In this document: positions 1-64,000 of the stretch, in pieces
Layout: the number at the start of each line of letters is the position of its first letter
Numbering within the stretch: position 1 is the first letter of the stretch
From: Spirochaetota bacterium
GTDB lineage: Bacteria > Spirochaetota > UBA4802 > JAGODF01
Length of the DNA: 64,000 nucleotides
Assembly (NCBI GenBank): GCA_029974015.1
Contig: JARKUF010000002.1
Location: 1-64,000 of the forward strand
Direction of reading: 5' to 3'
Program-made: the position numbers and the translations under genes
Notes under the pieces: model-generated
Database searches by the model: none
What the model was told of the DNA's origin: nothing
Seen by the model: only the letters and a program-made list of their open reading frames with translations

Positions 1-43
1 TGCATGGGTGATATGGTATGCGCCCCTGGAAAGCTATCAAAAA

Positions 44-135
44 GTGGCAGGTTTGTTCCGGAATGGGTGGCAGCCTTCTTCCGGAACGGGTGGCAGGTTT
101 ACGCCGGAATCAGTGGCAGGTTTGAGCCGGATTTT
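44..135. repeat. 23-bp tandem repeats, IS21-like terminal end
   Basis: Four consecutive 23-bp units start at 44, 67, 90 and 113, each opening with GTGGCAG and carrying a CCGGA core. Multiple short terminal repeats of this type are characteristic of IS21-family ends, where they serve as transposase binding sites. The rest of the element (istA/istB) would lie left of the window. The period is seen directly; the IS21 assignment is inference, since no transposase is visible here. Confidence 0.5.
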
Positions 136-182
136 GCAATATTTATTTCACGATGCTGTATATTTGAATTTATCAGACTTGA

Positions 183-425
183 GAAGAGGTTAACTGGCAT
201 GTTCGGTCGGAGTATAAAAAAACCATCATCGATGACGTTAAGAAACTTTCATTGAGCCAGCAAAAAAGGCTTCATGATTACGCTCGCGCCATGATTATTT
301 CTCGTCCCGTCGGTTCAAAGGGGACCGATCTGTTGAGGTTCTCCGGCTCCTTTGACAAGAAGTCCCTCCGGGAGATGAGCGAGGCAATCAAGGATTGCGA
401 AAGGATTGAAGACATTGAGTGGTAA
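183..425 (+). pseudogene. VapB-like antitoxin remnant lacking its start
   Basis: An open frame running from just after a stop at 180 to TAA at 423-425 encodes about 80 residues without a plausible ATG or GTG start. It contains DVKKLSLSQQKRLHDYA and ends in ERIEDIEW. The charged C-terminal part with SGSFDK and the acidic tail resemble small antitoxins that pair with PIN-domain toxins. It lies directly upstream of a PIN-domain fragment in the same orientation. The missing 5' end next to IS21-like repeats suggests truncation by insertion. The antitoxin call is inference from context and general character. Confidence 0.45.
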
Positions 426-442
426 TTTCCTCCTCAGACCTT

Positions 443-641
443 GATTCCGATATTTCCACGGCAAAGGAGTACGGCGATATTAAAAAACCATCTGCGCAGT
501 AAAGGCAGACCTGTGCCGGAAAACGATATCTGGATTGCCGCGGTCGCTAAACAGTATGATTTAACCCTCATCACGTCGGATTCCCATTTTGAAGAAATAT
601 CGGGATTGAAGGTTATTGTACGGAAATTGCCCGACCGTTAA
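443..641 (+). pseudogene. VapC-type PIN toxin, truncated and frameshifted
   Basis: VapC toxins are PIN-domain ribonucleases. The C-terminal half is recognisable: ISTAKEYGDIK in one frame continues as NHLRSKGRPVPENDIWIAA in another, followed by LITSDSHFEEISGL. The frame change falls in the A-run at about 481-487. The PENDIWIAA and TSD segments carry the distal acidic residues of the PIN active site. The N-terminal part with the first catalytic Asp is absent, so the gene cannot make a working toxin. It follows the antitoxin remnant by under 20 bases. Confidence 0.65.
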
Positions 642-693
642 TAACAATAACCGGGAATTTTATCTTCTCTCAGAACATGTATATATAACCAGA

Positions 694-740
694 GGCAACC
701 TCTAATAATTGGGTTTTTCCGCCCGCATTCGGCGGGCGGA
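694..740. repeat. Dispersed hairpin repeat, copy A
   Basis: This copy of the window's dispersed element starts with the GGCAACCTCTAATAATT edge and continues into a GC-rich hairpin, CCGCCCGC with GCGGGCGG. It lies in the gene-free stretch of about 440 bases between the VapC remnant and the next gene. Apart from this and the two copies that follow, I see nothing else there. Confidence 0.75.
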
Positions 741-931
741 GCTATTGAAATTCCTGGAGTTACATTGAAAAAAGTCTTGTCGTTTTGAAGCGGCTCGCAT
801 TTGAATATTAATAAGTGGGGGTGATAGCCCGTTATTGCAGCGGATGCGATATGCCGCAAGGGACAATAGTGGGGATTCTCGATTAGGGAGCTGTTGAAAC
901 ACCGACGTCCGAGAGCGTTATTGACCAGGGG

Positions 932-977
932 TGGCCTCTAAAAATTTGGTTTTCCGCCCATTTCCAGCAGGCGGGAA
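932..977. repeat. Dispersed hairpin repeat, degenerate copy B
   Basis: GGCCTCTAAAAATTTGGTTTTCCGCCC followed by an imperfect return arm, GGCGGGAAA. The left edge is close to the consensus but the stem has diverged, which suggests an old copy. A further hairpin copy follows about 50 bases downstream. Confidence 0.6.
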
Positions 978-1022
978 AGCTCAGTTTTTTTGATTGCCCT
1001 AAAGTCAAACTTAGAATTATGA

Positions 1023-1049
1023 TTTCCGCCCGCCACCGGCGGGCGGAAA
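1023..1049. repeat. Dispersed hairpin repeat, copy C
   Basis: A perfect 12-bp stem, TTTCCGCCCGCC with GGCGGGCGGAAA, around an ACC loop. The right flank AAGTGCTAAGC matches the right flank of better preserved copies (for example AGTGCTGAG at 17040). It ends about 30 bases before the next gene. Confidence 0.7.
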
Positions 1050-1079
1050 ATAAAAGTGCTAAGCTAGTGGGAGATTATT

Positions 1080-1418
1080 TTGATAAAAAGAAAAAAACCC
1101 ATAAACGATGAAGATATTGAAGAAATCATCCGGGACTGTTTCTGGGGGGATTATAATTATACGGTTGAAGATATAAAAAAGGAATTGGCTTCCGGAGATG
1201 AAAGATTCGGGCTATTTCTATTTTCAAAAATTTTATATAACTCCAGTTATCCATCAAAATATATCAGAAAACTATTCGACACGGATGAAGTCAGGTTATT
1301 TCTCTCAAAAATTCCAGAGAGGCGGAGCGAGAGGGAATCCCGCCGCAGACAGCTTGTACAGTTTAATGTTCTTGGCGAAGCAATTGATATTAAAGGTCTG
1401 AAATGGCGGATCAGATAG
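1080..1418 (+). CDS. Hypothetical partner protein of an AbiEii-type toxin
   Basis: A 112-residue hydrophilic protein from a TTG start preceded by GTGGGAG at suitable spacing. It has no signal peptide or membrane segment. It overlaps the start of the downstream nucleotidyltransferase gene by 16 bases, so the two are translationally coupled. Small proteins of this size and character (here SGDERFGLFLFSKIL and SSYPSKYIRKLF) often precede AbiEii-type genes and are presumed antitoxins. That role is inference. The low GC content relative to the rest of the window supports horizontal acquisition. Confidence 0.6.
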   Translation: MIKRKKPINDEDIEEIIRDCFWGDYNYTVEDIKKELASGDERFGLFLFSKILYNSSYPSKYIRKLFDTDEVRLFLSKIPERRSERESRRRQLVQFNVLGEAIDIKGLKWRIR

Positions 1419-1999
1419 ATTACAGAAAATTATATCAGGTGCAGAATGAAGTACTTGATGTGGTTTTTTCCGATGAGAGTATTTTCTACCTCACTGGGGG
1501 TACATGTATTAACAGGTTTTATTCTGAAAAAAGATATTCTGACGATCTTGATTTTTTTACTAATGACAATAATCTTTTCAGGGAGTACATTCGGATTATT
1601 TTTAATAGTTTTGATGAAAATGAAATTGCTTATGAGACTGTTGCAGACTCAAAGGATTTTGTTCGCGTAAAAATTAAAGATATTCTTAAAGTTGATTTTG
1701 TAAATGATCGCACTTATTATTACGGGCGGACTCTTAAATCCGAAAGCGGATATGTCCTTGATAATGCGATGAATATGTCGGCAAATAAGCTTTGCGCCAT
1801 AGTAGGACGGGATGAACCAAAAGATATTTTTGATCTTTTTTTGCTTTCAACATTAACAGAGTATACTTGGAAAACCATTTCTGAAATAGCACACCAAAAA
1901 GAAATATATGAAAATGATATGCTTGAATACAGGCTTAAAACTTTTCCACTATTTTTTTTGGATAAGCTTGTACTTGCTAATATGTTCATTGACATGTAG
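1403..1999 (+). pseudogene. AbiEii-type nucleotidyltransferase toxin, cut by IS630
   Basis: AbiEii-family proteins are nucleotidyltransferases acting as toxins in type IV-like toxin-antitoxin or abortive-infection systems. The signature is clear: LTGGT followed by SDDLDFF, the G-S/T and DxD nucleotidyltransferase motifs, near residues 30-52. The stop codon TAG is created by the terminal inverted repeat of the inserted IS630 element, so the frame ends prematurely at 198 codons. A plausible C-terminal continuation lies beyond the IS at 3052-3171. The catalytic part is intact, so some activity cannot be excluded, but the C-terminal region is lost. Confidence 0.75.
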
Positions 2000-3053
2000 A
2001 CATTAGTATTGTAACATGGCTTATGAAAACAAATGATGGCCGTAAATTATCCAAGAAGACTAAAGAAGAAATTCGCATCCGTGCGGTGCAACGAGTTCAA
2101 GCGGGCGAAAGCCCTGAAGTGGTAATCAAGGCGCTTGGTTATACAAGGACGGTGATTTATCGTTGGCTGGAAAAATTTGCATACGGAGGTTATGATGCCC
2201 TAAAGTCAACGAGTGCGCCTGGAAAAACTCCGAAACTGAATGCGAAACAATTAGCAAAAATCTATTCTGTTATCGTCGATAAAACTCCTGATCAATTAAA
2301 ATTTCCTTTTGCATTGTGGACGAGAGATTTAGTGAGAGAATATATTCGTCAAACGTTTAATGTTTCTTTGAGCGGGGTTTCCGTAAGTCGCTTACTTGCA
2401 AAGATGGGTTTGTCGCCACAAAAACCACTAATGCGAGCTTACCAGCAGGATGAAACGCTCGTAAAAACATGGACGACAAAAGAATTTCCAGCTATAAAAA
2501 AGCTCGCAAAGCGTGAAAAAGCCGATATTTTCTTCGGTGATGAGGCTGGAGTACGATCTGACAATCACATTGGAACAACGTGGGCCCCCATTGGAAAAAC
2601 ACCAATTGTTAAGACAACCGGTGCTCGATTTGGTGTCAATATTATTTCAGCAATTAGTCCTCGTGGCAGAATGCAATTTATGATTACCAAAGGGAAATTC
2701 AATTCTGATATATTTATAGAATTTCTAAAGAATTTACTCCGTTATAAACGGAAAAAAATATTTTTAATTGTCGATGGGCATCCAACACATAAGTCAAAGA
2801 AGGTAGCGGAGTTTGTTAATGAGAATAAAGATAAACTTCGGTTATTTATCCTGCCGCCCTATTCGCCTGAATTGAACCCGGATGAATTAGTTTGGAATAC
2901 GTTGAAGCAGAATATTGGAAGAAAAAAAGTTAGCGGACCAGATGACTTGCTTTCTAAGGTTGTTGACTTTTTAAATGCGATGGTTGCTGATGTAGCTTTG
3001 GTGGCGTCATTTTTTCAAGAAAAACATGTTTCGTATATAATTTAATGTCTACA
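1995..3053 (+). mobile_element. IS630-family insertion sequence
   Basis: The ends are inverted repeats, TGTAGACATTA at 1995-2005 and TAATGTCTACA at 3043-3053. The TA dinucleotides at the ends fit the TA target duplication of IS630/Tc1-mariner elements. The element carries one full-length transposase and sits inside the AbiEii-type gene. Its intact frame and clean ends suggest recent insertion. Confidence 0.85.
2023..3045 (+). CDS. IS630-family transposase
   Basis: A 340-residue transposase that catalyses cut-and-paste movement of the surrounding IS. The N-terminal part is a helix-turn-helix region (VIKALGYTRTVIYRWLEKF, about 35-55) followed by a winged-helix linker. The DDE catalytic domain shows FFGDEAG (first Asp), LIVDGHPTH (second Asp) and PYSPELNPDELVW (final acidic residue). 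Length is typical for the family. There is no frameshift, so it is probably functional. The stop codon lies inside the right inverted repeat region. Confidence 0.9.
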   Translation: MKTNDGRKLSKKTKEEIRIRAVQRVQAGESPEVVIKALGYTRTVIYRWLEKFAYGGYDALKSTSAPGKTPKLNAKQLAKIYSVIVDKTPDQLKFPFALWTRDLVREYIRQTFNVSLSGVSVSRLLAKMGLSPQKPLMRAYQQDETLVKTWTTKEFPAIKKLAKREKADIFFGDEAGVRSDNHIGTTWAPIGKTPIVKTTGARFGVNIISAISPRGRMQFMITKGKFNSDIFIEFLKNLLRYKRKKIFLIVDGHPTHKSKKVAEFVNENKDKLRLFILPPYSPELNPDELVWNTLKQNIGRKKVSGPDDLLSKVVDFLNAMVADVALVASFFQEKHVSYII

Positions 3054-3171
3054 TATCAAAGAACACGTTAGTAAAGACCGGAGTTTTTTATCTGTTCTAA
3101 AATCGAACTACCATATTATGGTTGATGATATTATTCATGGGAATAATAATAGTCTCTTTAGTAGAGTTTAA
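3052..3171 (+). pseudogene. Displaced C-terminal tail of the AbiEii-type gene
   Basis: Directly after the IS right end a frame reads HIKEHVSKDRSFLSVL and ends with MVDDIIHGNNNSLFSRV and a stop. An acidic motif of the type DDIxxGxDNSL is typical of the C-terminus of AbiEii-like nucleotidyltransferases, so this is most likely the piece separated by the IS. Its frame differs from that expected after simple removal of the IS with one TA copy, so a further small change may have occurred. The remaining sequence up to about 3260 shows no gene. Confidence 0.5.
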
Positions 3172-3289
3172 GTAAGGACAAGCTCTAAAAATTAAATTTT
3201 TAAAAATCAATAAAAAACAGGTTTACAATAGCATAAGGGATAATTCAATATGTAAAAATGAAACCGTTTTGTTTAGATATTATACTTAT

Positions 3290-3420
3290 TTTGTTTTCGT
3301 ACCTCGTGCCGAAGAAAAAAACATCTGGATTTTCGGGGGCGGCGATGGTATCTCATTTAAAGGTAATTCGAAATATTTGCTGCTTTATTGCCTTCGCGAA
3401 AAAAAAGAGGCGCTTCTTTT
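3290..3420 (+). pseudogene. CDP-glycerol glycerophosphotransferase N-terminal fragment
   Basis: In one frame the sequence EEKNIWIFGGG followed by SFKGNSKYLLLY resembles the N-terminal entry of TagB/TagF-type CDP-glycerol glycerophosphotransferases, which transfer glycerol phosphate units to cell-surface polymers. Only about 40 residues are recognisable, without a convincing start, and the frame then loses the similarity. It appears joined to a TagD-like fragment. Family assignment is from memory of the motif and moderately secure. Confidence 0.4.
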
Positions 3421-3423
3421 CTT

Positions 3424-3666
3424 ACATACGAACACAGAAAATTTATTCTCGAAGCTATCAGATACGTTGATCTCGTTATACCAGAATACGATTGGGAGCA
3501 AAAGCGCGATGATGTTATAAAACATAATATTGACATCTTTGTTATGGGTGATGACTGGGAGGGTAAATTTGACTTTCTAAAAGAGGTCTGCGAAGTTGTC
3601 TACCTTGAAAGAACGAAAGATATATCGACTACCATGCTTAAAGAGATGTTCAATACAAAAACATAA
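3424..3666 (+). pseudogene. Glycerol-3-phosphate cytidylyltransferase C-terminal fragment
   Basis: TagD-type enzymes make CDP-glycerol from CTP and glycerol 3-phosphate. This fragment has YEHRKFILEAIRYVDLVIP, FVMGDDWEGKFDF and the signature RTKDISTT, all typical of the C-terminal half. The N-terminal half with the HxGH CTP-binding motif is missing; upstream there is instead a glycerophosphotransferase-like fragment. The open frame starts at 3388 but similarity begins near 3424. It is best read as the remains of a surface-polymer locus after deletion. Confidence 0.65.
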
Positions 3667-3770
3667 AATCGTCAGTTCAGAGTTTCTGGTTTTATACGGT
3701 AACATCTAACCGGGATATCGCCCAACCTCATGCGGGCCCCATAGTCCGGGGAAAAGCGGGCGCGGCTGAG

Positions 3771-5507
3771 CTATGCTTTCTTCTCGATTTTCGCCCAGGT
3801 GTCCTTTAGGGACACGGTCCTGTTGAACACCGGCTTCTGGGGCGAGGAATCGACCGGGTCGGCGCAGAAATATCCCTGGCGCATGAACTGGAAGCGGTCT
3901 CCCGGATTCGCGTTTTTCAGCGAAGGCTCCAGACGGCATCCCGTAAGCACCACAAGGGATTCCGGGTTCAGGTTGTCCCTGTAATCGCCCCCCTCGGGGA
4001 CATCTTCGGGATTGTCCTTTGTAAAAAGATGGTCATAGAGCCGCACCTCCGATTCTATTGAATGGGGGGCCGAAACCCAGTGAAGGGTGCCCTTCACCTT
4101 CCGGTCCGCGAGCGCGGCCCCGCTTCTGGTCTCGGGGTCGTAAGTGCAGTGGATTTCCTTAATGGAACCGTCAGCGTTTTTCACCGCTTCGACGCATTTG
4201 ATGATGTAAGCGCTCTTGAGGCGAACCTCTTGGCCCGGCGCGAGGCGGAAGAACTTCTTCGGCGGGTCTTCCCTGAAATCGTCCTCTTCGATATAGAGTT
4301 CCCTGGAAAAGGGGACCATCCGAGTTCCGGCCGCCGGGTCTTCGGGATTGTTTTCCGTCTCAAGCTCTTCCACCCGGCCTTCAGGATAGTTGGTGAGCAC
4401 CACCTTCACGGGGCGAAGCACCGCCATGACCCGTTTGGCCCTGCGGTTTAAGTCTTCCCGGAGGCAATGCTCAAGGAGGCCTACATCAACGGTGCTGTCC
4501 GCCTTGGCGACGCCTATGCGCTCGGCAAAGTCCCGGATCGCTTCCGGGGTGTAGCCGCGCCGGCGGAGCCCCGCGATGGTGGGCATTCTCGGGTCGTCCC
4601 ATCCGGCCACGTACTTCTTCTGCACAAGCTCCAGGAGCTTTCGCTTGCTCATCAGCGTGCGGGTGAGATTGAGGCGCGCGAACTCGATCTGGCGCGGTGT
4701 GGATTTCACCGGGAGCTGGTTGATGAACCAGTCATATAGAGGGCGGTTGTTTTCGAATTCCAGGGTGCAGATGGAGTGGGTGATCATTTCGAGGGAGTCG
4801 GACAGCCCGTGGGTGAAGTCGTACATCGGGTAGATGCACCATTTGTTCCCCGTCCGGTGGTGTTCGGCCCGCTGGATGCGGTACATCACCGGGTCCCGCA
4901 TGATGATGTAGCCCGATGCCATGTCGATTTTGGCCCGGAGGGTCCGCGAGCCGTCGGGGAATTCCCCGGCCCGCATGCGGCGGAAGAGGTCGAGGTTTTC
5001 CTCCACGGAGCGGCCGCGGTAGGAGCTCTCCTTTCCGGGGGTCTTCAGGGTCCCCCGGTATTCCCGCATCTCGTCGGGTGAGAGGTCGCAGACATAGGCC
5101 TTCCCGTCTTTTATGAGGATTTCCGCGTATTCGTAAAGCTGTTCGAAATAATCCGAGGCGTAGTACATACGGTCTTCCCAGTCGAAGCCGAGCCAGCGGA
5201 CGTCCTCCTGGATGGAGTCCACGTATTCGGTGTCCTCCTTGCTCGGGTTCGTATCGTCGAAGCGGAGGTTGCAGAGGCCATTGTATTCCTTTGCGAGGCC
5301 GAAGTTCAGGCAAATAGACTTCGCGTGGCCTATGTGAAGGTATCCGTTCGGCTCCGGTGGGAAGCGTGTGTGGACCCGGCCGCCGTTTTTACCGAGCCGC
5401 AAATCTTCGTTGATTATCTCCTTGATGAAGTTCGAAGGGCGCTTTCCCCGGGTATCAACCTCTTCCGAAACAGTGGGCTTTTCGCTTTCGCTTCCTGATG
5501 ATGCCAT
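3771..5507 (-). CDS. glnS: Glutaminyl-tRNA synthetase
   Basis: Class I aminoacyl-tRNA synthetase that charges tRNA-Gln in the cytoplasm. [15 protein letters not shown] (about residue 50) holds the HIGH-type ATP motif, and LMSKRKL is the KMSKS-type loop. The C-terminal beta-barrel anticodon-binding region is complete, giving 578 residues, close to the usual length. I chose ATG at 5507 because GCAGGAGAGGCAGGAC provides a good ribosome site; the longer open frame adds 30 unlike residues. It is divergent from gltX. A dedicated glnS suggests that direct tRNA-Gln charging is used. Confidence 0.95.
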
Positions 5508-5795
5508 GTCCTGCCTCTCCTGCGGCGGCCCCGTCAAAGGCGGGGCCTGAATGAACTCTCCTGTACGGTGTGTAGCGGCAGGAGGGCTGTCAAGCAAAAA
5601 GAGCCGGTTTCATCATTGGAACGGAAGCCGGGGAACAGGGCAAAAATGATGTCCGGCCTCTGCCGGCTTCTGATGGAAGAAGGAGTAAAATTGTCCCGGT
5701 AAACTCCCGAAATTAATTGCCCCGTATGGGGATAAACTTTATTGACGCCCCGAACTTCGGTGATATGCCTTGCCGGAGACCAGGGAGGTATTTCA

Positions 5796-7235
5796 ATGAG
5801 ACTTCGCTTCGCCCCAAGCCCCACGGGTTTTCTTCATATCGGCAATGCCCGCACCGCAATACTTAACCACCTCATCGCGAAAAAATACGGGGCGGCCCTG
5901 GTGCTCCGTATCGAGGATACGGACATGGAGCGCTCCAGCAGGGAATCCGAGGAGTCCATATTAAAAGACCTCACATGGCTGGGGGTCCGCTGGCACGAAG
6001 GGCCCGACCGGGGGGGCGAGTACGGCCCCTATCGCCAGTCAGAGCGCTTCGATATTTACAGGGAGTACAGTGAAAGGCTTCTTGCCGGGGGGAAGGCGTA
6101 TCACTGCTTCTGCACCGCCGGGGAGCTCGATGAGATGAGGAAAGCTTCGGCTGAAACGGGCTCCTACGAATACTCTGGGCGATGCAGGGACCTATCCGAA
6201 GAAGAGAAAAAAGCCTTCCTGGCAGAGGGGAGGAAACCTACCGTCCGGTTCCGCGTCCCCGAGGGGGAAACCGTCATCGTTGACGATATCATCAAGGGGC
6301 GCGTTGTCTTCTCCAGCGAAAATATCGGCGGTGACTTCATCATCGTCAGGTCCGATGGGGTCCCGGTGTACAACTACATCGTCATCATCGACGACGCCCT
6401 GATGAAAATAACCCATGTAGTGCGGGGGGAGGACCACCTCTCCAATACGCCGAAGCAGGTCCTCATCGCCCGGGCCCTGGGGCTCCCTGTGCCTCAGTAC
6501 GCCCATCTCTCCCTGGTGATGGGGGACGACAGAAAGAAGCTCTCGAAGCGCCACGGCATCACTTCCGTGGACATGTACCGCAGGGAGGGGTATCTTCCCG
6601 AATCGCTTTTGAATTATCTTGCCATGCTGGGATGGGCCGCCGAGGGTGGTGTGGAGATAATGCCCGAGGACGAAATCGCCGCCCAGATTGAAATTGGGAA
6701 GCTCGCAAAGAGCGCCGCGGTCTTCGATTTTCAGAAACTTCGCTGGATGAACGGTTCTTATATCAGGCAGTATCCTCAGGAGCGTCTGCTGGAGCTAATT
6801 GAGCCATATATCAATGAAGCCGGTTTCGATACGAAAAGCGTCGAAAGGCCCTGGCTCTCTGAGGTCGTCGCCCTGCTGAAGGGTTATTGCGAAACCCTGC
6901 CCGACATTCAAAAGCTCATCGGCATGTTCATGGCCGACGTAAACGAGCCCGATGCGGAGTCCGATGCTCTCCTCCGCCAGGAAAACGCGAAAGCGGTAAT
7001 CCGGGAGGCCCGAATGCTTTTTGAAGGGGAAATCACCGCGGAGAATTTCTTTTCAGGCTTGGGCGACAGGATAAAAGCGGGGACAGGACTAAAGGGGAAG
7101 GACCTCTTTCATTCCATGCGGGCCCTCCTCACCGGGAGGCTCAAGGGGCCGGAGCTCGACCGGGCACTTCCTCTAATAGGTTTCGAAAGGTGCCGCAAAA
7201 GGGTGGAGTACGCATATCGGAAGTACGCGCAGTAG
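5796..7235 (+). CDS. gltX: Glutamyl-tRNA synthetase
   Basis: Class I synthetase that ligates glutamate to tRNA-Glu. The N-terminus reads RFAPSPTGFLHIGNAR (HIGH motif), then IEDTD, and KKLSKRHG is the KMSKS loop at about residue 250. The C-terminal anticodon-binding helical domain follows, and 479 residues is typical. The start at 5796 follows GGGAGGT at good spacing; the track start 18 codons upstream is less likely. Its stop is followed by a dispersed hairpin repeat that could act as its terminator. It is divergent from glnS across a gap of about 290 bases in which I see no clear operator. Confidence 0.95.
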   Translation: MRLRFAPSPTGFLHIGNARTAILNHLIAKKYGAALVLRIEDTDMERSSRESEESILKDLTWLGVRWHEGPDRGGEYGPYRQSERFDIYREYSERLLAGGKAYHCFCTAGELDEMRKASAETGSYEYSGRCRDLSEEEKKAFLAEGRKPTVRFRVPEGETVIVDDIIKGRVVFSSENIGGDFIIVRSDGVPVYNYIVIIDDALMKITHVVRGEDHLSNTPKQVLIARALGLPVPQYAHLSLVMGDDRKKLSKRHGITSVDMYRREGYLPESLLNYLAMLGWAAEGGVEIMPEDEIAAQIEIGKLAKSAAVFDFQKLRWMNGSYIRQYPQERLLELIEPYINEAGFDTKSVERPWLSEVVALLKGYCETLPDIQKLIGMFMADVNEPDAESDALLRQENAKAVIREARMLFEGEITAENFFSGLGDRIKAGTGLKGKDLFHSMRALLTGRLKGPELDRALPLIGFERCRKRVEYAYRKYAQ

Positions 7236-7275
7236 CACAGCAGGCTGGAAAATATCAGTGCTGATAATTTCAATT

Positions 7276-7340
7276 GGCAACCTCTAATAATTAGGTTTTC
7301 CCGCCCGCCGAAGACGGGCGGGAAAACCTAAGTCCTGAGT
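7276..7340. repeat. Dispersed hairpin repeat, copy D
   Basis: A near-consensus left half: GGCAACCTCTAATAATTAGG, then GTTTTCCCGCCCG..CGGGCGGGAAAAC, then CTAAGTCCTGAG. The outer AGGTTTT/AAAACCT bases extend the stem to roughly 20 bp. It lies between gltX and the DUF3108-like gene. The second hairpin of the full element is not recognisable here. Confidence 0.85.
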
Positions 7341-7375
7341 ATGCCGAGGTTCTCAATTGCTATCGGGAGAGGAAT

Positions 7376-8089
7376 ATGATTGCTAATAAAAGAACTCCAG
7401 TTCGAGTCCCGGCTGTCTTTATTTTGCTAGCTCTGCTCCCATTTATTATTGGATGCTTCAATCCTCCGAGGGAACTGCCCAATGGCAGTTGGAAGTACGC
7501 TTTGCTTCTGAACGGCATTCGCGTGGGGGAGGCCGCGGTTTCAAGCCGGGCCGAAGGGAACAATCTCGTCTCCACCATGGAGCTTACCATGAAAGCCGGC
7601 GCCGTGACCAATATTTCCCGCCAAATCGTCACGGAAACCAGGGACTTTCGGCCACTGAAGCTGGAAACATATAATAAAATCATCACCGGCAAAGTCATCC
7701 AGGAAATTGATACCGTGGCCGTTTTCAACGGTAGAAAGGTCGAGCTGGTTGAGGGTGGCGAGAAACGAAGCTTTGAAATAGACCGCGACTTTTATCTGGA
7801 AGGAAATTATATTCTGGACCGGCTTATAAAGGGAGGCTTCGAAAAGGGAATGGCCGTGGAGGCGTATATCTACGAACCTTCAATTGATCCCGAGGTTCCG
7901 GTATTAATGAAGGCCCGCGTCGTGGGGCGCGAAACGATTACAATCGGCGGCGCGAGGCACGATGCCATACGGGTGGTGGAGTATATAGAAAAATTTAAAA
8001 GCTTCGATATGTTCATCGACGATAAGGGGGTCCTTCTGAAAGCCGAGCTTACCATGCTCAACTTGAATATACAGCTTGTGCGTGAATGA
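7376..8089 (+). CDS. DUF3108-like lipoprotein
   Basis: A 237-residue exported protein with an N-terminal hydrophobic segment ending in lipobox LPFIIGC (cysteine near residue 27), so it is probably a lipoprotein facing the periplasm. The mature part is beta-rich, with a repeated pattern of strands (MELTMKAGAV, RPLKLETYNKI, GARHDAIRVVEYIE) resembling DUF3108 proteins, whose biochemical role is unknown. A GGGAGAGG site precedes the ATG. The next gene starts 13 bases after its stop, so they likely form an operon with the transglutaminase-like gene. Confidence 0.7.
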   Translation: MIANKRTPVRVPAVFILLALLPFIIGCFNPPRELPNGSWKYALLLNGIRVGEAAVSSRAEGNNLVSTMELTMKAGAVTNISRQIVTETRDFRPLKLETYNKIITGKVIQEIDTVAVFNGRKVELVEGGEKRSFEIDRDFYLEGNYILDRLIKGGFEKGMAVEAYIYEPSIDPEVPVLMKARVVGRETITIGGARHDAIRVVEYIEKFKSFDMFIDDKGVLLKAELTMLNLNIQLVRE

Positions 8090-8102
8090 GGCGGACGCGC
8101 GG

Positions 8103-8870
8103 ATGAAAGGCCGAGTACTTATTCCGGTTTTTCTTCTCTTCCTCCAGGCCATTGCGGCTTCGGGGGATGAAAGCTTTTTTTCCGTTCCCGTGGAAAATAT
8201 CTCCCCTGAGGCGTATCTCCTTCCCCGATGCTCCTATCTTCTTTTTTCATCCGATGAACACTTCTCCCTCCCCGACACGCCCTTCCAGAAGGTGGTATCT
8301 TCGCGCAAGTCCGATGGGGGCATAGAGGTGGTCGTGCTGTCAGGGGAAAACCTCGCGTGTAAAAAAAGCGGCCGGTCGTTTCTGGAGGATACGAGGCTTC
8401 TCGGCATACGTTCCCCGGAAATCCAGGCGATAAAGGCAAAGTTCACCGCCTCCCGCGATCCGGTAGGCGAAGTTACGAAATTCGTCTATGGGCACATAAC
8501 CAGAAAAATCGAGGGGGTGCCTATCATCTCGGCCAGGGAAGTGCTTCGAAGCAGGACCGGCGATTGCACGGAGCACACGGTGCTCACCGTGGCGCTTCTC
8601 CGCTCCCTGGGAGTTCCTTCCAGGGCCGCCGTGGGGATGGTCCTATGCGAGCGTTTCGGCCGCTATCGTGACGTCTTCGTTTTTCACATGTGGGCCGAAG
8701 CATACAGGGGAGGGCGCTGGGTATTGGCGGACGCCACGAGGCCCGGGGAATACAATCCCGGAAGATATATCGCTTTTGGATATCACAGCCTCAGGGCGGA
8801 GATGCCTCTGGAATATCTGAGGGCCGTATCGGCGATTCGTGACCTCCGGGTGGGATACATGGGCCGATAA
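8103..8870 (+). CDS. Exported transglutaminase-like protein
   Basis: A 255-residue protein with a signal peptide (VLIPVFLLFLQAIAASG) and a transglutaminase-like cysteine protease fold. The catalytic triad is visible as RTGDCTEHT (Cys), FVFHMWAE (His) and LADATR (Asp). Bacterial relatives act as proteases or amidases in the envelope; the substrate cannot be told. I prefer ATG at 8103 over the track start at 8076, because the latter overlaps the upstream gene and precedes a signal peptide by ten unlike residues. It is likely co-transcribed with the DUF3108-like lipoprotein. Confidence 0.8.
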   Translation: MKGRVLIPVFLLFLQAIAASGDESFFSVPVENISPEAYLLPRCSYLLFSSDEHFSLPDTPFQKVVSSRKSDGGIEVVVLSGENLACKKSGRSFLEDTRLLGIRSPEIQAIKAKFTASRDPVGEVTKFVYGHITRKIEGVPIISAREVLRSRTGDCTEHTVLTVALLRSLGVPSRAAVGMVLCERFGRYRDVFVFHMWAEAYRGGRWVLADATRPGEYNPGRYIAFGYHSLRAEMPLEYLRAVSAIRDLRVGYMGR

Positions 8871-9239
8871 TCCGGTTATTAGAATTTTTTTTTCTTGACA
8901 TTATGCCTTCCGTATTATTTACGTTATGCCTGATTTTTGATGTACTTCCAAAATATGCCGGATTTCATCGATTGCGGGGAAGACGGTGGTGGCGCAGTGG
9001 AAGGCGGGCCTGGAAGTCCGGCACATGTAAAATCCCAATTATACGGGCCAACCTAAAGTTGAAAAAAAAGGCCGGCAGGAAATCCGGAGGAGTTGGGACC
9101 GTGCGATTGGCCAAAGTTTTCTCCAGTGTCGGTTGCCACGCATTAGTTTTGAAAAGTTGTTGGCAACACTGCTTTTCAATAATGATACATTAGATCTATT
9201 GCTGATTGGATCTAATATTCTAAGGAGGAATTCAAATCC
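8871..9239. other. Intergenic stretch without a convincing gene
   Basis: No coding frame with reasonable composition was found on either strand; the 96-codon track ORF at 8903 looks random. The stretch holds a GTTGCCA/TGGCAAC inverted pair (9132-9138 and 9161-9167) and an inverted repeat near its end, listed separately. Confidence 0.6.
9189..9216. promoter_or_regulatory. 8-bp perfect inverted repeat upstream of methyltransferase gene
   Basis: ATTAGATC at 9189-9196 is the exact inverse of GATCTAAT at 9209-9216, with 12 bases between. It ends just before the strong ribosome site AAGGAGG (9222-9228). It could be an operator or a short 5' hairpin affecting translation. No regulator is identifiable. 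Confidence 0.4.
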
Positions 9240-10433
9240 ATGAGTAAAAGAAGGTACTTTCGAACGGCAGCAGCAGCCGCCATTATGGTTTTATCCGTCG
9301 CCCTAACGTTCTCAATCGGCTTTGCCGACAAGATGCGGCCGGAAATTGACGTACCCTACGAGCCCACGCACCCCTCGGTGGTGAAGGCGATGCTTCGCCT
9401 CGCTGGCGTCGGCAAGGGTGATGTCCTGTACGATCTCGGTTGCGGCGACGGCCGGATTGTCGTTGCCGGAGTGGCCGAATTCGGAGCGGCCAGGGCCGTG
9501 GGAATTGACCTCGACCCCCAGCGTCTCAAAGAAGCGGATGAAAGGGCCAGGTCTGTAGGAGTTGAGGCTAAGATTCGCTATGTCCAGGGGAATATCATGG
9601 AGGTGGACGCGAGCCCGGCGACGGTGGTGAGCATGTATCTCCTCGACAGCGTGAACCTCATGGTGCGGCCCAAACTTTTCATGGAGCTCCAGCCAGGTTC
9701 CCGCTGTGTGGCCCACGCCTTCCACATGCACGATTGGAAACAGGACAAAATCATCCAGCATCCCAAGGCCCGGAACAACAGGATTTCCTTCTGGATAATT
9801 CCGGCCCATCTCGGAGGGACCTGGAAGTGGACCACAACAACACCCGGCGGCGCGATTCAGAACAGCATGACCCTAAACCAGACCTTTCAGGTCGTCAACG
9901 GCACCATCTCAACCGACGGACGGGCCGGCGGAGCGCTCCAGTCTCCTTATGTTTACGGCAAGGACTTCTCCTTTACGGCCAATATTAACGCAAAGGGTCA
10001 GAACGTGAAGGTGACCTATAAGGGCGTGGCCGACGGCAACACGATACGCGGGACCCAGGAGTGGAGTAATGGACAGAAACACCCCTGGCTTGCCAGCCGG
10101 GAGGCATCTAATCCGATGGGAAGCTGGGACTTCACCGTAAACGGCCCGGTCAATCTCAGCGGTACTCTCAAGCTTCAGAAAAAGGGACGTAAAATAGAAG
10201 CCTCCTACTTTGTCAAGGGAGAGGGCCGCGATGAGCGTATCCGTGACGTATATCTCTGGGGTGACAGCGTATATTTCAGGCTCCCAATGTACGGCAGGGA
10301 AAGGCTCGCCATTTTCAAGGGCTCCCTTTCGGGGACCGCAGGGTCCGGAAAGATGGCCGTCATAACCTATGACGAGTCGGGACCCTTCGATTTCAACTAT
10401 GCCTATTCCTGGAGCGCTAACAAAACCAGATAG
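9240..10433 (+). CDS. Exported SAM-methyltransferase-fold protein with beta-rich C-terminal domain
   Basis: A 397-residue protein with a basic N-terminus and hydrophobic segment (AAAAAIMVLSVALTFSIGFA), i.e. a signal peptide or anchor. Residues about 35-185 are a class I methyltransferase core: VLYDLGCGDGRIVV is the SAM-binding loop and AVGIDLDP the following acidic motif. From about 190 to the end the sequence is strand-rich (GTWKWTTTTPGG, TYKGVADGNTIRGT, GTLKLQKKGRKIEASY), resembling a lipocalin- or avidin-like barrel. SAM is not known to be available outside the cytoplasm, so location and activity are open. A strong AAGGAGG site sets the start. Confidence 0.7.
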   Translation: MSKRRYFRTAAAAAIMVLSVALTFSIGFADKMRPEIDVPYEPTHPSVVKAMLRLAGVGKGDVLYDLGCGDGRIVVAGVAEFGAARAVGIDLDPQRLKEADERARSVGVEAKIRYVQGNIMEVDASPATVVSMYLLDSVNLMVRPKLFMELQPGSRCVAHAFHMHDWKQDKIIQHPKARNNRISFWIIPAHLGGTWKWTTTTPGGAIQNSMTLNQTFQVVNGTISTDGRAGGALQSPYVYGKDFSFTANINAKGQNVKVTYKGVADGNTIRGTQEWSNGQKHPWLASREASNPMGSWDFTVNGPVNLSGTLKLQKKGRKIEASYFVKGEGRDERIRDVYLWGDSVYFRLPMYGRERLAIFKGSLSGTAGSGKMAVITYDESGPFDFNYAYSWSANKTR

Positions 10434-10459
10434 GACTTTGTCTTGAATCTTTCTCCCGC

Positions 10460-10489
10460 CCCGGCTCGAAGGACCCGGGGCCGGGCTTT
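10460..10489 (+). terminator. Weak hairpin after the methyltransferase gene
   Basis: CCCGGC and GCCGGG arms flank a CG-rich loop and are followed by CTTTG. The U-tract is poor, so termination is uncertain. Confidence 0.3.
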
Positions 10490-10527
10490 GCAAGTAAACT
10501 TTAAGAGGAATGCACGAGGAATGCACA

Positions 10528-11400
10528 ATGAAGAAAAGTAATATGTTAATTCTGTTTGTGGCGCTTCTTCTCATGTCGTGTGCGTACGGCATGTCGGGCT
10601 GCAAGAAGGACCAGGCCGGTGGAGCGGGCCGAAGATGGTCTCCCGAATCCGGCAAGGCCCCCCAGGCGGGCGAAGAATACGTGAATCCCTACGACGAGTC
10701 GGTCCTGGTGTGGATACCCGGCGGGGAATTCCAGATGGGAAGTGAAGACGGCGACCAGGACGAGAAACCCCGCCACAAGGTAAATATTGAAGGCTTCTGG
10801 ATAGGCAAGTACGAGGTTACCAACAAACAGTATGCGAAATTCCTTAGGGCCACCGGTTTTCCCGAGCCCCAGTACTGGGACGATCCCGATTATACCCAGC
10901 CCCCTGAAAAGCCCGTCACAGGAGTAAAGTGGTATGAGGCCCAGGGGTATTGCGAATGGGCCAATCTCCGTATGCCAACGGAAGCCGAATGGGAATACGC
11001 GGCGCGGGGAGGGCAAAACAGTGAGCACGGCACATCCAGCGGCGGTATCAGCCACGAACTGGCGAATTTCTGGGGAGTCGGAGGAAGGGACACATGGCTT
11101 ACCACGCCCGCTCCGGTGGGTTCATTTCCCGCGAACCCCTACGGCCTCTTCGACATGGCCGGAAACGTCTTCGAGTGGACAAGCTCCCTGTACTATCGGT
11201 ATCCCTATATCGGCACCGACGGCCGCGAAGACCCCGAGGCCCGCTACCAGCGCGTGATGCGCGGAGGGAGCTGGCAGTTCTCCAGCGGAGAATGCCGTTC
11301 CAGCTACAGGCGGCATTTCGCAATGCACCTCCGTTACGACTATGTGGGTATCCGCGTAGCGAAGTCGATGCAGCAGCAGCGCAGCGGGGGCAGCAAGTAA
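10528..11400 (+). CDS. Formylglycine-generating-enzyme-like lipoprotein
   Basis: A 290-residue exported protein with the FGE/SUMF1 fold. Hallmarks are WIPGGEFQMGSEDGDQDE, WIGKYEVTNKQY, RMPTEAEWEYAARGG, GLFDMAGNVFEW and VMRGGSW. The N-terminus has a hydrophobic segment with cysteines in lipoprotein-like context (LLLMSCAYG, MSGCKK). True formylglycine enzymes use two cysteines near the C-terminus. Here only one (SGECRSS) is seen there, so sulfatase activation is doubtful and a binding or other role is likely. The start at 10528 follows GAGGAATG; the track start is six codons upstream. No sulfatase gene is nearby. Confidence 0.8.
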   Translation: MKKSNMLILFVALLLMSCAYGMSGCKKDQAGGAGRRWSPESGKAPQAGEEYVNPYDESVLVWIPGGEFQMGSEDGDQDEKPRHKVNIEGFWIGKYEVTNKQYAKFLRATGFPEPQYWDDPDYTQPPEKPVTGVKWYEAQGYCEWANLRMPTEAEWEYAARGGQNSEHGTSSGGISHELANFWGVGGRDTWLTTPAPVGSFPANPYGLFDMAGNVFEWTSSLYYRYPYIGTDGREDPEARYQRVMRGGSWQFSSGECRSSYRRHFAMHLRYDYVGIRVAKSMQQQRSGGSK

Positions 11401-11443
11401 GCATCAGTATAGAAAGTCGCGTTCATACTCGCATGCAAAATTT

Positions 11444-11478
11444 CAGGAAGGGCATCCCTCAAGGGGGTGCCCTTCCTG
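11444..11478 (+). terminator. Hairpin after the FGE-like gene
   Basis: CAGGAAGGGCA and TGCCCTTCCTG form a perfect 11-bp stem shortly after the stop at 11400. There is no T-run behind it, so it may be a processing or protective 3' hairpin rather than a classical terminator. Confidence 0.5.
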
Positions 11479-11510
11479 TGTGTGCGCCCGGCAATACGCG
11501 TTCTTGAAAG

Positions 11511-11553
11511 CCATTGAGGCGGCGATCAAGACCGCCGCCTCAATGGTTATTCT
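11511..11553. terminator. Bidirectional terminator between convergent genes
   Basis: CCATTGAGGCGGC and GCCGCCTCAATGG form a 13-bp perfect stem, followed by TTATTCTG. It lies between the end of the FGE-like gene and the end of the permease gene on the other strand, where a shared terminator is expected. Confidence 0.6.
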
Positions 11554-11576
11554 GTGATATTACCGGGGAAACGCGG

Positions 11577-12944
11577 TTAACGGTTTTTCTTCTCCATTAT
11601 CACGTTTGCAATGTAAAAAGGAATTCCCAGTACCAGGACCGCCACACCGATGGCGGCGCCGAGGCCGGAGAAGAGCCCAATTTTCGGGAGGAGCATGATC
11701 CAGTCGAAGGCATTTTTAAGCATGTAGAGGCCGATGAGGCAGAATATGATCGGGGTGACCGGGTAGAGGGGGACGCTGAAAACCCTCTTCACGCCGGAGT
11801 CCTTTTTTCGAAGGACGAAAACGGAAACCCCTGCAAGGAAGAAGAAAAACCAGAACACCGGGGTGGTGTAAGCCACCATGGTTTCGAAGCCTGTGTTCAC
11901 GTTGATGATGTTTCCCACAAGGATAAGGGCCAGGGAGATGACGCACTGGACCACGAGGGAGAGCACTGGAGTGCCCTTGTCGGAGTTCCATTTTCCCATG
12001 AATCCCAGCACCCTGAAGTCTCGGCCGAGGGCGTAATTGCTCCGGGCCCCGGAGATGATGGTGGCATTGGTAGTGCTCAGCACCGCGAATACCACGCAGA
12101 AGGTGATGAGAGGCACATAGGCTTCGCCGAGGGTTGCTTTGACAAGGTCCTGCGCCACATTTCTCGATTCCGCCATCCCTTTAAGGCCCAGGATGTGCAG
12201 ATACGACCAGTTGACGAGCAGATAAACCGCAGTGACGATGGCAAGCCCTATTACAAGGGACTTTGCTATGTTTTTGCCCGGTTCCTTAACTTCCGCGGAA
12301 ACATAGGCCGATTCGTTCCATCCGCCGAAGGCGAGCAGGACAAAAACCATGGCCATGCCGATCCCCATCTGGGGCGAATGGACCCGGGTCGCGGTGCCCT
12401 CAACGGGCGTACCGCCAATGCCGATTCCCACGACGATGAGAAGGCCCGCCACAATGGTGACGGTGAAGAAATTCTGCGCCCACTTGCCCTGCCTGATGCC
12501 AAAGATGTTAACGATGGTCAGGCCGATGACTGTGATGAAAGCATAGATGGCGGATGAGTATTTGCCGAGGCGGTAGACTTCGGTGAGATAATCGCCTATG
12601 AAAAAGCCAAGGAACGCAATCGATCCCGTCTGTATTACCGTCATTCGCGCCCAGGCGAAGAGAAACGACATCCCCTTCCCATAGGCCCGGTTGATGAAGT
12701 AGTAGTCCCCTCCGGCGTTCGGATACGTCGTTGCGAGCTCCGCGTAGCAGAGGGCGCCTATGATCGACATTATTCCACCGACGAGCCAGGTGAGCATGAA
12801 AACCGATTCCGAGGATGAACTGTTCGCCACATTTCCCGGGAGCTTGAAAATGCCCGATCCAATGACGATTCCAATGATTATAGAGACGACGTCGAAAAAC
12901 CCCAGTGTTTGCTTCAATTGGGGTTGGCTGGTTGAATTGCTCAT
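11577..12944 (-). CDS. APC-family amino acid permease
   Basis: An integral membrane transporter of 455 residues with about 12 hydrophobic segments. The first helix carries IIGIVIGSGIFKLPG, the glycine-rich substrate-binding break typical of the amino acid-polyamine-organocation superfamily, and NAGGDYYFINRAYG is the conserved loop after helix 3. It resembles the LAT/SteT-type branch; the substrate is not predictable from sequence alone. I chose ATG at 12944, with AGGAGG upstream at somewhat long spacing, instead of the track start 16 codons further. It runs convergent to the FGE-like gene. Confidence 0.85.
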   Translation of the reverse strand: MSNSTSQPQLKQTLGFFDVVSIIIGIVIGSGIFKLPGNVANSSSSESVFMLTWLVGGIMSIIGALCYAELATTYPNAGGDYYFINRAYGKGMSFLFAWARMTVIQTGSIAFLGFFIGDYLTEVYRLGKYSSAIYAFITVIGLTIVNIFGIRQGKWAQNFFTVTIVAGLLIVVGIGIGGTPVEGTATRVHSPQMGIGMAMVFVLLAFGGWNESAYVSAEVKEPGKNIAKSLVIGLAIVTAVYLLVNWSYLHILGLKGMAESRNVAQDLVKATLGEAYVPLITFCVVFAVLSTTNATIISGARSNYALGRDFRVLGFMGKWNSDKGTPVLSLVVQCVISLALILVGNIINVNTGFETMVAYTTPVFWFFFFLAGVSVFVLRKKDSGVKRVFSVPLYPVTPIIFCLIGLYMLKNAFDWIMLLPKIGLFSGLGAAIGVAVLVLGIPFYIANVIMEKKNR

Positions 12945-13013
12945 CGCGAAATGTGAACCTCCTGTCCGTGGGGATGTGTGCGTGCCGCGCAATCCTTCTT
13001 TATTGTCTGGCGC

Positions 13014-13041
13014 TTGGCAAGCAGATTTTTCCGGCTAATAT
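13014..13041 (+). promoter_or_regulatory. Predicted sigma-70 promoter of the cobalamin riboswitch transcript
   Basis: TTGGCA (13014-13019), a 16-base spacer and TAATAT (13036-13041) lie just upstream of the riboswitch. A second TTGACA at 13046 lacks a good partner -10 box. Transcription from here would include the whole aptamer. Confidence 0.45.
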
Positions 13042-13084
13042 TTTCTTGACAGCATGTACGGCCTGGCGCCGAATGTTACTGTCA

Positions 13085-13230
13085 TCGGGGATTCGTATGC
13101 GCCCCGGTGCCGTTAACGGAGGAAGTCGGGTGGGAAACCCGCGCTGTCCCGCAACTGTGGTGCCGCCCCGGGCGGCCAAGCCAGGAACTCCGCTACGCTG
13201 GATATCCTCGAGGATTGGGAACCAGGCCGG
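13085..13230 (+). ncRNA. Cobalamin riboswitch
   Basis: The core sequences of the adenosylcobalamin riboswitch are present: GGTGCCGTTAACGG, GGGAAACCCGCGCTGTCCCG, CGCAACTGTGG and AAGCCAGGAAC (the B12-box region). It lies in the 5' leader of the BtuB-like receptor gene on the same strand and is followed by a hairpin with a T-run. The usual action is to shut down expression of uptake genes when cobalamin is abundant. Exact boundaries are approximate. Confidence 0.92.
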
Positions 13231-13261
13231 CGCAGTTTCACTGGCGCCAGCGGCATGGGAA

Positions 13262-13290
13262 ACACACGGCCTCGGGCCGTGTGTTTTTGC
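13262..13290 (+). terminator. Intrinsic terminator, riboswitch expression platform
   Basis: CACACGGCC-TCG-GGCCGTGTG is a 9-bp perfect stem followed by TTTTTG. Its position between the aptamer and the btuB-like gene suggests transcriptional attenuation as the control mechanism, although a translational component cannot be excluded. Confidence 0.75.
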
Positions 13291-13427
13291 GTTAAGACGC
13301 CGCCATCTCCCCTGTACACCGCAATCCCCTCTATCCAGTTGCCGGCGGCCCGAAACCACGCAGCTTTTTTTCTCTAAAAAAAGGACGGGCTTCGAGTCAG
13401 GCGATTATACTTATGGAGGGTAAAGTC

Positions 13428-15395
13428 ATGAAAAGCGTAAAACTTGCAGTGCTCACGGCAATGTCGGTAGTGTTTCTTGCTGGCGTTGTGTATTCCCAGG
13501 ACGAGGGGGAGTTCGCCCCTTCGTCCCGGGTTGATGAGAAAAAGGCCGTCCCTGAACTCAGGGAGGTCGTTGTGACGGCGACGAAGAGCGAAATAAGCAG
13601 GAAGGAAACGGGCGCTTCGATCACCATTATCACCGGGGATGAAATCGAGAAGAAGGGCAATAAAATGGTCGCTGATGCGTTGAAAACTGTTCCGGGGCTT
13701 GGGGTCACCCGGCAGGGGATGATGGGCGGAATATCGAGCGTTTTTATGCGCGGGGCCGCTCCAAGAAACCTGCTGGTCCTTATTGACGGAGTGAGGGTCA
13801 ACGATCCCTCGACCCCCGACGGCGCGTACAATTTCGCCGATCTCCTTTCCGACAACATTGACCGCATCGAGGTAATTAGAGGGGCAATGAGCACCCTCTA
13901 CGGTTCCGATGCGACAGCCGGGGTCATAAATATCGTAACGAAAAGGGGGGTGGGGAAAAATACCCTTACGGTTTCAGCAGAGGGGGGATCCTTCACGACC
14001 TTCAGGGAATACGCGGGCTTTCACGGCGGAGATGAAAAAGCAAATTATTCTTTTTCCCTGTCCAGGACCGACTCAAAGGGCATATCCCAGTCGGAAAAGG
14101 CCGATGGGGCCTTAAAGGCCCCCGAAAGGGACGGATATGAAAATACGACAGCGACGGCGAACATTGGAGGCGCAGTGTCCGAATCGTTCTATCTTTCCAT
14201 GGCGCTTCGCTACATCGATGCCCGGGCTGACATTGACGACTGGGCATTTCGCGACGATCCGAACAATATCCAGAGGACCAGGCAGATGTCGTGTGCCACG
14301 GCCATCGAGCATGATGTAACGGACGGCTGGAGCCATATGCTTCTCCTTCATTACATGGGGGTGCTTAGAAATACCATCGACAGGGCAGACCCCGTCGATC
14401 CGAATTATTCAAGCGACTTCTATATCGGGTCACAGCGCCGATTGGAATGGCGTAATTCCGTAAAAATCGGCAGGGCCAATGTGATCACTGCCGGAATTGA
14501 GTACCAGGATGAAGTGATGTCGTCTCTTTCGGACTTTTCCGGTTCCTCGTCTTCTTTTGGTGAAGAAAAGATGCATTCATTCGCCTGCTATGCCCAGGAC
14601 CATCTGAAGCTTTTCGATAGGGTTTACCTGATAGGCGGCCTTCGAATAACGGACCACGAGGTATTCGGAAGGCAGTGGGATTACCAGATTTCAGGAAGCG
14701 TGATTGTCCCCTTGGTGGAAACCCGGCTTAAAGGGAATTATGCGACCGGCTTTAAGGCCCCGTCCCTCTATCAATTGAACGTCGATGATGCCTTTGTAAA
14801 GGGGAACAGAAACCTTAAGCCCGAAGAGAGCAGAAGCTTCGACCTGGGGTTGGAACAACCCCTTTTTTCCGGTGTAATCGTACTTGAAGGCTCATTTTTC
14901 AGAAACAGATATCGAAACCTTATTACGGGAGAGGGGTCCCCCTACGAATATTTAAACAAGCTTGATGCCGAGACCGCCGGATATGAGGCCGCGGTGTCCA
15001 TACTGCCCATGAGGGAATTGAAAATCATCGGATCATACACATATCTGGGCGTGGCGAAGGAGGAGGGCGCCGATGGCAGGATGGGCAGAATGGTCCGGCG
15101 CCCGAAACATCAGGGGAGCATCAACGCCAATCTCTCGATTTTTTCCCGCGTCAATATCAACGCGGGTTTGATATATGCGGGAAAGCGCGGCGACCTCGAT
15201 TTTACTTCCTGGCCTGAGAAGCGAGTTGAGATGGACCCTTATCTGGCGGCCAATGCCGCGGTTTCAGTTATAGTGACGGAGTATCTCACCCTCTTTGCCC
15301 GTTGTGAAAATATTACCGATGAGGAATATCAGGAAGTGTTGGGGTACAGGAGGCCAGGGCGCGCGATGTTCGGAGGAGTGAAGGGTACATTTTGA
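13428..15395 (+). CDS. btuB: TonB-dependent vitamin B12 receptor, BtuB-like
   Basis: An outer-membrane receptor of 655 residues. A signal peptide ends near VVYSQ, then comes a TonB box (LREVVVTATKS), a plug domain (about 50-160, with LVLIDGVRVND, RIEVIRGAMSTLYGSDATAGVINI) and a 22-strand barrel ending in an aromatic residue (GGVKGTF). It would import cobalamin using TonB energy; the upstream cobalamin riboswitch strongly supports this substrate. Start: ATG at 13428 follows GGAGGG; the track ATG at 13413 lies within this ribosome site. No btuCDF or tonB genes are in the window. Confidence 0.9.
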   Translation: MKSVKLAVLTAMSVVFLAGVVYSQDEGEFAPSSRVDEKKAVPELREVVVTATKSEISRKETGASITIITGDEIEKKGNKMVADALKTVPGLGVTRQGMMGGISSVFMRGAAPRNLLVLIDGVRVNDPSTPDGAYNFADLLSDNIDRIEVIRGAMSTLYGSDATAGVINIVTKRGVGKNTLTVSAEGGSFTTFREYAGFHGGDEKANYSFSLSRTDSKGISQSEKADGALKAPERDGYENTTATANIGGAVSESFYLSMALRYIDARADIDDWAFRDDPNNIQRTRQMSCATAIEHDVTDGWSHMLLLHYMGVLRNTIDRADPVDPNYSSDFYIGSQRRLEWRNSVKIGRANVITAGIEYQDEVMSSLSDFSGSSSSFGEEKMHSFACYAQDHLKLFDRVYLIGGLRITDHEVFGRQWDYQISGSVIVPLVETRLKGNYATGFKAPSLYQLNVDDAFVKGNRNLKPEESRSFDLGLEQPLFSGVIVLEGSFFRNRYRNLITGEGSPYEYLNKLDAETAGYEAAVSILPMRELKIIGSYTYLGVAKEEGADGRMGRMVRRPKHQGSINANLSIFSRVNINAGLIYAGKRGDLDFTSWPEKRVEMDPYLAANAAVSVIVTEYLTLFARCENITDEEYQEVLGYRRPGRAMFGGVKGTF

Positions 15396-15407
15396 TCGTA
15401 TTGTTCC

Positions 15408-15443
15408 GGCTTCGAGCGGGAAAGCGCTTCCCCGCTCGAAGCC
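15408..15443. terminator. Bidirectional terminator between btuB and the GAF protein gene
   Basis: GGCTTCGAGCGGG and CCCGCTCGAAGCC form a perfect 13-bp stem between two convergent genes. Its position supports a shared transcription end, though T-runs are short. Confidence 0.6.
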
Positions 15444-15444
15444 C

Positions 15445-16980
15445 CTATATCGTCCTGATTTTCGAATACTCCACCCTGCTGCCGCCGCTTTGCAGGGCGT
15501 ACTCTAAGTTCTGACGGGCCGCCCCAAGGGGATTTTCGGTAGATCCTGCCATCTCCGTAGAGGTAAGGCCAATGCATGGATCCAGGTTAATCCGGCCCCG
15601 GTCCATTTTTACTGTAAGGCCCGAGAGGAATTTAAAGAGGTCTTCCCCTGTCCTGACGGTCCGCTCAGCATCGGCGCCGGGAAGGAGGACCTGCACCGCC
15701 CCTTCCCTCAGGCAAGCAATATCTTCCCCGCCGAGTCGGGCCATGAGTTTTTTCGAGATGCTATTTACGGCTTCTTGCACGATGTTTGCTTCCGGGTTCC
15801 TTTCACGGAAAAGGGCAATCTCCATTACGCCGAAGGGGGCGCCTCCCTTGCGGACGGCTTTGAGAAGCTCGTCGTACTTCAGGGAGAAATAAAACCCGCT
15901 GTAGAGCCCCGTGGCTGCGTCCACGACGACGTCGTGGTAAAAGATGTACTCGCTCAGGTATCGGGCCAGGCCGCCGAAAAGTTCCCTGATGTCCTTGATC
16001 TCCATTCCTTTAAACGGCACGCCTCGCAGTATATGGACCGCCCCGAGGAGGGTATTCCGGTACATGACCGGGAGGATGATTTTTGTACCATTGGAGAGAA
16101 CCATTGTGGAAGCATTTTTCAGCTCTGTGCCGATCTCGTTCTCGAGGTCGATGACGTCTAAGTCGGGCGAATCAATCTTGATAAAGCTCCTTCCTTTCAT
16201 ATCGAAAGCCTTCGACATTCGGGAGGAGGAGCGGTCCATTATATAGAGGGACACCCCGTCGGGGCCATGCCCCGCCGAGATGGCCGTGAAGAGCTCGAAA
16301 ACGTAGTTTTTAAGGCTCTCCGCCGCGGAGGCGGATATTTCTTCTTTCTTGCGCTCCAGGTCCGATATCCCCGCTTTTCCCCGGGACGCCTTCACGACGG
16401 TGCGCTCCTCCTCAGCGGCCGCCTTTCCGGAACGGGAGAGAACCAGGTGAAAGGCCGTTCCCGCGGCGATGGAAAGGAGTACAATGAGCGCGATTTCCAG
16501 GGCAAGGCGGACCAGGTTTTTTCGGGAAAGGGCAAAGGCGTAGGATATGGTCAGGGTACCTTCCCGGAGTTCCTTGAGGACGATAAAAAACTTCTTATCT
16601 CCGTAGAAACGCACCATGGGGCTGTCTTCTTTTTTTATTTTTCCGCCCTGGATTTCCTGGGTCAGGGAATAGAACAATTCGCTTTCCCTGTCCAGGGTAT
16701 ATCGAAAGAGTGGGGTACCGGTTGTATCAAAAATGGCGAGGTATTCGGGCTCTCCGAACTTGCCGTCCACGGCGGCCTTGAATTTTCGAAAATCCCGGTT
16801 TTTAAGCGGCCTCTCAGCCTCAAACTTTTCCAGGTTGAATGCCATGGTGTTCGCCTTCGAATCGAGGCCCTTCACGAATTCTTTTTCCAGGAGTCCCGGG
16901 CGTACCAGGAGGTAGGCTATGAGGAGAACCATGGCCGTGGTGAGGGCCAAAAGAACGGATTTGAAGCGTGTGTGTTTCAC
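15445..16980 (-). CDS. Membrane sensor with GAF and degenerate GGDEF domain
   Basis: A 511-residue protein with a transmembrane segment at the N-terminus (SVLLALTTAMVLLIAYLLV), a periplasmic sensing region of about 140 residues, a second segment (LALEIALIVLLSIAAGTAF), a coiled linker, a GAF-like region (about 215-340) and a C-terminal domain resembling GGDEF. In the last, the expected RYGGDEF is replaced by LREGAVQV before LLPG, so diguanylate cyclase activity is unlikely. A binding or scaffold role is inferred. Start: GTG at 16980 has AGAGG nine bases upstream, supplied by the adjoining repeat; the track's TTG at 16989 has no spacing. Confidence 0.65.
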   Translation of the reverse strand: MKHTRFKSVLLALTTAMVLLIAYLLVRPGLLEKEFVKGLDSKANTMAFNLEKFEAERPLKNRDFRKFKAAVDGKFGEPEYLAIFDTTGTPLFRYTLDRESELFYSLTQEIQGGKIKKEDSPMVRFYGDKKFFIVLKELREGTLTISYAFALSRKNLVRLALEIALIVLLSIAAGTAFHLVLSRSGKAAAEEERTVVKASRGKAGISDLERKKEEISASAAESLKNYVFELFTAISAGHGPDGVSLYIMDRSSSRMSKAFDMKGRSFIKIDSPDLDVIDLENEIGTELKNASTMVLSNGTKIILPVMYRNTLLGAVHILRGVPFKGMEIKDIRELFGGLARYLSEYIFYHDVVVDAATGLYSGFYFSLKYDELLKAVRKGGAPFGVMEIALFRERNPEANIVQEAVNSISKKLMARLGGEDIACLREGAVQVLLPGADAERTVRTGEDLFKFLSGLTVKMDRGRINLDPCIGLTSTEMAGSTENPLGAARQNLEYALQSGGSRVEYSKIRTI

Positions 16981-16984
16981 TGAT

Positions 16985-17104
16985 GGCAACCTCTAAAAAT
17001 CAGGTTTTCCCGCCCGCCGCAGGCGGGCGGGAAAACCTGAGTGCTGAGTCTGTTTGTAGTTGTAATTTATGGGGACCTGACAATTTGATTTTAAAAGGAC
17101 CCCC
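16985..17104. repeat. Dispersed composite repeat, full copy E
   Basis: The best complete copy. It has the edge GGCAACCTCTAAAAATCAGG, hairpin 1 GTTTTCCCGCCCGCC-GCA-GGCGGGCGGGAAAAC, flank CTGAGTGCTGAG, linker GTAGTTGTAATTTAT, then hairpin 2 GGGGACCT...AGGACCCC with an AATTTGATTTT centre. It lies between two same-strand signalling genes. The reverse complement of its edge supplies AGAGG upstream of the gene ending at 15445. Confidence 0.85.
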
Positions 17105-17221
17105 GATGTCCGTTTCCCGTGTTTGAAAATGCCCGCTTTCTTTTACTATCGGCCGACGAAGCCGTTTTTCCAAACGATAATATGCGCAATACTCCGCTTC
17201 AGGGACAGGGGTTTTGGGCGG

Positions 17222-19477
17222 TCAGGGCCGGCTTTTCAGGGCCTGCGCCAGGGCGCAGCTCAACTCGGTGATGTCGTAAGGTTTTAAAATCATTCCCCGG
17301 AAACCGTAGCGCCGGTAGTCCGACATGATCGGATTGTTGGAGTAGCCGCTCGAAACAAGGACCAGGGCCCCGTGGTCAAGCTCCAGGAGCTTTTCCACGC
17401 ATTCGCGCCCTCCCATGCCGTTTCGGATTGTGAGGTCCAGTATCACCGCGTCGAAGGGGTCGGCGCCCATCGCTTCCCTGTACAGCTTGAGGGCTTCCTC
17501 CCCGTCCCTCGCTGTTTTTACGGTATACCCTATCCGCTGGAGCATCTCCCTGCAAACATCCAGGATGGGGGGTTCATCGTCCATTACTAATATTTTGCCT
17601 TTTCCCGGAACGATGGCCCTCACCATGGGAGGAGGCACGGCGGCGCTTTTCGAAGAGGCGGGAAGATATATTTTGATAGTGGTCCCTTTTCCCTCCTGGG
17701 AAACGACGTGGAGGTCCCCTTTGTGGCGCTTTATAATGGAGTACGATGTGGCCAGCCCAAGCCCCATGCCGTTTTCTTTAAGGCTGAAGTAGGGCTCGAA
17801 AATCCTTGACATGTGCTCCCTGGGAATGCCCGTTCCCCGGTCGGCTACTGTGATGAGTATATAATTGCCCGGGGAAAGTCCCTTGTACTCCTTCTGGGAT
17901 GACGGCCCGTCTTTGATGGTGATATTCTTTGCGTCTATTGCGATGGCGCCGCCTTCCTGCATGGCCTGCTTGGCATTGAGAATGATGTTGTTTATCACCT
18001 GGCTGAGCTGGCCCTCGTCAGCCTCCAGGGGTAAGAGGTCTGGGTCGATGGAAAAGCGGCAGGTGATCTGGGAGCCGCTCAGGGCCAGGTTCGCGGTGTC
18101 GCCAAGGAGGGGCCCTATCTGAATGGTTTTTTTCACCGGTGCGCCTCCCCGGGAGAAGGTGAGGAGCTGCCTTGTCAGGTCCCGGGCCCTTTCCACCGAT
18201 TTTTCAGCTTCCAGGAGTTTGGCCTCGAGTTTTGCGTTTTCCGGTGCGTAAAATTTCGCCAGGGATATGTTGCCGAGAATTGCCGAGAGAATGTTGTTGA
18301 AATCGTGGGCAATGCCCCCTGCCAAAAGTCCGATCGATTCAAGTTTCTGGGCCCTGGCGAGTTCGCCTTCCGTCTTTTTCTTCTCTGTGATGTTGCGCAC
18401 TATGCCGATTACCTGGCCGCCGGGAATCGGGGTGTACCGTGATTCGAAATGCTCTTCATGCCCTCCAAGTTCCAGGGAATATTCCCTGGTAACGTTCTGG
18501 CTCCCGCCGAGCACGAGGGCGATACTTTCGATGGTGAGATCGGCCAGGAAGGGTGGGGTCACGTCCCGGATGTTTTTCCCTAAAATGCTGTCCCTCGGCA
18601 TGAGCAAGTCGCTTTCCTGGCCGGCAAGGGCATCAAGTATTATGCCGTTTTTGTCAAAACGGAAGAAGAGGTCTGGAATAGCCCGGAATATCGCCTGGAG
18701 TTCCGAGGCCCGGCTCCTCAACTCCTCATCGATTTTCTTGTATTCAGTTATGTCGAATGCGCTTCCCAGGACCGCGGGGCGTCCGTTCAGCTCGACTAAG
18801 GCCGCCCCGACGTCGGCCCAGCTTGTTTCGCCGTTTTTTTTTGTCACCTTGAACTGCATGCGTGAAGGGACGGAACGTCCCTGGAGGCGGTCGAAGCCCT
18901 GATGCATGATTTCATCGCGTTCATCGGGATGGATGAGTTCCCAGAACCGCATACGGTATAATTCTTCCTTTGAAAAGCCAGTAAGATTTTCCGTAGCGCT
19001 GTTGACATATTTGAAGGCTTCGTCCTGCCAGATAAAGATGGCGCTGGGCGAGCTTTCGGCCAGCGCCTGAAAGCGCGCCTCGTTTTCCCTGAGAATTGCC
19101 AGTATCCGGAGGCGTTCCGATACGTCCCTGGCGCTGACAATGATACCTTCGACCGCGGGATTTTCCAACTGGTTAATTCCTGCCCACTCCATGGAAATCC
19201 AGGCGCCATCGGACCGGAGGCAACGGAATTCTCCGGTCCGGTGCTCCCCGGGAAAAGTGCCTATCTTTTCGAGGAAGTCCTGCGCTGATTTCCGATCGTC
19301 GGGGTGTACAAGTTCGAGGAGGTTTTGGACCGGGACCTGGTCCCCGGCATACCCGAGGGCGGTTAAGCCTGATGGGCTCGCGAAGAGGCAGGCGCCGTCC
19401 GGTTTTACGACGGCCATGAGGTCCGGCGAATGGTCAACCATGGCGCGGAAGAACTCTTTTCCGCCATGCTCTGTCAT
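17222..19477 (-). CDS. PAS-containing hybrid sensor histidine kinase
   Basis: A 751-residue soluble kinase without transmembrane segments. Three PAS domains come first (about 5-125, 130-245, 255-365), then the histidine phosphorylation site LAGGIAHDFNN (about 385-395), an ATPase domain with NNIILNAKQAM (N box) and GTGIPREHMSRIFEPYFS and GMGLGLATSYSI (G boxes), and a C-terminal receiver (KILVMDDEPPI, VILDLTIRNGMGG, LKPYD). Such kinases autophosphorylate and pass phosphate to their own receiver. No separate output gene is adjacent. GGGAG precedes the start. It is closely similar in its catalytic half to the kinase at 60022. Confidence 0.9.
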   Translation of the reverse strand: MTEHGGKEFFRAMVDHSPDLMAVVKPDGACLFASPSGLTALGYAGDQVPVQNLLELVHPDDRKSAQDFLEKIGTFPGEHRTGEFRCLRSDGAWISMEWAGINQLENPAVEGIIVSARDVSERLRILAILRENEARFQALAESSPSAIFIWQDEAFKYVNSATENLTGFSKEELYRMRFWELIHPDERDEIMHQGFDRLQGRSVPSRMQFKVTKKNGETSWADVGAALVELNGRPAVLGSAFDITEYKKIDEELRSRASELQAIFRAIPDLFFRFDKNGIILDALAGQESDLLMPRDSILGKNIRDVTPPFLADLTIESIALVLGGSQNVTREYSLELGGHEEHFESRYTPIPGGQVIGIVRNITEKKKTEGELARAQKLESIGLLAGGIAHDFNNILSAILGNISLAKFYAPENAKLEAKLLEAEKSVERARDLTRQLLTFSRGGAPVKKTIQIGPLLGDTANLALSGSQITCRFSIDPDLLPLEADEGQLSQVINNIILNAKQAMQEGGAIAIDAKNITIKDGPSSQKEYKGLSPGNYILITVADRGTGIPREHMSRIFEPYFSLKENGMGLGLATSYSIIKRHKGDLHVVSQEGKGTTIKIYLPASSKSAAVPPPMVRAIVPGKGKILVMDDEPPILDVCREMLQRIGYTVKTARDGEEALKLYREAMGADPFDAVILDLTIRNGMGGRECVEKLLELDHGALVLVSSGYSNNPIMSDYRRYGFRGMILKPYDITELSCALAQALKSRP

Positions 19478-19507
19478 GACGCATCTCCCGGAAGGGTTTT
19501 CCTCAAA

Positions 19508-19543
19508 GTATTGATCATGGTATTGATCATGGTATTGAGCATT
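19508..19543. repeat. 12-bp tandem repeat, three units
   Basis: GTATTGATCATG occurs twice in tandem and a third, diverged unit (GTATTGAGCATT) follows. It lies just upstream of the start of the divergent kinase gene. Confidence 0.7.
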
Positions 19544-19655
19544 GGCCCGCGGTTACAGCGGGGACGGCACTTTGGATTATTCGTATTGTACGTACCGTTT
19601 GGCCAAATTTGCAAGAAGAAAAAAATCAAAAACCCTGCCTTGCGAGCTATCTTAT

Positions 19656-19692
19656 TGGTTTTCCCGCCCGCCTTCGGCGGGCGGGAAAACCA
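19656..19692. repeat. Dispersed hairpin repeat, copy F
   Basis: TGGTTTTCCCGCCCGCC-TTC-GGCGGGCGGGAAAACCA is a perfect 17-bp stem. The flanks differ from the consensus edge, so only hairpin 1 is clear. It lies between the hybrid kinase and flgB. Confidence 0.85.
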
Positions 19693-19807
19693 TATTTTTG
19701 AGCTTGCTTAAAGTTTTTTTTGGGGGGGGGCCCTTATGTCGCCAAAAAGTGCTAATGTAATAATTTGTTTTTCCGATTGATATAACAGGAAAAGGAAGAG
19801 GAATGCC

Positions 19808-20236
19808 ATGTTTGAAAACAGCGGAATGATGAGGGTAAACTACCTGCTGGAAAGGGGGCTCGACGTGGAGTCCATGCGCAGGCGGGTCATTGCCAATAAT
19901 ATCGCGAATGTTGACGTCCCCCATTTCAAAAGGAGCGAAGTGAATTTTGAAAGCGAACTTCGCCGGGTAATCGATTTCAACCAGGGACAGGACGGCAGAT
20001 ATCCCGGCGTGGTTACGGACCCGAGGCATATCCCCTTCTATGTGGAAAGGGACATCAGGTCGGTTACGCCCAGGGTTAATCTGGACTACAATACCACCAT
20101 GCGAAACGACGGGAACAATGTGGACATAGAGAAGGAAATCGTCGATACGGCGAAAAACCAGATGCGGTACAACGCCATGGTGACGGGGCTTAGCAACAAT
20201 TTCAGGATGCTCAAAATCGCCATGAGGCAGATATAA
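19808..20236 (+). CDS. flgB: Flagellar basal-body rod protein FlgB
   Basis: A proximal rod component of the flagellar basal body, 142 residues. The rod-family signature near the N-terminus is RRRVIANNIANVDVPHFKR, and the C-terminus has the coiled heptad pattern MVTGLSNNFRMLKIAMRQI expected for rod packing. GGAAGAGGAATGCC precedes the ATG. First gene of the flgB-flgC-fliE-fliFGHIJ cluster; flgC follows after 12 bases. In spirochaetes the assembled flagellum lies in the periplasm. Confidence 0.95.
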   Translation: MFENSGMMRVNYLLERGLDVESMRRRVIANNIANVDVPHFKRSEVNFESELRRVIDFNQGQDGRYPGVVTDPRHIPFYVERDIRSVTPRVNLDYNTTMRNDGNNVDIEKEIVDTAKNQMRYNAMVTGLSNNFRMLKIAMRQI

Positions 20237-20248
20237 GGGGTGGCGTAG

Positions 20249-20713
20249 ATGGGAATGTTCGACGGGTTTAACATAGCGGCCTCGGGCCTTACGGCCCAGC
20301 GGCTCCGCATGGACGTGATTAGCAATAATATCGCCAACGCAACTACCACCAGGACCCCCGAGGGGGGGGCGTATCGCAGGCGGAGGATCATCTTCGCCCC
20401 GGTGAACGTGCGTCCGAACTACAAGTCGCCCCTGGTGCCCGAGCGCATAGAGTCGGGCCTCGGAAGGGGGGTGAGGGTGATAAAAATCGAAAACGACGAA
20501 TCGCCCTTCCGTCTGGTGTACGATCCTTCACATCCCGATGCCATCCAGATAGGGCCGAAACAGGGGTATGTTGAGATGCCAAATGTCAATGTGGTGACGG
20601 AGATGACGGACCTTATATCGGCGTCGCGCTCCTATGAAGCGAACATAACCATGATTAACAGTGAAAGGACCATGTTCAACCGGGCCCTGGAGCTTGGCAG
20701 GATTTCGGGATAA
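20249..20713 (+). CDS. flgC: Flagellar basal-body rod protein FlgC
   Basis: Rod component of 154 residues. The N-terminal signature GLTAQRLRMDVISNNIANATTT and the C-terminal rod helix (SRSYEANITMINSERTMFNRAL) are clear. It is transcribed with flgB. Between it and fliE there are a small possible ORF and a repeat copy, an unusual interruption in this normally tight order. Confidence 0.95.
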   Translation: MGMFDGFNIAASGLTAQRLRMDVISNNIANATTTRTPEGGAYRRRRIIFAPVNVRPNYKSPLVPERIESGLGRGVRVIKIENDESPFRLVYDPSHPDAIQIGPKQGYVEMPNVNVVTEMTDLISASRSYEANITMINSERTMFNRALELGRISG

Positions 20714-20740
20714 TGGATAATGGATAATGGGAGGATGTAT

Positions 20741-20884
20741 ATGAACAGGGAAGTGATAGGAAAGCTTGAAACTCATGTTTCCCATGACCTTTCATTCAGG
20801 GGGGTTTTGAGGAAGGAATACGCAGTGAAGGATTATACTGTCTTCTGTCCTCATTCGGCGGTCATGGAACAGCGGAACCATTAA
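20741..20884 (+). CDS. Small ORF of 47 codons between flgC and fliE
   Basis: An ATG preceded by GGGAGGATGTAT opens a frame of 47 codons ending just before the repeat copy, with residues such as SHDLSFRGVLRKEYAVKDY. It is not in the supplied track. The strong ribosome site is the main argument. I recognise no family, and it could be a chance frame or the remains of a larger gene. Confidence 0.3.
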   Translation: MNREVIGKLETHVSHDLSFRGVLRKEYAVKDYTVFCPHSAVMEQRNH

Positions 20885-20885
20885 A

Positions 20886-20945
20886 GGCAATCTCTAAGAA
20901 TTAGGTTTTCCCGCCCGCCGAAGGGGGTCTGGAAAACCCCGGTTA
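20886..20945. repeat. Dispersed hairpin repeat, damaged copy G
   Basis: The left edge GGCAATCTCTAAGAATTAGG and the left arm GTTTTCCCGCCCGCC are intact, but the right arm is altered to GGGGGTCTGGAAAAC. The element lies inside the flagellar operon, so a weakened hairpin would reduce any termination effect there. Confidence 0.7.
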
Positions 20946-20975
20946 AATGTATCCATATAGAAAAGGAGTGTGAGC

Positions 20976-21299
20976 ATGATGAACGTGAGGATGGCCGAAG
21001 GACATATAGTACAATTGAGGACCAGCAATCCGCTTCATTACGATGACCGGCGTTCCGCTGCGCCCACGGATGACGCCGCAGGCACTTTCGCTGAAGCTCT
21101 TACCAGGGCCATCGGCACGGTCAACGATCTCCAGGTGGAATCCGAAAACCTCTCCCGGAGGATGATCACGGAGCCCGAATCGGTGAACATCCATACGGTG
21201 ATGATCGCGGCGCAAAAAGCGGAGGTGGCCCTGAGCTTCACCAGGTCCATCCGGGATGAAATGGTAAGGACGGTTCGGGAGCTGATGAACCTTAGATAA
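20976..21299 (+). CDS. fliE: Flagellar hook-basal body complex protein FliE
   Basis: FliE links the MS ring to the rod. The 107-residue product ends in the typical pattern SVNIHTVMIAAQKAEVALSF...RDEMVRTVRELMNLR. ATG at 20976 follows AAAGGAG at seven bases; the track's GTG at 20970 overlaps that site. It is followed by a strong hairpin before fliF. Confidence 0.93.
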   Translation: MMNVRMAEGHIVQLRTSNPLHYDDRRSAAPTDDAAGTFAEALTRAIGTVNDLQVESENLSRRMITEPESVNIHTVMIAAQKAEVALSFTRSIRDEMVRTVRELMNLR

Positions 21300-21310
21300 G
21301 GGTAAAGGCG

Positions 21311-21337
21311 GGAAAGGCGGCCGTGGGCCGCCTTTCC
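21311..21337 (+). terminator. Strong hairpin between fliE and fliF
   Basis: GGAAAGGCGGCC-GTG-GGCCGCCTTTCC is a perfect 12-bp stem followed by TGTTTG. In mid-operon it could attenuate transcription or define a 3' end, leaving fliF to a second promoter in the AT-rich stretch at about 21410-21500. No strong consensus promoter is visible there. Confidence 0.55.
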
Positions 21338-21590
21338 TGTTTGCGGGAAGCAGAGCGGACAAGGAAAAGAGCAGGCTTGCCGGGGGCCGTAGCAGGGTTG
21401 ATGAATACATTTTTTTTACCATTTTTCGATATTAGACTGATTTTTTTGTTTACATTTTTTTTATTTATATGCAGAATGTATTATGTCTCTTTATATCGGT
21501 TGCCGGAGAATCTCCCGCCGTATCGGGGCGGTCCAATCCGGCATGCTCGTTATTCGCTCCTGACGGCGCAATGGGGGAGGGGGGTGTCGG

Positions 21591-23288
21591 ATGGATTTTT
21601 TACGAAACCTGCTTAATCAACTGAAAGAACTCTTCGGGAAGCTCGATACCACGAAGAAAATCATCATCGGCGTCGTCCTGGGCGTTGTCGTGGTGTCATT
21701 CATCGTGCTGTTTTCCGTTTCAAGCGAACAGCAGCGGGTGATGCTTTTTTCAGAGCTCGATTCGGCGGAATTTGGGCAGGTAACGAAGAAACTCGACGAA
21801 ATGGGGTATCGCTATTCGACAGGCGGCACCACGTCGATCTATGTGAATTCCGCGGAAAAAGATATTATCATGACGAAGCTTGCCCAGGAGAGCATGATTC
21901 CCAAGGGCATACCCGGGTGGAAACTTTTTGACATATCAAAATGGACGGAAACGGACAGGGAGCTCGATGTAAAATACATGCGGGCCCTTCGCGGCGAAAT
22001 CAAGCGGCATATCGAATCGTTGACCAATATAGAAAGGGCCAATGTGGAAATCGCCATCACGAAGGACGATCTGTATGTGGAAAAGGACGATGGGTACACC
22101 GCCGCGGTATCTGTTTACCTCGCGCCGGGATATGACAAGCTGTCCAAGAAGGAAGTGAAAGGGATACAGTATCTGGTGTCCCGGGCCGTGGGTAACAAGC
22201 TGAAGCCGGAGAATGTCACCATCACCGATGAGTTCGGGAAAATCATCTCCGACTTTGAGGACGACTTCGACGCCGCCAAGGCGGAATTCACCCTTTTGCA
22301 ATATCGCCAGCGCATCGAGGAAAAAGTGCGCGCCAATTTGATGTCTGACATCAGAAAGGGGCTTGAAAAAGTCTTTTCTCCGGACCGCATACAGATTGTG
22401 CGCCTGAACATGGCGTTTAACTGGGACAAGGTGACCGAAGACCGGGAAGAGTACTCCCCCGTGGAGATGGAAAAGGACAATCCGGCGACCCCCTATTCGG
22501 AGCGCAAGGTGAAGGACTCCCTCACGGTTTCGGAGAAGACCACCCGGGAGGAGTTTCAGGGCCACGGGTGGAACCCGGAAGGGCCCGCCGGGACCGAGGG
22601 TAATAAGCCTCCGGGGTATAAGGCCAGCGACGACCAGTTTGCAAAATATAAAAAATCGGAAAAAATCCGCAATCAGGCCGTCAATAAAAGCGTTAAGAAA
22701 ATCCTGCGTGAGCCCTACAATATCACCGGAGTGTCCGTGGCCATCGCGGTTGACGGGCGGCAGGACCTTCCTCGTAATCCCGAAGGGGCCTACGATCTTG
22801 ATCCGACGAAACGCCCGGTCCAGATTGCCCTAACCAAGGAGGAGCTCAAGCAGGCGGAAAACATCGTCAAGAAGGCCATAAACTACAACGAGGCCCGGGG
22901 CGACCAGGTGGCGGTTGAAAACATCATGTTTGACCGCGAGACCGAATGGCGCGCACTGCGGGACGAGTACGCCAGGAAGGAACAGCTTAAACGAATGCTC
23001 CTTGCGGCCCTTATCGGCGTTTTTGCGCTCTTTCTCGGGGTGATTCTCTACAGGGCCGTCAGCAAGGAGCTGGCGCGGCGCCGGCGGTTGCGGGAAGAGG
23101 AGCTGGCCCGGGAACAGCAGCGCATGCGCGAGGCGGCCCTGCGGGCCGCCGAGGAAGAGGGCGTGGAGGTGGAGCTCTCCCTGGAGGAAAAGGCGAGGCT
23201 GGAGCTTCAGGAAAACGCCATCAACCTCGCCAGGGAGCGCCCGGACGATGTGGCGGCCCTGCTGCGGACATGGCTGGCCGAGGAATAA
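21591..23288 (+). CDS. fliF: Flagellar MS-ring protein FliF
   Basis: The inner-membrane ring protein on which the flagellum is built, 565 residues. It has an N-terminal membrane segment (IIIGVVLGVVVVSFIVLF), YscJ/FliF-type periplasmic domains (about 50-440), a second membrane segment (LLAALIGVFALFLGVILY, about 460-480) and a charged cytoplasmic tail that binds FliG. A GGGAGGGGGG site precedes the ATG. The 290-base gap to fliE contains a hairpin. Confidence 0.95.
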   Translation: MDFLRNLLNQLKELFGKLDTTKKIIIGVVLGVVVVSFIVLFSVSSEQQRVMLFSELDSAEFGQVTKKLDEMGYRYSTGGTTSIYVNSAEKDIIMTKLAQESMIPKGIPGWKLFDISKWTETDRELDVKYMRALRGEIKRHIESLTNIERANVEIAITKDDLYVEKDDGYTAAVSVYLAPGYDKLSKKEVKGIQYLVSRAVGNKLKPENVTITDEFGKIISDFEDDFDAAKAEFTLLQYRQRIEEKVRANLMSDIRKGLEKVFSPDRIQIVRLNMAFNWDKVTEDREEYSPVEMEKDNPATPYSERKVKDSLTVSEKTTREEFQGHGWNPEGPAGTEGNKPPGYKASDDQFAKYKKSEKIRNQAVNKSVKKILREPYNITGVSVAIAVDGRQDLPRNPEGAYDLDPTKRPVQIALTKEELKQAENIVKKAINYNEARGDQVAVENIMFDRETEWRALRDEYARKEQLKRMLLAALIGVFALFLGVILYRAVSKELARRRRLREEELAREQQRMREAALRAAEEEGVEVELSLEEKARLELQENAINLARERPDDVAALLRTWLAEE

Positions 23289-23402
23289 GAATTCGGAGTG
23301 TTTCCGGAATGTGTGGATATTATTTGACGTTTTTACGCCAATGCGTACTATAGCAGGGTGAGGGCCCCGGGCGCTTTTTATTACGGTATCGAGGTAGCGT
23401 AC

Positions 23403-24419
23403 ATGCTTCAATCCAAGAAGTCACAGCTTACGGGGAGGCAGAAGGCGGCGATTTTTCTCGTTACGCTCGGTACCGACGTGTCTTCCGAGATATTCAAACA
23501 TCTTCGTGAAGACGAGATAGAACAACTGACTTTTGAGATAGCCCGCCTGGATAAAATAGAGCCCGAGGAAAAGGACAGGGTTCTCCAGGAGTTCCAGGAA
23601 CTGATGATGGCCCAGGGGTTTATCACCTCCGGTGGGATAGATTACGCACGGGAGGTCCTTGAACGGGCACTGGGGACACAGAAGGCCATCGATATCGTGA
23701 ACCGCCTCACATCGAGCCTCCAGGTGCGCCCCTTCGACTTTATTCGGCGCACGGACCCGAGCCATCTTTTGAACTTCATCCAGGGCGAACATCCCCAGAC
23801 AATCGCGCTGATACTCGCATATCTTGACCCAAACAAGGGGGCCCAGATCCTCTCTGGACTCAGTCACCAGATACAGGCAGATGTGGCAAAGCGGATTGCC
23901 ACGATGGACCGAACTTCGCCGGACGTTCTACGCGAAGTAGAGCGCGTCCTGGAAAGAAAGCTCTCCACTCTTGCCAGCGAGGACTACACATCCGCCGGCG
24001 GTATAGACTCTATCGTAGAGGTCCTGAACAATGTGGACCGCGGAACGGAGAAAATCATCATTGAAGCCCTGGAGGAAGAGGACCCGGAGCTTGCCGAGGA
24101 AATCAAAAAGCGCATGTTCGTCTTTGAGGACATCGTTCTTCTGGACGACCGCTCAATCCAGAAGGTCCTTCGGGAGGTTGACAGCCAGGACCTCGCAAAG
24201 GCCCTCAAGGGCGTAGATGCCGAGGTGCAGGAGAAGATATTCAGGAACATGTCGAAACGCGCATCGTCCCTCCTTCGGGAGGACATGGATTTTATGGGCC
24301 CCATCCGCCTCCGTGACGTGGAAGAGGCCCAGCAGAAGATCGTTAACATAATCAGAAAACTGGAGGAAGCCGGAGACATCATTGTTGCGCGCGCCGGCGA
24401 GGAGGAGCTCATTGTCTAG
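23403..24419 (+). CDS. fliG: Flagellar motor switch protein FliG
   Basis: FliG is the rotor protein that receives torque from the stator, 338 residues. Recognisable are the N-terminal FliF-binding domain (TGRQKAAIFLVTLG), the EHPQTIALILAYL motif of the middle, FliM-binding domain (near residue 120) and the C-terminal charged helix (LDDRSIQKVLREVDSQDLAKAL). ATG at 23403 follows GAGGT; the track start 15 codons earlier is less plausible. Its end overlaps the fliH start. Confidence 0.95.
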   Translation: MLQSKKSQLTGRQKAAIFLVTLGTDVSSEIFKHLREDEIEQLTFEIARLDKIEPEEKDRVLQEFQELMMAQGFITSGGIDYAREVLERALGTQKAIDIVNRLTSSLQVRPFDFIRRTDPSHLLNFIQGEHPQTIALILAYLDPNKGAQILSGLSHQIQADVAKRIATMDRTSPDVLREVERVLERKLSTLASEDYTSAGGIDSIVEVLNNVDRGTEKIIIEALEEEDPELAEEIKKRMFVFEDIVLLDDRSIQKVLREVDSQDLAKALKGVDAEVQEKIFRNMSKRASSLLREDMDFMGPIRLRDVEEAQQKIVNIIRKLEEAGDIIVARAGEEELIV

Positions 24420-25338
24420 ACTGGTTTTCAAACCGATGGAAATACATATTTCCGGCGCCCCCAAGCAGGTTGAGCTTCCCGATAAATATCAAAAAAACGT
24501 CATGACCGACGAGGAGTACCGCGAGTTTGAACTCGATGAGAACGGTAATCCCATAGACGTCTACCAGGGGCCCTCCATTGAGGAGATGGAAGCGGAGCTG
24601 GAGCGGTATCGCCGAGAGACGGAAGAGGAAGTCAAAACCATGCTCGCCGATGCCCAGGCAAGGGCAAAGCAGATAGAGGAGGACGGGAAAAAGGCGGCCT
24701 TTCAGGAGCTCCAGAACGCCCGGGAACAGATCAAGGTGGAAATGGAGAAGCAGACGATCGACTCCGAGCGCGAGATAGAGCGCGCCAAGTTCGAAGCGGA
24801 AAAGATCATCAAGGAGGCCGAACTGAAGGTTTCCGAGATAGAGCACGAGGCGTACAAGAAGGGATATGAGTCGGGTCGCGAGGAAGGATACAAAGAAGGC
24901 CAGGCCGAAGTGATGCGCCTCATCGACCGCCTGGGGACCATCGTTTCCACGGCGGTGGACATACGAGATGAAATAATCCGCTCCTCAGAACGGCTCATGT
25001 CAGAGATGATCCTCATGATCGCAAGGAAGGTGATCAAAGACGAGATCGTAGAGCGCAGGGAAGTCGTCATCAACAACATAAAAGAGGCGATCCGCCGCGT
25101 GAAGGACCGGGACCGGATCGACATACGCGTCAATTTCGCCGACCTGGATATGACCACGGCCCACAAGGACGAGCTGATCAAGATGATGGAATCCCTGAAG
25201 AAGGTGAATATTTACGAGGATTCCAGGGTGGATCGCGGCGGATGTATAATCGAGACCGACGTTGGCGCCATCGACGCCCGCATCTCAACGCAGCTTGACA
25301 CCATTGAAGAAGCTATCAGGAACACGAGCACGCTTTAG
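24412..25338 (+). CDS. fliH: Flagellar assembly protein FliH
   Basis: FliH is the peripheral stalk regulator of the export ATPase FliI, 308 residues. It has a long charged coiled coil (about 50-150, with TEEEVKTMLADAQARAK) with Gly-rich helical spacing (YKKGYESGREEGYKEG) and a C-terminal domain (DRGGCIIETDVGAIDARI). I propose TTG at 24412, preceded by GGAGGAG and overlapping the fliG stop, giving an N-terminus SRLVFKPMEI; ATG at 24436 is the alternative. Translational coupling to fliG is likely. Confidence 0.9.
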   Translation: MSRLVFKPMEIHISGAPKQVELPDKYQKNVMTDEEYREFELDENGNPIDVYQGPSIEEMEAELERYRRETEEEVKTMLADAQARAKQIEEDGKKAAFQELQNAREQIKVEMEKQTIDSEREIERAKFEAEKIIKEAELKVSEIEHEAYKKGYESGREEGYKEGQAEVMRLIDRLGTIVSTAVDIRDEIIRSSERLMSEMILMIARKVIKDEIVERREVVINNIKEAIRRVKDRDRIDIRVNFADLDMTTAHKDELIKMMESLKKVNIYEDSRVDRGGCIIETDVGAIDARISTQLDTIEEAIRNTSTL

Positions 25339-25352
25339 GCGGGTTTATACAG

Positions 25353-26750
25353 ATGGTAAGGATCCTTCCCCATGAAAAAGTGGATGTCCTCGCTAAGTAC
25401 CGGGACATCATCGAAGAGGTGGACGTAGTCCGCCGCATCGGAAAGGTGGAGCGGATTGCGGGACTCACCATCGAGTCGGCGGGCCCCGCCGTGAAATACG
25501 GAGAGCTCTGCAAGATTAAACTCGAAAGCGGGGACTACCTTTTTGCGGAAGTCGTGGGCCTCAATAAAAACAGACTTGTCCTCATGCCGATTGGAGACAT
25601 GAGGGGAGTGACCGTGGGGGCCCTGGTATTAGACGCCGGGTCCGCCATGACGGTCCCAGTTGGTGACGCCCTGTTAGGAAGGGTCATATCCGGCACAGGG
25701 CGGCCCCTGGACGGCAAGGGGGAACTGTACACGAAGACGCGCTATCCCGTCGATTCCCGCCCCGCCAACCCCCTCCAGCGGACCCTCATTACCGAGCCGC
25801 TCTCCGTGGGAATAAGGGCCATCGACGGCCTTCTCACTGTGGGACGAGGCCAGCGCATAGGAATTTTTTCCGGCTCCGGGGTGGGGAAATCCACCCTTCT
25901 GGCGATGATGGCGCGGTATACCGACGCGGACGTGAACGTTATCGCCCTCATCGGCGAGCGGGGAAGGGAAGTCCGCGACTTCGTCGACAAGGAGCTGGGG
26001 GCCGACGGCCTCAAGCGCTCGGTGGTCGTGGTGGCGACGTCGGACCAGCCTCCTATGGTGCGGATACGGGGGGCTTTCACGGCCCATTCCGTGGCCGAGT
26101 ATTTCCGCGACCAGGGTTTGAGCGTGAACCTGCTCATGGATTCGGTGACGCGCTTCGCCCTGGCGCAGCGCGAGGTGGGGCTCGCCACGGGCGAGCCTTC
26201 GGCGACGCGGGGTTTTCCTCCTTCGGTGTTCTCCCTTCTTCCGAGGCTTTTAGAACGGGCGGGGACACGTGAGGGGGGCGGAAGTATCACCGGCTTTTAT
26301 ACGGTCCTCGTTGAAGCCGACGACATGAATGAACCCATAGCCGACACGGTGCGGGGCATCCTTGACGGGCATATCGTCCTGGATAGGGAGCTGGCGCACC
26401 GGAACCATTATCCCGCCATCGACGTCCTCGGTTCCATCTCCCGGTGCATGAAGGATGTGGTGGACCGGGAGCACCGGGACGCGGCGAACCGTTTTCGCGA
26501 GCTTTTGGCGGCGTACCGGAATTCCGAGGACCTCATCACCCTGGGGGCGTATAAGCGCGGCTCCGACACTATGGTGGACCGCGCCATCGATATGCGGGAG
26601 GCCATGAACTCGTTCTTGAAACAGGATATTTACGAAAAGGACACTTTCGACGCCATAGCTAAGCGTCTGAAGGGGTTCTTTGAAAAAGAGGGAAGGGCGG
26701 CGCCCCAGGAGAGGGTGAGGACGCCGTACTTTGCTCCGGTGAGGCGTTAA
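25353..26750 (+). CDS. fliI: Flagellum-specific export ATPase FliI
   Basis: The ATPase that powers flagellar type III export, 465 residues. Walker A is FSGSGVGKSTLL (about 170-180), followed by IALIGERGREV and the Walker B region VNLLMDSVTRFALAQREVG. EPSATRGFPPSVFSLLPRL and GSITGFYTVLVEADD are typical of this rotary-type family. It lies between fliH and fliJ, its two partners. Confidence 0.97.
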   Translation: MVRILPHEKVDVLAKYRDIIEEVDVVRRIGKVERIAGLTIESAGPAVKYGELCKIKLESGDYLFAEVVGLNKNRLVLMPIGDMRGVTVGALVLDAGSAMTVPVGDALLGRVISGTGRPLDGKGELYTKTRYPVDSRPANPLQRTLITEPLSVGIRAIDGLLTVGRGQRIGIFSGSGVGKSTLLAMMARYTDADVNVIALIGERGREVRDFVDKELGADGLKRSVVVVATSDQPPMVRIRGAFTAHSVAEYFRDQGLSVNLLMDSVTRFALAQREVGLATGEPSATRGFPPSVFSLLPRLLERAGTREGGGSITGFYTVLVEADDMNEPIADTVRGILDGHIVLDRELAHRNHYPAIDVLGSISRCMKDVVDREHRDAANRFRELLAAYRNSEDLITLGAYKRGSDTMVDRAIDMREAMNSFLKQDIYEKDTFDAIAKRLKGFFEKEGRAAPQERVRTPYFAPVRR

Positions 26751-26793
26751 GTTTTTAAATGAAAGGGCACTGGTGCGGCACTCACAATAAAAC

Positions 26794-27255
26794 ATGAAAA
26801 AATTCAAGTTCAAACTGCAGACCCTCCTGGACCTCAGGGAAGCCCGGGAGAAGGAGATAAAAAACGAGCTGGCTGCGCTTTTGTCCATCCAGAATATTGA
26901 ACGGATGAAACAGGAAGAGTTTCGTGCGAAGATGGCGGCTGAAAGCGGGCGGTTTGCCGGGAAGATGCGGAAAGGGGACTTTTCCTACGCGGAGTCGAGG
27001 ATGTACGAGCGCTTTGTCGAGTTTGGCCACAGGGTTATTGAGGTGGCGCAGCAGAGGATCGACGCTATGGAGGGTGAAATATCGAAAGTCCGGGAACGCC
27101 TTGTGGAGGCGTCGCGTGAGAAGCGCATCGTGGAAAAGCTCAGGGAGAGGAAGAAGGAGGAATACCTTTACGAGTTGAACCGGGAGATCGCAAAGGAGAA
27201 CGATGACGCGAACCAGAAGCTCTTCCAGCGAAGAATTCGGGAACAGGCCATGTGA
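26794..27255 (+). CDS. fliJ: Flagellar export protein FliJ
   Basis: A 153-residue, almost entirely coiled-coil protein (FKLQTLLDLREAREKEIKNEL) of FliJ type, which fits into the FliI ring like a rotor stalk and acts as an export chaperone. The assignment rests on helix pattern, size and position after fliI. It ends 10 bases before the proposed start of the transglycosylase gene. Confidence 0.88.
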   Translation: MKKFKFKLQTLLDLREAREKEIKNELAALLSIQNIERMKQEEFRAKMAAESGRFAGKMRKGDFSYAESRMYERFVEFGHRVIEVAQQRIDAMEGEISKVRERLVEASREKRIVEKLRERKKEEYLYELNREIAKENDDANQKLFQRRIREQAM

Positions 27256-27265
27256 GGAAGCCGCG

Positions 27266-27847
27266 ATGATGGAAGGTATGCATGCCGTGATGCAAAGGAT
27301 ACACGAGTTGCGACAAAGGTTTGGCCTCTCGCGCCGCGAAGAGGCGCCCTCTCCCGGAGAGGGGGATTTTTCAAACAGGATTGCGCTGCACCTGGGCAGT
27401 GGCGGCCCATTGGGCGGCGTCCCGGGAGTACATGGCGATTCTGCCGGGGGAGAGATGACCTCCGCGGCCATTCGGGACATAGTCCGGGACCACTCGGCGA
27501 GAAACCGTATTTCGCCGAATTTGGTGAATGCCATTATAGAGACGGAATCCGGATACGATACGAGGGCGGTATCGCCCAGGGGGGCCATGGGGCTCATGCA
27601 GCTCATGCCCGATGTGGCCCATAATTTGGGCGTGGAAAATCCCTTCGAACCGGAGGAGAACATCCGGGGCGGAGTGGCGCTTCTAAGAAGGCTTCTGGAC
27701 AAATATGGCGGCGATTACACAAAGGCCCTGGCGGCGTACAATGCCGGTGAAGGCGCCGTGGACCGCAGCGGCGGCGTTCCTAACTATCCGGAAACCCGCG
27801 AATACGTGGACCGGGTAATAAGGACATATCTGAGAAACAGCGAATGA
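27266..27847 (+). CDS. SLT-type lytic transglycosylase
   Basis: Cleaves peptidoglycan between MurNAc and GlcNAc; next to rod and export genes it probably opens the wall for rod passage, as FlgJ does elsewhere. The domain (about 70-193) has IIETESGYDTRAVSP with the catalytic Glu, GAMGLMQLMPDVA and ALAAYNAGEGAVDR. There is no obvious signal peptide; the N-terminal 65 residues are polar, so export through the flagellar apparatus is possible. I chose ATG at 27266 after GAGGAAG, since the track start overlaps fliJ by 53 bases. Confidence 0.88.
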   Translation: MMEGMHAVMQRIHELRQRFGLSRREEAPSPGEGDFSNRIALHLGSGGPLGGVPGVHGDSAGGEMTSAAIRDIVRDHSARNRISPNLVNAIIETESGYDTRAVSPRGAMGLMQLMPDVAHNLGVENPFEPEENIRGGVALLRRLLDKYGGDYTKALAAYNAGEGAVDRSGGVPNYPETREYVDRVIRTYLRNSE

Positions 27848-27884
27848 TGCTCTGGTAATTGAGAGAATGCCGAGGAATTGAACA

Positions 27885-28484
27885 ATGAAAAGGGTGTCGG
27901 AAAAAGCGAAAATCGCATACCTGGCGATACTGCTCCTGTTTGTGGTGGGCGTCTTTGTGGCCTGGCTCGATTACATCGGACTTGTGAACATATCAAAGGC
28001 CGCCCGGGGAGTTTACGATCAGGAACCGCCATTGTCGATGGAGGCTGCCGGGGATGAACCGTCGCTTGTGGCGCGGGAGGAGTTTGAGAAATCGCGGAAC
28101 AAACTCAGGGAACGGATAGAAGACCTGGACAGGCGTGAAGCGAAAATCGCCGAGTCGGAGAAGACGATCGACGCGGAGCGGGAAAAGCTCGTGGAGATGC
28201 GGAAAGGGATAGATCTCGAGAAAAAAAAGCTGGAGCTTGAACAGAAGAAATATTCGGGATATATGAAAAACGTCAAGGTCCTGGCGAAGCAGGTGGAGAG
28301 CATCGAGCCGGACAAGGCGGTGGAGCTGATAGTGCGATGGGAGGATACTCTCATCATAGACGTACTGAGGCAGATCGATACGAACGCGGAAGAATCGGGG
28401 AAGATGAGCATCACCTCATATTTGATTTCCCTCATGCCAAGAAACAAAGCGAGCAGGATAATGTACCTCATGACCCAGATATAA
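27885..28484 (+). CDS. flbB: FlbB-like periplasmic flagellar collar protein
   Basis: A 199-residue protein with one N-terminal membrane segment (IAYLAILLLFVVGVFVAWL), a periplasmic coiled coil (about 65-130, rich in Glu, Lys, Arg) and a C-terminal MgtE-N-like helical end (SYLISLMPRNKASRIMYLM). In Borrelia, FlbB has this architecture, lies after the fliI-fliJ pair and is the base of the collar surrounding the periplasmic flagellar motor. Position and architecture support the call. It closes the operon as seen here; flgD and flgE are not in the window. Confidence 0.75.
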   Translation: MKRVSEKAKIAYLAILLLFVVGVFVAWLDYIGLVNISKAARGVYDQEPPLSMEAAGDEPSLVAREEFEKSRNKLRERIEDLDRREAKIAESEKTIDAEREKLVEMRKGIDLEKKKLELEQKKYSGYMKNVKVLAKQVESIEPDKAVELIVRWEDTLIIDVLRQIDTNAEESGKMSITSYLISLMPRNKASRIMYLMTQI

Positions 28485-28588
28485 TGTCGTCTGCCGGGCC
28501 CTCCGACCGGGTACGGCCCGCCATGCCCGGGGCCTTTTGGATGCCTATTTTGAAGGCCTTTAATTACTGCAGCCTCTAATAATAATAC

Positions 28589-28617
28589 TTGACATCATTG
28601 TCAGGAACGTGTATTCT
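28589..28617 (+). promoter_or_regulatory. Sigma-70 promoter of the DUF4349 operon
   Basis: A perfect TTGACA (28589-28594), a 17-base spacer and TATTCT (28612-28617), about 30 bases before the ATG of the next gene. A fragment of the repeat edge (GCAGCCTCTAATAAT) lies directly upstream. Confidence 0.7.
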
Positions 28618-28648
28618 CTTGAAATATTTCCCATTTTAGTCTTTTAAC

Positions 28649-29872
28649 ATGATCATCTTTTTGAGAAAATATTTCTTTCTTCTCCCGCTTTCGGCAGCGC
28701 TCCTTTTGGATTTTGCGTGCGCGGGAGCTCCGAGATCCGGGGGGCAACCCGCCTCTTACAGTCCTGGACGTTATTCCGATTCGCCTTCCTCGGCAAAATT
28801 TGAAGGCGCCGCGGGCATGCAGTATAATGGCCCGCGGAGGGCCCCGGGACCCCCTGAAAAATCGGAGGAAGAGCAGACGCCGCAGAAACAGCCGGCAGAG
28901 AGGATGATCGTCTACTCCGCCGACTACCGCCTTGGCGTGGAAAGCGTAAGAAAAACCATTGAAAGCGTGAAAGACATGACGGCCCGCTACGGCGGCTTCA
29001 TAGAATCGATTAACACTTCCGACTCCTACCGGGCCGCGAGGATAGTCGCGCGGGTCCCCGTGGCGAAGTTTAACGACTCCCTTGACGAAGTTGACAGATT
29101 CGGGACCGTGGAAAGAAAGACCGTCAGCGCCTCCGACGTGACCATGCAATTTCAGGACACGGCCCTTCGCGTTGAGACTGCAAGGAAAGTGCGGGAGAGA
29201 CTCCAGGAACTCCTGAAGAGGGTCGAGAAGGCAGGCGACAAAGTGGAAATCCTCCGCGAGATAGCCCGCATTACGGGGGAAATCGACGTCATGACCGCCG
29301 AGATGGAGTATCTTCGCAGCCGCGCCGCTTTTTCCACGCTTACCCTCGAATTGCGTGCCCTCGTGCGCGATGTGGCGAGGCGCTACATCGCCTCTCCTTT
29401 CAGGTGGATTGCCGGCCTTGATCCGGCGAAAAGGAGCATCGTCCACGGGAAGGACGGGGACCTCGTTTTCGAAGCGCCCCGGGGGTATTTTAATTTTCAT
29501 AAGGATTACTTCCGCACTTCCGCTTATTCCCAAAACCTGCTTGCAAATGCGACGGACACGGTGCGTCTGCGCCTCGGTGTAACCGACAATTATCCCCGGG
29601 CCGACCAGCAATTCTGGGACGATGCTCTGAAGATCGATTTTGAAAACCGGATGTACCAGGTGAAGAAGGCCGACACGGTACAGGCCCGCGGCCTCGTGTT
29701 CAACAGATACCTCGTGGCTCTCCCGGCGGGGGAATTTTACACCGTCGCCTTCGCCGTGAAAAAGAAGAAGATAATAGTCTTCGAATGCCATGTGAAGGAC
29801 GAAAAAACCCTTGGTGAAAGCGGACCCGCTGTCGAGGGTTTCATTAAATCAGTGGGGTATGACGAATGGTAA
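28649..29872 (+). CDS. DUF4349-domain lipoprotein
   Basis: A 407-residue envelope protein. A lipobox-like LLLDFACAG ends the signal segment. A proline-rich low-complexity linker (about 30-85) precedes a domain with paired strands and a long helix (IESVKDMTARYGGFIESIN, then ARVPVAKFNDSLDEV) typical of DUF4349 proteins. A coiled region (TARKVRERLQELLKRVEKAG) and a C-terminal beta-rich part follow. The function is unknown; the fold suggests an envelope-associated structural or sensing role. It overlaps the next gene by seven bases; the two form an operon under the promoter at 28589. Confidence 0.75.
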   Translation: MIIFLRKYFFLLPLSAALLLDFACAGAPRSGGQPASYSPGRYSDSPSSAKFEGAAGMQYNGPRRAPGPPEKSEEEQTPQKQPAERMIVYSADYRLGVESVRKTIESVKDMTARYGGFIESINTSDSYRAARIVARVPVAKFNDSLDEVDRFGTVERKTVSASDVTMQFQDTALRVETARKVRERLQELLKRVEKAGDKVEILREIARITGEIDVMTAEMEYLRSRAAFSTLTLELRALVRDVARRYIASPFRWIAGLDPAKRSIVHGKDGDLVFEAPRGYFNFHKDYFRTSAYSQNLLANATDTVRLRLGVTDNYPRADQQFWDDALKIDFENRMYQVKKADTVQARGLVFNRYLVALPAGEFYTVAFAVKKKKIIVFECHVKDEKTLGESGPAVEGFIKSVGYDEW

Positions 29873-30462
29873 GGTCCGCCGCAGCTTCCCTGCTTGTGGC
29901 CGCCGTCGTCCTGACGGGAATGCCGTCGTATACCGAAGAGGGCCGCACTATAGTGTCCTATACCTATGTGCTCTTTTCCGAGGATGCAGAGGCGGCAGTG
30001 AAGGAATTGCGGGCCTGTGCCCCGATTAAGAAGGGGTACGTGAGCTATTTTTCAAATGACAGGGTGGTGCTCCGGATTCCCGGAAGGGAAGTCGATTCAC
30101 TGAAGAAGATGTTGCCCGGATTAGGCTATGTGACCGATGAGCGGCAAAACCGCCAGGATTTCTCCGCTGTAATGCTGGACCTGGAAACGAAACTTTCCGT
30201 TAAGAAAAAGCTTCTGGGTGAGCTCACCGCCGTATTCAGCGGGGCGAAACTTGCGGACACCCTTACGGTAGAGAAAGAAATAGGGAAAGTCATCGTGGAG
30301 ATGGAAGATTTGAAGGGTAAAATCAATTACTATCGCGACAGGTTCGCACTCTACGATGTGACGGTACTTATCAACCGCTCGGGCGCCGTCTCAAAAGAAG
30401 CACAGACGACCCCCTGGGGATGGATACGACATCTCGGCATAGAAAATCTGATGAGGAATTAA
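29866..30462 (+). CDS. DUF4349-like exported protein
   Basis: A 198-residue protein with a signal peptide (AAASLLVAAVVLTGMPSY). The layout resembles the upstream gene's conserved core: a strand (TIVSYTYVLFSEDAEAAV), a VVLRIPGREVDSLKKML segment and a helix pair (EKEIGKVIVEMEDLKGKINYY), so the two are probably diverged paralogues from a duplication. It overlaps its neighbour and is followed after 12 bases by a lipoprotein gene. Function unknown. Confidence 0.7.
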   Translation: MVRSAAASLLVAAVVLTGMPSYTEEGRTIVSYTYVLFSEDAEAAVKELRACAPIKKGYVSYFSNDRVVLRIPGREVDSLKKMLPGLGYVTDERQNRQDFSAVMLDLETKLSVKKKLLGELTAVFSGAKLADTLTVEKEIGKVIVEMEDLKGKINYYRDRFALYDVTVLINRSGAVSKEAQTTPWGWIRHLGIENLMRN

Positions 30463-30474
30463 TGGGGCATTTAC

Positions 30475-30942
30475 ATGTGTAGCGTCCGTACAAATATAAT
30501 TTTCCTCATCGCCATCGTATTTTTCGCCTGGGCGGCTTGCGGGCCTTCCTTCGTGATGGACACTCCCGACCGTTTCGCCCACTTCGACAGGGAAAAGCAG
30601 GCGCTTAAGTTCATATCGGCGGAGGGGGTGCGGATGAAGGTGTCCGCCGTTAAGAACGATCCGTATGGAGATCTTGCCATGTGGATGGGGGCGGTGAACA
30701 ACCACCTGAAGGCCGGGGGGTACCATCTCCAGTCCAGCCGTGATATTGCGACATCGGAGAACATGAAGGGCCTTTACTCGGAATACTTCCATCACTACAA
30801 TGCCGAGTCCTATCTATATTCTCTTGCCCTCTTCGCAGAGAGAGACTATATTTATATAGTCGAAGGCGGGGGAGTAAAGAAAGAGTACGAAAAACGCCGC
30901 GAAGGCATCCTTAAATCGCTTCAATCCCTTTCGGTCAAGTAG
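30475..30942 (+). CDS. Putative lipoprotein of unknown function
   Basis: A 155-residue protein with a hydrophobic N-terminal segment and lipobox WAACGPSF. The mature part has an alternating strand-helix pattern (KFISAEGVRMKVSAVKN, DLAMWMGAVNNHLKAGGYHL) and no recognised domain. Likely the third gene of the DUF4349 operon, as it starts 12 bases downstream. It converges on engB. Confidence 0.6.
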   Translation: MCSVRTNIIFLIAIVFFAWAACGPSFVMDTPDRFAHFDREKQALKFISAEGVRMKVSAVKNDPYGDLAMWMGAVNNHLKAGGYHLQSSRDIATSENMKGLYSEYFHHYNAESYLYSLALFAERDYIYIVEGGGVKKEYEKRREGILKSLQSLSVK

Positions 30943-30955
30943 CTGTCCGGGCTTT

Positions 30956-31534
30956 TTAGAGATTCTCCCGTATTAACTCAAGAAGTTCGTTTTTTCCCTC
31001 TCCGCTCTTCGAGGAAGATATAAAAATATTATGCATGTCCGTTTCCAGAGAATCGGCGATGAGCATGAGGTTTTTCTTGAGCTGGTTTTTCGAGAGCTTG
31101 TCGCATTTCGTGGCGACAAGCGCCACGGGGATTTCCAACTCGGAAAGGAAGGTTACGGTGTCCCTCTCTAAGGCGCCGGGCCCCCGGCGGGCGTCCAGGA
31201 GGAGAAAGACAAGCCTGAGGTTTTTGCGTTCGCTCAAGTACCGGCGTATCATCGGGAGAAAACCGGCCTTCCTGGAGCGGGAAAGTTTAGCGTAGCCGAA
31301 ACCGGGAAGGTCTGCAATGGAAACGGCATCGTTTACGACGAAAAAATTAATGGTCGTGGTGACGCCGGGACGTGCGCCGACTTTAACGAGGTCCCTCCTC
31401 CCGGTGAGCATGTTTATCAGGGACGACTTGCCGACATTGGACTTGCCCAGGAAGGCGAATTCCGGATAGGGATAGCCGGGGTAGTCCTGGGGCGAAACGG
31501 CGCTTTTCACGAAGACGGCGCTTAGTATCTTCAT
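30956..31534 (-). CDS. engB: Ribosome biogenesis GTPase EngB/YsxC
   Basis: A TrmE-Era-EngA-like GTPase required for assembly of the large ribosomal subunit, 192 residues. GTPase motifs: G1 GKSNVGKSSL, G2 region RPGVTTT, G3 DLPGFG, G4 TKCDKLS and G5 SSSKSGEG. Its start overlaps the stop of rimI by four bases (ATGA), indicating an operon with translational coupling. Confidence 0.95.
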   Translation of the reverse strand: MKILSAVFVKSAVSPQDYPGYPYPEFAFLGKSNVGKSSLINMLTGRRDLVKVGARPGVTTTINFFVVNDAVSIADLPGFGYAKLSRSRKAGFLPMIRRYLSERKNLRLVFLLLDARRGPGALERDTVTFLSELEIPVALVATKCDKLSKNQLKKNLMLIADSLETDMHNIFISSSKSGEGKNELLELIRENL

Positions 31535-31983
31535 TCGTCGATTTCTTTCTCCATCAGCAGGGCGTTATCGTCGCGGTAGTAATCTTTCCTGAGTCCCGAC
31601 TCCGAAAACCCCAGAGAGCTGTAGAAGGACCTCGCCTCGATATTTTTTTCGCGGACCTCGAGGAGAACCTTGAAGGGCGCCTTGATTGCGCAGGCTTCGA
31701 TAACTCCCTGGACGAGGCGTGTGGCAATCCCCCTGCGGCGGTGCTCCTGTAAAACGGCAAGCCGGTTTATCTGGATTTCGCCGCTTACTATCCAGGCGGT
31801 TATGTATCCAACAAGGGCCCCTGAAATATCCGCAACAAGCACTCGGGAAAAAGAAGCCGCCAGCTCCCTGCTTAGATTATCGAGGGTCCATCCGGAAATG
31901 AAGACCCTGGATTCCAAGCTGTGGATGGCTTCCAGATCGTCAGGCCTTGATGCGCGGATTATGTACTCCCCTTCTGGGACCAT
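31531..31983 (-). CDS. rimI: GNAT N-acetyltransferase, RimI-like
   Basis: A 150-residue GNAT-fold acetyltransferase. The acetyl-CoA loop reads LQEHRRRGIATRLVQ and the C-terminal strand-helix is KNIEARSFYSSLGF, close to RimI enzymes that acetylate the N-terminus of ribosomal protein S18. The pairing with engB fits a ribosome-linked role, but the substrate is inference. The divergent ferredoxin gene begins about 180 bases away. Confidence 0.8.
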   Translation of the reverse strand: MVPEGEYIIRASRPDDLEAIHSLESRVFISGWTLDNLSRELAASFSRVLVADISGALVGYITAWIVSGEIQINRLAVLQEHRRRGIATRLVQGVIEACAIKAPFKVLLEVREKNIEARSFYSSLGFSESGLRKDYYRDDNALLMEKEIDE

Positions 31984-32164
31984 GCCTGCATTCTTTGACT
32001 TGCAGTGCCGATATGTAAATTAAAAAATCTAAACCTATGCTGCTGTCTCCGCGGTATCGGGCCTTTTTTTGAGAAGTAAAAAAAATCTTTTGACAAAAAG
32101 GGCACATAAATCGAAATTCTTTATTTCTGGAAAGGAATGCCCCGTCGGGGGGAATGACAGGAAA

Positions 32165-32401
32165 ATGGCCGACATGACTGAAAAAGCGACAAAAAAAGGC
32201 AGGGTTGTGGTCAAAATCGAGATGTGCAAGGGATGCAACCTCTGCATAGAATACTGTAAGAGGAAAGTACTCAGGAGCTCCGAGGAGCTCAACAGTATGG
32301 GATACCATCCCGCGGAACCCGACGAACAGATGCAGTGTAACGCCTGCATGCTCTGCGCTCTCGTCTGCCCGGAATTGGCCATAGAGGTGTACGATGAATA
32401 A
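32165..32401 (+). CDS. Ferredoxin-type delta subunit of 2-oxoacid:ferredoxin oxidoreductase
   Basis: A 78-residue protein with two [4Fe-4S] motifs, CKGCNLCIEYCK and CNACMLCALVCPE, which would pass electrons from the catalytic site to ferredoxin. I chose ATG at 32165; the track start at 32069 adds 32 unlike residues. It is the first of four genes encoding one complex and overlaps the alpha-subunit gene by eight bases. Confidence 0.88.
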   Translation: MADMTEKATKKGRVVVKIEMCKGCNLCIEYCKRKVLRSSEELNSMGYHPAEPDEQMQCNACMLCALVCPELAIEVYDE

Positions 32402-33461
32402 AGTTTTTATGAGCGGAAACCACGCCTTCGCAGAGGCGGCAATCCGGGCGGGCTGTAAATGCTACTTCGGATATCCCATCACTCCGCAAAACGAACTCGG
32501 TGAGTACATGGCGGAGCACCTTCCCGCTGCCGGAGGGGTCTTCGTCCAGTCCGAGAGCGAGACTGCGGCGATCAACATGCTCATCGGCGCCTCGGCGACG
32601 GGGGCGCGGGCGATGACATCTTCATCGAGCCCGGGGATAAGCCTCAAACAGGAGGGAATATCCTTCCTCGCAGGTTTCGAACTGCCAGGGGTGATTATCA
32701 ATGTGATGAGGGGAGGGCCGGGCCTGGGAAATATCGCGCCGGCCCAGGGGGACTATTTTCAGGCCACACGGGGCGGAGGGCACGGCGATTATCGCACTCC
32801 GGTTTTCGCCCCGGCCACTGTGCAGGAAATAGTGGACCTCACCCATAACGCCTTCGATGTTGCGGACAACTATCGCACACCGGTGATGATACTTGGCGAC
32901 GGGATGATGGGGCAGATGAAAGAGCCGGTGGTCCTCCCGGAGAAAGTGAAGGCCCAGAAAGAAAAGGAATGGGCGCTCAAGGGCAGGGGAAACGGCCCAA
33001 GCCGTTATATGGCATCCCTAATCCTCGACACCCTTGAGATGGAAAAGCACAACTGGAAGCTTGTGCGCAAGTACAAGGAAATCGAAAAGAATGAAACCAG
33101 ATATGAGGAGTACTGCATGGACGACGCTGAAATTGCGGCCGTCGCCTACGGTACTACGGCGAGGATTGCGAAGGGCGCAATAAAAAGGCTGCGGAAGGAC
33201 GGCATACGTGCGGGCCTCATCCGCCCCATCACCCTCTGGCCTTTTCCAACTGCAATTATAAGGGAGACGGCAAAACGGGTGAAAAAGATGGTGGTCTTCG
33301 AGATGAGTACGGGGCAGATGGTTGAGGATGTAAACCTGGCGGTCCTTGGAGAAATTCCGGTCCAATTCCACGGCAGGCCCGGCGGTGTGGTGCCCACCCC
33401 GGTGGAGTTTTCCAGGATCATATACCGGGAATATGAAATGATAAAGAAGAAATCGTCATGA
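32394..33461 (+). CDS. 2-oxoacid:ferredoxin oxidoreductase alpha subunit (VorB/KorA-like)
   Basis: A 355-residue subunit with the N-terminal pyrimidine-binding domain ([31 protein letters not shown]) and a transketolase C-terminal-like domain ([18 protein letters not shown]). The complex oxidatively decarboxylates a 2-oxoacid with CoA, giving acyl-CoA and reduced ferredoxin. The arrangement with a separate small ferredoxin is typical of 2-oxoisovalerate or 2-oxoglutarate enzymes; which substrate is used here cannot be settled by eye. Overlaps the next gene by four bases. Confidence 0.88.
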
Positions 33462-34207
33462 AGTTAAAAAACAAGTGGCCGAAGTATTATAAAAAAGACG
33501 TGGTGACGCATTATTGCCCGGGATGCGGGCATGGGATTGTACACAGGCTGGTCGCCGAGCTTATGGAGGAGCTCGACGTGGGGAAAAGGGCCATTTGTGT
33601 GAATCCCGCCGGATGCGCAGTCCTGGCGTATAAGTATTTCGATATCGACATGCTTGAATCCGCCCATGGCCGGGGGACTGCCATGGCCACGGGCATAAAA
33701 CGCGCACGCCCGGACCTTTTCGTCTTCACCTATCAGGGAGATGGTGACCTCTCGGCCATCGGGACCGCGGAAACCATACACTCGGCGAACCGCGGCGAAC
33801 ATATATCGGTCATTTTTATAAATAACGCGGTCTACGGCATGACCGGAGGCCAGATGGCGCCAACCACCCTTCTGGGGATGAAGACCACAACGACCCCGTC
33901 GGGGAGAAACCCGGGATACGACGGTTATCCGCTCCATATTACCGACGTTGTTGCGACATTCCCCGGCGTGATCTACGCCGAGCGCGTTGCGGTGGACGGG
34001 CCGGCGGGCATTCAGAAAACGAAAAGGGCCATTCGCAACGCATTCCAGACCCAGATTGACGGGCTGGGGTATTCGATCGTCGAGGTGCTCTCCGCCTGCC
34101 CGACAAACTGGAAGATGACCCCCGCCCAGTCTTTCAAGTGGATAACCGAGGTGATGACCACGGAATTTCCACTGGGGGTCCTCGCCGACAGGAGAAAAAA
34201 GGGGTAG
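33458..34207 (+). CDS. 2-oxoacid:ferredoxin oxidoreductase beta subunit
   Basis: The 249-residue thiamine-diphosphate-binding subunit. [11 protein letters not shown] near the N-terminus, [19 protein letters not shown] with the metal/TPP-binding GDG, and [15 protein letters not shown] are classic. It works with the alpha, gamma and delta subunits encoded around it. The gamma-subunit gene follows three bases after its stop. Confidence 0.92.
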
Positions 34208-34210
34208 GAT

Positions 34211-34759
34211 ATGTTGGTAAAGATATTGTTCGCCGGTTCCGGCGGCCAGGGCGTCCTTACCACGGGAAATGTCCTCGGCAATGCCGCAATGATTGAAGGC
34301 TTTGAAGTGGTCTTTCTTCCTTCCTACGGCGCGGCCGTGCGGGGGGGGACGGCAAACTGCACTGTTAGCATCTCGGACGAGGAGATCGCCTCGCCGGTGG
34401 CCTCGTCGCCGGAATTGGTGGTCGCCATGAACCGCCCCTCGGCCCATGCCTTCATCAACAGGCTGGAGCCGGGAGGACAGTTGCTCTACAATTCCAACCT
34501 CGTGGACTCAGTCCCCTACAGGGGCGATGTTGACCTCTTCCCGGTCCCCGTGAACGACATCGCCAGAGAGCTGGGAAGCGAGCGCTCGGCCAATATCGTC
34601 ATCCTCGGTTCCTTCGTGAAACTTACGGGTGTGGTGAAGCCCGAATCGATTTATAAAAGCATGGAACTCATGTTCGCCCAGAAGAAGAAACTATTGGAGC
34701 TTTCCATGAAAGCCTTCAAGGAGGGCTACGAAAGGTTCCGGCGCGACAATGGCAAATAA
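34211..34759 (+). CDS. 2-oxoacid:ferredoxin oxidoreductase gamma subunit
   Basis: A 182-residue subunit with the family start FAGSGGQGVLTTGNVLG and PSYGAAVRGGTANC, a loop that contributes to CoA binding. It completes the four-subunit enzyme. The next gene encodes an ACT-domain protein and starts 18 bases later with a strong GGAGG, so it is probably in the same transcript. Confidence 0.92.
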   Translation: MLVKILFAGSGGQGVLTTGNVLGNAAMIEGFEVVFLPSYGAAVRGGTANCTVSISDEEIASPVASSPELVVAMNRPSAHAFINRLEPGGQLLYNSNLVDSVPYRGDVDLFPVPVNDIARELGSERSANIVILGSFVKLTGVVKPESIYKSMELMFAQKKKLLELSMKAFKEGYERFRRDNGK

Positions 34760-34777
34760 TCACTTTGGAGGAACACC

Positions 34778-35206
34778 ATGACTATTACCCAGGTGAGCGT
34801 GGCGATACCGAATTCCCCGGGAAAGCTGAATGAAATCTGCGAAATACTCGAAAAAGAAGAGATCAATATAAAGGCCATCATGGCCTCCTCTGTCCTTTCT
34901 CCCGTCCAGGTCCATCTAATCGTGAGCGATCCCGATAAGGCGGCCAATGTTCTCCGGGCCCACAGGTTCGATGTCGCCACGAAGGAGGTGATAGCCGTGG
35001 CGACTCCGGACCATCCCGGCGGGCTTAACGCGGTGCTTCGCCCCCTCCGCGAGGGGGGGGTGAACGTGGAGACCCTCTATCCTTTCATCAATCTCAGAGG
35101 GGATGAGGCAATCATGATCCTGGAAGTGGACAGGGTAGGAGAGGCCAAGGAAGTACTAAAGAAGCATTGGGTGAAAACCTACGGTTCGGAGATATATAAG
35201 TCTTAG
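34778..35206 (+). CDS. Tandem ACT-domain protein
   Basis: A 142-residue protein made of two ACT domains, each opening with a strand and the proline-glycine turn (VAIPNSPGKLNEICEIL; ATPDHPGGLNAVLRPL). ACT domains bind small ligands, commonly amino acids, and regulate enzymes. The position after the 2-oxoacid oxidoreductase operon suggests allosteric or regulatory coupling to amino-acid-derived 2-oxoacid oxidation; that link is inference. Confidence 0.8.
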   Translation: MTITQVSVAIPNSPGKLNEICEILEKEEINIKAIMASSVLSPVQVHLIVSDPDKAANVLRAHRFDVATKEVIAVATPDHPGGLNAVLRPLREGGVNVETLYPFINLRGDEAIMILEVDRVGEAKEVLKKHWVKTYGSEIYKS

Positions 35207-35333
35207 AAAATAGCTTTTATCGGGGCCTCTTTCGACTATAGCTTATTGAAAACAACTGTGTCGATGCCAACCGGCGGGGCAGGAGGCATGCGGCCCCCTT
35301 CTGCGCACTCGCTCAAGCGCCGCGAGGGAGTAT

Positions 35334-37409
35334 TCACACCTTCGCGGCCTTCTTCTCGTTAATTTTCTTTACGACCTTCTCCTGCAGTTCGGAGCCAAGA
35401 GGCACGTAGCGGGAAAATTCCATGGAATAGTTGGCCCTGCCGCTGGAGATATTCCGGAGATGGTTCGCGTAACCAAACATTTCCGAGAGCGGAACGAAGC
35501 TGTTGATTTTCTGGGAGCCCTTGCGGTATCGCCGCATCGACTCCACGCGCCCCCTCCGGCGGTTAAGGTCGCCAACCACGTCGCCAATATGATCGTCCGG
35601 GGTGTTTACCTCAACTTCCATGAGTGGTTCCAGGAGGATGGGGGTCGCCTTTTTGAAGGCTTCCTTAAAGCACATTGAAGCGCAGGTGCGGAAGGCCATT
35701 TCCGAGGAGTCCACCTCGTGGTAGCTTCCGTCTAGGAGCACGACCTTAATATCTACAACGGGGAACCCTGCGAGAATGCCCTCGTCCATGGTGTGTACTA
35801 TGCCCTTCTGTATGGCCGGTATGTACTCTGAGGGAATGGCGCCTCCCTTGATGTTGTCAAAAAATTCGAATCCTCCACCGGGATTCGGTTCAATGCGGAT
35901 TTCGCAGTGGGCGTATTGGCCCCGGCCGCCGGTTTGCTTGGCGAACTTCGTGTTGGATGTACCCTCTGCCGTGATGGTTTCACGATAGGCCACCGAAGGC
36001 TCGCCGACCTCGGCTTCCACCGCAAACTCATGTTTCAATCGGTCGACTATGATCTCCAGGTGCAGTTCTCCCATGCCGGAGATGATGGTTTCGGATGTCT
36101 CTTTGTCGACGCGGACTTTGAATGACGGGTCTTCCATGGAGAGTTTGCGGATGGCGTTGCCTAATTTCTCTTCCTCCTTTTTAGATGGCGCCTGGACTTT
36201 CAGGTCCACCACTGCGGGGGGAATGAAGATCGATTCCAGGAGAATGGAGTTTTTCTCGTCGCTTAGGGTGTCCCCCGTCGAGGTGTATTTCATGCCGATG
36301 AGGGCGACGATATCGCCGGGGCCCGCTTCAGATATCTCCTCCCTTTCCTTCGCGCGTATTCTTAAAATCCGGCCGATGCGCTCAGTTTCATTCTTCGTCA
36401 CGTTGGACACCATCATGCCGCTTTTCAGGATGCCCGAGTATATGCGGATGAATGTCTGCTGCCCTACGTAGGGATCATGAATGAGCTTGAAGGCCAGGGC
36501 GCAGAAGGGGTCGCTTGCCTTCGGGTGCCGGGTATGGGTCTTCTCGGCATTGTCGGGATCGGTTCCGACAATGGCACCCTTGTCGATGGGGGAGGGAAGA
36601 TAGTCGATGATGGAATCGAGGAGCACCTGGATCCCCTTGTTCTTGTAGGCGGAGCCGCAAAACACAGGGGTTACGAGCATCTTGATTGTCGCTTCGCGGG
36701 CGGCTTTTTTGAGCAGGTCCGCCGGCACGTCTTTTTCCGCGAGATACATTTCCATTATTTCGTCGTTGAAGTCGGCGAGTTTTTCAACAACTTTTGTCCG
36801 CGCTTCCTCGCACTGTACGCGGTACTCTTCAGGCACGTCGACCACTGAGCGTTCAAATCCATTAAAGATGATTGCCCGGCGATTGATGACGTCGATGCTC
36901 CCTTTGAATTCCTCCTCTGCGCCTATGGGAATATGGAAAGGGACCGGGTTGGCGTCAAGGTTCTTGTCAAGTTGGTTCACGCACTCGTTGTAATTCGCAC
37001 CGATACGGTCCATTTTGTTGATGAAAGCGAGACGAGGCACCTTGTAGCGGTCCGCCTGGTTCCATACAGTTTCGCTCTGCGGCTCCACTCCTGAGACGGC
37101 GCAGAAGAGGGCTATCATGCCGTCTATGACGCGCAGGGAGCGTTCCACTTCCACGGTAAAATCAACGTGGCCCGGTGTGTCGATTATATTGATGTTGTGG
37201 CCGTTCCAGTTTGACGATATGGCGGCGGAAGCGATGGTGATGCCGCGCTCCTGCTCCTGTTTCATGAAGTCCATGGTGGCCTGCCCGTCATGGGTCTCTC
37301 CCATCCTCCTGGTGGTGCCGGTGAAAAAAAGAATTCGTTCCGTCACAGTCGTTTTTCCTGCGTCGATGTGAGCTGCGATGCCGATGTTACGAAGCTTCCT
37401 TAAAGGCAT
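35334..37409 (-). CDS. fusA: Elongation factor G
   Basis: The translocase GTPase of protein synthesis, 691 residues. G1 AHIDAGKTT, switch I RGITIASAA, G3 DTPGHVDF and G4 NKMDR are canonical, and domains II-V follow with GMGELHLEI and the domain IV segment GRGQYAHCE. It stands alone, away from ribosomal protein genes, upstream of a repeat-rich gap. A second, divergent EF-G-like gene lies at 47347. Confidence 0.96.
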   Translation of the reverse strand: MPLRKLRNIGIAAHIDAGKTTVTERILFFTGTTRRMGETHDGQATMDFMKQEQERGITIASAAISSNWNGHNINIIDTPGHVDFTVEVERSLRVIDGMIALFCAVSGVEPQSETVWNQADRYKVPRLAFINKMDRIGANYNECVNQLDKNLDANPVPFHIPIGAEEEFKGSIDVINRRAIIFNGFERSVVDVPEEYRVQCEEARTKVVEKLADFNDEIMEMYLAEKDVPADLLKKAAREATIKMLVTPVFCGSAYKNKGIQVLLDSIIDYLPSPIDKGAIVGTDPDNAEKTHTRHPKASDPFCALAFKLIHDPYVGQQTFIRIYSGILKSGMMVSNVTKNETERIGRILRIRAKEREEISEAGPGDIVALIGMKYTSTGDTLSDEKNSILLESIFIPPAVVDLKVQAPSKKEEEKLGNAIRKLSMEDPSFKVRVDKETSETIISGMGELHLEIIVDRLKHEFAVEAEVGEPSVAYRETITAEGTSNTKFAKQTGGRGQYAHCEIRIEPNPGGGFEFFDNIKGGAIPSEYIPAIQKGIVHTMDEGILAGFPVVDIKVVLLDGSYHEVDSSEMAFRTCASMCFKEAFKKATPILLEPLMEVEVNTPDDHIGDVVGDLNRRRGRVESMRRYRKGSQKINSFVPLSEMFGYANHLRNISSGRANYSMEFSRYVPLGSELQEKVVKKINEKKAAKV

Positions 37410-37594
37410 TGTTTTCTCCTTTCAATGGTACTGCAAAGCGGTACTGCCTGTTACACGCGCCGGAAAAACGGGGTGGTTAAAATTCGCGGTGATTGCGTGC
37501 GACATGGTATCATCCGCAGACAGCGGATAAGTGGGCATGAGAATTTATACCTGAAAATTTGTCAATAAGAATATCTTGTGGGGACCTTTAAAAA

Positions 37595-37785
37595 ATTACA
37601 GGGCGGTCACAAAAACTCAAGTGGGGCCTCAAAAAAATAATTTTTTTGAGGCCCCATGAATTGTAACTACTGACATTTTCAGGACTCAGGTTTACCCGCC
37701 CGCCGAAGGCGGGCGGGTAAACCCGGTTTTTGTGACTGCCCTCAAGTGGGACCTCAAAAATTTGATTTTTAGAGGTTTCCTTGAT
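37595..37785. repeat. Nested composite repeat with outer inverted arms, copy H
   Basis: Outer arms GGGCGGTCACAAAAAC (37601-37616) and GTTTTTGTGACTGCCC (37726-37741) pair with one mismatch. They enclose two hairpins: TGGGGCCTCAAAAAAAT with ATTTTTTTGAGGCCCCA (type 2), and GGTTTACCCGCCCGCC-GAA-GGCGGGCGGGTAAACC (type 1). Between these lies the conserved linker AATTGTAACTACTGACA in inverse orientation. After the right arm CTCAAGTGGGACCTCAAAAA repeats the type 2 sequence. The 446-base gap between fusA and the TPR gene holds only such sequence. Confidence 0.8.
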
Positions 37786-37855
37786 TTTAAAAGGCGCCCT
37801 CAAAATTTATAATTGCTGACATACTCGGGAATTACGATTTCCCGTCGGCCTTTTC

Positions 37856-38350
37856 TTATTTTGAGCTCCGGCCTCCCGTAAGGTCCATTATCTCAAGTTG
37901 AGTCCTGGCCATAGCGGCCTGTCGTGAGTCTGGATGGTCCTCGATGATGGCATTGAAAATGCCCCTGGCTTTTCTTCCGTTCCCCATCTTGTCGTGGCAT
38001 ATCCCTGCGTTGAGGTAGCCCTGAATCCCCTCATCGGAGCCGCTAAACTCCTCGTAGAGCCCGGTGTAGGCCCTGGCGGCTTTCCTGTAATCGAAGCGGC
38101 GATAATGGATGTCGGCAATGGCCATATATGCTTCTTTTCTATGAATGCCGTCGATATGTATTTCCAGATATTCGTTCATCCTCTCCAGGGCCCTGTCATA
38201 GAGGCGCATCTCGAAAAAATACCGGGCGTTATCGTATGTTAGATCATCGGCCATCCTTCCCAGGTCCGGCTCTTCTGCCGGCTCCTGGGCGAAAAGTGAC
38301 ATTCCCATCATCAGGATGAACGGCAAAAGGCAAGTTATTCTTGTGCGCAT
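37856..38350 (-). CDS. Exported TPR-repeat protein
   Basis: A 164-residue protein with a signal peptide (CLLPFILMMGMSLFAQ) and at least three tetratricopeptide-like helix pairs (DNARYFFEMRLYDRALERM, KEAYMAIADIHYRRFDYRKAA, LNAGICHDKMGNGRKARGI). Such periplasmic proteins (CpoB/YbgF-like) act as scaffolds in envelope processes. ATG at 38350 has AGAGG seven bases upstream; the track start nine codons upstream has no site. The sequence around this ribosome site resembles the dispersed repeat edge. Confidence 0.75.
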   Translation of the reverse strand: MRTRITCLLPFILMMGMSLFAQEPAEEPDLGRMADDLTYDNARYFFEMRLYDRALERMNEYLEIHIDGIHRKEAYMAIADIHYRRFDYRKAARAYTGLYEEFSGSDEGIQGYLNAGICHDKMGNGRKARGIFNAIIEDHPDSRQAAMARTQLEIMDLTGGRSSK

Positions 38351-38584
38351 GAGGTTACCTCTAACATTATGTCGCATTTACGGTACTACTGTTTTTATCG
38401 GCTTTTTGATGAATTTGGATGAATGATTAATCAATTGACCCGGGGAAAAGTTGTGAAAATTAATTGTTTTTTTGACGCGGCAAGCAATCCTTAATATTGG
38501 GTATATTTTGGATTTTTATCCAGGGCTGGCGGGATGAGTTTATTGCCAGGAGAGTTGACACTTTTTGAAAGGAGAGAAAGGCCA

Positions 38585-41086
38585 ATGAATGATGAAGTGT
38601 ACAAGGGGCTTTTCGAGTCGTCACCGGCGGGGCTGCTCCTCTGCGGGGCCGATGGCGGGATTTATTTGTCGAATGCCGCGGCCGCGTCGAAGCTCCTGGC
38701 CCACAGAGGCATCCCGCCGGGAGCTTCATTGCTGGATTATATCGCCCCAGAAGACAGGGAATCCGTGCAAACATTGCTTGCCGATACGGCGGAAGGTGCA
38801 TGCGCCGACGTGACCTGCCTTGCGGCCCTGGAAAACGCCGCGCCGGGCAAAAGAACATTGCAAATCACGGCAAAATCCATGGGGTCGGGTGGTAAGGGGA
38901 ACGTGGCGCCCCGGATCATTTTGGCCCTCAATGATATGTCAAAGGATTACCGGGAGTATCGAAGCCTCAGAATTTCCGAGGAAAAGTACAGGGCGATGAT
39001 GAATTTCTGCGGTGACGCCATCCTCGTTTTCGACTTCGGCGGATTCCTGCTCGAAGCGAACATCAAGGCGTTGTCGCTTTTCGGCTATTCCCATAAGGCT
39101 TTTCTTGGAAAGCACCTGGATGATCTGTATCCTCCTGAACAGTATCCGCAGTACAAAAAAATCTTCGAAGAAATATCGCATAACGGCTCCGCCGGAGTAA
39201 GCGATATCGACATTGTGACCAAAACCGGGGGACGAATCCCCGTGGACCTCACTGGGAGCGTGGTGGAATACAGTGGAAAAAGCTTTATCCAGATGATATT
39301 GCGCGATATCTCCCAAAAAAAGAAGGCGGAAAAGGAGCTCAGGGAAAGCGAGGAGAGGTATAGGAAGCTTGTGGAGTTGGCTCCGGACTCTATCTGTGTT
39401 CACATAGGCGGTAAAATCGTCTTTATGAATGAAACTGGTCTTCGGATGGCCGGTTTTAGCAGTCTTGAAGAAGCGGTGGGATATGACGCCCTGGAACTGG
39501 TGTACAGCGAAGACCGGAAGCTCGTAATGGAACGTATTCAAATGCTGCAGGCGGGCACTGAAAAACTTGAACCCATTCGCGAGCGTCTGATAAACGTGAA
39601 TGGTGAATTGTATTATGCCGAATCCAACTCCGTGACCCTTGATTACAATGGGGAGAAGGCCATGCTGGTCTACACCAGAGACATATCCCGCCAGGTGCAG
39701 GCGGACCGGGCATTACGCGACAGCGAGGAGACGACCCGGGCCCTCATAAACGCCACGCCGGACTGGATCCTTCTTCTTGACGAATCAGGCACTGTCCTTG
39801 CCGCCAACGGTGGATTTGCGTCCGCCTACGACCTCCCGCTGGAGAAGATTATCGGTGAGTGCGTGTGGACTATTCTGCCTAAGGGAGTGGTAGCATTAAG
39901 GAAAAAAAAGGTGAATGAGGTCTTCACCGAGAAGAAGCCCCTAAAGTTCACCGATGAAGAAAACGGGAAAATTATCGACTCCACTCTCTATCCCATCAGA
40001 AATTCGGAAGGCGACGTAGACCGTGTGGCGGTCTATGCCAGGGACATTACCGAGCATATAAACGCTGAGGCAGACAAAAACCGGCTCCTCACGGAGCTTA
40101 ACCAGATATTCAGCATATCCTCTGTTGGGCTTTGCGTAATCGGCAATGATTGCACCATCTTCAGGACAAACAGCGCATACATGAGGATGCTTGGCCTCGA
40201 AGGAAACATTGAAGGTCGGGGATGCAAAGAAGTAATGGATATTAAGTATTGCGATGCCATGAAATGCATGCTGAAGCATTCCGCCCCTCTTTCCCGCATG
40301 GGAGAATACGAGATCGTTCTTCCCCGGGACGATATGGACCGTAACCTGCTGGTTTCGGAGACGCCTTTTTACGGCCTGAAGGGCGAACGAATCGGCATAC
40401 TCAGGAGCATCACAGATATCACGGCAATTCGCCGCCTTGAAAAGGAGCTCATCAACATCAGCGATCACGAACGCCGGCTTATTGGCCAGGACCTTCATGA
40501 CGGGATAGGACAGGTGCTCACCGGCATAGCTTTCATGCTGGAGAAGCTTGAAAAGAGGATGAAAAAGAACCGATATCCCGAGAGTTCCATTCTTGAGGAG
40601 ATCGGCATGCTGAACAATGATGCAATCGACAAGGTGAAGAGCATAATCAAGGGCCTCAATCCGGTGCTGAACGACCGGTCAAGTCTCGGCCCCGCTCTGA
40701 GGCAGCTTGCCGATGAGACATGCAAGTTCTTCCAGGTAAAAGTGAACATGCACTTCTCATACCCCCTGGAAGAACTGGAAATCGGTGAAGCCACCCAGAT
40801 ATACTATATCATAAGGGAGGCCATTCATAACGCTATAAAACATGGCGGTGCTGGCCGTATTGACGTTGATATTAGCGGAGATATGGAGAATGGTTACTCA
40901 ATATCCATCATCGACGACGAATGGAAGAAATGCGCCATGAAAATTAACGGAAGCGGCATGGGATTGAACATCATGAAATATCGGGCGGAAATGACGGGCT
41001 CCGATTTTTCCTGTGGGCCTTTCGGTGATGGATTTCGAGTTTTTCTAAAAAAACGGGCCAGTGGGAACATAATTTTTCAAAACTAA
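38585..41086 (+). CDS. Multi-PAS sensor histidine kinase of the NarX/DegS type
   Basis: An 833-residue kinase without clear membrane segments. About five PAS domains (roughly 5-115, 125-245, 255-370, 380-495 and 505-625) lead to a HisKA_3 dimerisation domain with the phosphorylated histidine in GQDLHDGIGQVLTG and a C-terminal HATPase region (REAIHNAIKHGGAG, GSGMGLNIM). Kinases of this subtype phosphorylate LuxR/NarL-type regulators, and exactly such a gene follows 116 bases downstream. ATG at 38585 follows AAAGGAGAG. Several PAS domains suggest redox or ligand sensing. Confidence 0.88.
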   Translation: MNDEVYKGLFESSPAGLLLCGADGGIYLSNAAAASKLLAHRGIPPGASLLDYIAPEDRESVQTLLADTAEGACADVTCLAALENAAPGKRTLQITAKSMGSGGKGNVAPRIILALNDMSKDYREYRSLRISEEKYRAMMNFCGDAILVFDFGGFLLEANIKALSLFGYSHKAFLGKHLDDLYPPEQYPQYKKIFEEISHNGSAGVSDIDIVTKTGGRIPVDLTGSVVEYSGKSFIQMILRDISQKKKAEKELRESEERYRKLVELAPDSICVHIGGKIVFMNETGLRMAGFSSLEEAVGYDALELVYSEDRKLVMERIQMLQAGTEKLEPIRERLINVNGELYYAESNSVTLDYNGEKAMLVYTRDISRQVQADRALRDSEETTRALINATPDWILLLDESGTVLAANGGFASAYDLPLEKIIGECVWTILPKGVVALRKKKVNEVFTEKKPLKFTDEENGKIIDSTLYPIRNSEGDVDRVAVYARDITEHINAEADKNRLLTELNQIFSISSVGLCVIGNDCTIFRTNSAYMRMLGLEGNIEGRGCKEVMDIKYCDAMKCMLKHSAPLSRMGEYEIVLPRDDMDRNLLVSETPFYGLKGERIGILRSITDITAIRRLEKELINISDHERRLIGQDLHDGIGQVLTGIAFMLEKLEKRMKKNRYPESSILEEIGMLNNDAIDKVKSIIKGLNPVLNDRSSLGPALRQLADETCKFFQVKVNMHFSYPLEELEIGEATQIYYIIREAIHNAIKHGGAGRIDVDISGDMENGYSISIIDDEWKKCAMKINGSGMGLNIMKYRAEMTGSDFSCGPFGDGFRVFLKKRASGNIIFQN

Positions 41087-41202
41087 CGATTTGCGCTATT
41101 GAATTCTCGGGGTTGTGTCTATATTATGTATCAGTAACGTCAAAAGCTTCCATGAGCTTGCTGACGCACTTTCCCGGGCCGGTTGAAAATGGTGCAAAGG
41201 TG

Positions 41203-41877
41203 ATGGGTGACAAGACGATTAGAGTGGTGATAGTGGACGATCATCCCGTGGTGAGGAAAGGGATTGAAAGTTTCATTGAAGACGAAGGGGATTTTAGCAT
41301 TGTCGGCGAGGCGGCCAATGTGCCGGAAGCCCTCATTGTCCTGGAGGAAGCCCGCCCCGATGTTGCGGTTGTGGATATTTGTCTCGATAATTCCGCCCAG
41401 GGGCTGGAGCTTTTAAAGATCATGCGTGACCTTTTTCCCGGCATACGTGTCCTGATACTCTCCATGTACGATGAGATGATCTATGCGGAAAGGGCCCAGC
41501 TTCTCGGCGCCCGGGGATATCTCCAGAAAAACAAGGGCCCGAAGATGATAGTGGAGGCCATTAAAGAAATCATGAATGGCGGCACTTTCTTTTCTCCAAG
41601 AGAGGTGGGAGAAAAGGGGACCGTCCTGAACAACAGGCCCCTGGACGAGCGCGAAAAGCTCATCATAGCATCGCTGACCAACCGGGAACTCGAGATTTTC
41701 CAGCTTTTCGGGGAGGGTTTCGAAACGAACGATATTGCGAGGCGCCTTTCCCTGAGCAAACATACCGTGGACAGCCACAGAAAAAACATCAAAGAGAAAT
41801 TAAAAATTTCCAAAAACAACGAACTTGTTATGATTGCCGCGCAGTGGGTGATGAACAATTTGAAACAGGTCTTTTAA
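41203..41877 (+). CDS. NarL/LuxR-family response regulator
   Basis: A 224-residue DNA-binding regulator. Receiver domain: VVIVDDHPVVRKG (acidic pocket), VAVVDICLDN (phosphorylated Asp) and YLQKNKG (Lys). The C-terminal LuxR-type helix-turn-helix reads LTNRELEIFQLFGEGFETNDIARRLSLS...VDSHRKNIKEKL. It is almost certainly the partner of the upstream histidine kinase. ATG at 41203 is preceded by AAAGG; the track start 30 codons earlier adds sequence foreign to receivers. Confidence 0.92.
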   Translation: MGDKTIRVVIVDDHPVVRKGIESFIEDEGDFSIVGEAANVPEALIVLEEARPDVAVVDICLDNSAQGLELLKIMRDLFPGIRVLILSMYDEMIYAERAQLLGARGYLQKNKGPKMIVEAIKEIMNGGTFFSPREVGEKGTVLNNRPLDEREKLIIASLTNRELEIFQLFGEGFETNDIARRLSLSKHTVDSHRKNIKEKLKISKNNELVMIAAQWVMNNLKQVF

Positions 41878-41885
41878 CGCCAATT

Positions 41886-42007
41886 AAGGAAACTTCTAAA
41901 AAATTTTGTTTTTCAGCACGCCAAAGGCGGGCGGAAAAATAAAATCCCGGGTTTGCCCGTAGTAACAATTTGTGGAAACTTGAAACATTTAATTTTTGTG
42001 GGTTCCC
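41886..42007. repeat. Dispersed composite repeat, degenerate copy I
   Basis: Same order as the full copy: diverged edge AAACTTCTAAAAAATTTTG, hairpin 1 remnant (CACGCCAAAGGCGGGCGG), linker GTAGTAACAATT, then hairpin 2, TGTGGAAACTTGAAACATTTAA leading to GTGGGTTCCC. Preservation of order despite sequence decay supports one composite element rather than chance neighbours. Confidence 0.7.
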
Positions 42008-42035
42008 ATGAATGAAGCACACCACGGGGGGCTGT

Positions 42036-42536
42036 TTACTTTTGAGGCCTCCGGCAGTTGGCCTTCCCGCTGACATAATCCTTAAAGGCCACACTCTGGA
42101 GATAGCACTCATCCTTAATATAATCGAGGATGGCAGTGAAGGTGTGAGGACGAATATAACCTCCTAATCGTGTGATGACATTGCCGTTTTTATCCAGAAA
42201 GAGGACCGTAGGGAGGCCTTCCACCCCGACAGCCTGTGCAAAAGTCAGCGGGGTATAGACGGTCCCTCTGTAGTTGATCGTCTCGTTTTTCTGGGTATCG
42301 ATTTTGACCGCAATGTACTGGTCGTTGAGCTTTCGCGAAATGGCCGCGTCGCCAAAAGTGCTTTTCTCCATGACCTTGCACCAGTGGCACCAGTCGGCAT
42401 AAAAGTCAACCATCACAGGCTTTTTCCGCCGCTTTGCCTCCTCGATTCCGCTGTTGAAGCTCCACCACCGGACTTCCGCGGCCTGGACGCAGGATGCTGT
42501 GAAGATTAACATTATCACCACGGCTTTTTGTATCAT
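42036..42536 (-). CDS. Exported thioredoxin-like protein
   Basis: A 166-residue periplasmic protein with a signal peptide (AVVIMLIFTASCVQA) and a thioredoxin fold. The redox motif is DFYADWCHWCKVME (CHWC), close to the DsbD C-terminal domain and related thiol reductases, and GVEGLPTVLFLD carries the cis-proline. It likely reduces disulfides in the periplasm or in cytochrome maturation. ATG at 42536 follows AAAGGAGCGT. Confidence 0.85.
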   Translation of the reverse strand: MIQKAVVIMLIFTASCVQAAEVRWWSFNSGIEEAKRRKKPVMVDFYADWCHWCKVMEKSTFGDAAISRKLNDQYIAVKIDTQKNETINYRGTVYTPLTFAQAVGVEGLPTVLFLDKNGNVITRLGGYIRPHTFTAILDYIKDECYLQSVAFKDYVSGKANCRRPQK

Positions 42537-42626
42537 GGGACGCTCCTTTTTTTGCGGCAAATTAGCGCGCTTAAGCCAGGCCGACGGAACAGGATAACAT
42601 TTAACTGCGGAAGTAGAAAAATTGCA

Positions 42627-42662
42627 ATAAAAAAAGGGATGCCTTTGGGGGCACCCCTTTTT
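42627..42662 (-). terminator. Terminator of the etfBA operon
   Basis: Read on the minus strand, AAGGGGTGCC-CCCAAA-GGCATCCCTT pairs over 10 bp with one G-U and is followed by a long T-run. It lies just after the etfA stop. Confidence 0.75.
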
Positions 42663-42681
42663 GCGCGTCTTGGTCTATAAA

Positions 42682-43635
42682 TCAGCCCAGGGCTTCCATG
42701 ATGCCGGGGATGACTTCGAAGAGGTCGCCAACTATGCCGTAGGTGGCGATGTTGAATATCGGCGCCTCCGGGTCCTTGTTTACGGCGACGATGCACTGTG
42801 AACCCTTCATACCGGCCACGTGCTGGATGGAGCCGGAGATTCCCGCGGCAAGATAGAGCAGAGGAGTTACGGTCTTTCCGGACTGGCCCACCTGGCGTGC
42901 CGCGTCGGTCCAACCCGCGTCAACCACTGGGCGGGAGGCAGCGTACTCTCCGCCTAACTTCTTGGCGAGGTTCACGATAACGTCGTTGTACTTGTCCTTC
43001 TCCTTGGTGCCGCGGCCGCCGGCGACAATAATCTTCGCCTGGCTTATGTCGACGGACCCGGCCTGGGTTTCGACGAAACCCTTGAACTTGGTGCGGATGT
43101 CGCCTATGGAGGCCGACACCGCGGTCACGGCGCCGGCCCCGCCCGCCGCTTCCTTATCGAAGGCGCCTTTTTCAAAGGTGGCTACGAACTTGTCGGTCTT
43201 GATAGTTCTTTCTTCCTGGATTTTGCCATTGTAGGTGTTGCGGGTGAATACGAGCTGTCCGCCGGTCGCAGCGACCTTGTTGCAGTTGGACACGATGCCT
43301 GCTCCGAGGACCATGGCGACCTTGGCGGCCAGGTCAATCCCGTCATAGGTGTGGGCAATAAGCACACCCTTCACGTCCTGGCTCTCAACGACGGCCTTGG
43401 CGGCTTGTGCGAACCCGTCGGCGCTGTAGTTTTCAAGTTTCGCGTCAACCACCGAGAAAACCTCGGGGATGTATTTTGCGACTTCTTTTGCAATGCTGTC
43501 GTCCTTATAGAACACAGCCGCGGCAGGTGTGGCGCCGAGTCCTTCGGCAACGGCCTTGGCGGCCTTGCAGAGTTCGAGCGTGGCTTCGCTCAGTTTTCCA
43601 TTTCTTTGTTCGGCAATTATGAGTATTCTGGCCAT
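42682..43635 (-). CDS. etfA: Electron transfer flavoprotein alpha subunit
   Basis: A 317-residue FAD-binding subunit of electron transfer flavoprotein, which takes electrons from acyl-CoA dehydrogenases or takes part in electron bifurcation. The FAD site shows [37 protein letters not shown] and [20 protein letters not shown]. It follows etfB in an operon and ends at a terminator. No dehydrogenase partner is adjacent. Confidence 0.95.
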
Positions 43636-43646
43636 GTCGGTCCCCC

Positions 43647-44429
43647 TTATATCACTTTCGCTTCGTTCTTCAGTTTGTCCACGAGCTTCTTGGCCGCGGA
43701 TTTGGGATCTCCCTCGATAATTTCGGCCTTGTGCTCGGAAACGGGGAAGAACCTTTTAATGAAACTGGTTTTGGACCCTTCGGTCCCAACGGCGGTAAGG
43801 CCTAAGTCGGCGGCTTTTTTGACATCGAGCCTTTTCTTCTTTGCTTTCATAATGCCGGGAAGGGTGGGGTACCTGGGCTGGTTGATGCCGGATTGGACTG
43901 AAAGGACGCAGGGAAGTGAGATGCCGAGCTGTTCATTCAATCCGCCTTCAAGCTCGCGGTTGATGGCGAGTTCCTTGTCGCCCGCCGCTTCGAGCTTCAC
44001 TACGTTGGTGCAGTGTGGGACGCCCATAAAGTCGGCGATCATGGGGCAGGTGACGCCCGATTGGTCGTCTTCAGCCTGGACGCCTGTGAGGACCAGGTCC
44101 ACATCGCCAACGCTTTTTATGGCGTTGTAAAGCGCCGAGGCGATGACGAAGGTGTCGCCGGAATCCACGGCGGGATCGGTAACCTGGATACCCCAGTCGG
44201 CGCCCATGGCGAAGGCCTGGCGCACCTGCTTTTGGGACCTTTCGGGACCGGAGGAAACGATAATCACCTCGCCGCCGTGTTTTTCCTTGAGCTGGAGTGC
44301 CGCTTCGACCGCGTACTGGTCGAAATCGTTCATTTTGAATGCGATCTGGGATTCGTCGACCTTGTTGTCAACAAGCTTGAACTTGGATTCCATATCCGGA
44401 ACCTCTTTAACGCATACTACTATCTTCAT
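43647..44429 (-). CDS. etfB: Electron transfer flavoprotein beta subunit
   Basis: A 260-residue partner of EtfA. MKIVVCVKEVPD at the start, LQLKEKHGGEVIIVSSGP, GVQAEDDQSG and the C-terminal motif NQPRYPTLPGIMKAKKK are typical. GGAGTGAGG precedes the ATG, and etfA starts 11 bases after its stop. A dispersed hairpin copy lies upstream, between this operon and the tRNA gene. Confidence 0.95.
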   Translation of the reverse strand: MKIVVCVKEVPDMESKFKLVDNKVDESQIAFKMNDFDQYAVEAALQLKEKHGGEVIIVSSGPERSQKQVRQAFAMGADWGIQVTDPAVDSGDTFVIASALYNAIKSVGDVDLVLTGVQAEDDQSGVTCPMIADFMGVPHCTNVVKLEAAGDKELAINRELEGGLNEQLGISLPCVLSVQSGINQPRYPTLPGIMKAKKKRLDVKKAADLGLTAVGTEGSKTSFIKRFFPVSEHKAEIIEGDPKSAAKKLVDKLKNEAKVI

Positions 44430-44492
44430 GACCTCACTCCATTTAGTAAAATTTTCAAAAAAAGATACCGATCATATAACGAGAATGCTTTT

Positions 44493-44565
44493 GGCAATCC
44501 CAAATTTCATGTTTTCCCGCCCGCCTTCGGCGGGCGGGAAACACAGATATTGGTTTTGACAGAAG
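44493..44565. repeat. Dispersed hairpin repeat, copy J
   Basis: GTTTTCCCGCCCGCC-TTC-GGCGGGCGGGAAAC gives a near-perfect stem. The left edge GGCAATCCCAAATTTCATG is a diverged form of the consensus edge, and a second GGCAATCTCCGAATA follows at 44572. It lies between etfB and the tRNA gene. Confidence 0.75.
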
Positions 44566-44739
44566 GCAATCTCCGAATACTTAGCTTTCCAGTTTAATGG
44601 TCAATCTAAATTGCAACATTTATATGTCAAGGCATTTTAGGCGAAAGGCGCGGTCAATTCAGGGAGGATAAAAACGTAAATATTCTTGATTTTCTCCGGG
44701 GGATGGTAAAATCTGGCCTTTCTGAATGAAAACTTTTTT

Positions 44740-44812
44740 GCCAGCTTAGCTCAGTCGGTAGAGCGGTTCACTCGTAATGAACAGGCCGCCGGTTCGATTC
44801 CGGCAGCTGGCT
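44740..44812 (+). tRNA. tRNA-Thr(CGT)
   Basis: A 73-base cloverleaf: acceptor GCCAGCT/AGCTGGC, D arm GCTC...GAGC, anticodon stem GTTCA/TGAAC around the loop CTCGTAA (anticodon CGT, reading ACG), T arm GCCGG-TTCGATT-CCGGC, discriminator T. CCA is not encoded. A TAAAAT at 44707-44712 with TTGATT about 15 bases upstream may be its promoter. Confidence 0.95.
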
Positions 44813-44814
44813 AA

Positions 44815-44842
44815 AGCCCCCGGCGCCTGCCGGGGGCTTTTC
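44815..44842 (+). terminator. Intrinsic terminator of the tRNA gene
   Basis: AGCCCCCGGC-GCCT-GCCGGGGGCT is a perfect 10-bp stem followed by TTTT, directly after the tRNA. Confidence 0.85.
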
Positions 44843-44891
44843 GCCGCTCGATATGTTTCCACGCGCAATGATATGCCTCCAGGCGACGGCA

Positions 44892-45215
44892 TCAGGGGAG
44901 TTCCTGCTCCCCATAGTACATTTTGAAGTATTTTTCAATATTCGCCAGGCGCAAAATATTAAGAATATCATCATCGACATTCATGAGGGAAAATTCCCTT
45001 CCCAGGGCGCTCATCTTGCGCATGGCGAAGAGTAGCGCCGCTATTAGAGAGGAATCGGCGTAACTAATATTGGAAAAGTCGATCACAATATTATAGGAAG
45101 TCGTTTCTATGATGTTTGCCAGGTGCTTTTTAAAATCCATGCTATTGTACAAGCCCACTTCTTCCAGCGGTTTGACAATGGCGAAACGGTTTTTTATGGT
45201 AGTGGTTATTTCCAT
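44892..45215 (-). CDS. STAS-domain anti-sigma-factor antagonist
   Basis: A 107-residue single STAS domain of SpoIIAA/RsbV type. IDFSNISYADSSLIAALL includes the conserved serine (ADSS) that is phosphorylated by anti-sigma kinases and dephosphorylated by SpoIIE/RsbU phosphatases. No anti-sigma kinase is adjacent. The 7TM-PAS-SpoIIE phosphatase gene at 50383 is a possible functional partner in the same window, which is inference. Confidence 0.85.
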   Translation of the reverse strand: MEITTTIKNRFAIVKPLEEVGLYNSMDFKKHLANIIETTSYNIVIDFSNISYADSSLIAALLFAMRKMSALGREFSLMNVDDDILNILRLANIEKYFKMYYGEQELP

Positions 45216-45371
45216 CCCGCGTCTCTAATTAAGCCCGGGTTCTTTTCATCCGGGGTACTGGCCCGTACTGTTAATCGTCCGCCCATCCAGCGGAATTTCA
45301 AACTGCGAAGTTACGCATAAAAAAGGATTAAAAAGTTAAAAGCCTGCTCGCAGGAGGCGCCATCCGGGGCT

Positions 45372-46844
45372 TTATTGCGCCGGTGGGGCCGGGGGCCATC
45401 CAAAATGGATGGATGCTATCCTGGCAATCTGCAGAAGGTCTGTAAGTTCCATTTTCTTTTTAATCCTGTAGACGAACTGGTCAAGAGTGCTTGGCTGTAC
45501 GTTCATGGCCTTGCCGATTTCCCTTTTCTGCTCCGGCCATGCAAATCCGCGGGAGATATGGTGCAATAGCTCGACTTCCCTTTTCGACAGACGTTTGAAT
45601 AAGATTTTTAAAAGTTCTTTTTTGAGTTTTTCCCTTTCTTCTTCAACCCGTTTACGTGAAGTAACGTCCTTGATGATGGAAAGGTACCCTATAGGCTTTT
45701 CCGAGTCTTTGATTATGGAGAAACTCGCTTCCACAGGAAGGGGGGCGTTTCCCGATACTGATATGGTTAGAGGGACGTCGCGCAGTATCCCGGTTTCCTT
45801 TATTTGTTCCAGGAGGTTTTCGGGTCCCTCTTCCTTTTCACGTTTGATGATGTCGAAAAAGCGGGAAGCGATGAGTTCTTCCCGGGGGCAACGGGTCAGC
45901 GCCACGGCCTGGTCGTTGGCCATGATGATGTCGCACTGTTCGTCGATGAGAAAGATGGCGTCAGGGGACGTTCTGAGCAGGAGCTTGTACATCTGTTCGC
46001 GCTTGAGTCCGGCCGTTTCAATCGTCTTCCGTTTCGTGATGTCGTTCATGTGAAACACATAGCACATGGTGAGGTTCCGGTCCCGGTTGATGATGGACGT
46101 CACCATGGTCTCGTAATATTTCCAGTTGCCCGAAATTTCTTTCAGGCGAAACTCCGTCTTTTTTCCCGCGTCCCCGATAGCGATGAGCTTTCGGAAAATA
46201 TTTTCCACCACCCGCCGGTCTTCTTCCACCACGAGTGATTCGATGTTTTCACCGATGAGATCAATGGACTTGAAGCCTATGTTGCGTTCTACGGAATTGC
46301 TGATGTAAAGGATTGTCCCGTCATGGGCAAGAATGGCGATAATTTCAAAAGAATTTTCCAGGAGGACCCTGTAATGGTGTTCCAGGCGGACCAGGTTCAT
46401 CCGGGATTTGCGGTCTACGTCGGAGAAGCGCAAGATGCCGATGGTGCCGGAATGACGGCGAGACCCGTCGGGGGCGTTTTCATAGAGCCCTGTGGCGAAG
46501 ACCTCGCCGCAGATTTCTTCTCCCGGCGACGGTGTGCGGTCCCGGGGGAGAAGCTCAATGGAGAGATTTTTGGTGATCCTGTTGCCCGTCCGCCTTTCGT
46601 TGATGTACTTTCCGGGGCCTTCTACCCGGCCACCGGAGCCATTATCGGCAATGAAGTTCAGGAGATTTGTCGACCGCCTGTCTTTTTCGGCGACAATAAC
46701 GCTGAAATCGGAACCAATAAGTTCCTCGGGGTCATAACCGAGCTTTTTCACGGAATCGTTTATATACACCAGTTTACCTCTGGCGTCAATCTGATAGATG
46801 ATGTCGGGAAGATAGTAGATCAGGTTTTTGTAGTATTCTTCCAT
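45372..46844 (-). CDS. PAS-domain protein with LuxR-like DNA-binding end
   Basis: A 490-residue soluble protein with three PAS domains (about 5-125, 150-270 and 285-405) and a short coiled linker, ending in a LuxR-like helix-turn-helix (LSKREVELLHHISRGFAWPEQKREIGKAMNVQPSTLDQFVYRIKKK; quoted in parts). The final recognition helix is diverged. No kinase or receiver domain is present, so it looks like a one-component regulator in which PAS sensing directly controls DNA binding. It is transcribed toward the STAS gene with about 155 bases between. Confidence 0.75.
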   Translation of the reverse strand: MEEYYKNLIYYLPDIIYQIDARGKLVYINDSVKKLGYDPEELIGSDFSVIVAEKDRRSTNLLNFIADNGSGGRVEGPGKYINERRTGNRITKNLSIELLPRDRTPSPGEEICGEVFATGLYENAPDGSRRHSGTIGILRFSDVDRKSRMNLVRLEHHYRVLLENSFEIIAILAHDGTILYISNSVERNIGFKSIDLIGENIESLVVEEDRRVVENIFRKLIAIGDAGKKTEFRLKEISGNWKYYETMVTSIINRDRNLTMCYVFHMNDITKRKTIETAGLKREQMYKLLLRTSPDAIFLIDEQCDIIMANDQAVALTRCPREELIASRFFDIIKREKEEGPENLLEQIKETGILRDVPLTISVSGNAPLPVEASFSIIKDSEKPIGYLSIIKDVTSRKRVEEEREKLKKELLKILFKRLSKREVELLHHISRGFAWPEQKREIGKAMNVQPSTLDQFVYRIKKKMELTDLLQIARIASIHFGWPPAPPAQ

Positions 46845-47064
46845 TGCCGCTCACCCTGGCACCCTTATAGTATATCATTCGCGCAGGTGATCAATAAGAA
46901 ATTTTTTCGCGGAAGTGCGCTTTTTAGGCCCCGGACGCCGATATATGGCTTGGGGATATTGGCAACGGCCCTCCCTCGAACAACGAATATCGCCGACCAG
47001 TGACCGGCACTCTTGCTGGCAAATAATTAGTAAGCGCCGGAACCGGCTGGCGGAGAAGGTATTT

Positions 47065-47316
47065 ATGAATCATGAAACAGTCGGATATGCCGCTGCTGTG
47101 CTAACCACACTCTCCTTTCTACCCCAGGTGATTAAAACATGGAAAACTGGGTCCACGAGGGACATTTCCCTGGGGATGTTTGCGACTTTTTGCCTGGGGG
47201 TGTCCCTCTGGGCAGTGTACGGCTTTATGATCGGTTCATGGCCTGTGATACTCGCCAATATCTCGGTCCTGGCCCTGGCGGGGACCATTCTGGTGTTGAA
47301 AATTCGGCATGGATGA
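47065..47316 (+). CDS. SemiSWEET sugar transporter
   Basis: An 83-residue protein with three membrane helices forming one MtN3/saliva repeat. The PQ motif is LSFLPQVIKTWKTGSTRDIS, followed by SLWAVYG in helix 2 and VILANISVL with the pore asparagine in helix 3. SemiSWEETs dimerise to move sugars; one from Leptospira biflexa is structurally characterised. ATG at 47065 follows GGAGAAGG; the track ORF includes 50 unrelated upstream codons. Confidence 0.9.
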   Translation: MNHETVGYAAAVLTTLSFLPQVIKTWKTGSTRDISLGMFATFCLGVSLWAVYGFMIGSWPVILANISVLALAGTILVLKIRHG

Positions 47317-47346
47317 TACGCCGCAATACGGGAATTTTCAACTCCC

Positions 47347-49455
47347 TTATTTGTTCGCCTCTTCTTCGAAGAATTTCTTGCGCTCCTCGATGACCTTCTC
47401 GGCGATCTTGCCGCCGATCGGGTCGTAGTGGGAAAACTTCATCTCGAAGGTGGCCTTGCCGCTGGTCATGGCCCTGAGATCGATGGCGTAACGGAGCATT
47501 TCAGCCAGGGGCACCTGGGCCTTCACCACTGAGACGCCGCTGCCGCTGTCGTCGCCGCCGCCCATGCCGAGTACGCGGCCCCTGCGGCTGGTGATGTCGT
47601 TGAGTATGTCGCCCATGAAATCCTTGTCCACATGGATGTCCACTTCCATGACAGGCTCCAGGAGTATGGGTCCCGCCGCTTCCAGGCTCTTCTTGAGGCA
47701 GTTGCGGGCCGCGATGCGGAACGACATTTCAGAAGAGTCCACGTCGTGGTAAGACCCGAAATGGAGTTCTACGGCGAAGTCGACCACGGGAAATTTTGCG
47801 AGGACGCCTTCATCCATGCCGTCTTTGACCCCTTTTTCGACGCCGGGGATGTATTGTTTCGGCACAACGCCGCCGACGATGCTGTCCTTGAATTCGTATC
47901 CTCCCCCTCTTTCCAGGGGCCAAACCCGGAAGTAGACTTCGCCGTACTGGCCGTGGCCGCCGGACTGTTTCTTGTGCTTGTATTGTGCTTCCGCTTTCTT
48001 CGTGATGGTTTCCCGGTAAGCGACCCGTGGTTCATGAGTCAGGAGGTCGAACTTGTATTTTTCTTTGAGGGTTTTCAGGATGATATTCAACTGCATTTCC
48101 CCCATTCCCGAAAGGACGGTCTGTTTCGTTTCGGCGTTGAAGATGTATGAGATGGTGGGGTTCTCGTCGGTGATGCGGGCGAACACCTGTCCAATTTTGT
48201 CCTCCTCTCCTTTTTTCGCCGACTCGATGGCAATGGAAAACAACGGTTGCGGCACCTTGATGGCGGAAAGTTTCACCGGGAGTTTCGGATCGCAGAGAGT
48301 ATCGAGGGTGGCGGTTTTTTCGAGTTTTACCACCACGCCGATATCGCCTGCGTTGAGTTTTGGAACGTCGAACTGCTTGTTTCCCACCATGGTGTAAAGC
48401 TTTGAGGGGCGTTCCTTGACATTCTTCGTTGAATTCAATATTTCGGAGTCGGGTAAAAGCTCCCCGGAGATGACTTTCACAAAGTTGAAGCGGCCGGCGT
48501 ACTGGTCGATATAGGTTTTCCATACCACGGCGGAGAACGCCCCCGGGGCGTAGCCCTTTACGAGGACCTCCTTCGATTCGTCGTTCGGATTGACACCTTT
48601 GAATTCCTTTTCCGCCGGAGGGGAAGGAACAAAGTTTTTCACCATGTTAAGAAGGGTCTTGACCCCAATTGATTTCAGCGCGGAGCCGAATACCACGGGT
48701 ACCAGCTTCGCTTCGGCGAGCTGGTTTTTAAGGCCCCTGTGTATCTCCTCCTCCGTGAGTTCCCCGCCGTCGAGGAATTTTTCTATCAGCGCGTCGTCTC
48801 CTTCGGCGGCGAGTTCCACGAGCTTGTTGCGTTCCGCTTCGGCGAGGTCTTTCATTTCGGCCGGAATTTCCGTGGTAGTGACGTCCTTCCCGTCCGCTTT
48901 CGGGAGCTTCGCCTTCATTTCGATGAGGTCTACCACCCCCTTGAGGGTGTCGGCGCTTCCGAATGGAACGCTCACCGGCGCCACTCCGGAGCCAAGGCTT
49001 TCGCGAATTTTTTCGATTATTTCATAGCTCGCGCGTTCCTTGTCCATTTTGTTCACGAAAACGAGGGTGGGGATTTTGTTTTCCTTGAGATACCGCCAGG
49101 CCTTTTCCGTCTCGATCTGGATGCCATCGACGGAATCGACGAGGAGGACCGCAGTGTCGGCCGCCTGTGTCGCCGCCCTGGCTTCACCGATGAAATCGGA
49201 CATGCCGGGAGTATCGATGATGTTGATTTTTACGTTTTCCATCTCGACAAAACCAAGCGCGCTTCGGATGGAAATCTGGCGCTCTTTTTCCTCGTCGTCG
49301 TAGTCGGATGTGAGGGTCCCCTGGGCCGGGTTTCCTATCCTGTCTATTTGCTTCCCCATCAAAAGGATGGAATCGAAGAGCGTGGATTTTCCCGTGCTGC
49401 CATGCCCCAGAATGGCGATATTTCTAATCTGGTCAGTTTTATACTCCTTAAGCAT
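47347..49455 (-). CDS. Elongation factor G-like GTPase, second paralogue
   Basis: A 702-residue translational GTPase related to EF-G but divergent from fusA at 35334. G1 is GHGSTGKST rather than GHIDAGKT, switch I differs (EKERQISIRSAL), G3 is DTPGMSDF and G4 NKMDK. Domains III-V are kept (GMGEMQLNI, GHGQYGEVYF). Paralogues of this EF-G2 type can act in recycling or have unknown roles. A strong AAGGAGG precedes the ATG. It does not adjoin other translation genes apart from the pseudouridine synthase gene, which is divergent. Confidence 0.88.
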   Translation of the reverse strand: MLKEYKTDQIRNIAILGHGSTGKSTLFDSILLMGKQIDRIGNPAQGTLTSDYDDEEKERQISIRSALGFVEMENVKINIIDTPGMSDFIGEARAATQAADTAVLLVDSVDGIQIETEKAWRYLKENKIPTLVFVNKMDKERASYEIIEKIRESLGSGVAPVSVPFGSADTLKGVVDLIEMKAKLPKADGKDVTTTEIPAEMKDLAEAERNKLVELAAEGDDALIEKFLDGGELTEEEIHRGLKNQLAEAKLVPVVFGSALKSIGVKTLLNMVKNFVPSPPAEKEFKGVNPNDESKEVLVKGYAPGAFSAVVWKTYIDQYAGRFNFVKVISGELLPDSEILNSTKNVKERPSKLYTMVGNKQFDVPKLNAGDIGVVVKLEKTATLDTLCDPKLPVKLSAIKVPQPLFSIAIESAKKGEEDKIGQVFARITDENPTISYIFNAETKQTVLSGMGEMQLNIILKTLKEKYKFDLLTHEPRVAYRETITKKAEAQYKHKKQSGGHGQYGEVYFRVWPLERGGGYEFKDSIVGGVVPKQYIPGVEKGVKDGMDEGVLAKFPVVDFAVELHFGSYHDVDSSEMSFRIAARNCLKKSLEAAGPILLEPVMEVDIHVDKDFMGDILNDITSRRGRVLGMGGGDDSGSGVSVVKAQVPLAEMLRYAIDLRAMTSGKATFEMKFSHYDPIGGKIAEKVIEERKKFFEEEANK

Positions 49456-49642
49456 GCTTCGACCTCCTTACTTCAAGTAGTGATAGCGGCAGAATGGTGC
49501 ATGATTGTCCCCTGCTCTTCGCGGCGGAAACGGCCAGTAACGGCTCCGCACGGCGGATGCGCCTCGCTGCACCGTATACGGCGCCGGGTCAGTTACCGTA
49601 AAAAGGGCTTTTATTTTTGTAAAGTATTTTTATGCTGGGCCC

Positions 49643-50368
49643 ATGTTTCCTGAAATCCTGTACGAGGACAACCATCTCATTGCGGTAAACAAAGATGCAG
49701 GCGTCCTCTCGCAGCGTGACAGCTCCGGAGAAGATTCCCTCATTGAAGATGTGAAGAGCTATATCAAAGAAAAGTACGCCAGGCCCGGTAATGTCTTTGT
49801 CGGAACGGTCCACCGCCTCGACAGGCCCGTCACCGGCGTGGTTCTTTTAGCAAGGACTTCGAAGGCGGCCTCGCGGCTCTTCTCCCAGTTCAGCGGCAGG
49901 AGCGTCGTCAGGGTGTACCTGGCCCTCGTCCATGGAAGGGGCCGGTTTTCATCGGAAGGGTGGGGCCGGCTGGAACAGAGCGTGAAACGGGTGGGAGACA
50001 GGACCGTGATCGCGTTACCCGGCGAAAGGGGGGCCGCCGATGCCGTGCTCCTCTACCGGCAAGTTTCTGTCCTGGGCGGATATAGTCTTCTCATGGTGCG
50101 CCTCGTCACAGGAAGAAAGCACCAGATCAGGGCACAGCTCGCTTCTGTTGGCATGCCCATTGCCGGGGACGGGAAGTACGGCTCCCCGGAGAAGTGGAGC
50201 GATGGCTCCATCGGCCTCCATTCATTCTATCTGCGTTTCATCCATCCCGTGAAGATGACGGTCGCCGAGATTACCGGAGGAGTGCCCCTCTACTTTCTCG
50301 AGAAGGCCGGCGGAGTTTTGCCGCTGGAAAAGATTATCGGGCTGTGCCGGGAGATCGATGCAGGGTAA
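49643..50368 (+). CDS. RluA-family pseudouridine synthase
   Basis: A 241-residue enzyme that converts uridine to pseudouridine in RNA. The catalytic aspartate lies in GTVHRLDRPVTGVVLLARTS, with LYEDNHLIAVNKDAGVL at the N-terminus and LVTGRKHQIRAQLASVGMPI toward the end. There is no S4 domain, so it resembles the shorter RluA/TruC-type members; the modified site is not predictable. The stop is 14 bases before the end of the convergent phosphatase gene. Confidence 0.88.
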   Translation: MFPEILYEDNHLIAVNKDAGVLSQRDSSGEDSLIEDVKSYIKEKYARPGNVFVGTVHRLDRPVTGVVLLARTSKAASRLFSQFSGRSVVRVYLALVHGRGRFSSEGWGRLEQSVKRVGDRTVIALPGERGAADAVLLYRQVSVLGGYSLLMVRLVTGRKHQIRAQLASVGMPIAGDGKYGSPEKWSDGSIGLHSFYLRFIHPVKMTVAEITGGVPLYFLEKAGGVLPLEKIIGLCREIDAG

Positions 50369-50382
50369 AGGCGCCAAGTATG

Positions 50383-52161
50383 TTACAGTTTCCTGAGGCA
50401 GATCATCGTGATATCATCGCCCAGGGGGGCGTAGTCGGTAAAAATGAAAATACGGTCCAGAATCGAGTGAATGAGCTCTAATGCGGTCGATTCTCCTGCC
50501 CCGATGATTATTTCCTCCAGGCCCCCGCTTCCCAGCATCTCGCCTGACCCGCAACGTCGGGATTCCGTTACGCCGTCGGTATACATAACCAGGAGGTCCC
50601 CGGGCATCATGTTAATGCGGATATCATGGTACTCGTTTGCGGCCCTGAGGCCGATGAGGGCCCCGGTAAAACCGGTGTCGCGGGCCTTTTTCTCATCGGC
50701 GGAAAAATACAGTGAGGGAGGATGACCTCCCGAGGAGTAGGTTATGGTCCCACCTTCGGAGTCTATCTGGCAGACCGCCACGGTGGCAAAATAAATGATC
50801 TCAGAAAAGTCCTCCGTAAGCTTGCGGTTCACTGCCTCAATCACCCTTGAGGGGGAAACGCCGGGCCCCGAAAAAGCCCTAAAAAGGCTCCGTATCTCCA
50901 TGCCTACATAGGCCGGCGCCATTCCGTGGTTCATGACGTCGCAGATGATCACCTGGTACACCCTGTTGTCTATGAAAAACCCGTCGAAAAAGTCCCCGGA
51001 AAGATCGTCGACGGGGAGATAGGTCCCGGCGATGTCGTATCCCTTGACTCGGGAAAAATTTGGCATCATTGCTGCTTGTATGTTCCGCACCTTGGCTATT
51101 TCTTCCCTGAGTTTCTTTTCGTTGGATCGGATGGCCATTTCCATGCGTCGTGTCTCAGTGACGTCCCGGAGAGTGAGGAGCCGGCCGATAAGATTTCCCC
51201 GTCGGTCTTTAAGGGGGGACGAACGAAGGTCGAACCACCGGGGCTTTTCATGGGGCCCCCGGGCTTCGATTACTCCGTCCTCGATGACGCCGCGGCCTTC
51301 CTCGTCGAGAAAGGCGAGGACTTCGGCTGCTCCGGCCCCGATTGGGGGCTCCCCCGTTCCCAGAAAAGTGAGGGCTGCTGGATTCATGTAGGTGATGCGG
51401 TTTTCCCCGTCCAAAACCAGGACCCCGTCATGGAGCCGCTTGAACAGCGCGTCGTGGGCCATGGGAAGGATGTCGACTATTTTTCGGGTGTATACGCCCC
51501 ATGCAAGTACGAGGCCGGTGAAGGAGAGGGTGAAGGCGTTGATGTCAAGGCCCCAGGGGCTGTGTCCCGCGAGATAAATTATAAGACCCGTCCACGGGAC
51601 GAAAGAGGCGGCGAAAAGTATTGCAACTCTCCTCTTCTCGTATCTCGCCGCCTTTCTGAACATATGGAGGAAGAGTATGTTGCAGTATATCTGGGCGACA
51701 TTAAGGTAGATTACCTGAACCCAGTACCAGGGCCCGAAACCGAGAGATGCGACGGGGAAAGGCCCGGACATGTCGACATGCAGCGACGAGTAGTAAAGTC
51801 CGTGATGGCTGTTTGTGTAATGAAAGAAAACGGTGAGAAATGATATGATGAACAGACCCGATGCAGCAGGTGTGAAACGAAGGACCTTGTTTGCGGCCAT
51901 TTGCCGAACTGTAAGAATAAAGAGGGGGGGGAGGAAGGGAATGCCGAGGTACTCGATTCTCAGACACAGGGAGATTTCAGCCGCCGTTGAGTGGAGGAGT
52001 TCGCATCCATAGGCGGCGGTGTACACGGCCAGGGCCGTCAACAGGGCCGTCAGGGGGAGCGCCCCCGGGGCGTTCCGCCGCGCAGCGAGATAAAGAGCGG
52101 TCACGGCCATAAAAACGGCCGAGGCGGCGAGAATTACCGAGAATATCACATTCAAAGGCAT
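50383..52161 (-). CDS. 7TM-PAS-SpoIIE serine phosphatase
   Basis: A 592-residue membrane protein with about seven N-terminal hydrophobic segments (7TM histidine-kinase-type sensor, about 1-230), a PAS domain (HDGVLVLDGENRITYMNPAA, about 240-350) and a SpoIIE/RsbU-type PP2C phosphatase (about 375-592: GDFFDGFFIDNRVYQVIICDVMNHG, LLVMYTDGVTESR, PLGDDITMICLR). Acidic metal-binding residues are present. Such proteins dephosphorylate STAS antagonists to activate a sigma factor. Start: ATG at 52161; the track's TTG at 52197 lies within the repeat edge. Confidence 0.85.
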   Translation of the reverse strand: MPLNVIFSVILAASAVFMAVTALYLAARRNAPGALPLTALLTALAVYTAAYGCELLHSTAAEISLCLRIEYLGIPFLPPLFILTVRQMAANKVLRFTPAASGLFIISFLTVFFHYTNSHHGLYYSSLHVDMSGPFPVASLGFGPWYWVQVIYLNVAQIYCNILFLHMFRKAARYEKRRVAILFAASFVPWTGLIIYLAGHSPWGLDINAFTLSFTGLVLAWGVYTRKIVDILPMAHDALFKRLHDGVLVLDGENRITYMNPAALTFLGTGEPPIGAGAAEVLAFLDEEGRGVIEDGVIEARGPHEKPRWFDLRSSPLKDRRGNLIGRLLTLRDVTETRRMEMAIRSNEKKLREEIAKVRNIQAAMMPNFSRVKGYDIAGTYLPVDDLSGDFFDGFFIDNRVYQVIICDVMNHGMAPAYVGMEIRSLFRAFSGPGVSPSRVIEAVNRKLTEDFSEIIYFATVAVCQIDSEGGTITYSSGGHPPSLYFSADEKKARDTGFTGALIGLRAANEYHDIRINMMPGDLLVMYTDGVTESRRCGSGEMLGSGGLEEIIIGAGESTALELIHSILDRIFIFTDYAPLGDDITMICLRKL

Positions 52162-52192
52162 GTTGTTCCGTATTCCGACAAAGATAATGTCT

Positions 52193-52313
52193 GGCAACCT
52201 CTAATATTTTGGTTTTCACGTCCGCCTTCGGCGGGCGGGAAAAACAAATTGCCGAATTTGCCGGCGTTTTCAATTATTGGGAATCCTAAAAATTTGATTT
52301 TTTAAGGTCCCCT
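52193..52313. repeat. Dispersed composite repeat, copy K
   Basis: Edge GGCAACCTCTAATATTTTGG, hairpin 1 GTTTTCACGTCCGCC-TTC-GGCGGGCGGGAAAAAC, linker with CAATTATTGGGAATCC, then hairpin 2 with AAAAATTTGATTTTTT and AAGGTCCCC. It lies between two signalling genes on the minus strand, like copy E, with its edge abutting the upstream end of the phosphatase gene. Confidence 0.8.
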
Positions 52314-52373
52314 CCTGCTGCTCAGTCCGGGGCGCCGGGAATATTCCTCTTCCGCCGGGCCTTTGCCGGTTGT

Positions 52374-53459
52374 TCAGGAAAGAAGGTCGATAACGGCGTC
52401 CACGTTGAAAGGCTTCATGATATAGACGATGCTGTCCGACCCTGTTTCGGGAACTACGTCATCGGCGCCGTGGATCACCACGAGGCGGTCGACCCGGTCC
52501 GCAAGGTCGCAAAGATCGCTCGTGAGCATCATCGACCTGGCGAGGGATTGACCATCCGCCACGAGGAGACGCCGTGAATCCTTACCTTCCAGGAGATCAT
52601 TTAAGTTGGTCCTGACGGGGGTGAAGCCGTGCTCTAGGAGGGTTTCACGGATCACCATTTCGAGGATGATGTCCTCGAAGCAGAGCCCCACCTCGACGCC
52701 CCGCGGTTCCATCCCGGGGGAGGTGTAGCTTTTTCTTATCGAGTCGATGGTTTCAAGGAAGCATGTGGTCGGGATGCTAAGGTCGACGGTGAGGTCGCCC
52801 GCCCTCTGATTGCCCCCTAACTTGACGCTGATGCCGATATTGCGGAGGTTTTCCAGGGCAACATTAAGCCCCACATTTATGCGGTAATCGTTGCCGTCAA
52901 AATAGGAATAGAAAACCCGTGAAAGTTTGCCTGCGTCGGGGAGGTGCTCGTTAAGCCCGCTGAACCGCATGGCCATGAGCACCCGGGACGGTTCCTCCCT
53001 CAATTCAATGACGGTGGTGGACGATTCATTCATAAACTGCGACATGGAGAGGAAAATATTATTGAGGGAATCCCTGAGGAGCTTTTTCGAAGACCTGATG
53101 GAGGCCTGGTTTGTTTGAATGTCCACGGTGATGTTTCGGATTTTAAGTATAGATTCCATGTCGTCGATGACGCCGTTTAGGAACGGCCCGGGCTTGAATT
53201 CCTCGTACGCCGGGTCCGCCACTGAAGCCCCCAGGTCGCCCTTCTCCTGATAGTACAGATAGGTGACGGTCATAAGAGAGTTAAGGACGCCGCGGAACTC
53301 CTCGGGGACGTCCTTCCCGAACCACCGCTCCGAGTTCTGTATTAAGATATCGATGTTCCGGTGCAGTGCGTTGAGGGTCGTCGTGTTGAGGAGTTCGTAC
53401 TCGTCCTTGAGCCGCTTGATCGAAAGATTGATGATTTTTTCAATATCTCCGGAGTCCAT
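52374..53459 (-). CDS. Degenerate histidine-kinase-like protein with pseudo-receiver end
   Basis: A 361-residue cytoplasmic protein. Residues about 10-60 form a helical region, and about 85-240 have the strand-helix order of an ATPase domain (LLRDSLNNIFLSMSQFM in place of the N box, GLNVALENLRNIGISVKL in place of the last G box) but no DxGxG motif. The last 110 residues resemble a receiver ending in IMKPFNVDAVIDLL, with LLVADGQS at the phosphorylation site but a weak acidic pocket. Catalysis looks lost; a regulatory or scaffold role is inferred. I do not recognise a named family. Confidence 0.55.
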   Translation of the reverse strand: MDSGDIEKIINLSIKRLKDEYELLNTTTLNALHRNIDILIQNSERWFGKDVPEEFRGVLNSLMTVTYLYYQEKGDLGASVADPAYEEFKPGPFLNGVIDDMESILKIRNITVDIQTNQASIRSSKKLLRDSLNNIFLSMSQFMNESSTTVIELREEPSRVLMAMRFSGLNEHLPDAGKLSRVFYSYFDGNDYRINVGLNVALENLRNIGISVKLGGNQRAGDLTVDLSIPTTCFLETIDSIRKSYTSPGMEPRGVEVGLCFEDIILEMVIRETLLEHGFTPVRTNLNDLLEGKDSRRLLVADGQSLARSMMLTSDLCDLADRVDRLVVIHGADDVVPETGSDSIVYIMKPFNVDAVIDLLS

Positions 53460-53510
53460 TTCAGGAAATCCCCTTATTATGCTTATCGGCGCCGCGTAAA
53501 AAAGACGTCA

Positions 53511-54557
53511 CTACGAATTTGCCGCGCCGTACCGTGTCCCCGCGAGCTGGCCGCATGCGGCGCCGATGTCGTCACCGAAGCTCTTGCGGACCGTTATCGG
53601 CACGTTCATAATTTCAAGCTCCCTGACGAAGGCCGCCACCTCGCTTTCGGAGGGGGGCGTTAGGCCGTGGTCCCCCCTGTTGAGGCGGATGAGGTTAAGC
53701 TTGATACGTCCGCGGCGGAATATCTTCCTGAGCCGTCCCGCGTCTTCCCTGGAAATATTGTCCGCCCGCATTACATATTCCAGGGTCACGCGGTTTCTGG
53801 AGATGGGAAATTTCCGCTCCAGAAGTTCCGCGATTTTCGTCATGGGGTTGGCTTTTTCCACGGGCATCACTTCGGCGCGTTTTTCCGGCACCGTATCGTT
53901 AAGGGAGATGGCGAGATTGTAGGGGCGCTTTTCGTCAATATAGCGCTCGATGCCTTTTATAAGTCCGCAGGTTGAGATAGTTATCCTCCGGACGGAAATA
54001 TGGAAGCCGAAGCTGTAGTTCATGATTTCAGCGGCCTTCATGACATTTTCGTAGTTCATGAAGGGCTCCCCCATGCCCATGAAGACAATATTGTCGTTTT
54101 TTAGTCCGCTCAGGCGCCGTACCTGGCATATCTGGTCCAGGATTTCGGCCGGGGACAGGTTTCTCCTGAAGCCGATCTTAGCGGTGCGGCAGAAACGGCA
54201 TCCCATGGGACACCCTACCTGGCTTGAAATGCAAATTGTGAGGCGCCCCTCCTCGGAGCCGTCGCGCTTAATCAGGACCGACTCGATGAAATGACCGTCC
54301 ACGGTGCGGAAAAGATATTTCTCTGTGCCATCGGAGGATATTGCCCGTTCCTCCAGGGCAATGGGGGATATGAGATAAAGCTCTTCCAGACGAGACCGGA
54401 GGTTTTTTGAAAAATTGGTCATGGCGTCGAAGGAATCTACGTTCTTTTCATAGAGCCAGTTAAAAAGCTGGGAGGCGCGGTACGGTTTTTCCCCAAGTTC
54501 GGCGAAAAGCGACTCCGCTTCGCTTGCTGAGAGGTTTTTAATCGGTGATTTTTTCAT
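53511..54557 (-). CDS. rlmN: 23S rRNA/tRNA adenine-C2 methyltransferase RlmN
   Basis: A radical-SAM enzyme that methylates A2503 of 23S rRNA and A37 of some tRNAs, 348 residues. The cluster motif is CPMGCRFCRTAKIG, with the MGMGEPFMNYENV segment, the conserved RRITISTCGL and a catalytic Cys near the C-terminus (DIGAACGQL). The N-terminal SAEEL-like domain (FNWLYEKNVDSFDAMTNFSK) is typical. It lies upstream of the degenerate kinase-like gene in the same direction, 51 bases away. Confidence 0.95.
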   Translation of the reverse strand: MKKSPIKNLSASEAESLFAELGEKPYRASQLFNWLYEKNVDSFDAMTNFSKNLRSRLEELYLISPIALEERAISSDGTEKYLFRTVDGHFIESVLIKRDGSEEGRLTICISSQVGCPMGCRFCRTAKIGFRRNLSPAEILDQICQVRRLSGLKNDNIVFMGMGEPFMNYENVMKAAEIMNYSFGFHISVRRITISTCGLIKGIERYIDEKRPYNLAISLNDTVPEKRAEVMPVEKANPMTKIAELLERKFPISRNRVTLEYVMRADNISREDAGRLRKIFRRGRIKLNLIRLNRGDHGLTPPSESEVAAFVRELEIMNVPITVRKSFGDDIGAACGQLAGTRYGAANS

Positions 54558-54689
54558 CTGGACCGAATGAGATGATTATTCAAAGCGTACAAAATATACC
54601 ATATTTATTAATAATGCCAGCAATAAAAAATCCTGAAAGACCATATTTTATTTAAGGTGTCACATGAGTTTTTATAACTGTCCTTATTC

Positions 54690-54720
54690 TTTCCCGTTTG
54701 CCGAAGGCGGTAAATAGATC
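54690..54720. repeat. Fragment of the dispersed hairpin repeat, copy L
   Basis: TTTCCCGTTTGCC-GAA-GGCGGTAAA keeps the loop and a shortened stem of hairpin 1, without edge or second hairpin. It lies between rlmN and the TonB receptor gene. Confidence 0.4.
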
Positions 54721-54761
54721 ATAAACAGGACCCTTCTTGAATACTAATTTAAAAATAGTTG

Positions 54762-54798
54762 TTGATAAATAACACCCTATAATTTTTTGTGTTATCAA
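54762..54798 (+). promoter_or_regulatory. Promoter with operator-like inverted repeat before a TonB receptor
   Basis: A perfect -10 box TATAAT at 54778-54783 sits between ATAACAC (54769-54775) and its exact inverse GTGTTAT (54789-54795); the outer TTGAT and ATCAA extend the symmetry. The half-sites are 20 bases apart, two helical turns, as for a dimeric repressor. A metal-responsive repressor is plausible for a TonB receptor gene but not shown. No good -35 box is present. Confidence 0.5.
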
Positions 54799-54821
54799 AA
54801 TCGCCCATAAGGGGGTGTTGT

Positions 54822-56771
54822 ATGAAAAAAGCTCTGTTAAAATGTGCGGCAGCCGCCGTGGTTTTTCTCATGCCGGCGGTGTTTCTCCATGCTGAAGACC
54901 AGCCCGCTTCATCCGATGGGAGCGGAGAGGAGAAAATGTATCAGTATCGCGAAATAGTGGTCAAAGAAAAGAAGGAACAGCCCGGGACAGTGGTGATCCT
55001 TTCCGATGAGGAAGTGAAGCGCTCCACGAAAAGTGACCTCATCGGCGTCATCAACGAAAACATTGCTTCCTTCCATACCGGGACCAATCGCGTCATGGGA
55101 TATGGCGCGGCAAGCTCCAATCCCGCGAAGATGAGCATCCGGGGAATGGGCGTCTCCACCTGGGGACCCACGACGGGTTTTCCCATCTTCGTGGACGGCA
55201 TAGATACTGCGGCCCATAACTTCTCCCACGCCATGCCCGATGTCCTCGGCATGCGCAATGTGGAGCGTATAGAGGTCTATGAGAGCCCGCAGCCGGTCAT
55301 TTTTGGTTCCGGCGCCATGGCCGGAGCGGTGAATGTAATTACAAAGCGTCAGGGGACCGACGGATACAAGACAGTCCTTTCGGGGTCCTATGGTACATGG
55401 AACACCACGGACGACTATGTCCATCACATGGGAAAGTTAGGGGCGTTCGATTATGGCGTCTATTACAACTTCCGGTACACCGACGGCCACCGGGAAGAGA
55501 ATGTGGGCGGCACGGAATGCAGCTCTGAATTCAGGGCCCATAATGGCACTTTCCGTTTCGGCGTGGAGCTGGGGCGAAATTTCTATGTCAACCTGAACAG
55601 CTATTACATGAACACGGTCATGAACGATCCGGGCCCGGATGATCGTTCGGTTAATGTAAAAGATCTTGAAGTGTTCGATATCACCCGCCGGGGCGGGTCT
55701 CTCTCGCTTCACAATGCCTTCGAAAAAGCCGAAGGCTATATCCAGGTCTATTACAATCAGGGTGACCACGATTTCACAAGGCCGGACACGGACCAGCAGA
55801 CCTTCGAGTCCGTTGACAGGACCTACGCGGGGAGAATCCAGGAGACGGTGAAGCTCTTAGAGGGAAACCGCCTCACCCTCGGCCTTGAGTATAAAAAATA
55901 CGGTGGTGAAATAACCAAACCGACAGACAAGATGGACGAAGAATATTACCGCGATCTTTCAGGATACGGCCTCGTGGAGCACAATTTCGCGAAGCTCGTC
56001 ACCGTTACGGCGGGTGCCCGATATACCAATAACGATGAATATGGCTCGTTCACGGCATACCAGGGCGGCGCGGCAGTCACCCCTTCCAAGGATACTCGGA
56101 TATACGCGAATGCGGCAAAGGGCTTCACTATTCCCGGTATCCGGTATCGATTTAATAGAACGGGCCCTCCGGGTTTAGTTCTTGATACGAACGCAAACCT
56201 TGATCCCGAACTGAGCATTATGTACGAGCTTGGCGCGGAGCAGGTTTTAATAGAAGGGCTTTCCCTGGCTGCTGCGGCATATCGAGTATCCGTGGAAAAT
56301 CTCATTGAGATGCAGGGGCCTCCGCCTATGAAGTGGGTGAATGTTGACGGCGAAATAACCTATTATGGCGGTGAGATATCGCTGAAATACACCCATGAGA
56401 AGTTAGGAGGCGTCAGGGCATCGTACTCCTATATCGATCATGAGTACAAGATAAAAGGTAAGAAGGACATTCTTGGTTTCGTACCGAAGCATAAGGCGCT
56501 TCTCGGAGGATACCTTACTATGTTCAATGTCTATCTGGGGCTCAACTGCGAGTACATCCGGGACATTTACCAGGATTATTCAAATAATCAGGAGCTGGAC
56601 AACTACTTCGTGCTCAATGGGAGGATCGCCTACACCTTTCTCGAGCGTTACCAGGCATTCGTGAACCTGAACAATATCACGAACGAGGAGTACGTTGCGT
56701 TCCGTCGGGGAACAGGGGGGTATCCCGTCCCGGGTTTCAATTTTCTGGCGGGACTCACAGTGGAGTTCTGA
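54822..56771 (+). CDS. TonB-dependent outer membrane receptor
   Basis: A 649-residue receptor. The signal peptide ends near FLHAED; YREIVVKEKK is the probable TonB box. The plug (about 45-165) has FPIFVDGIDTA and RIEVYESPQPVIFGSGAMAGAVNVITKR, and the barrel ends in GLTVEF. It differs strongly from the BtuB-like receptor; the ligand (iron chelate, other metal or cofactor) is unknown. ATG at 54822 follows AAGGGGGTG. An inverted repeat over its promoter suggests repressor control. Confidence 0.85.
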   Translation: MKKALLKCAAAAVVFLMPAVFLHAEDQPASSDGSGEEKMYQYREIVVKEKKEQPGTVVILSDEEVKRSTKSDLIGVINENIASFHTGTNRVMGYGAASSNPAKMSIRGMGVSTWGPTTGFPIFVDGIDTAAHNFSHAMPDVLGMRNVERIEVYESPQPVIFGSGAMAGAVNVITKRQGTDGYKTVLSGSYGTWNTTDDYVHHMGKLGAFDYGVYYNFRYTDGHREENVGGTECSSEFRAHNGTFRFGVELGRNFYVNLNSYYMNTVMNDPGPDDRSVNVKDLEVFDITRRGGSLSLHNAFEKAEGYIQVYYNQGDHDFTRPDTDQQTFESVDRTYAGRIQETVKLLEGNRLTLGLEYKKYGGEITKPTDKMDEEYYRDLSGYGLVEHNFAKLVTVTAGARYTNNDEYGSFTAYQGGAAVTPSKDTRIYANAAKGFTIPGIRYRFNRTGPPGLVLDTNANLDPELSIMYELGAEQVLIEGLSLAAAAYRVSVENLIEMQGPPPMKWVNVDGEITYYGGEISLKYTHEKLGGVRASYSYIDHEYKIKGKKDILGFVPKHKALLGGYLTMFNVYLGLNCEYIRDIYQDYSNNQELDNYFVLNGRIAYTFLERYQAFVNLNNITNEEYVAFRRGTGGYPVPGFNFLAGLTVEF

Positions 56772-56821
56772 CGCTTCACGGAGTACGCACAGAATTACTC
56801 CATATTTGAAAAATCGCAAAA

Positions 56822-56857
56822 GCGGAAAGAGACGCGGCCCTTCGCGTCTCTTTCCGC
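56822..56857 (+). terminator. Long perfect hairpin after the TonB receptor
   Basis: GCGGAAAGAGACGCG and CGCGTCTCTTTCCGC form a 15-bp perfect stem with a six-base loop. There is no T-run behind it, but its position supports a transcript end. Confidence 0.6.
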
Positions 56858-56974
56858 ATATATACCCTCGCTCTGGCACTGCCTGTCGCGGTGAAAAAAT
56901 CCTTGTCAATGCCGTCCTATCTCGATATAATCCCCCGGACTCATAGTGCAAATAACCGATTTCCGGGAGTTCCC

Positions 56975-58075
56975 ATGAGCACAGTGTATTTTACCGATCT
57001 TCGGACAGGCAGCAGGGGCAATATCGCTTCCAAGATCCGGCGCCTCTTCGTGAGGGGGGGCTTTGAAAACATCATCCAGAAAAACGATCTGGTGGCGGTG
57101 AAAACCCATTTCGGGGAATACGGAAACATCGCCTTTATACCGCCCCCCATCATCCGCGTCTTTGCCGATATCGTCCAGGAACAAGGCGCCAAACCCTTCG
57201 TTACCGACTCCAATACCCTCTATCGGGGTAGCCGGAGCAATGCTGTTGACCATCTCCGCAATGCCGGCATGAACGGTTTTGTTACGGAAAGCATCGGCTG
57301 CCCCGTCATCATTGCCGACGGGCTCCGGGGAAATGATTATGCTGTCATTCCCTTCAATGGAAAGCATTATCGCGAATTGAAAATATCCTCGGCCATCCAC
57401 GATGCCCATGCCGTCATCATGGTGAGCCATGTGAAGGGGCACGAGCTCTATGGTTTCGGCGGCGCCCTGAAAAATATTGCCATGGGATGCGTGCCCCCCT
57501 CAGGGAAGCAGACCATCCATTCGGAGTTCAAACCGCGAGTGCGGGAAGATGACTGCCTTTCCTGTGGAAACTGCATAAAAAAATGCCCGGTGAACGCTAT
57601 CGCATACAACAACGCCAGGAAAGCCTTTATTGATCAGGATGTCTGCATCGGCTGCGGGGAGTGCGTGGTGGTTTGCCCTTATGGCGCCATTCCCGTCGTC
57701 TGGAAAACCGACTCGAAGCCCCTCCATGAGCGGACGGCGGAATACGTGAAGGGCATCCTCGGCGCGAAGCCGGGGAAATGGATATTTTTTAATTTTCTGA
57801 TGAACATCTCCCCGGACTGCGATTGCTTCCCATGGAACGACACCCCTGTGGTGCCCAATCTCGGCATCGCGGCGTCCCTGGACCCTCTGGCCCTGGACAG
57901 GGCCTCGACTGACCTGGTGAACCGGGCGGAGATACTACCCGGGTCAAAGATATTCGAAGGGCCGGACGACAGGGACGCCATCACCAGAATAGGAGGGCCG
58001 GGATGGGATTATCTGTTCGACGCCTGCGAGGCCCTGGAAGTCGGGGAAAAGGGCTACGAACTTGTGGAAATATGA
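56975..58075 (+). CDS. DUF362 protein with two [4Fe-4S] clusters
   Basis: A 366-residue protein. The N-terminal DUF362 domain (about 1-185) has NDLVAVKTHFGEYGN and VMVSHVKGHELYGFGGALKN-type sequence. Then come two ferredoxin motifs (CLSCGNCIKKCP and CIGCGECVVVCP, about 193-235) and a C-terminal completion of the DUF362 fold. Such proteins are presumed redox enzymes or electron carriers; the reaction is unknown. ATG at 56975 after GGGAG is preferred to the track start, which adds 28 residues not resembling the family. Confidence 0.82.
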   Translation: MSTVYFTDLRTGSRGNIASKIRRLFVRGGFENIIQKNDLVAVKTHFGEYGNIAFIPPPIIRVFADIVQEQGAKPFVTDSNTLYRGSRSNAVDHLRNAGMNGFVTESIGCPVIIADGLRGNDYAVIPFNGKHYRELKISSAIHDAHAVIMVSHVKGHELYGFGGALKNIAMGCVPPSGKQTIHSEFKPRVREDDCLSCGNCIKKCPVNAIAYNNARKAFIDQDVCIGCGECVVVCPYGAIPVVWKTDSKPLHERTAEYVKGILGAKPGKWIFFNFLMNISPDCDCFPWNDTPVVPNLGIAASLDPLALDRASTDLVNRAEILPGSKIFEGPDDRDAITRIGGPGWDYLFDACEALEVGEKGYELVEI

Positions 58076-58088
58076 TTGCATTTTTAGA

Positions 58089-58116
58089 TTGACATGGCGG
58101 TTTTATGCAATATCTT
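58089..58116 (+). promoter_or_regulatory. Sigma-70-like promoter of the CheY-like gene
   Basis: A perfect TTGACA at 58089-58094, a 16-base spacer and TATCTT at 58111-58116, about 35 bases before the ATG at 58150. Confidence 0.6.
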
Positions 58117-58149
58117 TTTACATATGTGCTCTTTTGGAGGAGTATTTAG

Positions 58150-58590
58150 ATGAAAAGTTCCCATGATTTTCCCTCGATTAACCCCAAAACGCCGGACGGC
58201 CTGAAGCCCAGCGGAAAACCGTACAATATACTCGTGGTTGAGGACAAAGACTTCCATAGGAAGCAGATAATCCAGGTCCTGGAGTCGGAAGGATACAAAA
58301 TACTCGCCGCTGTAGGAAACGGACAGGAAGCCCTGAAGTTTTACCAGAACAACAAAGCCGATGTCGACCTCATCACCTGCGATCTTGACATGCCTGTCAT
58401 GGACGGGTACTCATTTCTTTACGAATTGCAAAATCTCGGATTGAAACCGAGAATCGTGTTCATAAGTGAAGAGACGACCAAGGGAGTGGTGGAGGACCTG
58501 CTTAAGATGGGCGCCCTGGACTATATTCTCAAACCAATCCAGAGGGGAAGGATCCTGGAGCGCGTAAAACTTGCGCTACAGAGAAAATAA
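58150..58590 (+). CDS. CheY-like single-domain response regulator
   Basis: A 146-residue receiver domain with a 25-residue N-terminal extension. VVEDKDFHRKQI carries the acidic pocket, TCDLDMPVMDG the phosphorylated Asp, FISEE the switch Thr/Ser position, and ILKPIQRGRI the conserved Lys. There is no output domain, so it acts by protein contact. A strong GGAGGAG site and a promoter precede it. The kinase that serves it is not adjacent; the nearest is the 7TM hybrid kinase at 60022. Confidence 0.9.
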   Translation: MKSSHDFPSINPKTPDGLKPSGKPYNILVVEDKDFHRKQIIQVLESEGYKILAAVGNGQEALKFYQNNKADVDLITCDLDMPVMDGYSFLYELQNLGLKPRIVFISEETTKGVVEDLLKMGALDYILKPIQRGRILERVKLALQRK

Positions 58591-58614
58591 TCCTTGGAAT
58601 AACGTCAGGGAATC

Positions 58615-58685
58615 TATAAACAATATAGTGTAGTCTTTAAATTAGCTTTCACCACCAGCCTTCTGCGAGCGGAAAAGGCAGATAG
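58615..58685. repeat. Very degenerate dispersed-repeat candidate, copy M
   Basis: ATCTATAAACAATATAG followed by TTTCACCACCAGCCTTCTGCGAGCGGAAA roughly keeps the spacing and TTC loop of hairpin 1, but the stem is broken. Reported with low confidence. Confidence 0.25.
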
Positions 58686-58764
58686 CGGTAGACTTATTGT
58701 AAATCCGCAATATAATCGCAACGACATGGTATAATGGCGTTAATTAAGGGAGCGTGAACGGCAG

Positions 58765-59850
58765 ATGAGTGACGAAAGCGTACAGCCGGCGGGTGACGAG
58801 GGCCGGGACATCAGCTTTAACATCGCGCTTTTCTATACCGGAGGCGACGCCGACAAGGCGAAGGAGATGGTGGAAGGGAAGTATCGGGACCTCCATATCA
58901 TCACTTCAACGTTTGTTGCATCATCCCTATCCGGGGCGTTCATTCTCTTTTACAATATCAAGCATCTCAAACTGGTCGACTCGTACAACTACATAACACC
59001 GGGGACCCCTCCGAAAAACCTCGATCCCGAAGGGAACTGGTGGGATTTTGAAAAAAGGCTCGTCTTGCTCGCCCGTTCCGGCGAACACGACGAAATCTTA
59101 GGCAAGACCCTCAGGGACGGTTTTCTCAGGGCCTTCTCCCTGACATTCATCACCGATCTGAACAAATTCCTTGAGAACGACGACGACATTTCCCTTAACC
59201 GCCTCATCCAGAAGGTGGTCCAGGATTCCCTTGGCCTGCAGCGCCTGGAGATGCGGGTCTTTTCTTTCAATACCACTTCCCTCGAAATGGAATTGAAGGC
59301 CGTTACAACACGAAAACTCGACAAACACGCCCTGGAAACCCAGAAGATGGACGCCGCAGGGCGCGTTCAAACCATTGAGGAAAAGCCCGGGCGCAAAATT
59401 CCAAAGGTAGGGGAAGACGGCGTGAAGCTCATACTGGGCTGCTCGTTTATACTGTCACCTATCAAGGGCAAGGATGTCACGAAGCTTCAGGTGGGGGACC
59501 GTATCCGCATCAATATCGTCGACAAAAGCCCGAGGGCCATCGGAGTTGCAAGGGCCTTCAATGCCTACGACGAGCAGAATGGAAAGTTCCAGCCAGTCAA
59601 TGCGCGCATCAAGCAGGTGGAAAAGCTGGAAGGGAAGGGAGTGGAAGTATACGCCCTCCTGGCCAGAGGGATACTCGCCCGCATTGTCGAGGAAGAGGAC
59701 AATATAAAAGTCGCCATGGACCCCAACTACGTGTGGCAGGGGGAAGAGGATGTGCAAACGAAGGCCAACATGGCGGGCCTTCTGATTGTGCTCCTCATCA
59801 TCGCCATCTGCACCGCCGTCGTCATAGCCGTCATAAAGCTCCTTTCTTAA
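58765..59850 (+). CDS. Tail-anchored protein of unknown function
   Basis: A 361-residue protein I do not recognise. There is no signal peptide, and one hydrophobic segment lies at the very C-terminus (MAGLLIVLLIIAICTAVVIAVIKLL), so most of it should face the cytoplasm. The N-terminal part begins DISFNIALFYTGGDADKAKEMVEGKYRD and includes a helix-rich region (RAFSLTFITDLNKFL). The central part is strand-rich with KLQVGDRIRINIVD, like a small barrel. It lies between a CheY-like regulator and a hybrid kinase, all in the same direction. A role in signalling or in membrane regulation is only a guess. Confidence 0.65.
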   Translation: MSDESVQPAGDEGRDISFNIALFYTGGDADKAKEMVEGKYRDLHIITSTFVASSLSGAFILFYNIKHLKLVDSYNYITPGTPPKNLDPEGNWWDFEKRLVLLARSGEHDEILGKTLRDGFLRAFSLTFITDLNKFLENDDDISLNRLIQKVVQDSLGLQRLEMRVFSFNTTSLEMELKAVTTRKLDKHALETQKMDAAGRVQTIEEKPGRKIPKVGEDGVKLILGCSFILSPIKGKDVTKLQVGDRIRINIVDKSPRAIGVARAFNAYDEQNGKFQPVNARIKQVEKLEGKGVEVYALLARGILARIVEEEDNIKVAMDPNYVWQGEEDVQTKANMAGLLIVLLIIAICTAVVIAVIKLLS

Positions 59851-60021
59851 TTTCCCGTTCCGGAATTCCGCCATCATTGACGGCGAGGGATTACTCTCCC
59901 GTCCCGCCTGTCCCGCACCGGACCGGGATTAATTATGTGCCGCGGGAGAAATTTCGCTTGTAATCATATGGCGGGACGTTATGGTGCAAAAAGCGTTGTA
60001 AAGTATGGCACGATACTTCAA

Positions 60022-62304
60022 ATGGATCACCTGATTGCACTCCCTTCGGCGGGGTCCATAGCCGTGGCGGCCATCGCCCTTTTCCTCGCCGTCACCCAGG
60101 GATTATTTGCCCTTCGCAGGCCAAGGTATGGCTGGACAGCCTGGGGAAGCCTAATTTCCTTCTCAACCTTCGGGTATTCCCTTGCCGTGGCGTTCCAATA
60201 TAATAGTGAACGTATAGACCTTGTACAACTCGTGGACCGCATACAGCTTTCCTTTATTCTTCTGCTCATCCACGGATTGTATGGATACACCCTTTCCTTT
60301 TTCGGCATAGCATCAAGAAAAAAACACGCCGTCATCGGATTCATACACCTGGTTTTCCTGGCCTTCATCTGGGGTACCGGCCTCATCGTTTCCAGCGAAT
60401 TGACCTCGAGGAACTTTTTCCTGCTGGGACGCCCCTATGTGGAATCGGAATACGGACCTGCAGGCGCGCTTTTTCTATGCTATATGATAGCCGCGGCCCT
60501 GTACACTTTATTCATCTGGGTGGCCAGATTCAGGGAGAACGCCCGTATAGCCTTCTGGTATATTGCGGGATTCACTGCCTGGTTCCTCATGGCCCTTCAC
60601 GATTTTCTTGCATCCCTGGGGATGCCGGCGCCGCTGTTTATCATGGAGTACGGTTTCCTGAGCTTTTCCATTTTTGTTCTCGCCGTTTCCCTGAGGGTAT
60701 ATGACAATCTTGTTGCCCGTCTCCATAAGCGGGAGGCCGCCCTGGAGGAGGAAATGGAACGTCTTTTTACCACACTCAGTTCTATCGGCGACGGCGTGGT
60801 GGCCGTGGACCAGAACGAAAGGATATCCCTCATGAATCCCGTGGCGGAGGAACTCACGGGATGGAAAGAACACTCGGTCCGGGGTACGCCGGTCCAGGAG
60901 ATACTGCTGCTTATTGACGCTTCTTCACGTCTCCCCGTTGAGGATTTCATAAAGAAGGCCGGAAAAACCGGGGTTCCGGTCCATCGGAAAAAAACTACGG
61001 TGCTTATCGCCAGGGACGGGACGGAAAGGATCATTGCCGACAGCTGCGCTCCCATGCACGACCGAGAAGGGAAAATCATCGGTTTTGTGGTCGTCTTCAG
61101 GGACATCACCGACAGAATCAAAACGGAGGAGGTGCTCGCAAAGGCGAGAAACAGCGAGTCCCTGGCCATCCTTGCCGGAGGCATTGCCCACGATTTCAAC
61201 AACATTCTAACGAGCATAGTGGGTAACGTATCCCTGGCATGCCTCAACCTCGATCCCAATGACCATACCTACAAGCTTCTTTCCGACGCGAAAAAAGCAT
61301 CTTTCAGCGCAAGGGACTTGACACGCCAGCTTTTGGCCTTCTCCCGTGGGGGCGCTCCGGTGAAACGCACCGCTACCCTTGTTGAACTAATCCGCGATAC
61401 CGTGGAGTTCGCCCTGAGCGGTTCCAGGGTGAAGTGCGTATTCCACCTTCCCGGCGATCTCTGGGCCGCCGACGTCGACCAGGGGCAGATCAGCCAGGTC
61501 CTGAACAATATCGTCATCAACGCCGATCAGGCATTGGACGGCGGGGGGGTGATTGAAGTGAGGGCCGAAAATCTCCACGTCTTCCGGGACCGTATCATCA
61601 CGGGCATGGAAGAACCTCAACACATGCCGCCGGGAAAATATGTGAAGATAAGCGTGAGAGACCGTGGTTCCGGCATTCCCGAAGAGCACCAGAAAAGGAT
61701 ATTTGAACCATACTTTACCACGAAACAGCGCGGCATGGGACTTGGCCTGGCCACGGTGTATTCTATTGTAAAAAAACATGAAGGATATATTCAACTGGAA
61801 TCGAAACCCGGGGCAGGGACGACTTTCAGCTTCTACCTGCCCGCTGCCGAGGGAAATCCACAATTGCAGGATGCCGATGAGGGGGGAATATTTGGCAAGG
61901 GCAAGATACTCATCGTCGACGAAGAAGAGGACGTCGCCCGGGTTTCTCTGCGGCTCGTGGCAGGGCTCGGATACGATGCAGATTCCGCCCTGAGCATCGA
62001 CCTGGCCGTGGACAAGTACAACTATGCCATGGCCCAGGGGGCGCCATTCGACGTGGTAATAGTTGACCTCACCATGTCCGGTACGGACGGGGCCAGGGAA
62101 TGCCTCGCCCGATTGAAGAAAATCGACGATAATGTTAAGGCCGTGGTGTCGAGCGGCTACAGCAATGACCACGTCATCATGGAGTACTGGAATTTCGGGT
62201 TCTCCGCGGCCCTGCGTAAACCCTACAGCCTGGAGGACCTGGGAAGGGCCATTCGAGAGACCATTGCCGGACCCATTCGCGGAAAACCCTTGTCTGAAAA
62301 GTGA
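60022..62304 (+). CDS. 7TM-PAS hybrid sensor histidine kinase
   Basis: A protein of about 760 residues. Seven hydrophobic segments (about 10-225) form a 7TM sensor, followed by a PAS domain (FTTLSSIGDGVVAVDQNERI, about 250-365), the phosphorylation site LAGGIAHDFNN, an ATPase domain (NNIVINADQAL; GSGIPEEHQKRIFEPYFTTK; GMGLGLATVYSI) and a C-terminal receiver (KILIVDEEEDV, VVIVDLTMSGTDG, RKPYS). I prefer ATG at 60022 because the preceding 29 codons are polar and precede the first helix; its ribosome site is weak. The catalytic half resembles the kinase at 17222, suggesting a common origin. Confidence 0.88.
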   Translation: MDHLIALPSAGSIAVAAIALFLAVTQGLFALRRPRYGWTAWGSLISFSTFGYSLAVAFQYNSERIDLVQLVDRIQLSFILLLIHGLYGYTLSFFGIASRKKHAVIGFIHLVFLAFIWGTGLIVSSELTSRNFFLLGRPYVESEYGPAGALFLCYMIAAALYTLFIWVARFRENARIAFWYIAGFTAWFLMALHDFLASLGMPAPLFIMEYGFLSFSIFVLAVSLRVYDNLVARLHKREAALEEEMERLFTTLSSIGDGVVAVDQNERISLMNPVAEELTGWKEHSVRGTPVQEILLLIDASSRLPVEDFIKKAGKTGVPVHRKKTTVLIARDGTERIIADSCAPMHDREGKIIGFVVVFRDITDRIKTEEVLAKARNSESLAILAGGIAHDFNNILTSIVGNVSLACLNLDPNDHTYKLLSDAKKASFSARDLTRQLLAFSRGGAPVKRTATLVELIRDTVEFALSGSRVKCVFHLPGDLWAADVDQGQISQVLNNIVINADQALDGGGVIEVRAENLHVFRDRIITGMEEPQHMPPGKYVKISVRDRGSGIPEEHQKRIFEPYFTTKQRGMGLGLATVYSIVKKHEGYIQLESKPGAGTTFSFYLPAAEGNPQLQDADEGGIFGKGKILIVDEEEDVARVSLRLVAGLGYDADSALSIDLAVDKYNYAMAQGAPFDVVIVDLTMSGTDGARECLARLKKIDDNVKAVVSSGYSNDHVIMEYWNFGFSAALRKPYSLEDLGRAIRETIAGPIRGKPLSEK

Positions 62305-62526
62305 AAAAGGCCATACGCCAAGCCCTGCCGTGAATCCACGCTTTGCCCCGTCCTTCATCCCACAGGAACCTGCATTGACGCGTCGCATCCGCCCGTACCC
62401 TTCTTGTTTTCACCGTGGTTAAAAGGAGTGTCACCCGCGACGGCCATAAAGATGAGTTGTACCATGTCATTCGAGGGGGCCTGACTTTTTCATCGACGCA
62501 GGGGAGCGAAGAAAACTATTGACAGA

Positions 62527-63645
62527 ATGGGGGGCCGAAAGAACGGTACTTCCATGGTGCCCTCTGCTTCGAAATTACAATCGCGCCCGTCACCCTTCGC
62601 CGAATTCAGCGTGCGCCTCATCCCACGGATCGACGGCGCGCTGTCGCGCCATTTCGACAGGAAAATCAGCGCCTCTGACGGCCTCAGGAGAGATATCTTT
62701 CTTGACCTTAAGGAGTACTGCACCAGGGAAGGGAAGCGGATACGCCCTCTCCTGCTGCTCCTCGCTTTCAGTGAGTATCGACGCGCCGGAGGGGCCATGA
62801 GCGGCGCTCTGGGCGCCGCCGCCGCCCTGGAGCTGATGCATTCTTTTCTCCTTATACAGGACGATATCATCGACCGGTCGGACCTGCGGCGCGGCGAGAA
62901 GACCCTCCATGTTATCGCCGGTGAGAAGTACGGCGCGTACTCGCACAACCCGGGTATTGGCAGCGACGTGGCCCTCATAATGGCGGACATCCTCATGGCC
63001 GGGGCCCTGGAGCTCGTGCATTCCGCCAATTTTACCCCGCCAGTGAAGTCCAGGTTTCTTAAAATATTTACTGAAACCTACGAACGGACTGCCTATGGAC
63101 AGGTCCTCGACATACTCTATTCACGGCCCCGGCGGGTCTGCGACCTTACAGTGCCCGGAGAGATAGGCATAGAGAAAACCGCTTACTACACCATGGTCTA
63201 TCCCCTGATGATGGGGTATGTCCTTTCAGGAGGGACCGCGAAGAAGGAGATGGAACGGATCCGTGATTTCGCCCTTCCCCTTGGCCTTGCGTTCCAGACC
63301 AGGGACGACATTTTAGGTGTCTATGGAGGGAAAAAGAAAACCGGGAAGCCCTCCGATTCGGATCTTGTGGAAGGAAAATTCACTTTCCTCGTAGCGCACA
63401 CACTGAAGAACCTTGACCATACACGGCGGCGTGATTTCATGTTATTGTTCAGCGCCCCGGAGAAGAGCGCTGCCGACCTGGCTTTTCTTCGCGGATTGAT
63501 GGACGGCACAGGGGCCCATGAGAAAGCCCGGGAGCGCCTGGAGGAGCTGACGGCCATTTCAAGGTCGCGCATGGCGAAGCTCTCCATCTCTCGCCGCGGC
63601 CTCGCTCTTCTGGAGGGGCTTGTCGAGATGACGGGGGAGGAGTAA
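62527..63645 (+). CDS. Polyprenyl diphosphate synthase
   Basis: A trans-prenyltransferase of 372 residues that elongates allylic diphosphates with isopentenyl diphosphate. The first aspartate-rich motif is LLIQDDIIDRSDLRRGEKTLH and the second is FQTRDDILGVYGGKKKTGK (quoted in part from the family region), with GKRIRPLLLLLAF before them. Chain length cannot be told; geranylgeranyl or longer is possible. The start is uncertain: ATG at 62527 or 62554, neither with a clear ribosome site. Its stop overlaps the start of the next gene (TAATG). Confidence 0.88.
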   Translation: MGGRKNGTSMVPSASKLQSRPSPFAEFSVRLIPRIDGALSRHFDRKISASDGLRRDIFLDLKEYCTREGKRIRPLLLLLAFSEYRRAGGAMSGALGAAAALELMHSFLLIQDDIIDRSDLRRGEKTLHVIAGEKYGAYSHNPGIGSDVALIMADILMAGALELVHSANFTPPVKSRFLKIFTETYERTAYGQVLDILYSRPRRVCDLTVPGEIGIEKTAYYTMVYPLMMGYVLSGGTAKKEMERIRDFALPLGLAFQTRDDILGVYGGKKKTGKPSDSDLVEGKFTFLVAHTLKNLDHTRRRDFMLLFSAPEKSAADLAFLRGLMDGTGAHEKARERLEELTAISRSRMAKLSISRRGLALLEGLVEMTGEE

Positions 63646-64000
63646 TGGAGGCCGGGCCTGCGAAACTTCCGCTCCTCTTCTGGATTTATGTGGCGGCGTC
63701 CTTCATCATCGCCGCGGCCTTAGCTCCCCCGGCCTGGTCCGCCGGGGCCATTTCCCCCATAGAGTATCCCGACCGCTCCATCGGCAATACCAGGCCTCCC
63801 TTCATCTGGCAGGACCTTTACAACGAGCGCGACCGCCGGTATAATGTGAAATATCGCCTCACGGTAAAGGAAAAAAAAGAAGCGTCTTCACGCTCCTGGC
63901 TTTTCATGCCAGCCCTGCATCATGCAACCTATTATACCTTTACCGCTCCGGAGCCCCTCGGGAAGGGGGAATATCTGTACACAATCGAGCGGCTGGTGGA
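63645..64000 (+). CDS. Exported protein, start only
   Basis: The stop TAA of the prenyltransferase gene overlaps ATG at 63645, preceded by GGGGGAGGAG. At least 118 codons remain open to the window end. The N-terminus has a long hydrophobic segment (LLFWIYVAASFIIAAALAPPAW), a signal peptide or anchor, followed by a strand-rich part (RYNVKYRLTVKEKKE). Translationally coupled to the prenyltransferase gene; function unknown. It is absent from the supplied track because it runs off the end. Confidence 0.7.
   Translation, partial: MEAGPAKLPLLFWIYVAASFIIAAALAPPAWSAGAISPIEYPDRSIGNTRPPFIWQDLYNERDRRYNVKYRLTVKEKKEASSRSWLFMPALHHATYYTFTAPEPLGKGEYLYTIERLV

Follow-up and report, generated by a model that had tools for sequence, protein, structure and literature searches.

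Copies of the repeat in the window

The window, that is the whole 64,000-nucleotide stretch of DNA that was analysed, corresponds to the first 64,000 bases (1-64000) of contig 28 in a 3.26 Mb genome of 48 contigs, 94% complete (G000). Dispersed along it are copies of a composite repeat, the fullest of which show a left edge followed by a GC hairpin, then a linker and lastly an AT-centred hairpin (Table 1). With up to two mismatches allowed, the hairpin arm GTTTTCCCGCCCGCC was found at 15 places in the window compared to 0.42 expected, and the edge sequence begins the copies at 694, 7276, 16985, 20886 (where it reads GGCAATCTCTAA) and 52193. An earlier note on this DNA had described a hairpin family at intergenic sites; the family is clearly present, but the copy at 19655 overlaps a predicted ORF, so that it is uncertain whether all of the sites are intergenic. 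The same note held that the fullest copies share one order, and the three full copies at 16985, 41888 and 52193 do follow it. In an Rfam search of the window the repeat had no match above the gathering score; the matches were a tRNA and a cobalamin riboswitch alone (the latter at 13077-13208, RF00174, 34.3 bits), neither of them at a copy of the repeat.

Table 1. Copies and fragments of the repeat in the window
Feature	Position	Strand	Details
Left-half fragment	694..764	+	
Diverged hairpin	933..986	+	Continues ..TTTTTTTGATTGCCC, resembling a shorter (~92 bp) variant
Diverged hairpin-only fragment	1011..1065	+	
Left 84 bp of the repeat	7276..7359	+	Right part lost or diverged
Full-length copy	16985..17103	+	Left terminal inverted repeat GGCAACCTCTAA, GC hairpin 17003-17038, linker, AT-centred hairpin, right end AAAAGGACCCC
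Hairpin-only fragment	19655..19715	+	Diverged; possibly of the shorter variant; overlapped ORF is 125 aa
Left-half fragment	20886..20943	+	
Nearly full copy	37622..37740	-	Variant left end GGGCAGTCACAA / GGGCAGTCACAAAAA
Second, partial copy beside the 37622 copy	37748..37850	-	Matches model positions 38-119
Full-length copy, more diverged	41888..42007	+	
Left-half fragment	44493..44565	+	
Full-length copy	52193..52312	+	

Consensus and copy number

Alignment of 23 full copies gave a consensus of 120 bp, GGCAACCTCTAATAATTAGGTTTTCCCGCCCGCCTTCGGCGGGCGGGAAAACCTAAGTCCTGAGTATGCCAGTAGTTACAATTTATGGGAACCTCAAAAATTTAATTTTTAGAGGTTCCC, with one position lacking a majority, and an alignment of 88 copies gave the identical consensus. 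It runs from the left end GGCAACCTCTAA through the GC hairpin and linker to the AT-centred hairpin with its terminus AATTTTTAGAGGTTCCC; the linker and the ends outside the hairpins are also conserved. The termini GGCAACCTCTAATAATT and AATTTTTAGAGGTTCCC form imperfect terminal inverted repeats. At least two further variants are present in the same genome: one, around 92 bp long, retains only the last arm of the right hairpin (..TTTTTGTGACTGCCCTTAATTTTTAGAGGTTCCC), and another has a right part that terminates ..TAATTATTAGAGGTTGCC. The ~92-bp variant was seen at L023, L029, L030, L120:1-63 and L135:11455-11560, with TTAATTTTTAGAGGTTCCC as its right hairpin after ..TTTTTGTGACTGCCC. The motif AGAGG at both ends was considered as an outward ribosome-binding site for downstream genes, but this was rejected as the distances to start codons do not clearly cluster around the spacing such a site would require.

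The 12-bp edge GGCAACCTCTAA has 104 exact copies in the genome, compared to none for its reversed control. These are divided into 55 forward and 49 reverse, and the strand bias seen in the window is thus attributed to chance. A covariance model, the search that the earlier note had proposed, found at least 150 copies in this genome matching over the whole model; the repeat is short (<500 bp), non-coding and multicopy. Twelve 20-kb stretches, picked blind to their content, contained 46 copies or fragments, from which we extrapolate a total of around 620 in the genome, or about 1.6% of the DNA; totals beyond 150 are extrapolations from these stretches. Of the sampled copies, including those of the window, 45 of 58 lie outside ORFs, though only 12.6% of the sample does so by simple longest-first ORF calling. 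Copies diverge from the consensus by 11.7% at the median and by as little as 0.8%, so either the family amplified over an extended period or some of its members are fairly recent. In one stretch (L130, C4:60001-80000) ten copies or fragments are clustered within about 10 kb, some adjoining each other.

Target duplications and insertion sites

When the covariance model was used to set the element ends, exact 4-bp flanking duplications were found at 39 of the 85 full copies that have both flanks present, compared to 2.8 +/- 1.6 when the right flanks were shuffled among copies. No comparable excess was seen in these 85 copies for duplications of any other length. For the 4-bp duplications the binomial tail is 8e-35. 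The target sites are also symmetrically biased, T being found at -8 in 57 and A at +8 in 56 of the 85 copies. A weaker bias is seen for C and G at five, and the duplicated core is AT-rich; the target preference is palindromic. Exact 4-bp duplications also occur at most of the copies examined in a genome from another family of the same order, Spirochaetes bacterium ADurb.BinA120 (G016). At the copy at 16985 the flanks are TGAT and CGAT, agreeing at three of the four bases. Duplication of 4 bp is a signature of DDE-type transposition, and neither of REP/RAYT chemistry nor of terminators. The earlier note was right to see in the repeat a single mobile unit some 120 bp long.

These features bear directly upon the idea that the copies are independent terminators or attenuators which look alike because strong GC hairpins do so. 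The consensus is indeed very stable (-65.6 kcal/mol, z of -10.8 compared to shuffles) and the copies at 37622-37723 appear terminator-like in a simple scan. However, independent terminators would share neither a 120-bp consensus in which the linker and ends, lying beyond the hairpins, are conserved too, nor target duplications at those ends, and the consensus has no T-run 3' of its hairpins. The common ends and target duplications rule out terminators as the identity of the family, and we regard this explanation as hardly credible.

Matching intervals were also compared in a genome of the same genus (G001). The pair of copies at 37622-37850 is missing there, with 488 bp between the matched blocks in G000 compared to 257 bp in G001, and the fragment at 20886 is not recognisable (254 compared to 172 bp); both intervals are shorter by about the length of the repeat. 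The interval around the 16985 copy is 570 bp in G000 and 438 bp in G001. The intergenic DNA of G001 is so diverged that absence of the repeat is visible in these intervals, while base-exact junctions of the empty sites are not resolvable.

An IS5-family element with the same ends

The earlier note saw no transposase in the window, and this holds; candidates were found elsewhere. The only DDE_Tnp_1 match in the repeat's own genome is the 5'-truncated C-terminal tail of a transposase (C34:133466-133603, L120), and around 150 bp downstream of its stop codon lies AATTTTTAGAGGTTCCC, the right end of the repeat. The last 52 residues of the tail are 78% identical to an intact relative in G001. This relative is encoded by a 1,265-bp IS (L122:544-1808) with ends GGGAACCTCTAAAAATTAA..AAATTTTTAGAGGTTCCG and TTAA on both flanks. 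Its 339-amino acid transposase scores 256.8 bits against the IS5-family model NF033581 (transpos_IS5_4), where the cut-off is 140, comprises the domains PF05598 and PF01609, and has DDE-type motifs at residues 146, 246 and 293.

From the ends and TTAA flanks of the G001 IS, it and the repeat agree in their ends, in the length of the duplication and in the duplicated sequence; both have ends GG.AACCTCTAA.AATTA and a 4-bp duplication of TTAA type. An autonomous element with matching ends and duplication length is represented by the G001 IS, a remnant being present in G000, and the transposase with matching ends that had been looked for is of DDE type. The repeat differs in having no transposase gene, and beyond the ends nothing in its interior is clearly similar to the IS. 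Relatives are found further afield: on the Sphingopyxis plasmid NZ_AP017604.1 the transposase is 49% identical and the ends are of the same pattern (GGGCACCTCGAAAAAT), and relatives in genomes G012 and G035 have comparable right ends. A 342-amino acid IS5-family transposase gene in G035 (L126) also has TTAA flanking its inverted ends.

The repeat is very probably an IS5-derived MITE family, moved in trans by an IS5-family transposase that shares its ends. As judged from sequence, such a transposase would act on the inverted ends GG[C/G]AACCTCTAA.AATT and would insert the unit at AT-rich palindromes, generating a TTAA-like duplication of 4 bp. The family is probably no longer mobile in G000, since only the truncated transposase tail was found there. 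The IS is present in G001 with no match to the MITE, and the MITEs are present in G000 and G016 with no intact transposase found; thus in none of these three genomes were the MITE and an intact parent with closely matching ends found together. All three are fragmented MAGs, and an intact parent IS could therefore be missing from the G000 or G016 assemblies.

The earlier note had allowed for either a MITE-like or a REP-like element, and the inverted repeats, duplications and IS5-family ends decide for the former. A REP/REPIN-type element would instead be mobilised by a Y1 (IS200-like, RAYT) transposase acting on single-stranded hairpins. Two hairpins in fixed order and a high intergenic copy number would suit such an element, and the genome does contain one Y1_Tnp gene (L001:1132-1776, C13). 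This gene is not linked to the repeat, however: not one copy lies in the 3.2 kb around it, which reaches about 1.4 kb to each side. No Y1 transposase is known to generate target duplications, and yet these are exact at 39 of the 85 copies, whose ends moreover match an IS5-family element. Neither a linked Y1 gene flanked by the repeat nor a lack of target duplication was thus observed, and mobilisation of this kind is very unlikely. REP/REPIN systems with RAYT (PMC3116915) resemble the MITE in their hairpin pairs dispersed between genes; the MITE is distinguished by its 4-bp duplications, its DDE-type ends and a lone Y1 gene that is unlinked.

Distribution and comparison with known MITEs

Among 59 genomes searched, including G000 itself, strong copies were found in G000 and G016 alone, and weak matches in G029 and G035. 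Of 296 Spirochaetota genomes, two (again G000 and G016) matched at E <= 1e-8, under strict filters that could have overlooked weak relatives. The distribution is thus patchy. Between G000 and G016, the most similar copies reach 94% identity, whereas longer matches between the DNA of G000 and the congeneric G001 are mostly at 64-83%; on these sequence identities, horizontal transfer would be the simplest reading of the similarity between the G000 and G016 MITEs. Carriage by a phage or plasmid was considered, but no match was found among phages, plasmids or in an IMG/VR pattern scan. The weak matches (L105, L107 and L109 in G035, L104 in G029) are around 110 bp long and again contain one half of the inverted repeat and a second hairpin ending AGAGGTTCCC; these related MITEs have the two-hairpin layout with a stem that is AT-rich, not GC-rich. 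The three G035 copies, read by eye, are flanked at either end by TTAT, which is ATAA on the opposite strand.

IS-derived MITEs as a kind of element are well known, and bacterial examples have been reviewed, including Chunjie (Geobacter), Correia (Neisseria), QMITE2 (Coxiella) and ERIC, with copy numbers that reach hundreds (711 for ERIC in Photorhabdus) (PMC10969869). The new family is like these in its length below 500 bp, inverted ends, intergenic insertion and stable stem-loop, with direct repeats mainly in younger copies and many decayed fragments. It differs from them in sequence, in having IS5-type ends with 4-bp duplications and two hairpins in fixed order, and in its host order of uncultured Spirochaetota; the review (PMC10969869) mentions neither a spirochaete nor the term "IS5 family". 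A literature search found neither the 12-mer edge nor any IS5-derived MITE of a spirochaete. The suggestion that no described element matches is therefore upheld for the specific family, which is new to Rfam, the phage and plasmid records, the IMG/VR pattern scan and the literature searched, though ISfinder may list it; it does not extend to the kind of element.

A conspicuous repeat making up about 1.6% of a genome is in this way explained as a specific IS5-derived MITE. Furthermore, the three genomes form a natural series, with the parent IS but no MITEs in G001, MITEs and a broken parent in G000, and MITEs with the parent not found in G016.

Covariation and loop inversion in the hairpins

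Across 88 copies the stems contain 121 double-change cells, compared to 41.7 after shuffling; 91% of the stem cells are paired, compared to at most 59% with one arm slid, and compensated changes occur in 12 of the 19 pairs of the GC stem. Of the 3-base loops, 51 read TTC and 19 read GAA, the exact reverse complement. When the loop was left out of tree building, the 19 GAA copies required 19 changes, compared to 12-19 with shuffled labels, but the tree is nearly star-like and this test has little power. Two copies (L063 and L047) differ at only 1.7% of positions and yet have opposite loops.

Template switching while the DNA is replicated is the simplest explanation for the recurrent inversion between TTC and GAA. 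Homogenisation or matching of arms and inversion of the spacer are published footprints of template switching (PMC8604942, PMC8794818), and this process would yield both the matching of the arms and the flips of the loop without any function. The matched stem changes and flipped loops would then arise on the replicating palindrome and not from a role in the host.

Alternatively, the MITE origin may be right and the stems nevertheless maintained not by template switching but by selection for some role as RNA or DNA, be it in stabilising mRNA, in regulation or as a hairpin that transposition requires. The strong covariation, with its many compensated pairs, would be expected from this, as would recurrence of the two-hairpin layout with a different stem sequence in the MITEs of G029 and G035. 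The flips of the loop, also between copies as alike as L063 and L047 (98%), argue against it, as do the published footprints, and selection of this kind appears unlikely. It is quite unlikely, too, that the two-hairpin composite is a functional unit in which selection and template switching both keep the hairpins, the fold aiding transposition or acting in transcripts; were this so, the layout would be persisting while the stems change, from GC in G000 and G016 to AT-rich in G035. Since a single genome carries the same palindrome hundreds of times over, the family is also well suited to tracing, in natural sequence, how hairpins invert and their arms become homogenised.

At one further copy (L007:1442-1512) the first hairpin has become a near-perfect palindrome of 71 bp, which looks like the result of copying one arm onto the other.

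Follow-up and report, generated by a model that had tools for sequence, protein, structure and literature searches.

Within a stretch of 64,000 nucleotides (positions 1 to 64,000 of contig JARKUF010000002.1, GenBank acc. no. GCA_029974015.1) from a Spirochaetota bacterium, hereafter called the window, a gene for a protein of 361 amino acids lies between the genes for a stand-alone receiver and a hybrid sensor kinase. This arrangement raises the question of whether these genes form a signalling module, as a first-pass annotation had considered conceivable, and what the 361-aa protein, to which no family had been assigned, might do.

Organization of the locus

All three genes are located on the forward strand, and ORFs as well as detected domains agreed with the earlier description of their order, direction, and positions. 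The gene of the receiver, a member of the spirochaetal CheY family (58150..58590, 146 aa, receiver domain with 92 bits), is followed by that of the 361-aa protein (58765..59850) and by the hybrid kinase gene (59935..62304, 789 aa). Pfam revealed PAS, HATPase, and receiver domains in the kinase and a HisKA match of 26.3 bits, marginally below the cut-off of 26.9, and seven hydrophobic segments were recognized by eye ahead of the PAS domain. Promoter-like sites, called by consensus match only, were identified on the forward strand upstream of the receiver (58089..58116) and within the 174 bp between receiver and anchored gene (58689..58716), and no terminator-like site was detected on the same strand in this gap. 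A DUF362 ferredoxin-type gene is located upstream of the receiver (56891–58075); among the 34 neighbourhoods, nine display such a gene ahead of the anchored gene at a distance of at most two genes.

Gene neighbourhood across the order

For comparison of gene order, genes of the relatives were called with a simple ORF picker, and many of the relative genomes are incomplete. The receiver was found directly upstream of and co-directional with the anchored gene in 30 of 33 relatives of the window's order (31/34 including the window), with a gap of 1–140 bp, mostly below 100 bp, in the relatives. At one locus (L046), the receiver was missed by the ORF caller, and a profile search placed it just upstream of the anchored gene. 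This adjacency represents the most conserved link of the anchored gene. Both genes are separate in family f6 (L067, L070, and G127), where the receiver of the split pair lies near flagellar genes in two of the three genomes, and neither of them was seen in a genome of the same genus (G216, 76% complete). The f6 receivers (L229, 6666–7103; L230, 11905–12348; L231, 8229–8672) are located beside hisF with the partner absent there, and the one of L230 has a fliM-like ORF at a distance of three genes and a flagellin nearby.

Downstream of the anchored gene and on the opposite strand, hisF was found in 28 relatives (28/34 neighbourhoods), its family identity being established on one of the 28, and a prenyl synthase gene lies within three genes of the anchored gene in 20 of the 34 neighbourhoods. 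Since the hisF linkage is nearly as conserved as that of the receiver and no functional tie is expected for it, the adjacency may in part be due to gene order changing slowly. The distances of receiver and anchored protein correlate after control by sigma-28 (partial r 0.45) or prenyl synthase (partial r 0.68), which is supportive but weak as an argument for pairing. Based on gene order, receiver and tail-anchored protein are well supported as a conserved two-gene pair of one spirochaete order.

The hybrid kinase was found downstream of the anchored gene in the window only, i.e., in none of the 33 relatives, including one with 62% identity. Because hisF lies there in 28 relatives, we consider the kinase to be outside the conserved unit. 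It fills the usual place of hisF, which suggests an insertion or replacement in the lineage of the window. Thus, the proposed module is supported in part: receiver and anchored protein stay together in most relatives of this order, and the anchored protein may be an effector on which the receiver acts, but the kinase does not belong to the pair.

The receiver and its relation to chemotaxis CheY

The window receiver harbors the residues expected of a CheY-type protein, namely the acidic pair E31/D32, the phospho-acceptor D78, S106, and K128. Its N-terminal extension of residues 1–26 (MKSSHDFPSINPKTPDGLKPSGKPYN, 58150..58227 on the forward strand) displays the consensus DFP.(L/I)N.K.PDG.KP.G.PY, and the same extension opens the CheY encoded in cheA-cheW-cheX-cheY operons of other spirochaetes. 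In Borrelia burgdorferi, the genes of the operon cheA2-cheW3-cheX-cheY3 are required for chemotaxis, and CheY3 is described as its key regulator (PMC10703414 and references therein). Judged from its sequence, the receiver is either a descendant of chemotaxis CheY or its sister.

The order receivers grouped together with two Leptospira-like receivers in one clade (support 100). Among 35 order receivers, the acceptor position is occupied by D in 19, T in nine, N in three, E in three, and A in one, so that Asp is lost in 16, while it is kept in 13 of 13 CheYs tested from che operons. The Leptospira-like receivers of this clade (L176, 5897–6304; L177, 5518–5934) carry Glu at the acceptor position and adjoin a gene resembling leuB; these genomes (family f11) possess one member each of the receiver and the anchored protein family, which are not adjacent.

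In the window's own genome, only one receiver of this type passed a threshold of 1e-28. A cheA-cheW-cheX-cheY operon was not found in this genome, and the window receiver adjoins the anchored gene instead. The cheA genes of this genome are found in two clusters elsewhere, of which one, cheW-cheA-cheB-cheY, contains a generic CheY of 119 aa. CheX was not linked to a cheA gene at any of the CheX loci read in order genomes, that of the own genome included. There, it follows a 379-aa ORF whose product has a hydrophobic segment in its N-terminal part (L203; G000:C23, around 106373–106645), an arrangement found again in most order genomes.

Features of the tail-anchored protein

The 361-aa ORF is coding, with a protein identity of 62% to one relative. 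The deduced protein consists of a body of about 330-odd residues followed by one C-terminal helix, and the claim of a single C-terminal membrane anchor was confirmed: residues 339–357 (59779..59835, forward strand) form the only strong hydrophobic segment, with a hydropathy of 3.48 and ending four residues short of the C-terminus, and one further, weak hydrophobic window was seen near residue 44. In 71 of 71 family members examined, the strongest hydrophobic window ends 0–6 residues from the C-terminus. With one predicted transmembrane helix at this end, the protein can be described as a putative tail-anchored membrane protein.

The most conserved domain comprises residues 221–319 (59425..59721, forward strand) with the motif series ILSPIKGK..GDRI..AFNAY..GI..EEE.NIKV and is, according to a low-confidence model, probably beta-rich. 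Prediction of the whole protein with two sequences as input was poor (pLDDT 41) apart from the C-terminal helix, which was predicted confidently (pLDDT about 80), and a likewise poor 115-residue model of residues 211–325 from one sequence, covering the part described as barrel-like at first pass, showed mostly strands (pLDDT 47). No credible match to a solved structure was obtained for the anchored protein, and a PilZ-like reading of its middle domain found no support. Near the N-terminus, residues 16–40 (58810..58884, forward strand) with two predicted helices and the motif NIALFYTGGDADKAKEMV weakly resemble a UBA domain. The window protein itself gave no significant UBA profile match, and a weak match to UBA_8 (E 0.0077 at best) was detected only in sister subfamily C, in two of 10 members.

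Family and subfamilies of the anchored protein

NCBIfam model NF047678 (LIC10486_fam) matched residues 30–356 of the window protein with 30.4 bits (E 2e-7), and in view of the curated cut-off of 500 bits, the protein is judged a relative and not an equivalog of this family. Pfam revealed no match at E up to 1, including DUF4899 (PF16240, gathering score 25 bits), which was matched by 13 of 37 aligned relatives. Hence, the statement that the protein has no family was right for Pfam and the window sequence alone, but not overall, and the remote homology and structure prediction suggested at first pass led to a LIC10486/DUF4899-related family of spirochaetes but to poor models. With profile similarity over its full length and its C-terminal anchor, the window protein can be placed in this superfamily.

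A search revealed relatives in 114 of 393 genomes of the phylum, and all matches above about 130 bits came from the uncultured order to which the window belongs; the nearest named record was the metagenome-assembled genome 'Spirochaetes bacterium' SKW14 (61%). IMG/VR yielded no relatives. We sorted the members by context into subfamilies A to E and others. Subfamily A, the type of the window, was found in one spirochaete order only, B lies beside STAS-like and ATPase ORFs, C is located in the flagellar superoperon, D comprises short, DUF4899-like proteins without the UBA-like N-terminal part, and E comprises proteins of about 480 aa. In the tree, A, B, and C each fell on one side of a branch (support 99, 98, and 100, respectively). 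Profile–profile comparison with hhalign gave probabilities of 99.8 for A to C and 99.9 for A to D, by which A, C, and D appear clearly homologous. A groups with B rather than with C, though the support of 81 is not strong, and a common clade of A and C was rejected (p-AU 0.005).

The window's own genome harbors three family members, namely that of the window (A), one of type B on contig C34, and one of type D, a weak DUF4899 match, on contig C17 (G000:C17). Loci of the B paralogues (L073, 6828–10092; L078, 5060–9056; L079, 4765–9190) display an operon with a HATPase-domain ORF, a DUF4325 STAS-like ORF, an ORF of 155–165 aa, and a further ORF whose product, hydrophobic over an N-terminal stretch, is probably secreted.

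Link to flagellar genes

At 19 loci from 12 other spirochaete families, the flagellar superoperon contains a subfamily C gene flanked by a FlgV-like gene and sigma-28, the latter usually followed by FapA. Nine of these loci were assigned on the basis of profile score and context instead of the tree, and the FlgV-like call denotes a small membrane-protein gene judged by place and build. FlgV itself is a flagellar assembly protein with its locus at the FlhF-FlhG/sigma-28 junction (PMC10802407). All 18 genomes tested possess flhA, and 14 of these carry C-like members.

In the window's order, flhG is followed by the FlgV-like gene and sigma-28 with no family member among them in 25 of 25 readable loci. 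The superoperon of the own genome (L114, G000:C13:18001-38000) reads flhB-flhA-flhF-flhG-(FlgV-like)-sigma28-fapA and, further on, cheR and cheD, again without a family member. The window protein as a displaced flagellar-operon gene was ruled out by the rejected A and C clade, so that the flagellar link joins subfamilies, not orthologues. Homologues with a known function in unrelated contexts had been named as an argument against the module; this applies in part, since relatives do occur in the flagellar superoperon, but these belong to a different subfamily.

Possible functions of the pair

The explanation that we tentatively prefer, and regard as quite possible, is that the anchored protein is the membrane-docked partner of a CheY-derived receiver and that the pair acts on flagella; the orientation of the protein, its binding to the receiver, and the motility output are what we infer here. 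The body of the protein would be cytoplasmic and would bind the receiver at the inner membrane. Phosphorylation would control this binding in receivers that retain the site, while binding would be constitutive in those that have lost it. In this way, the anchored protein could adjust the assembly of flagella or their motor. We consider motility because of two independent hints, the chemotaxis ancestry of the receiver and the flagellar superoperon location of sister subfamily C; against it stands subfamily B, the weakly supported sister of A, which adjoins STAS-like and ATPase genes and not flagellar ones. A more far-reaching version appears rather unlikely as a whole. It holds that in one spirochaete order, a chemotaxis CheY moved out of its operon, came to be dedicated to a tail-anchored protein whose family also has members in flagellar operons, and depended less and less on phosphorylation in this role; the tail-anchored protein would then be a membrane-bound CheY target other than the motor switch protein FliM.

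The same neighbourhood of subfamily B, with its HATPase-domain and DUF4325 STAS-like ORFs in the style of partner switching, might point to a functional pair of another kind, in which receiver and tail-anchored partner would jointly signal at the membrane for an output other than motility. This lesser, though real, possibility is favored by the grouping of A with B and by the separate cheW-cheA-cheB-cheY cluster, which offers a generic CheY for chemotaxis, but the descent of the receiver and the position of subfamily C speak against it. Whether the genes form a functional pair at all is put in doubt by hisF and the prenyl synthase gene, which also stay near the anchored gene, and by the split of the pair in the three f6 genomes; each gene might act alone, with adjacency kept by slow change of gene order. 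We regard this as unlikely, since the receiver is the most conserved neighbour, with short co-directional gaps, distances remain correlated after control, and a single member of either family is also present, at separate loci, in the Leptospira-like f11 genomes.

Proteins of the EF-Ts and NAC types that contain a UBA-like domain bind translation partners. By this precedent, the UBA-like start of the anchored protein, with the UBA_8 match of the sister subfamily, might indicate a factor docked at the membrane that chaperones or handles clients, flagellar or other, and in whose regulation the receiver plays a minor part; as the UBA assignment is one of resemblance, we hold this to be improbable. 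Finally, phosphorylation of the receiver by the hybrid kinase in a three-gene module would agree with the adjacent, co-directional genes and the intact receiver site in the window, but it is largely refuted by the synteny and seems extremely improbable.

Comparison with known systems

Under our preferred reading, that of a membrane-docked partner of the receiver, the pair may represent a hitherto undescribed element in the control of motility. Should the anchored protein indeed be what the receiver acts on, the motor switch would not be the only target of CheY, a second one being located in the membrane. The order, in which the phospho-site was lost repeatedly, would in that case provide a natural series for response regulators turning phosphorylation-independent. 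Apart from that, a single-pass tail-anchored family is spread over many spirochaete families, with a fixed place between the FlgV-like gene and sigma-28 in 12 of them. Open-access literature revealed no functional papers under the names LIC10486 or DUF4899; LIC10486 appears in the antigen arrays of two papers, whereas no mention of DUF4899 was found.

Compared with the LIC10486 family of Leptospira, the window protein shares the tail-anchored build and a match over nearly the full length, but differs in its low score and in its neighbours, which are other than those of the Leptospira-like gene (L077). DUF4899 is matched by relatives, but not by the window protein itself. The window receiver resembles CheY3-type regulators in its receiver domain and N-terminal extension, whereas the order receivers are located outside the che operon, form their own clade, and have in part lost the acceptor Asp. 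With respect to FlgV (BB0268), FlgV-like genes adjoin subfamily C and likewise encode a small membrane protein, but FlgV displays two transmembrane helices and a disordered tail, unlike the anchored protein, and no homology was seen between them.
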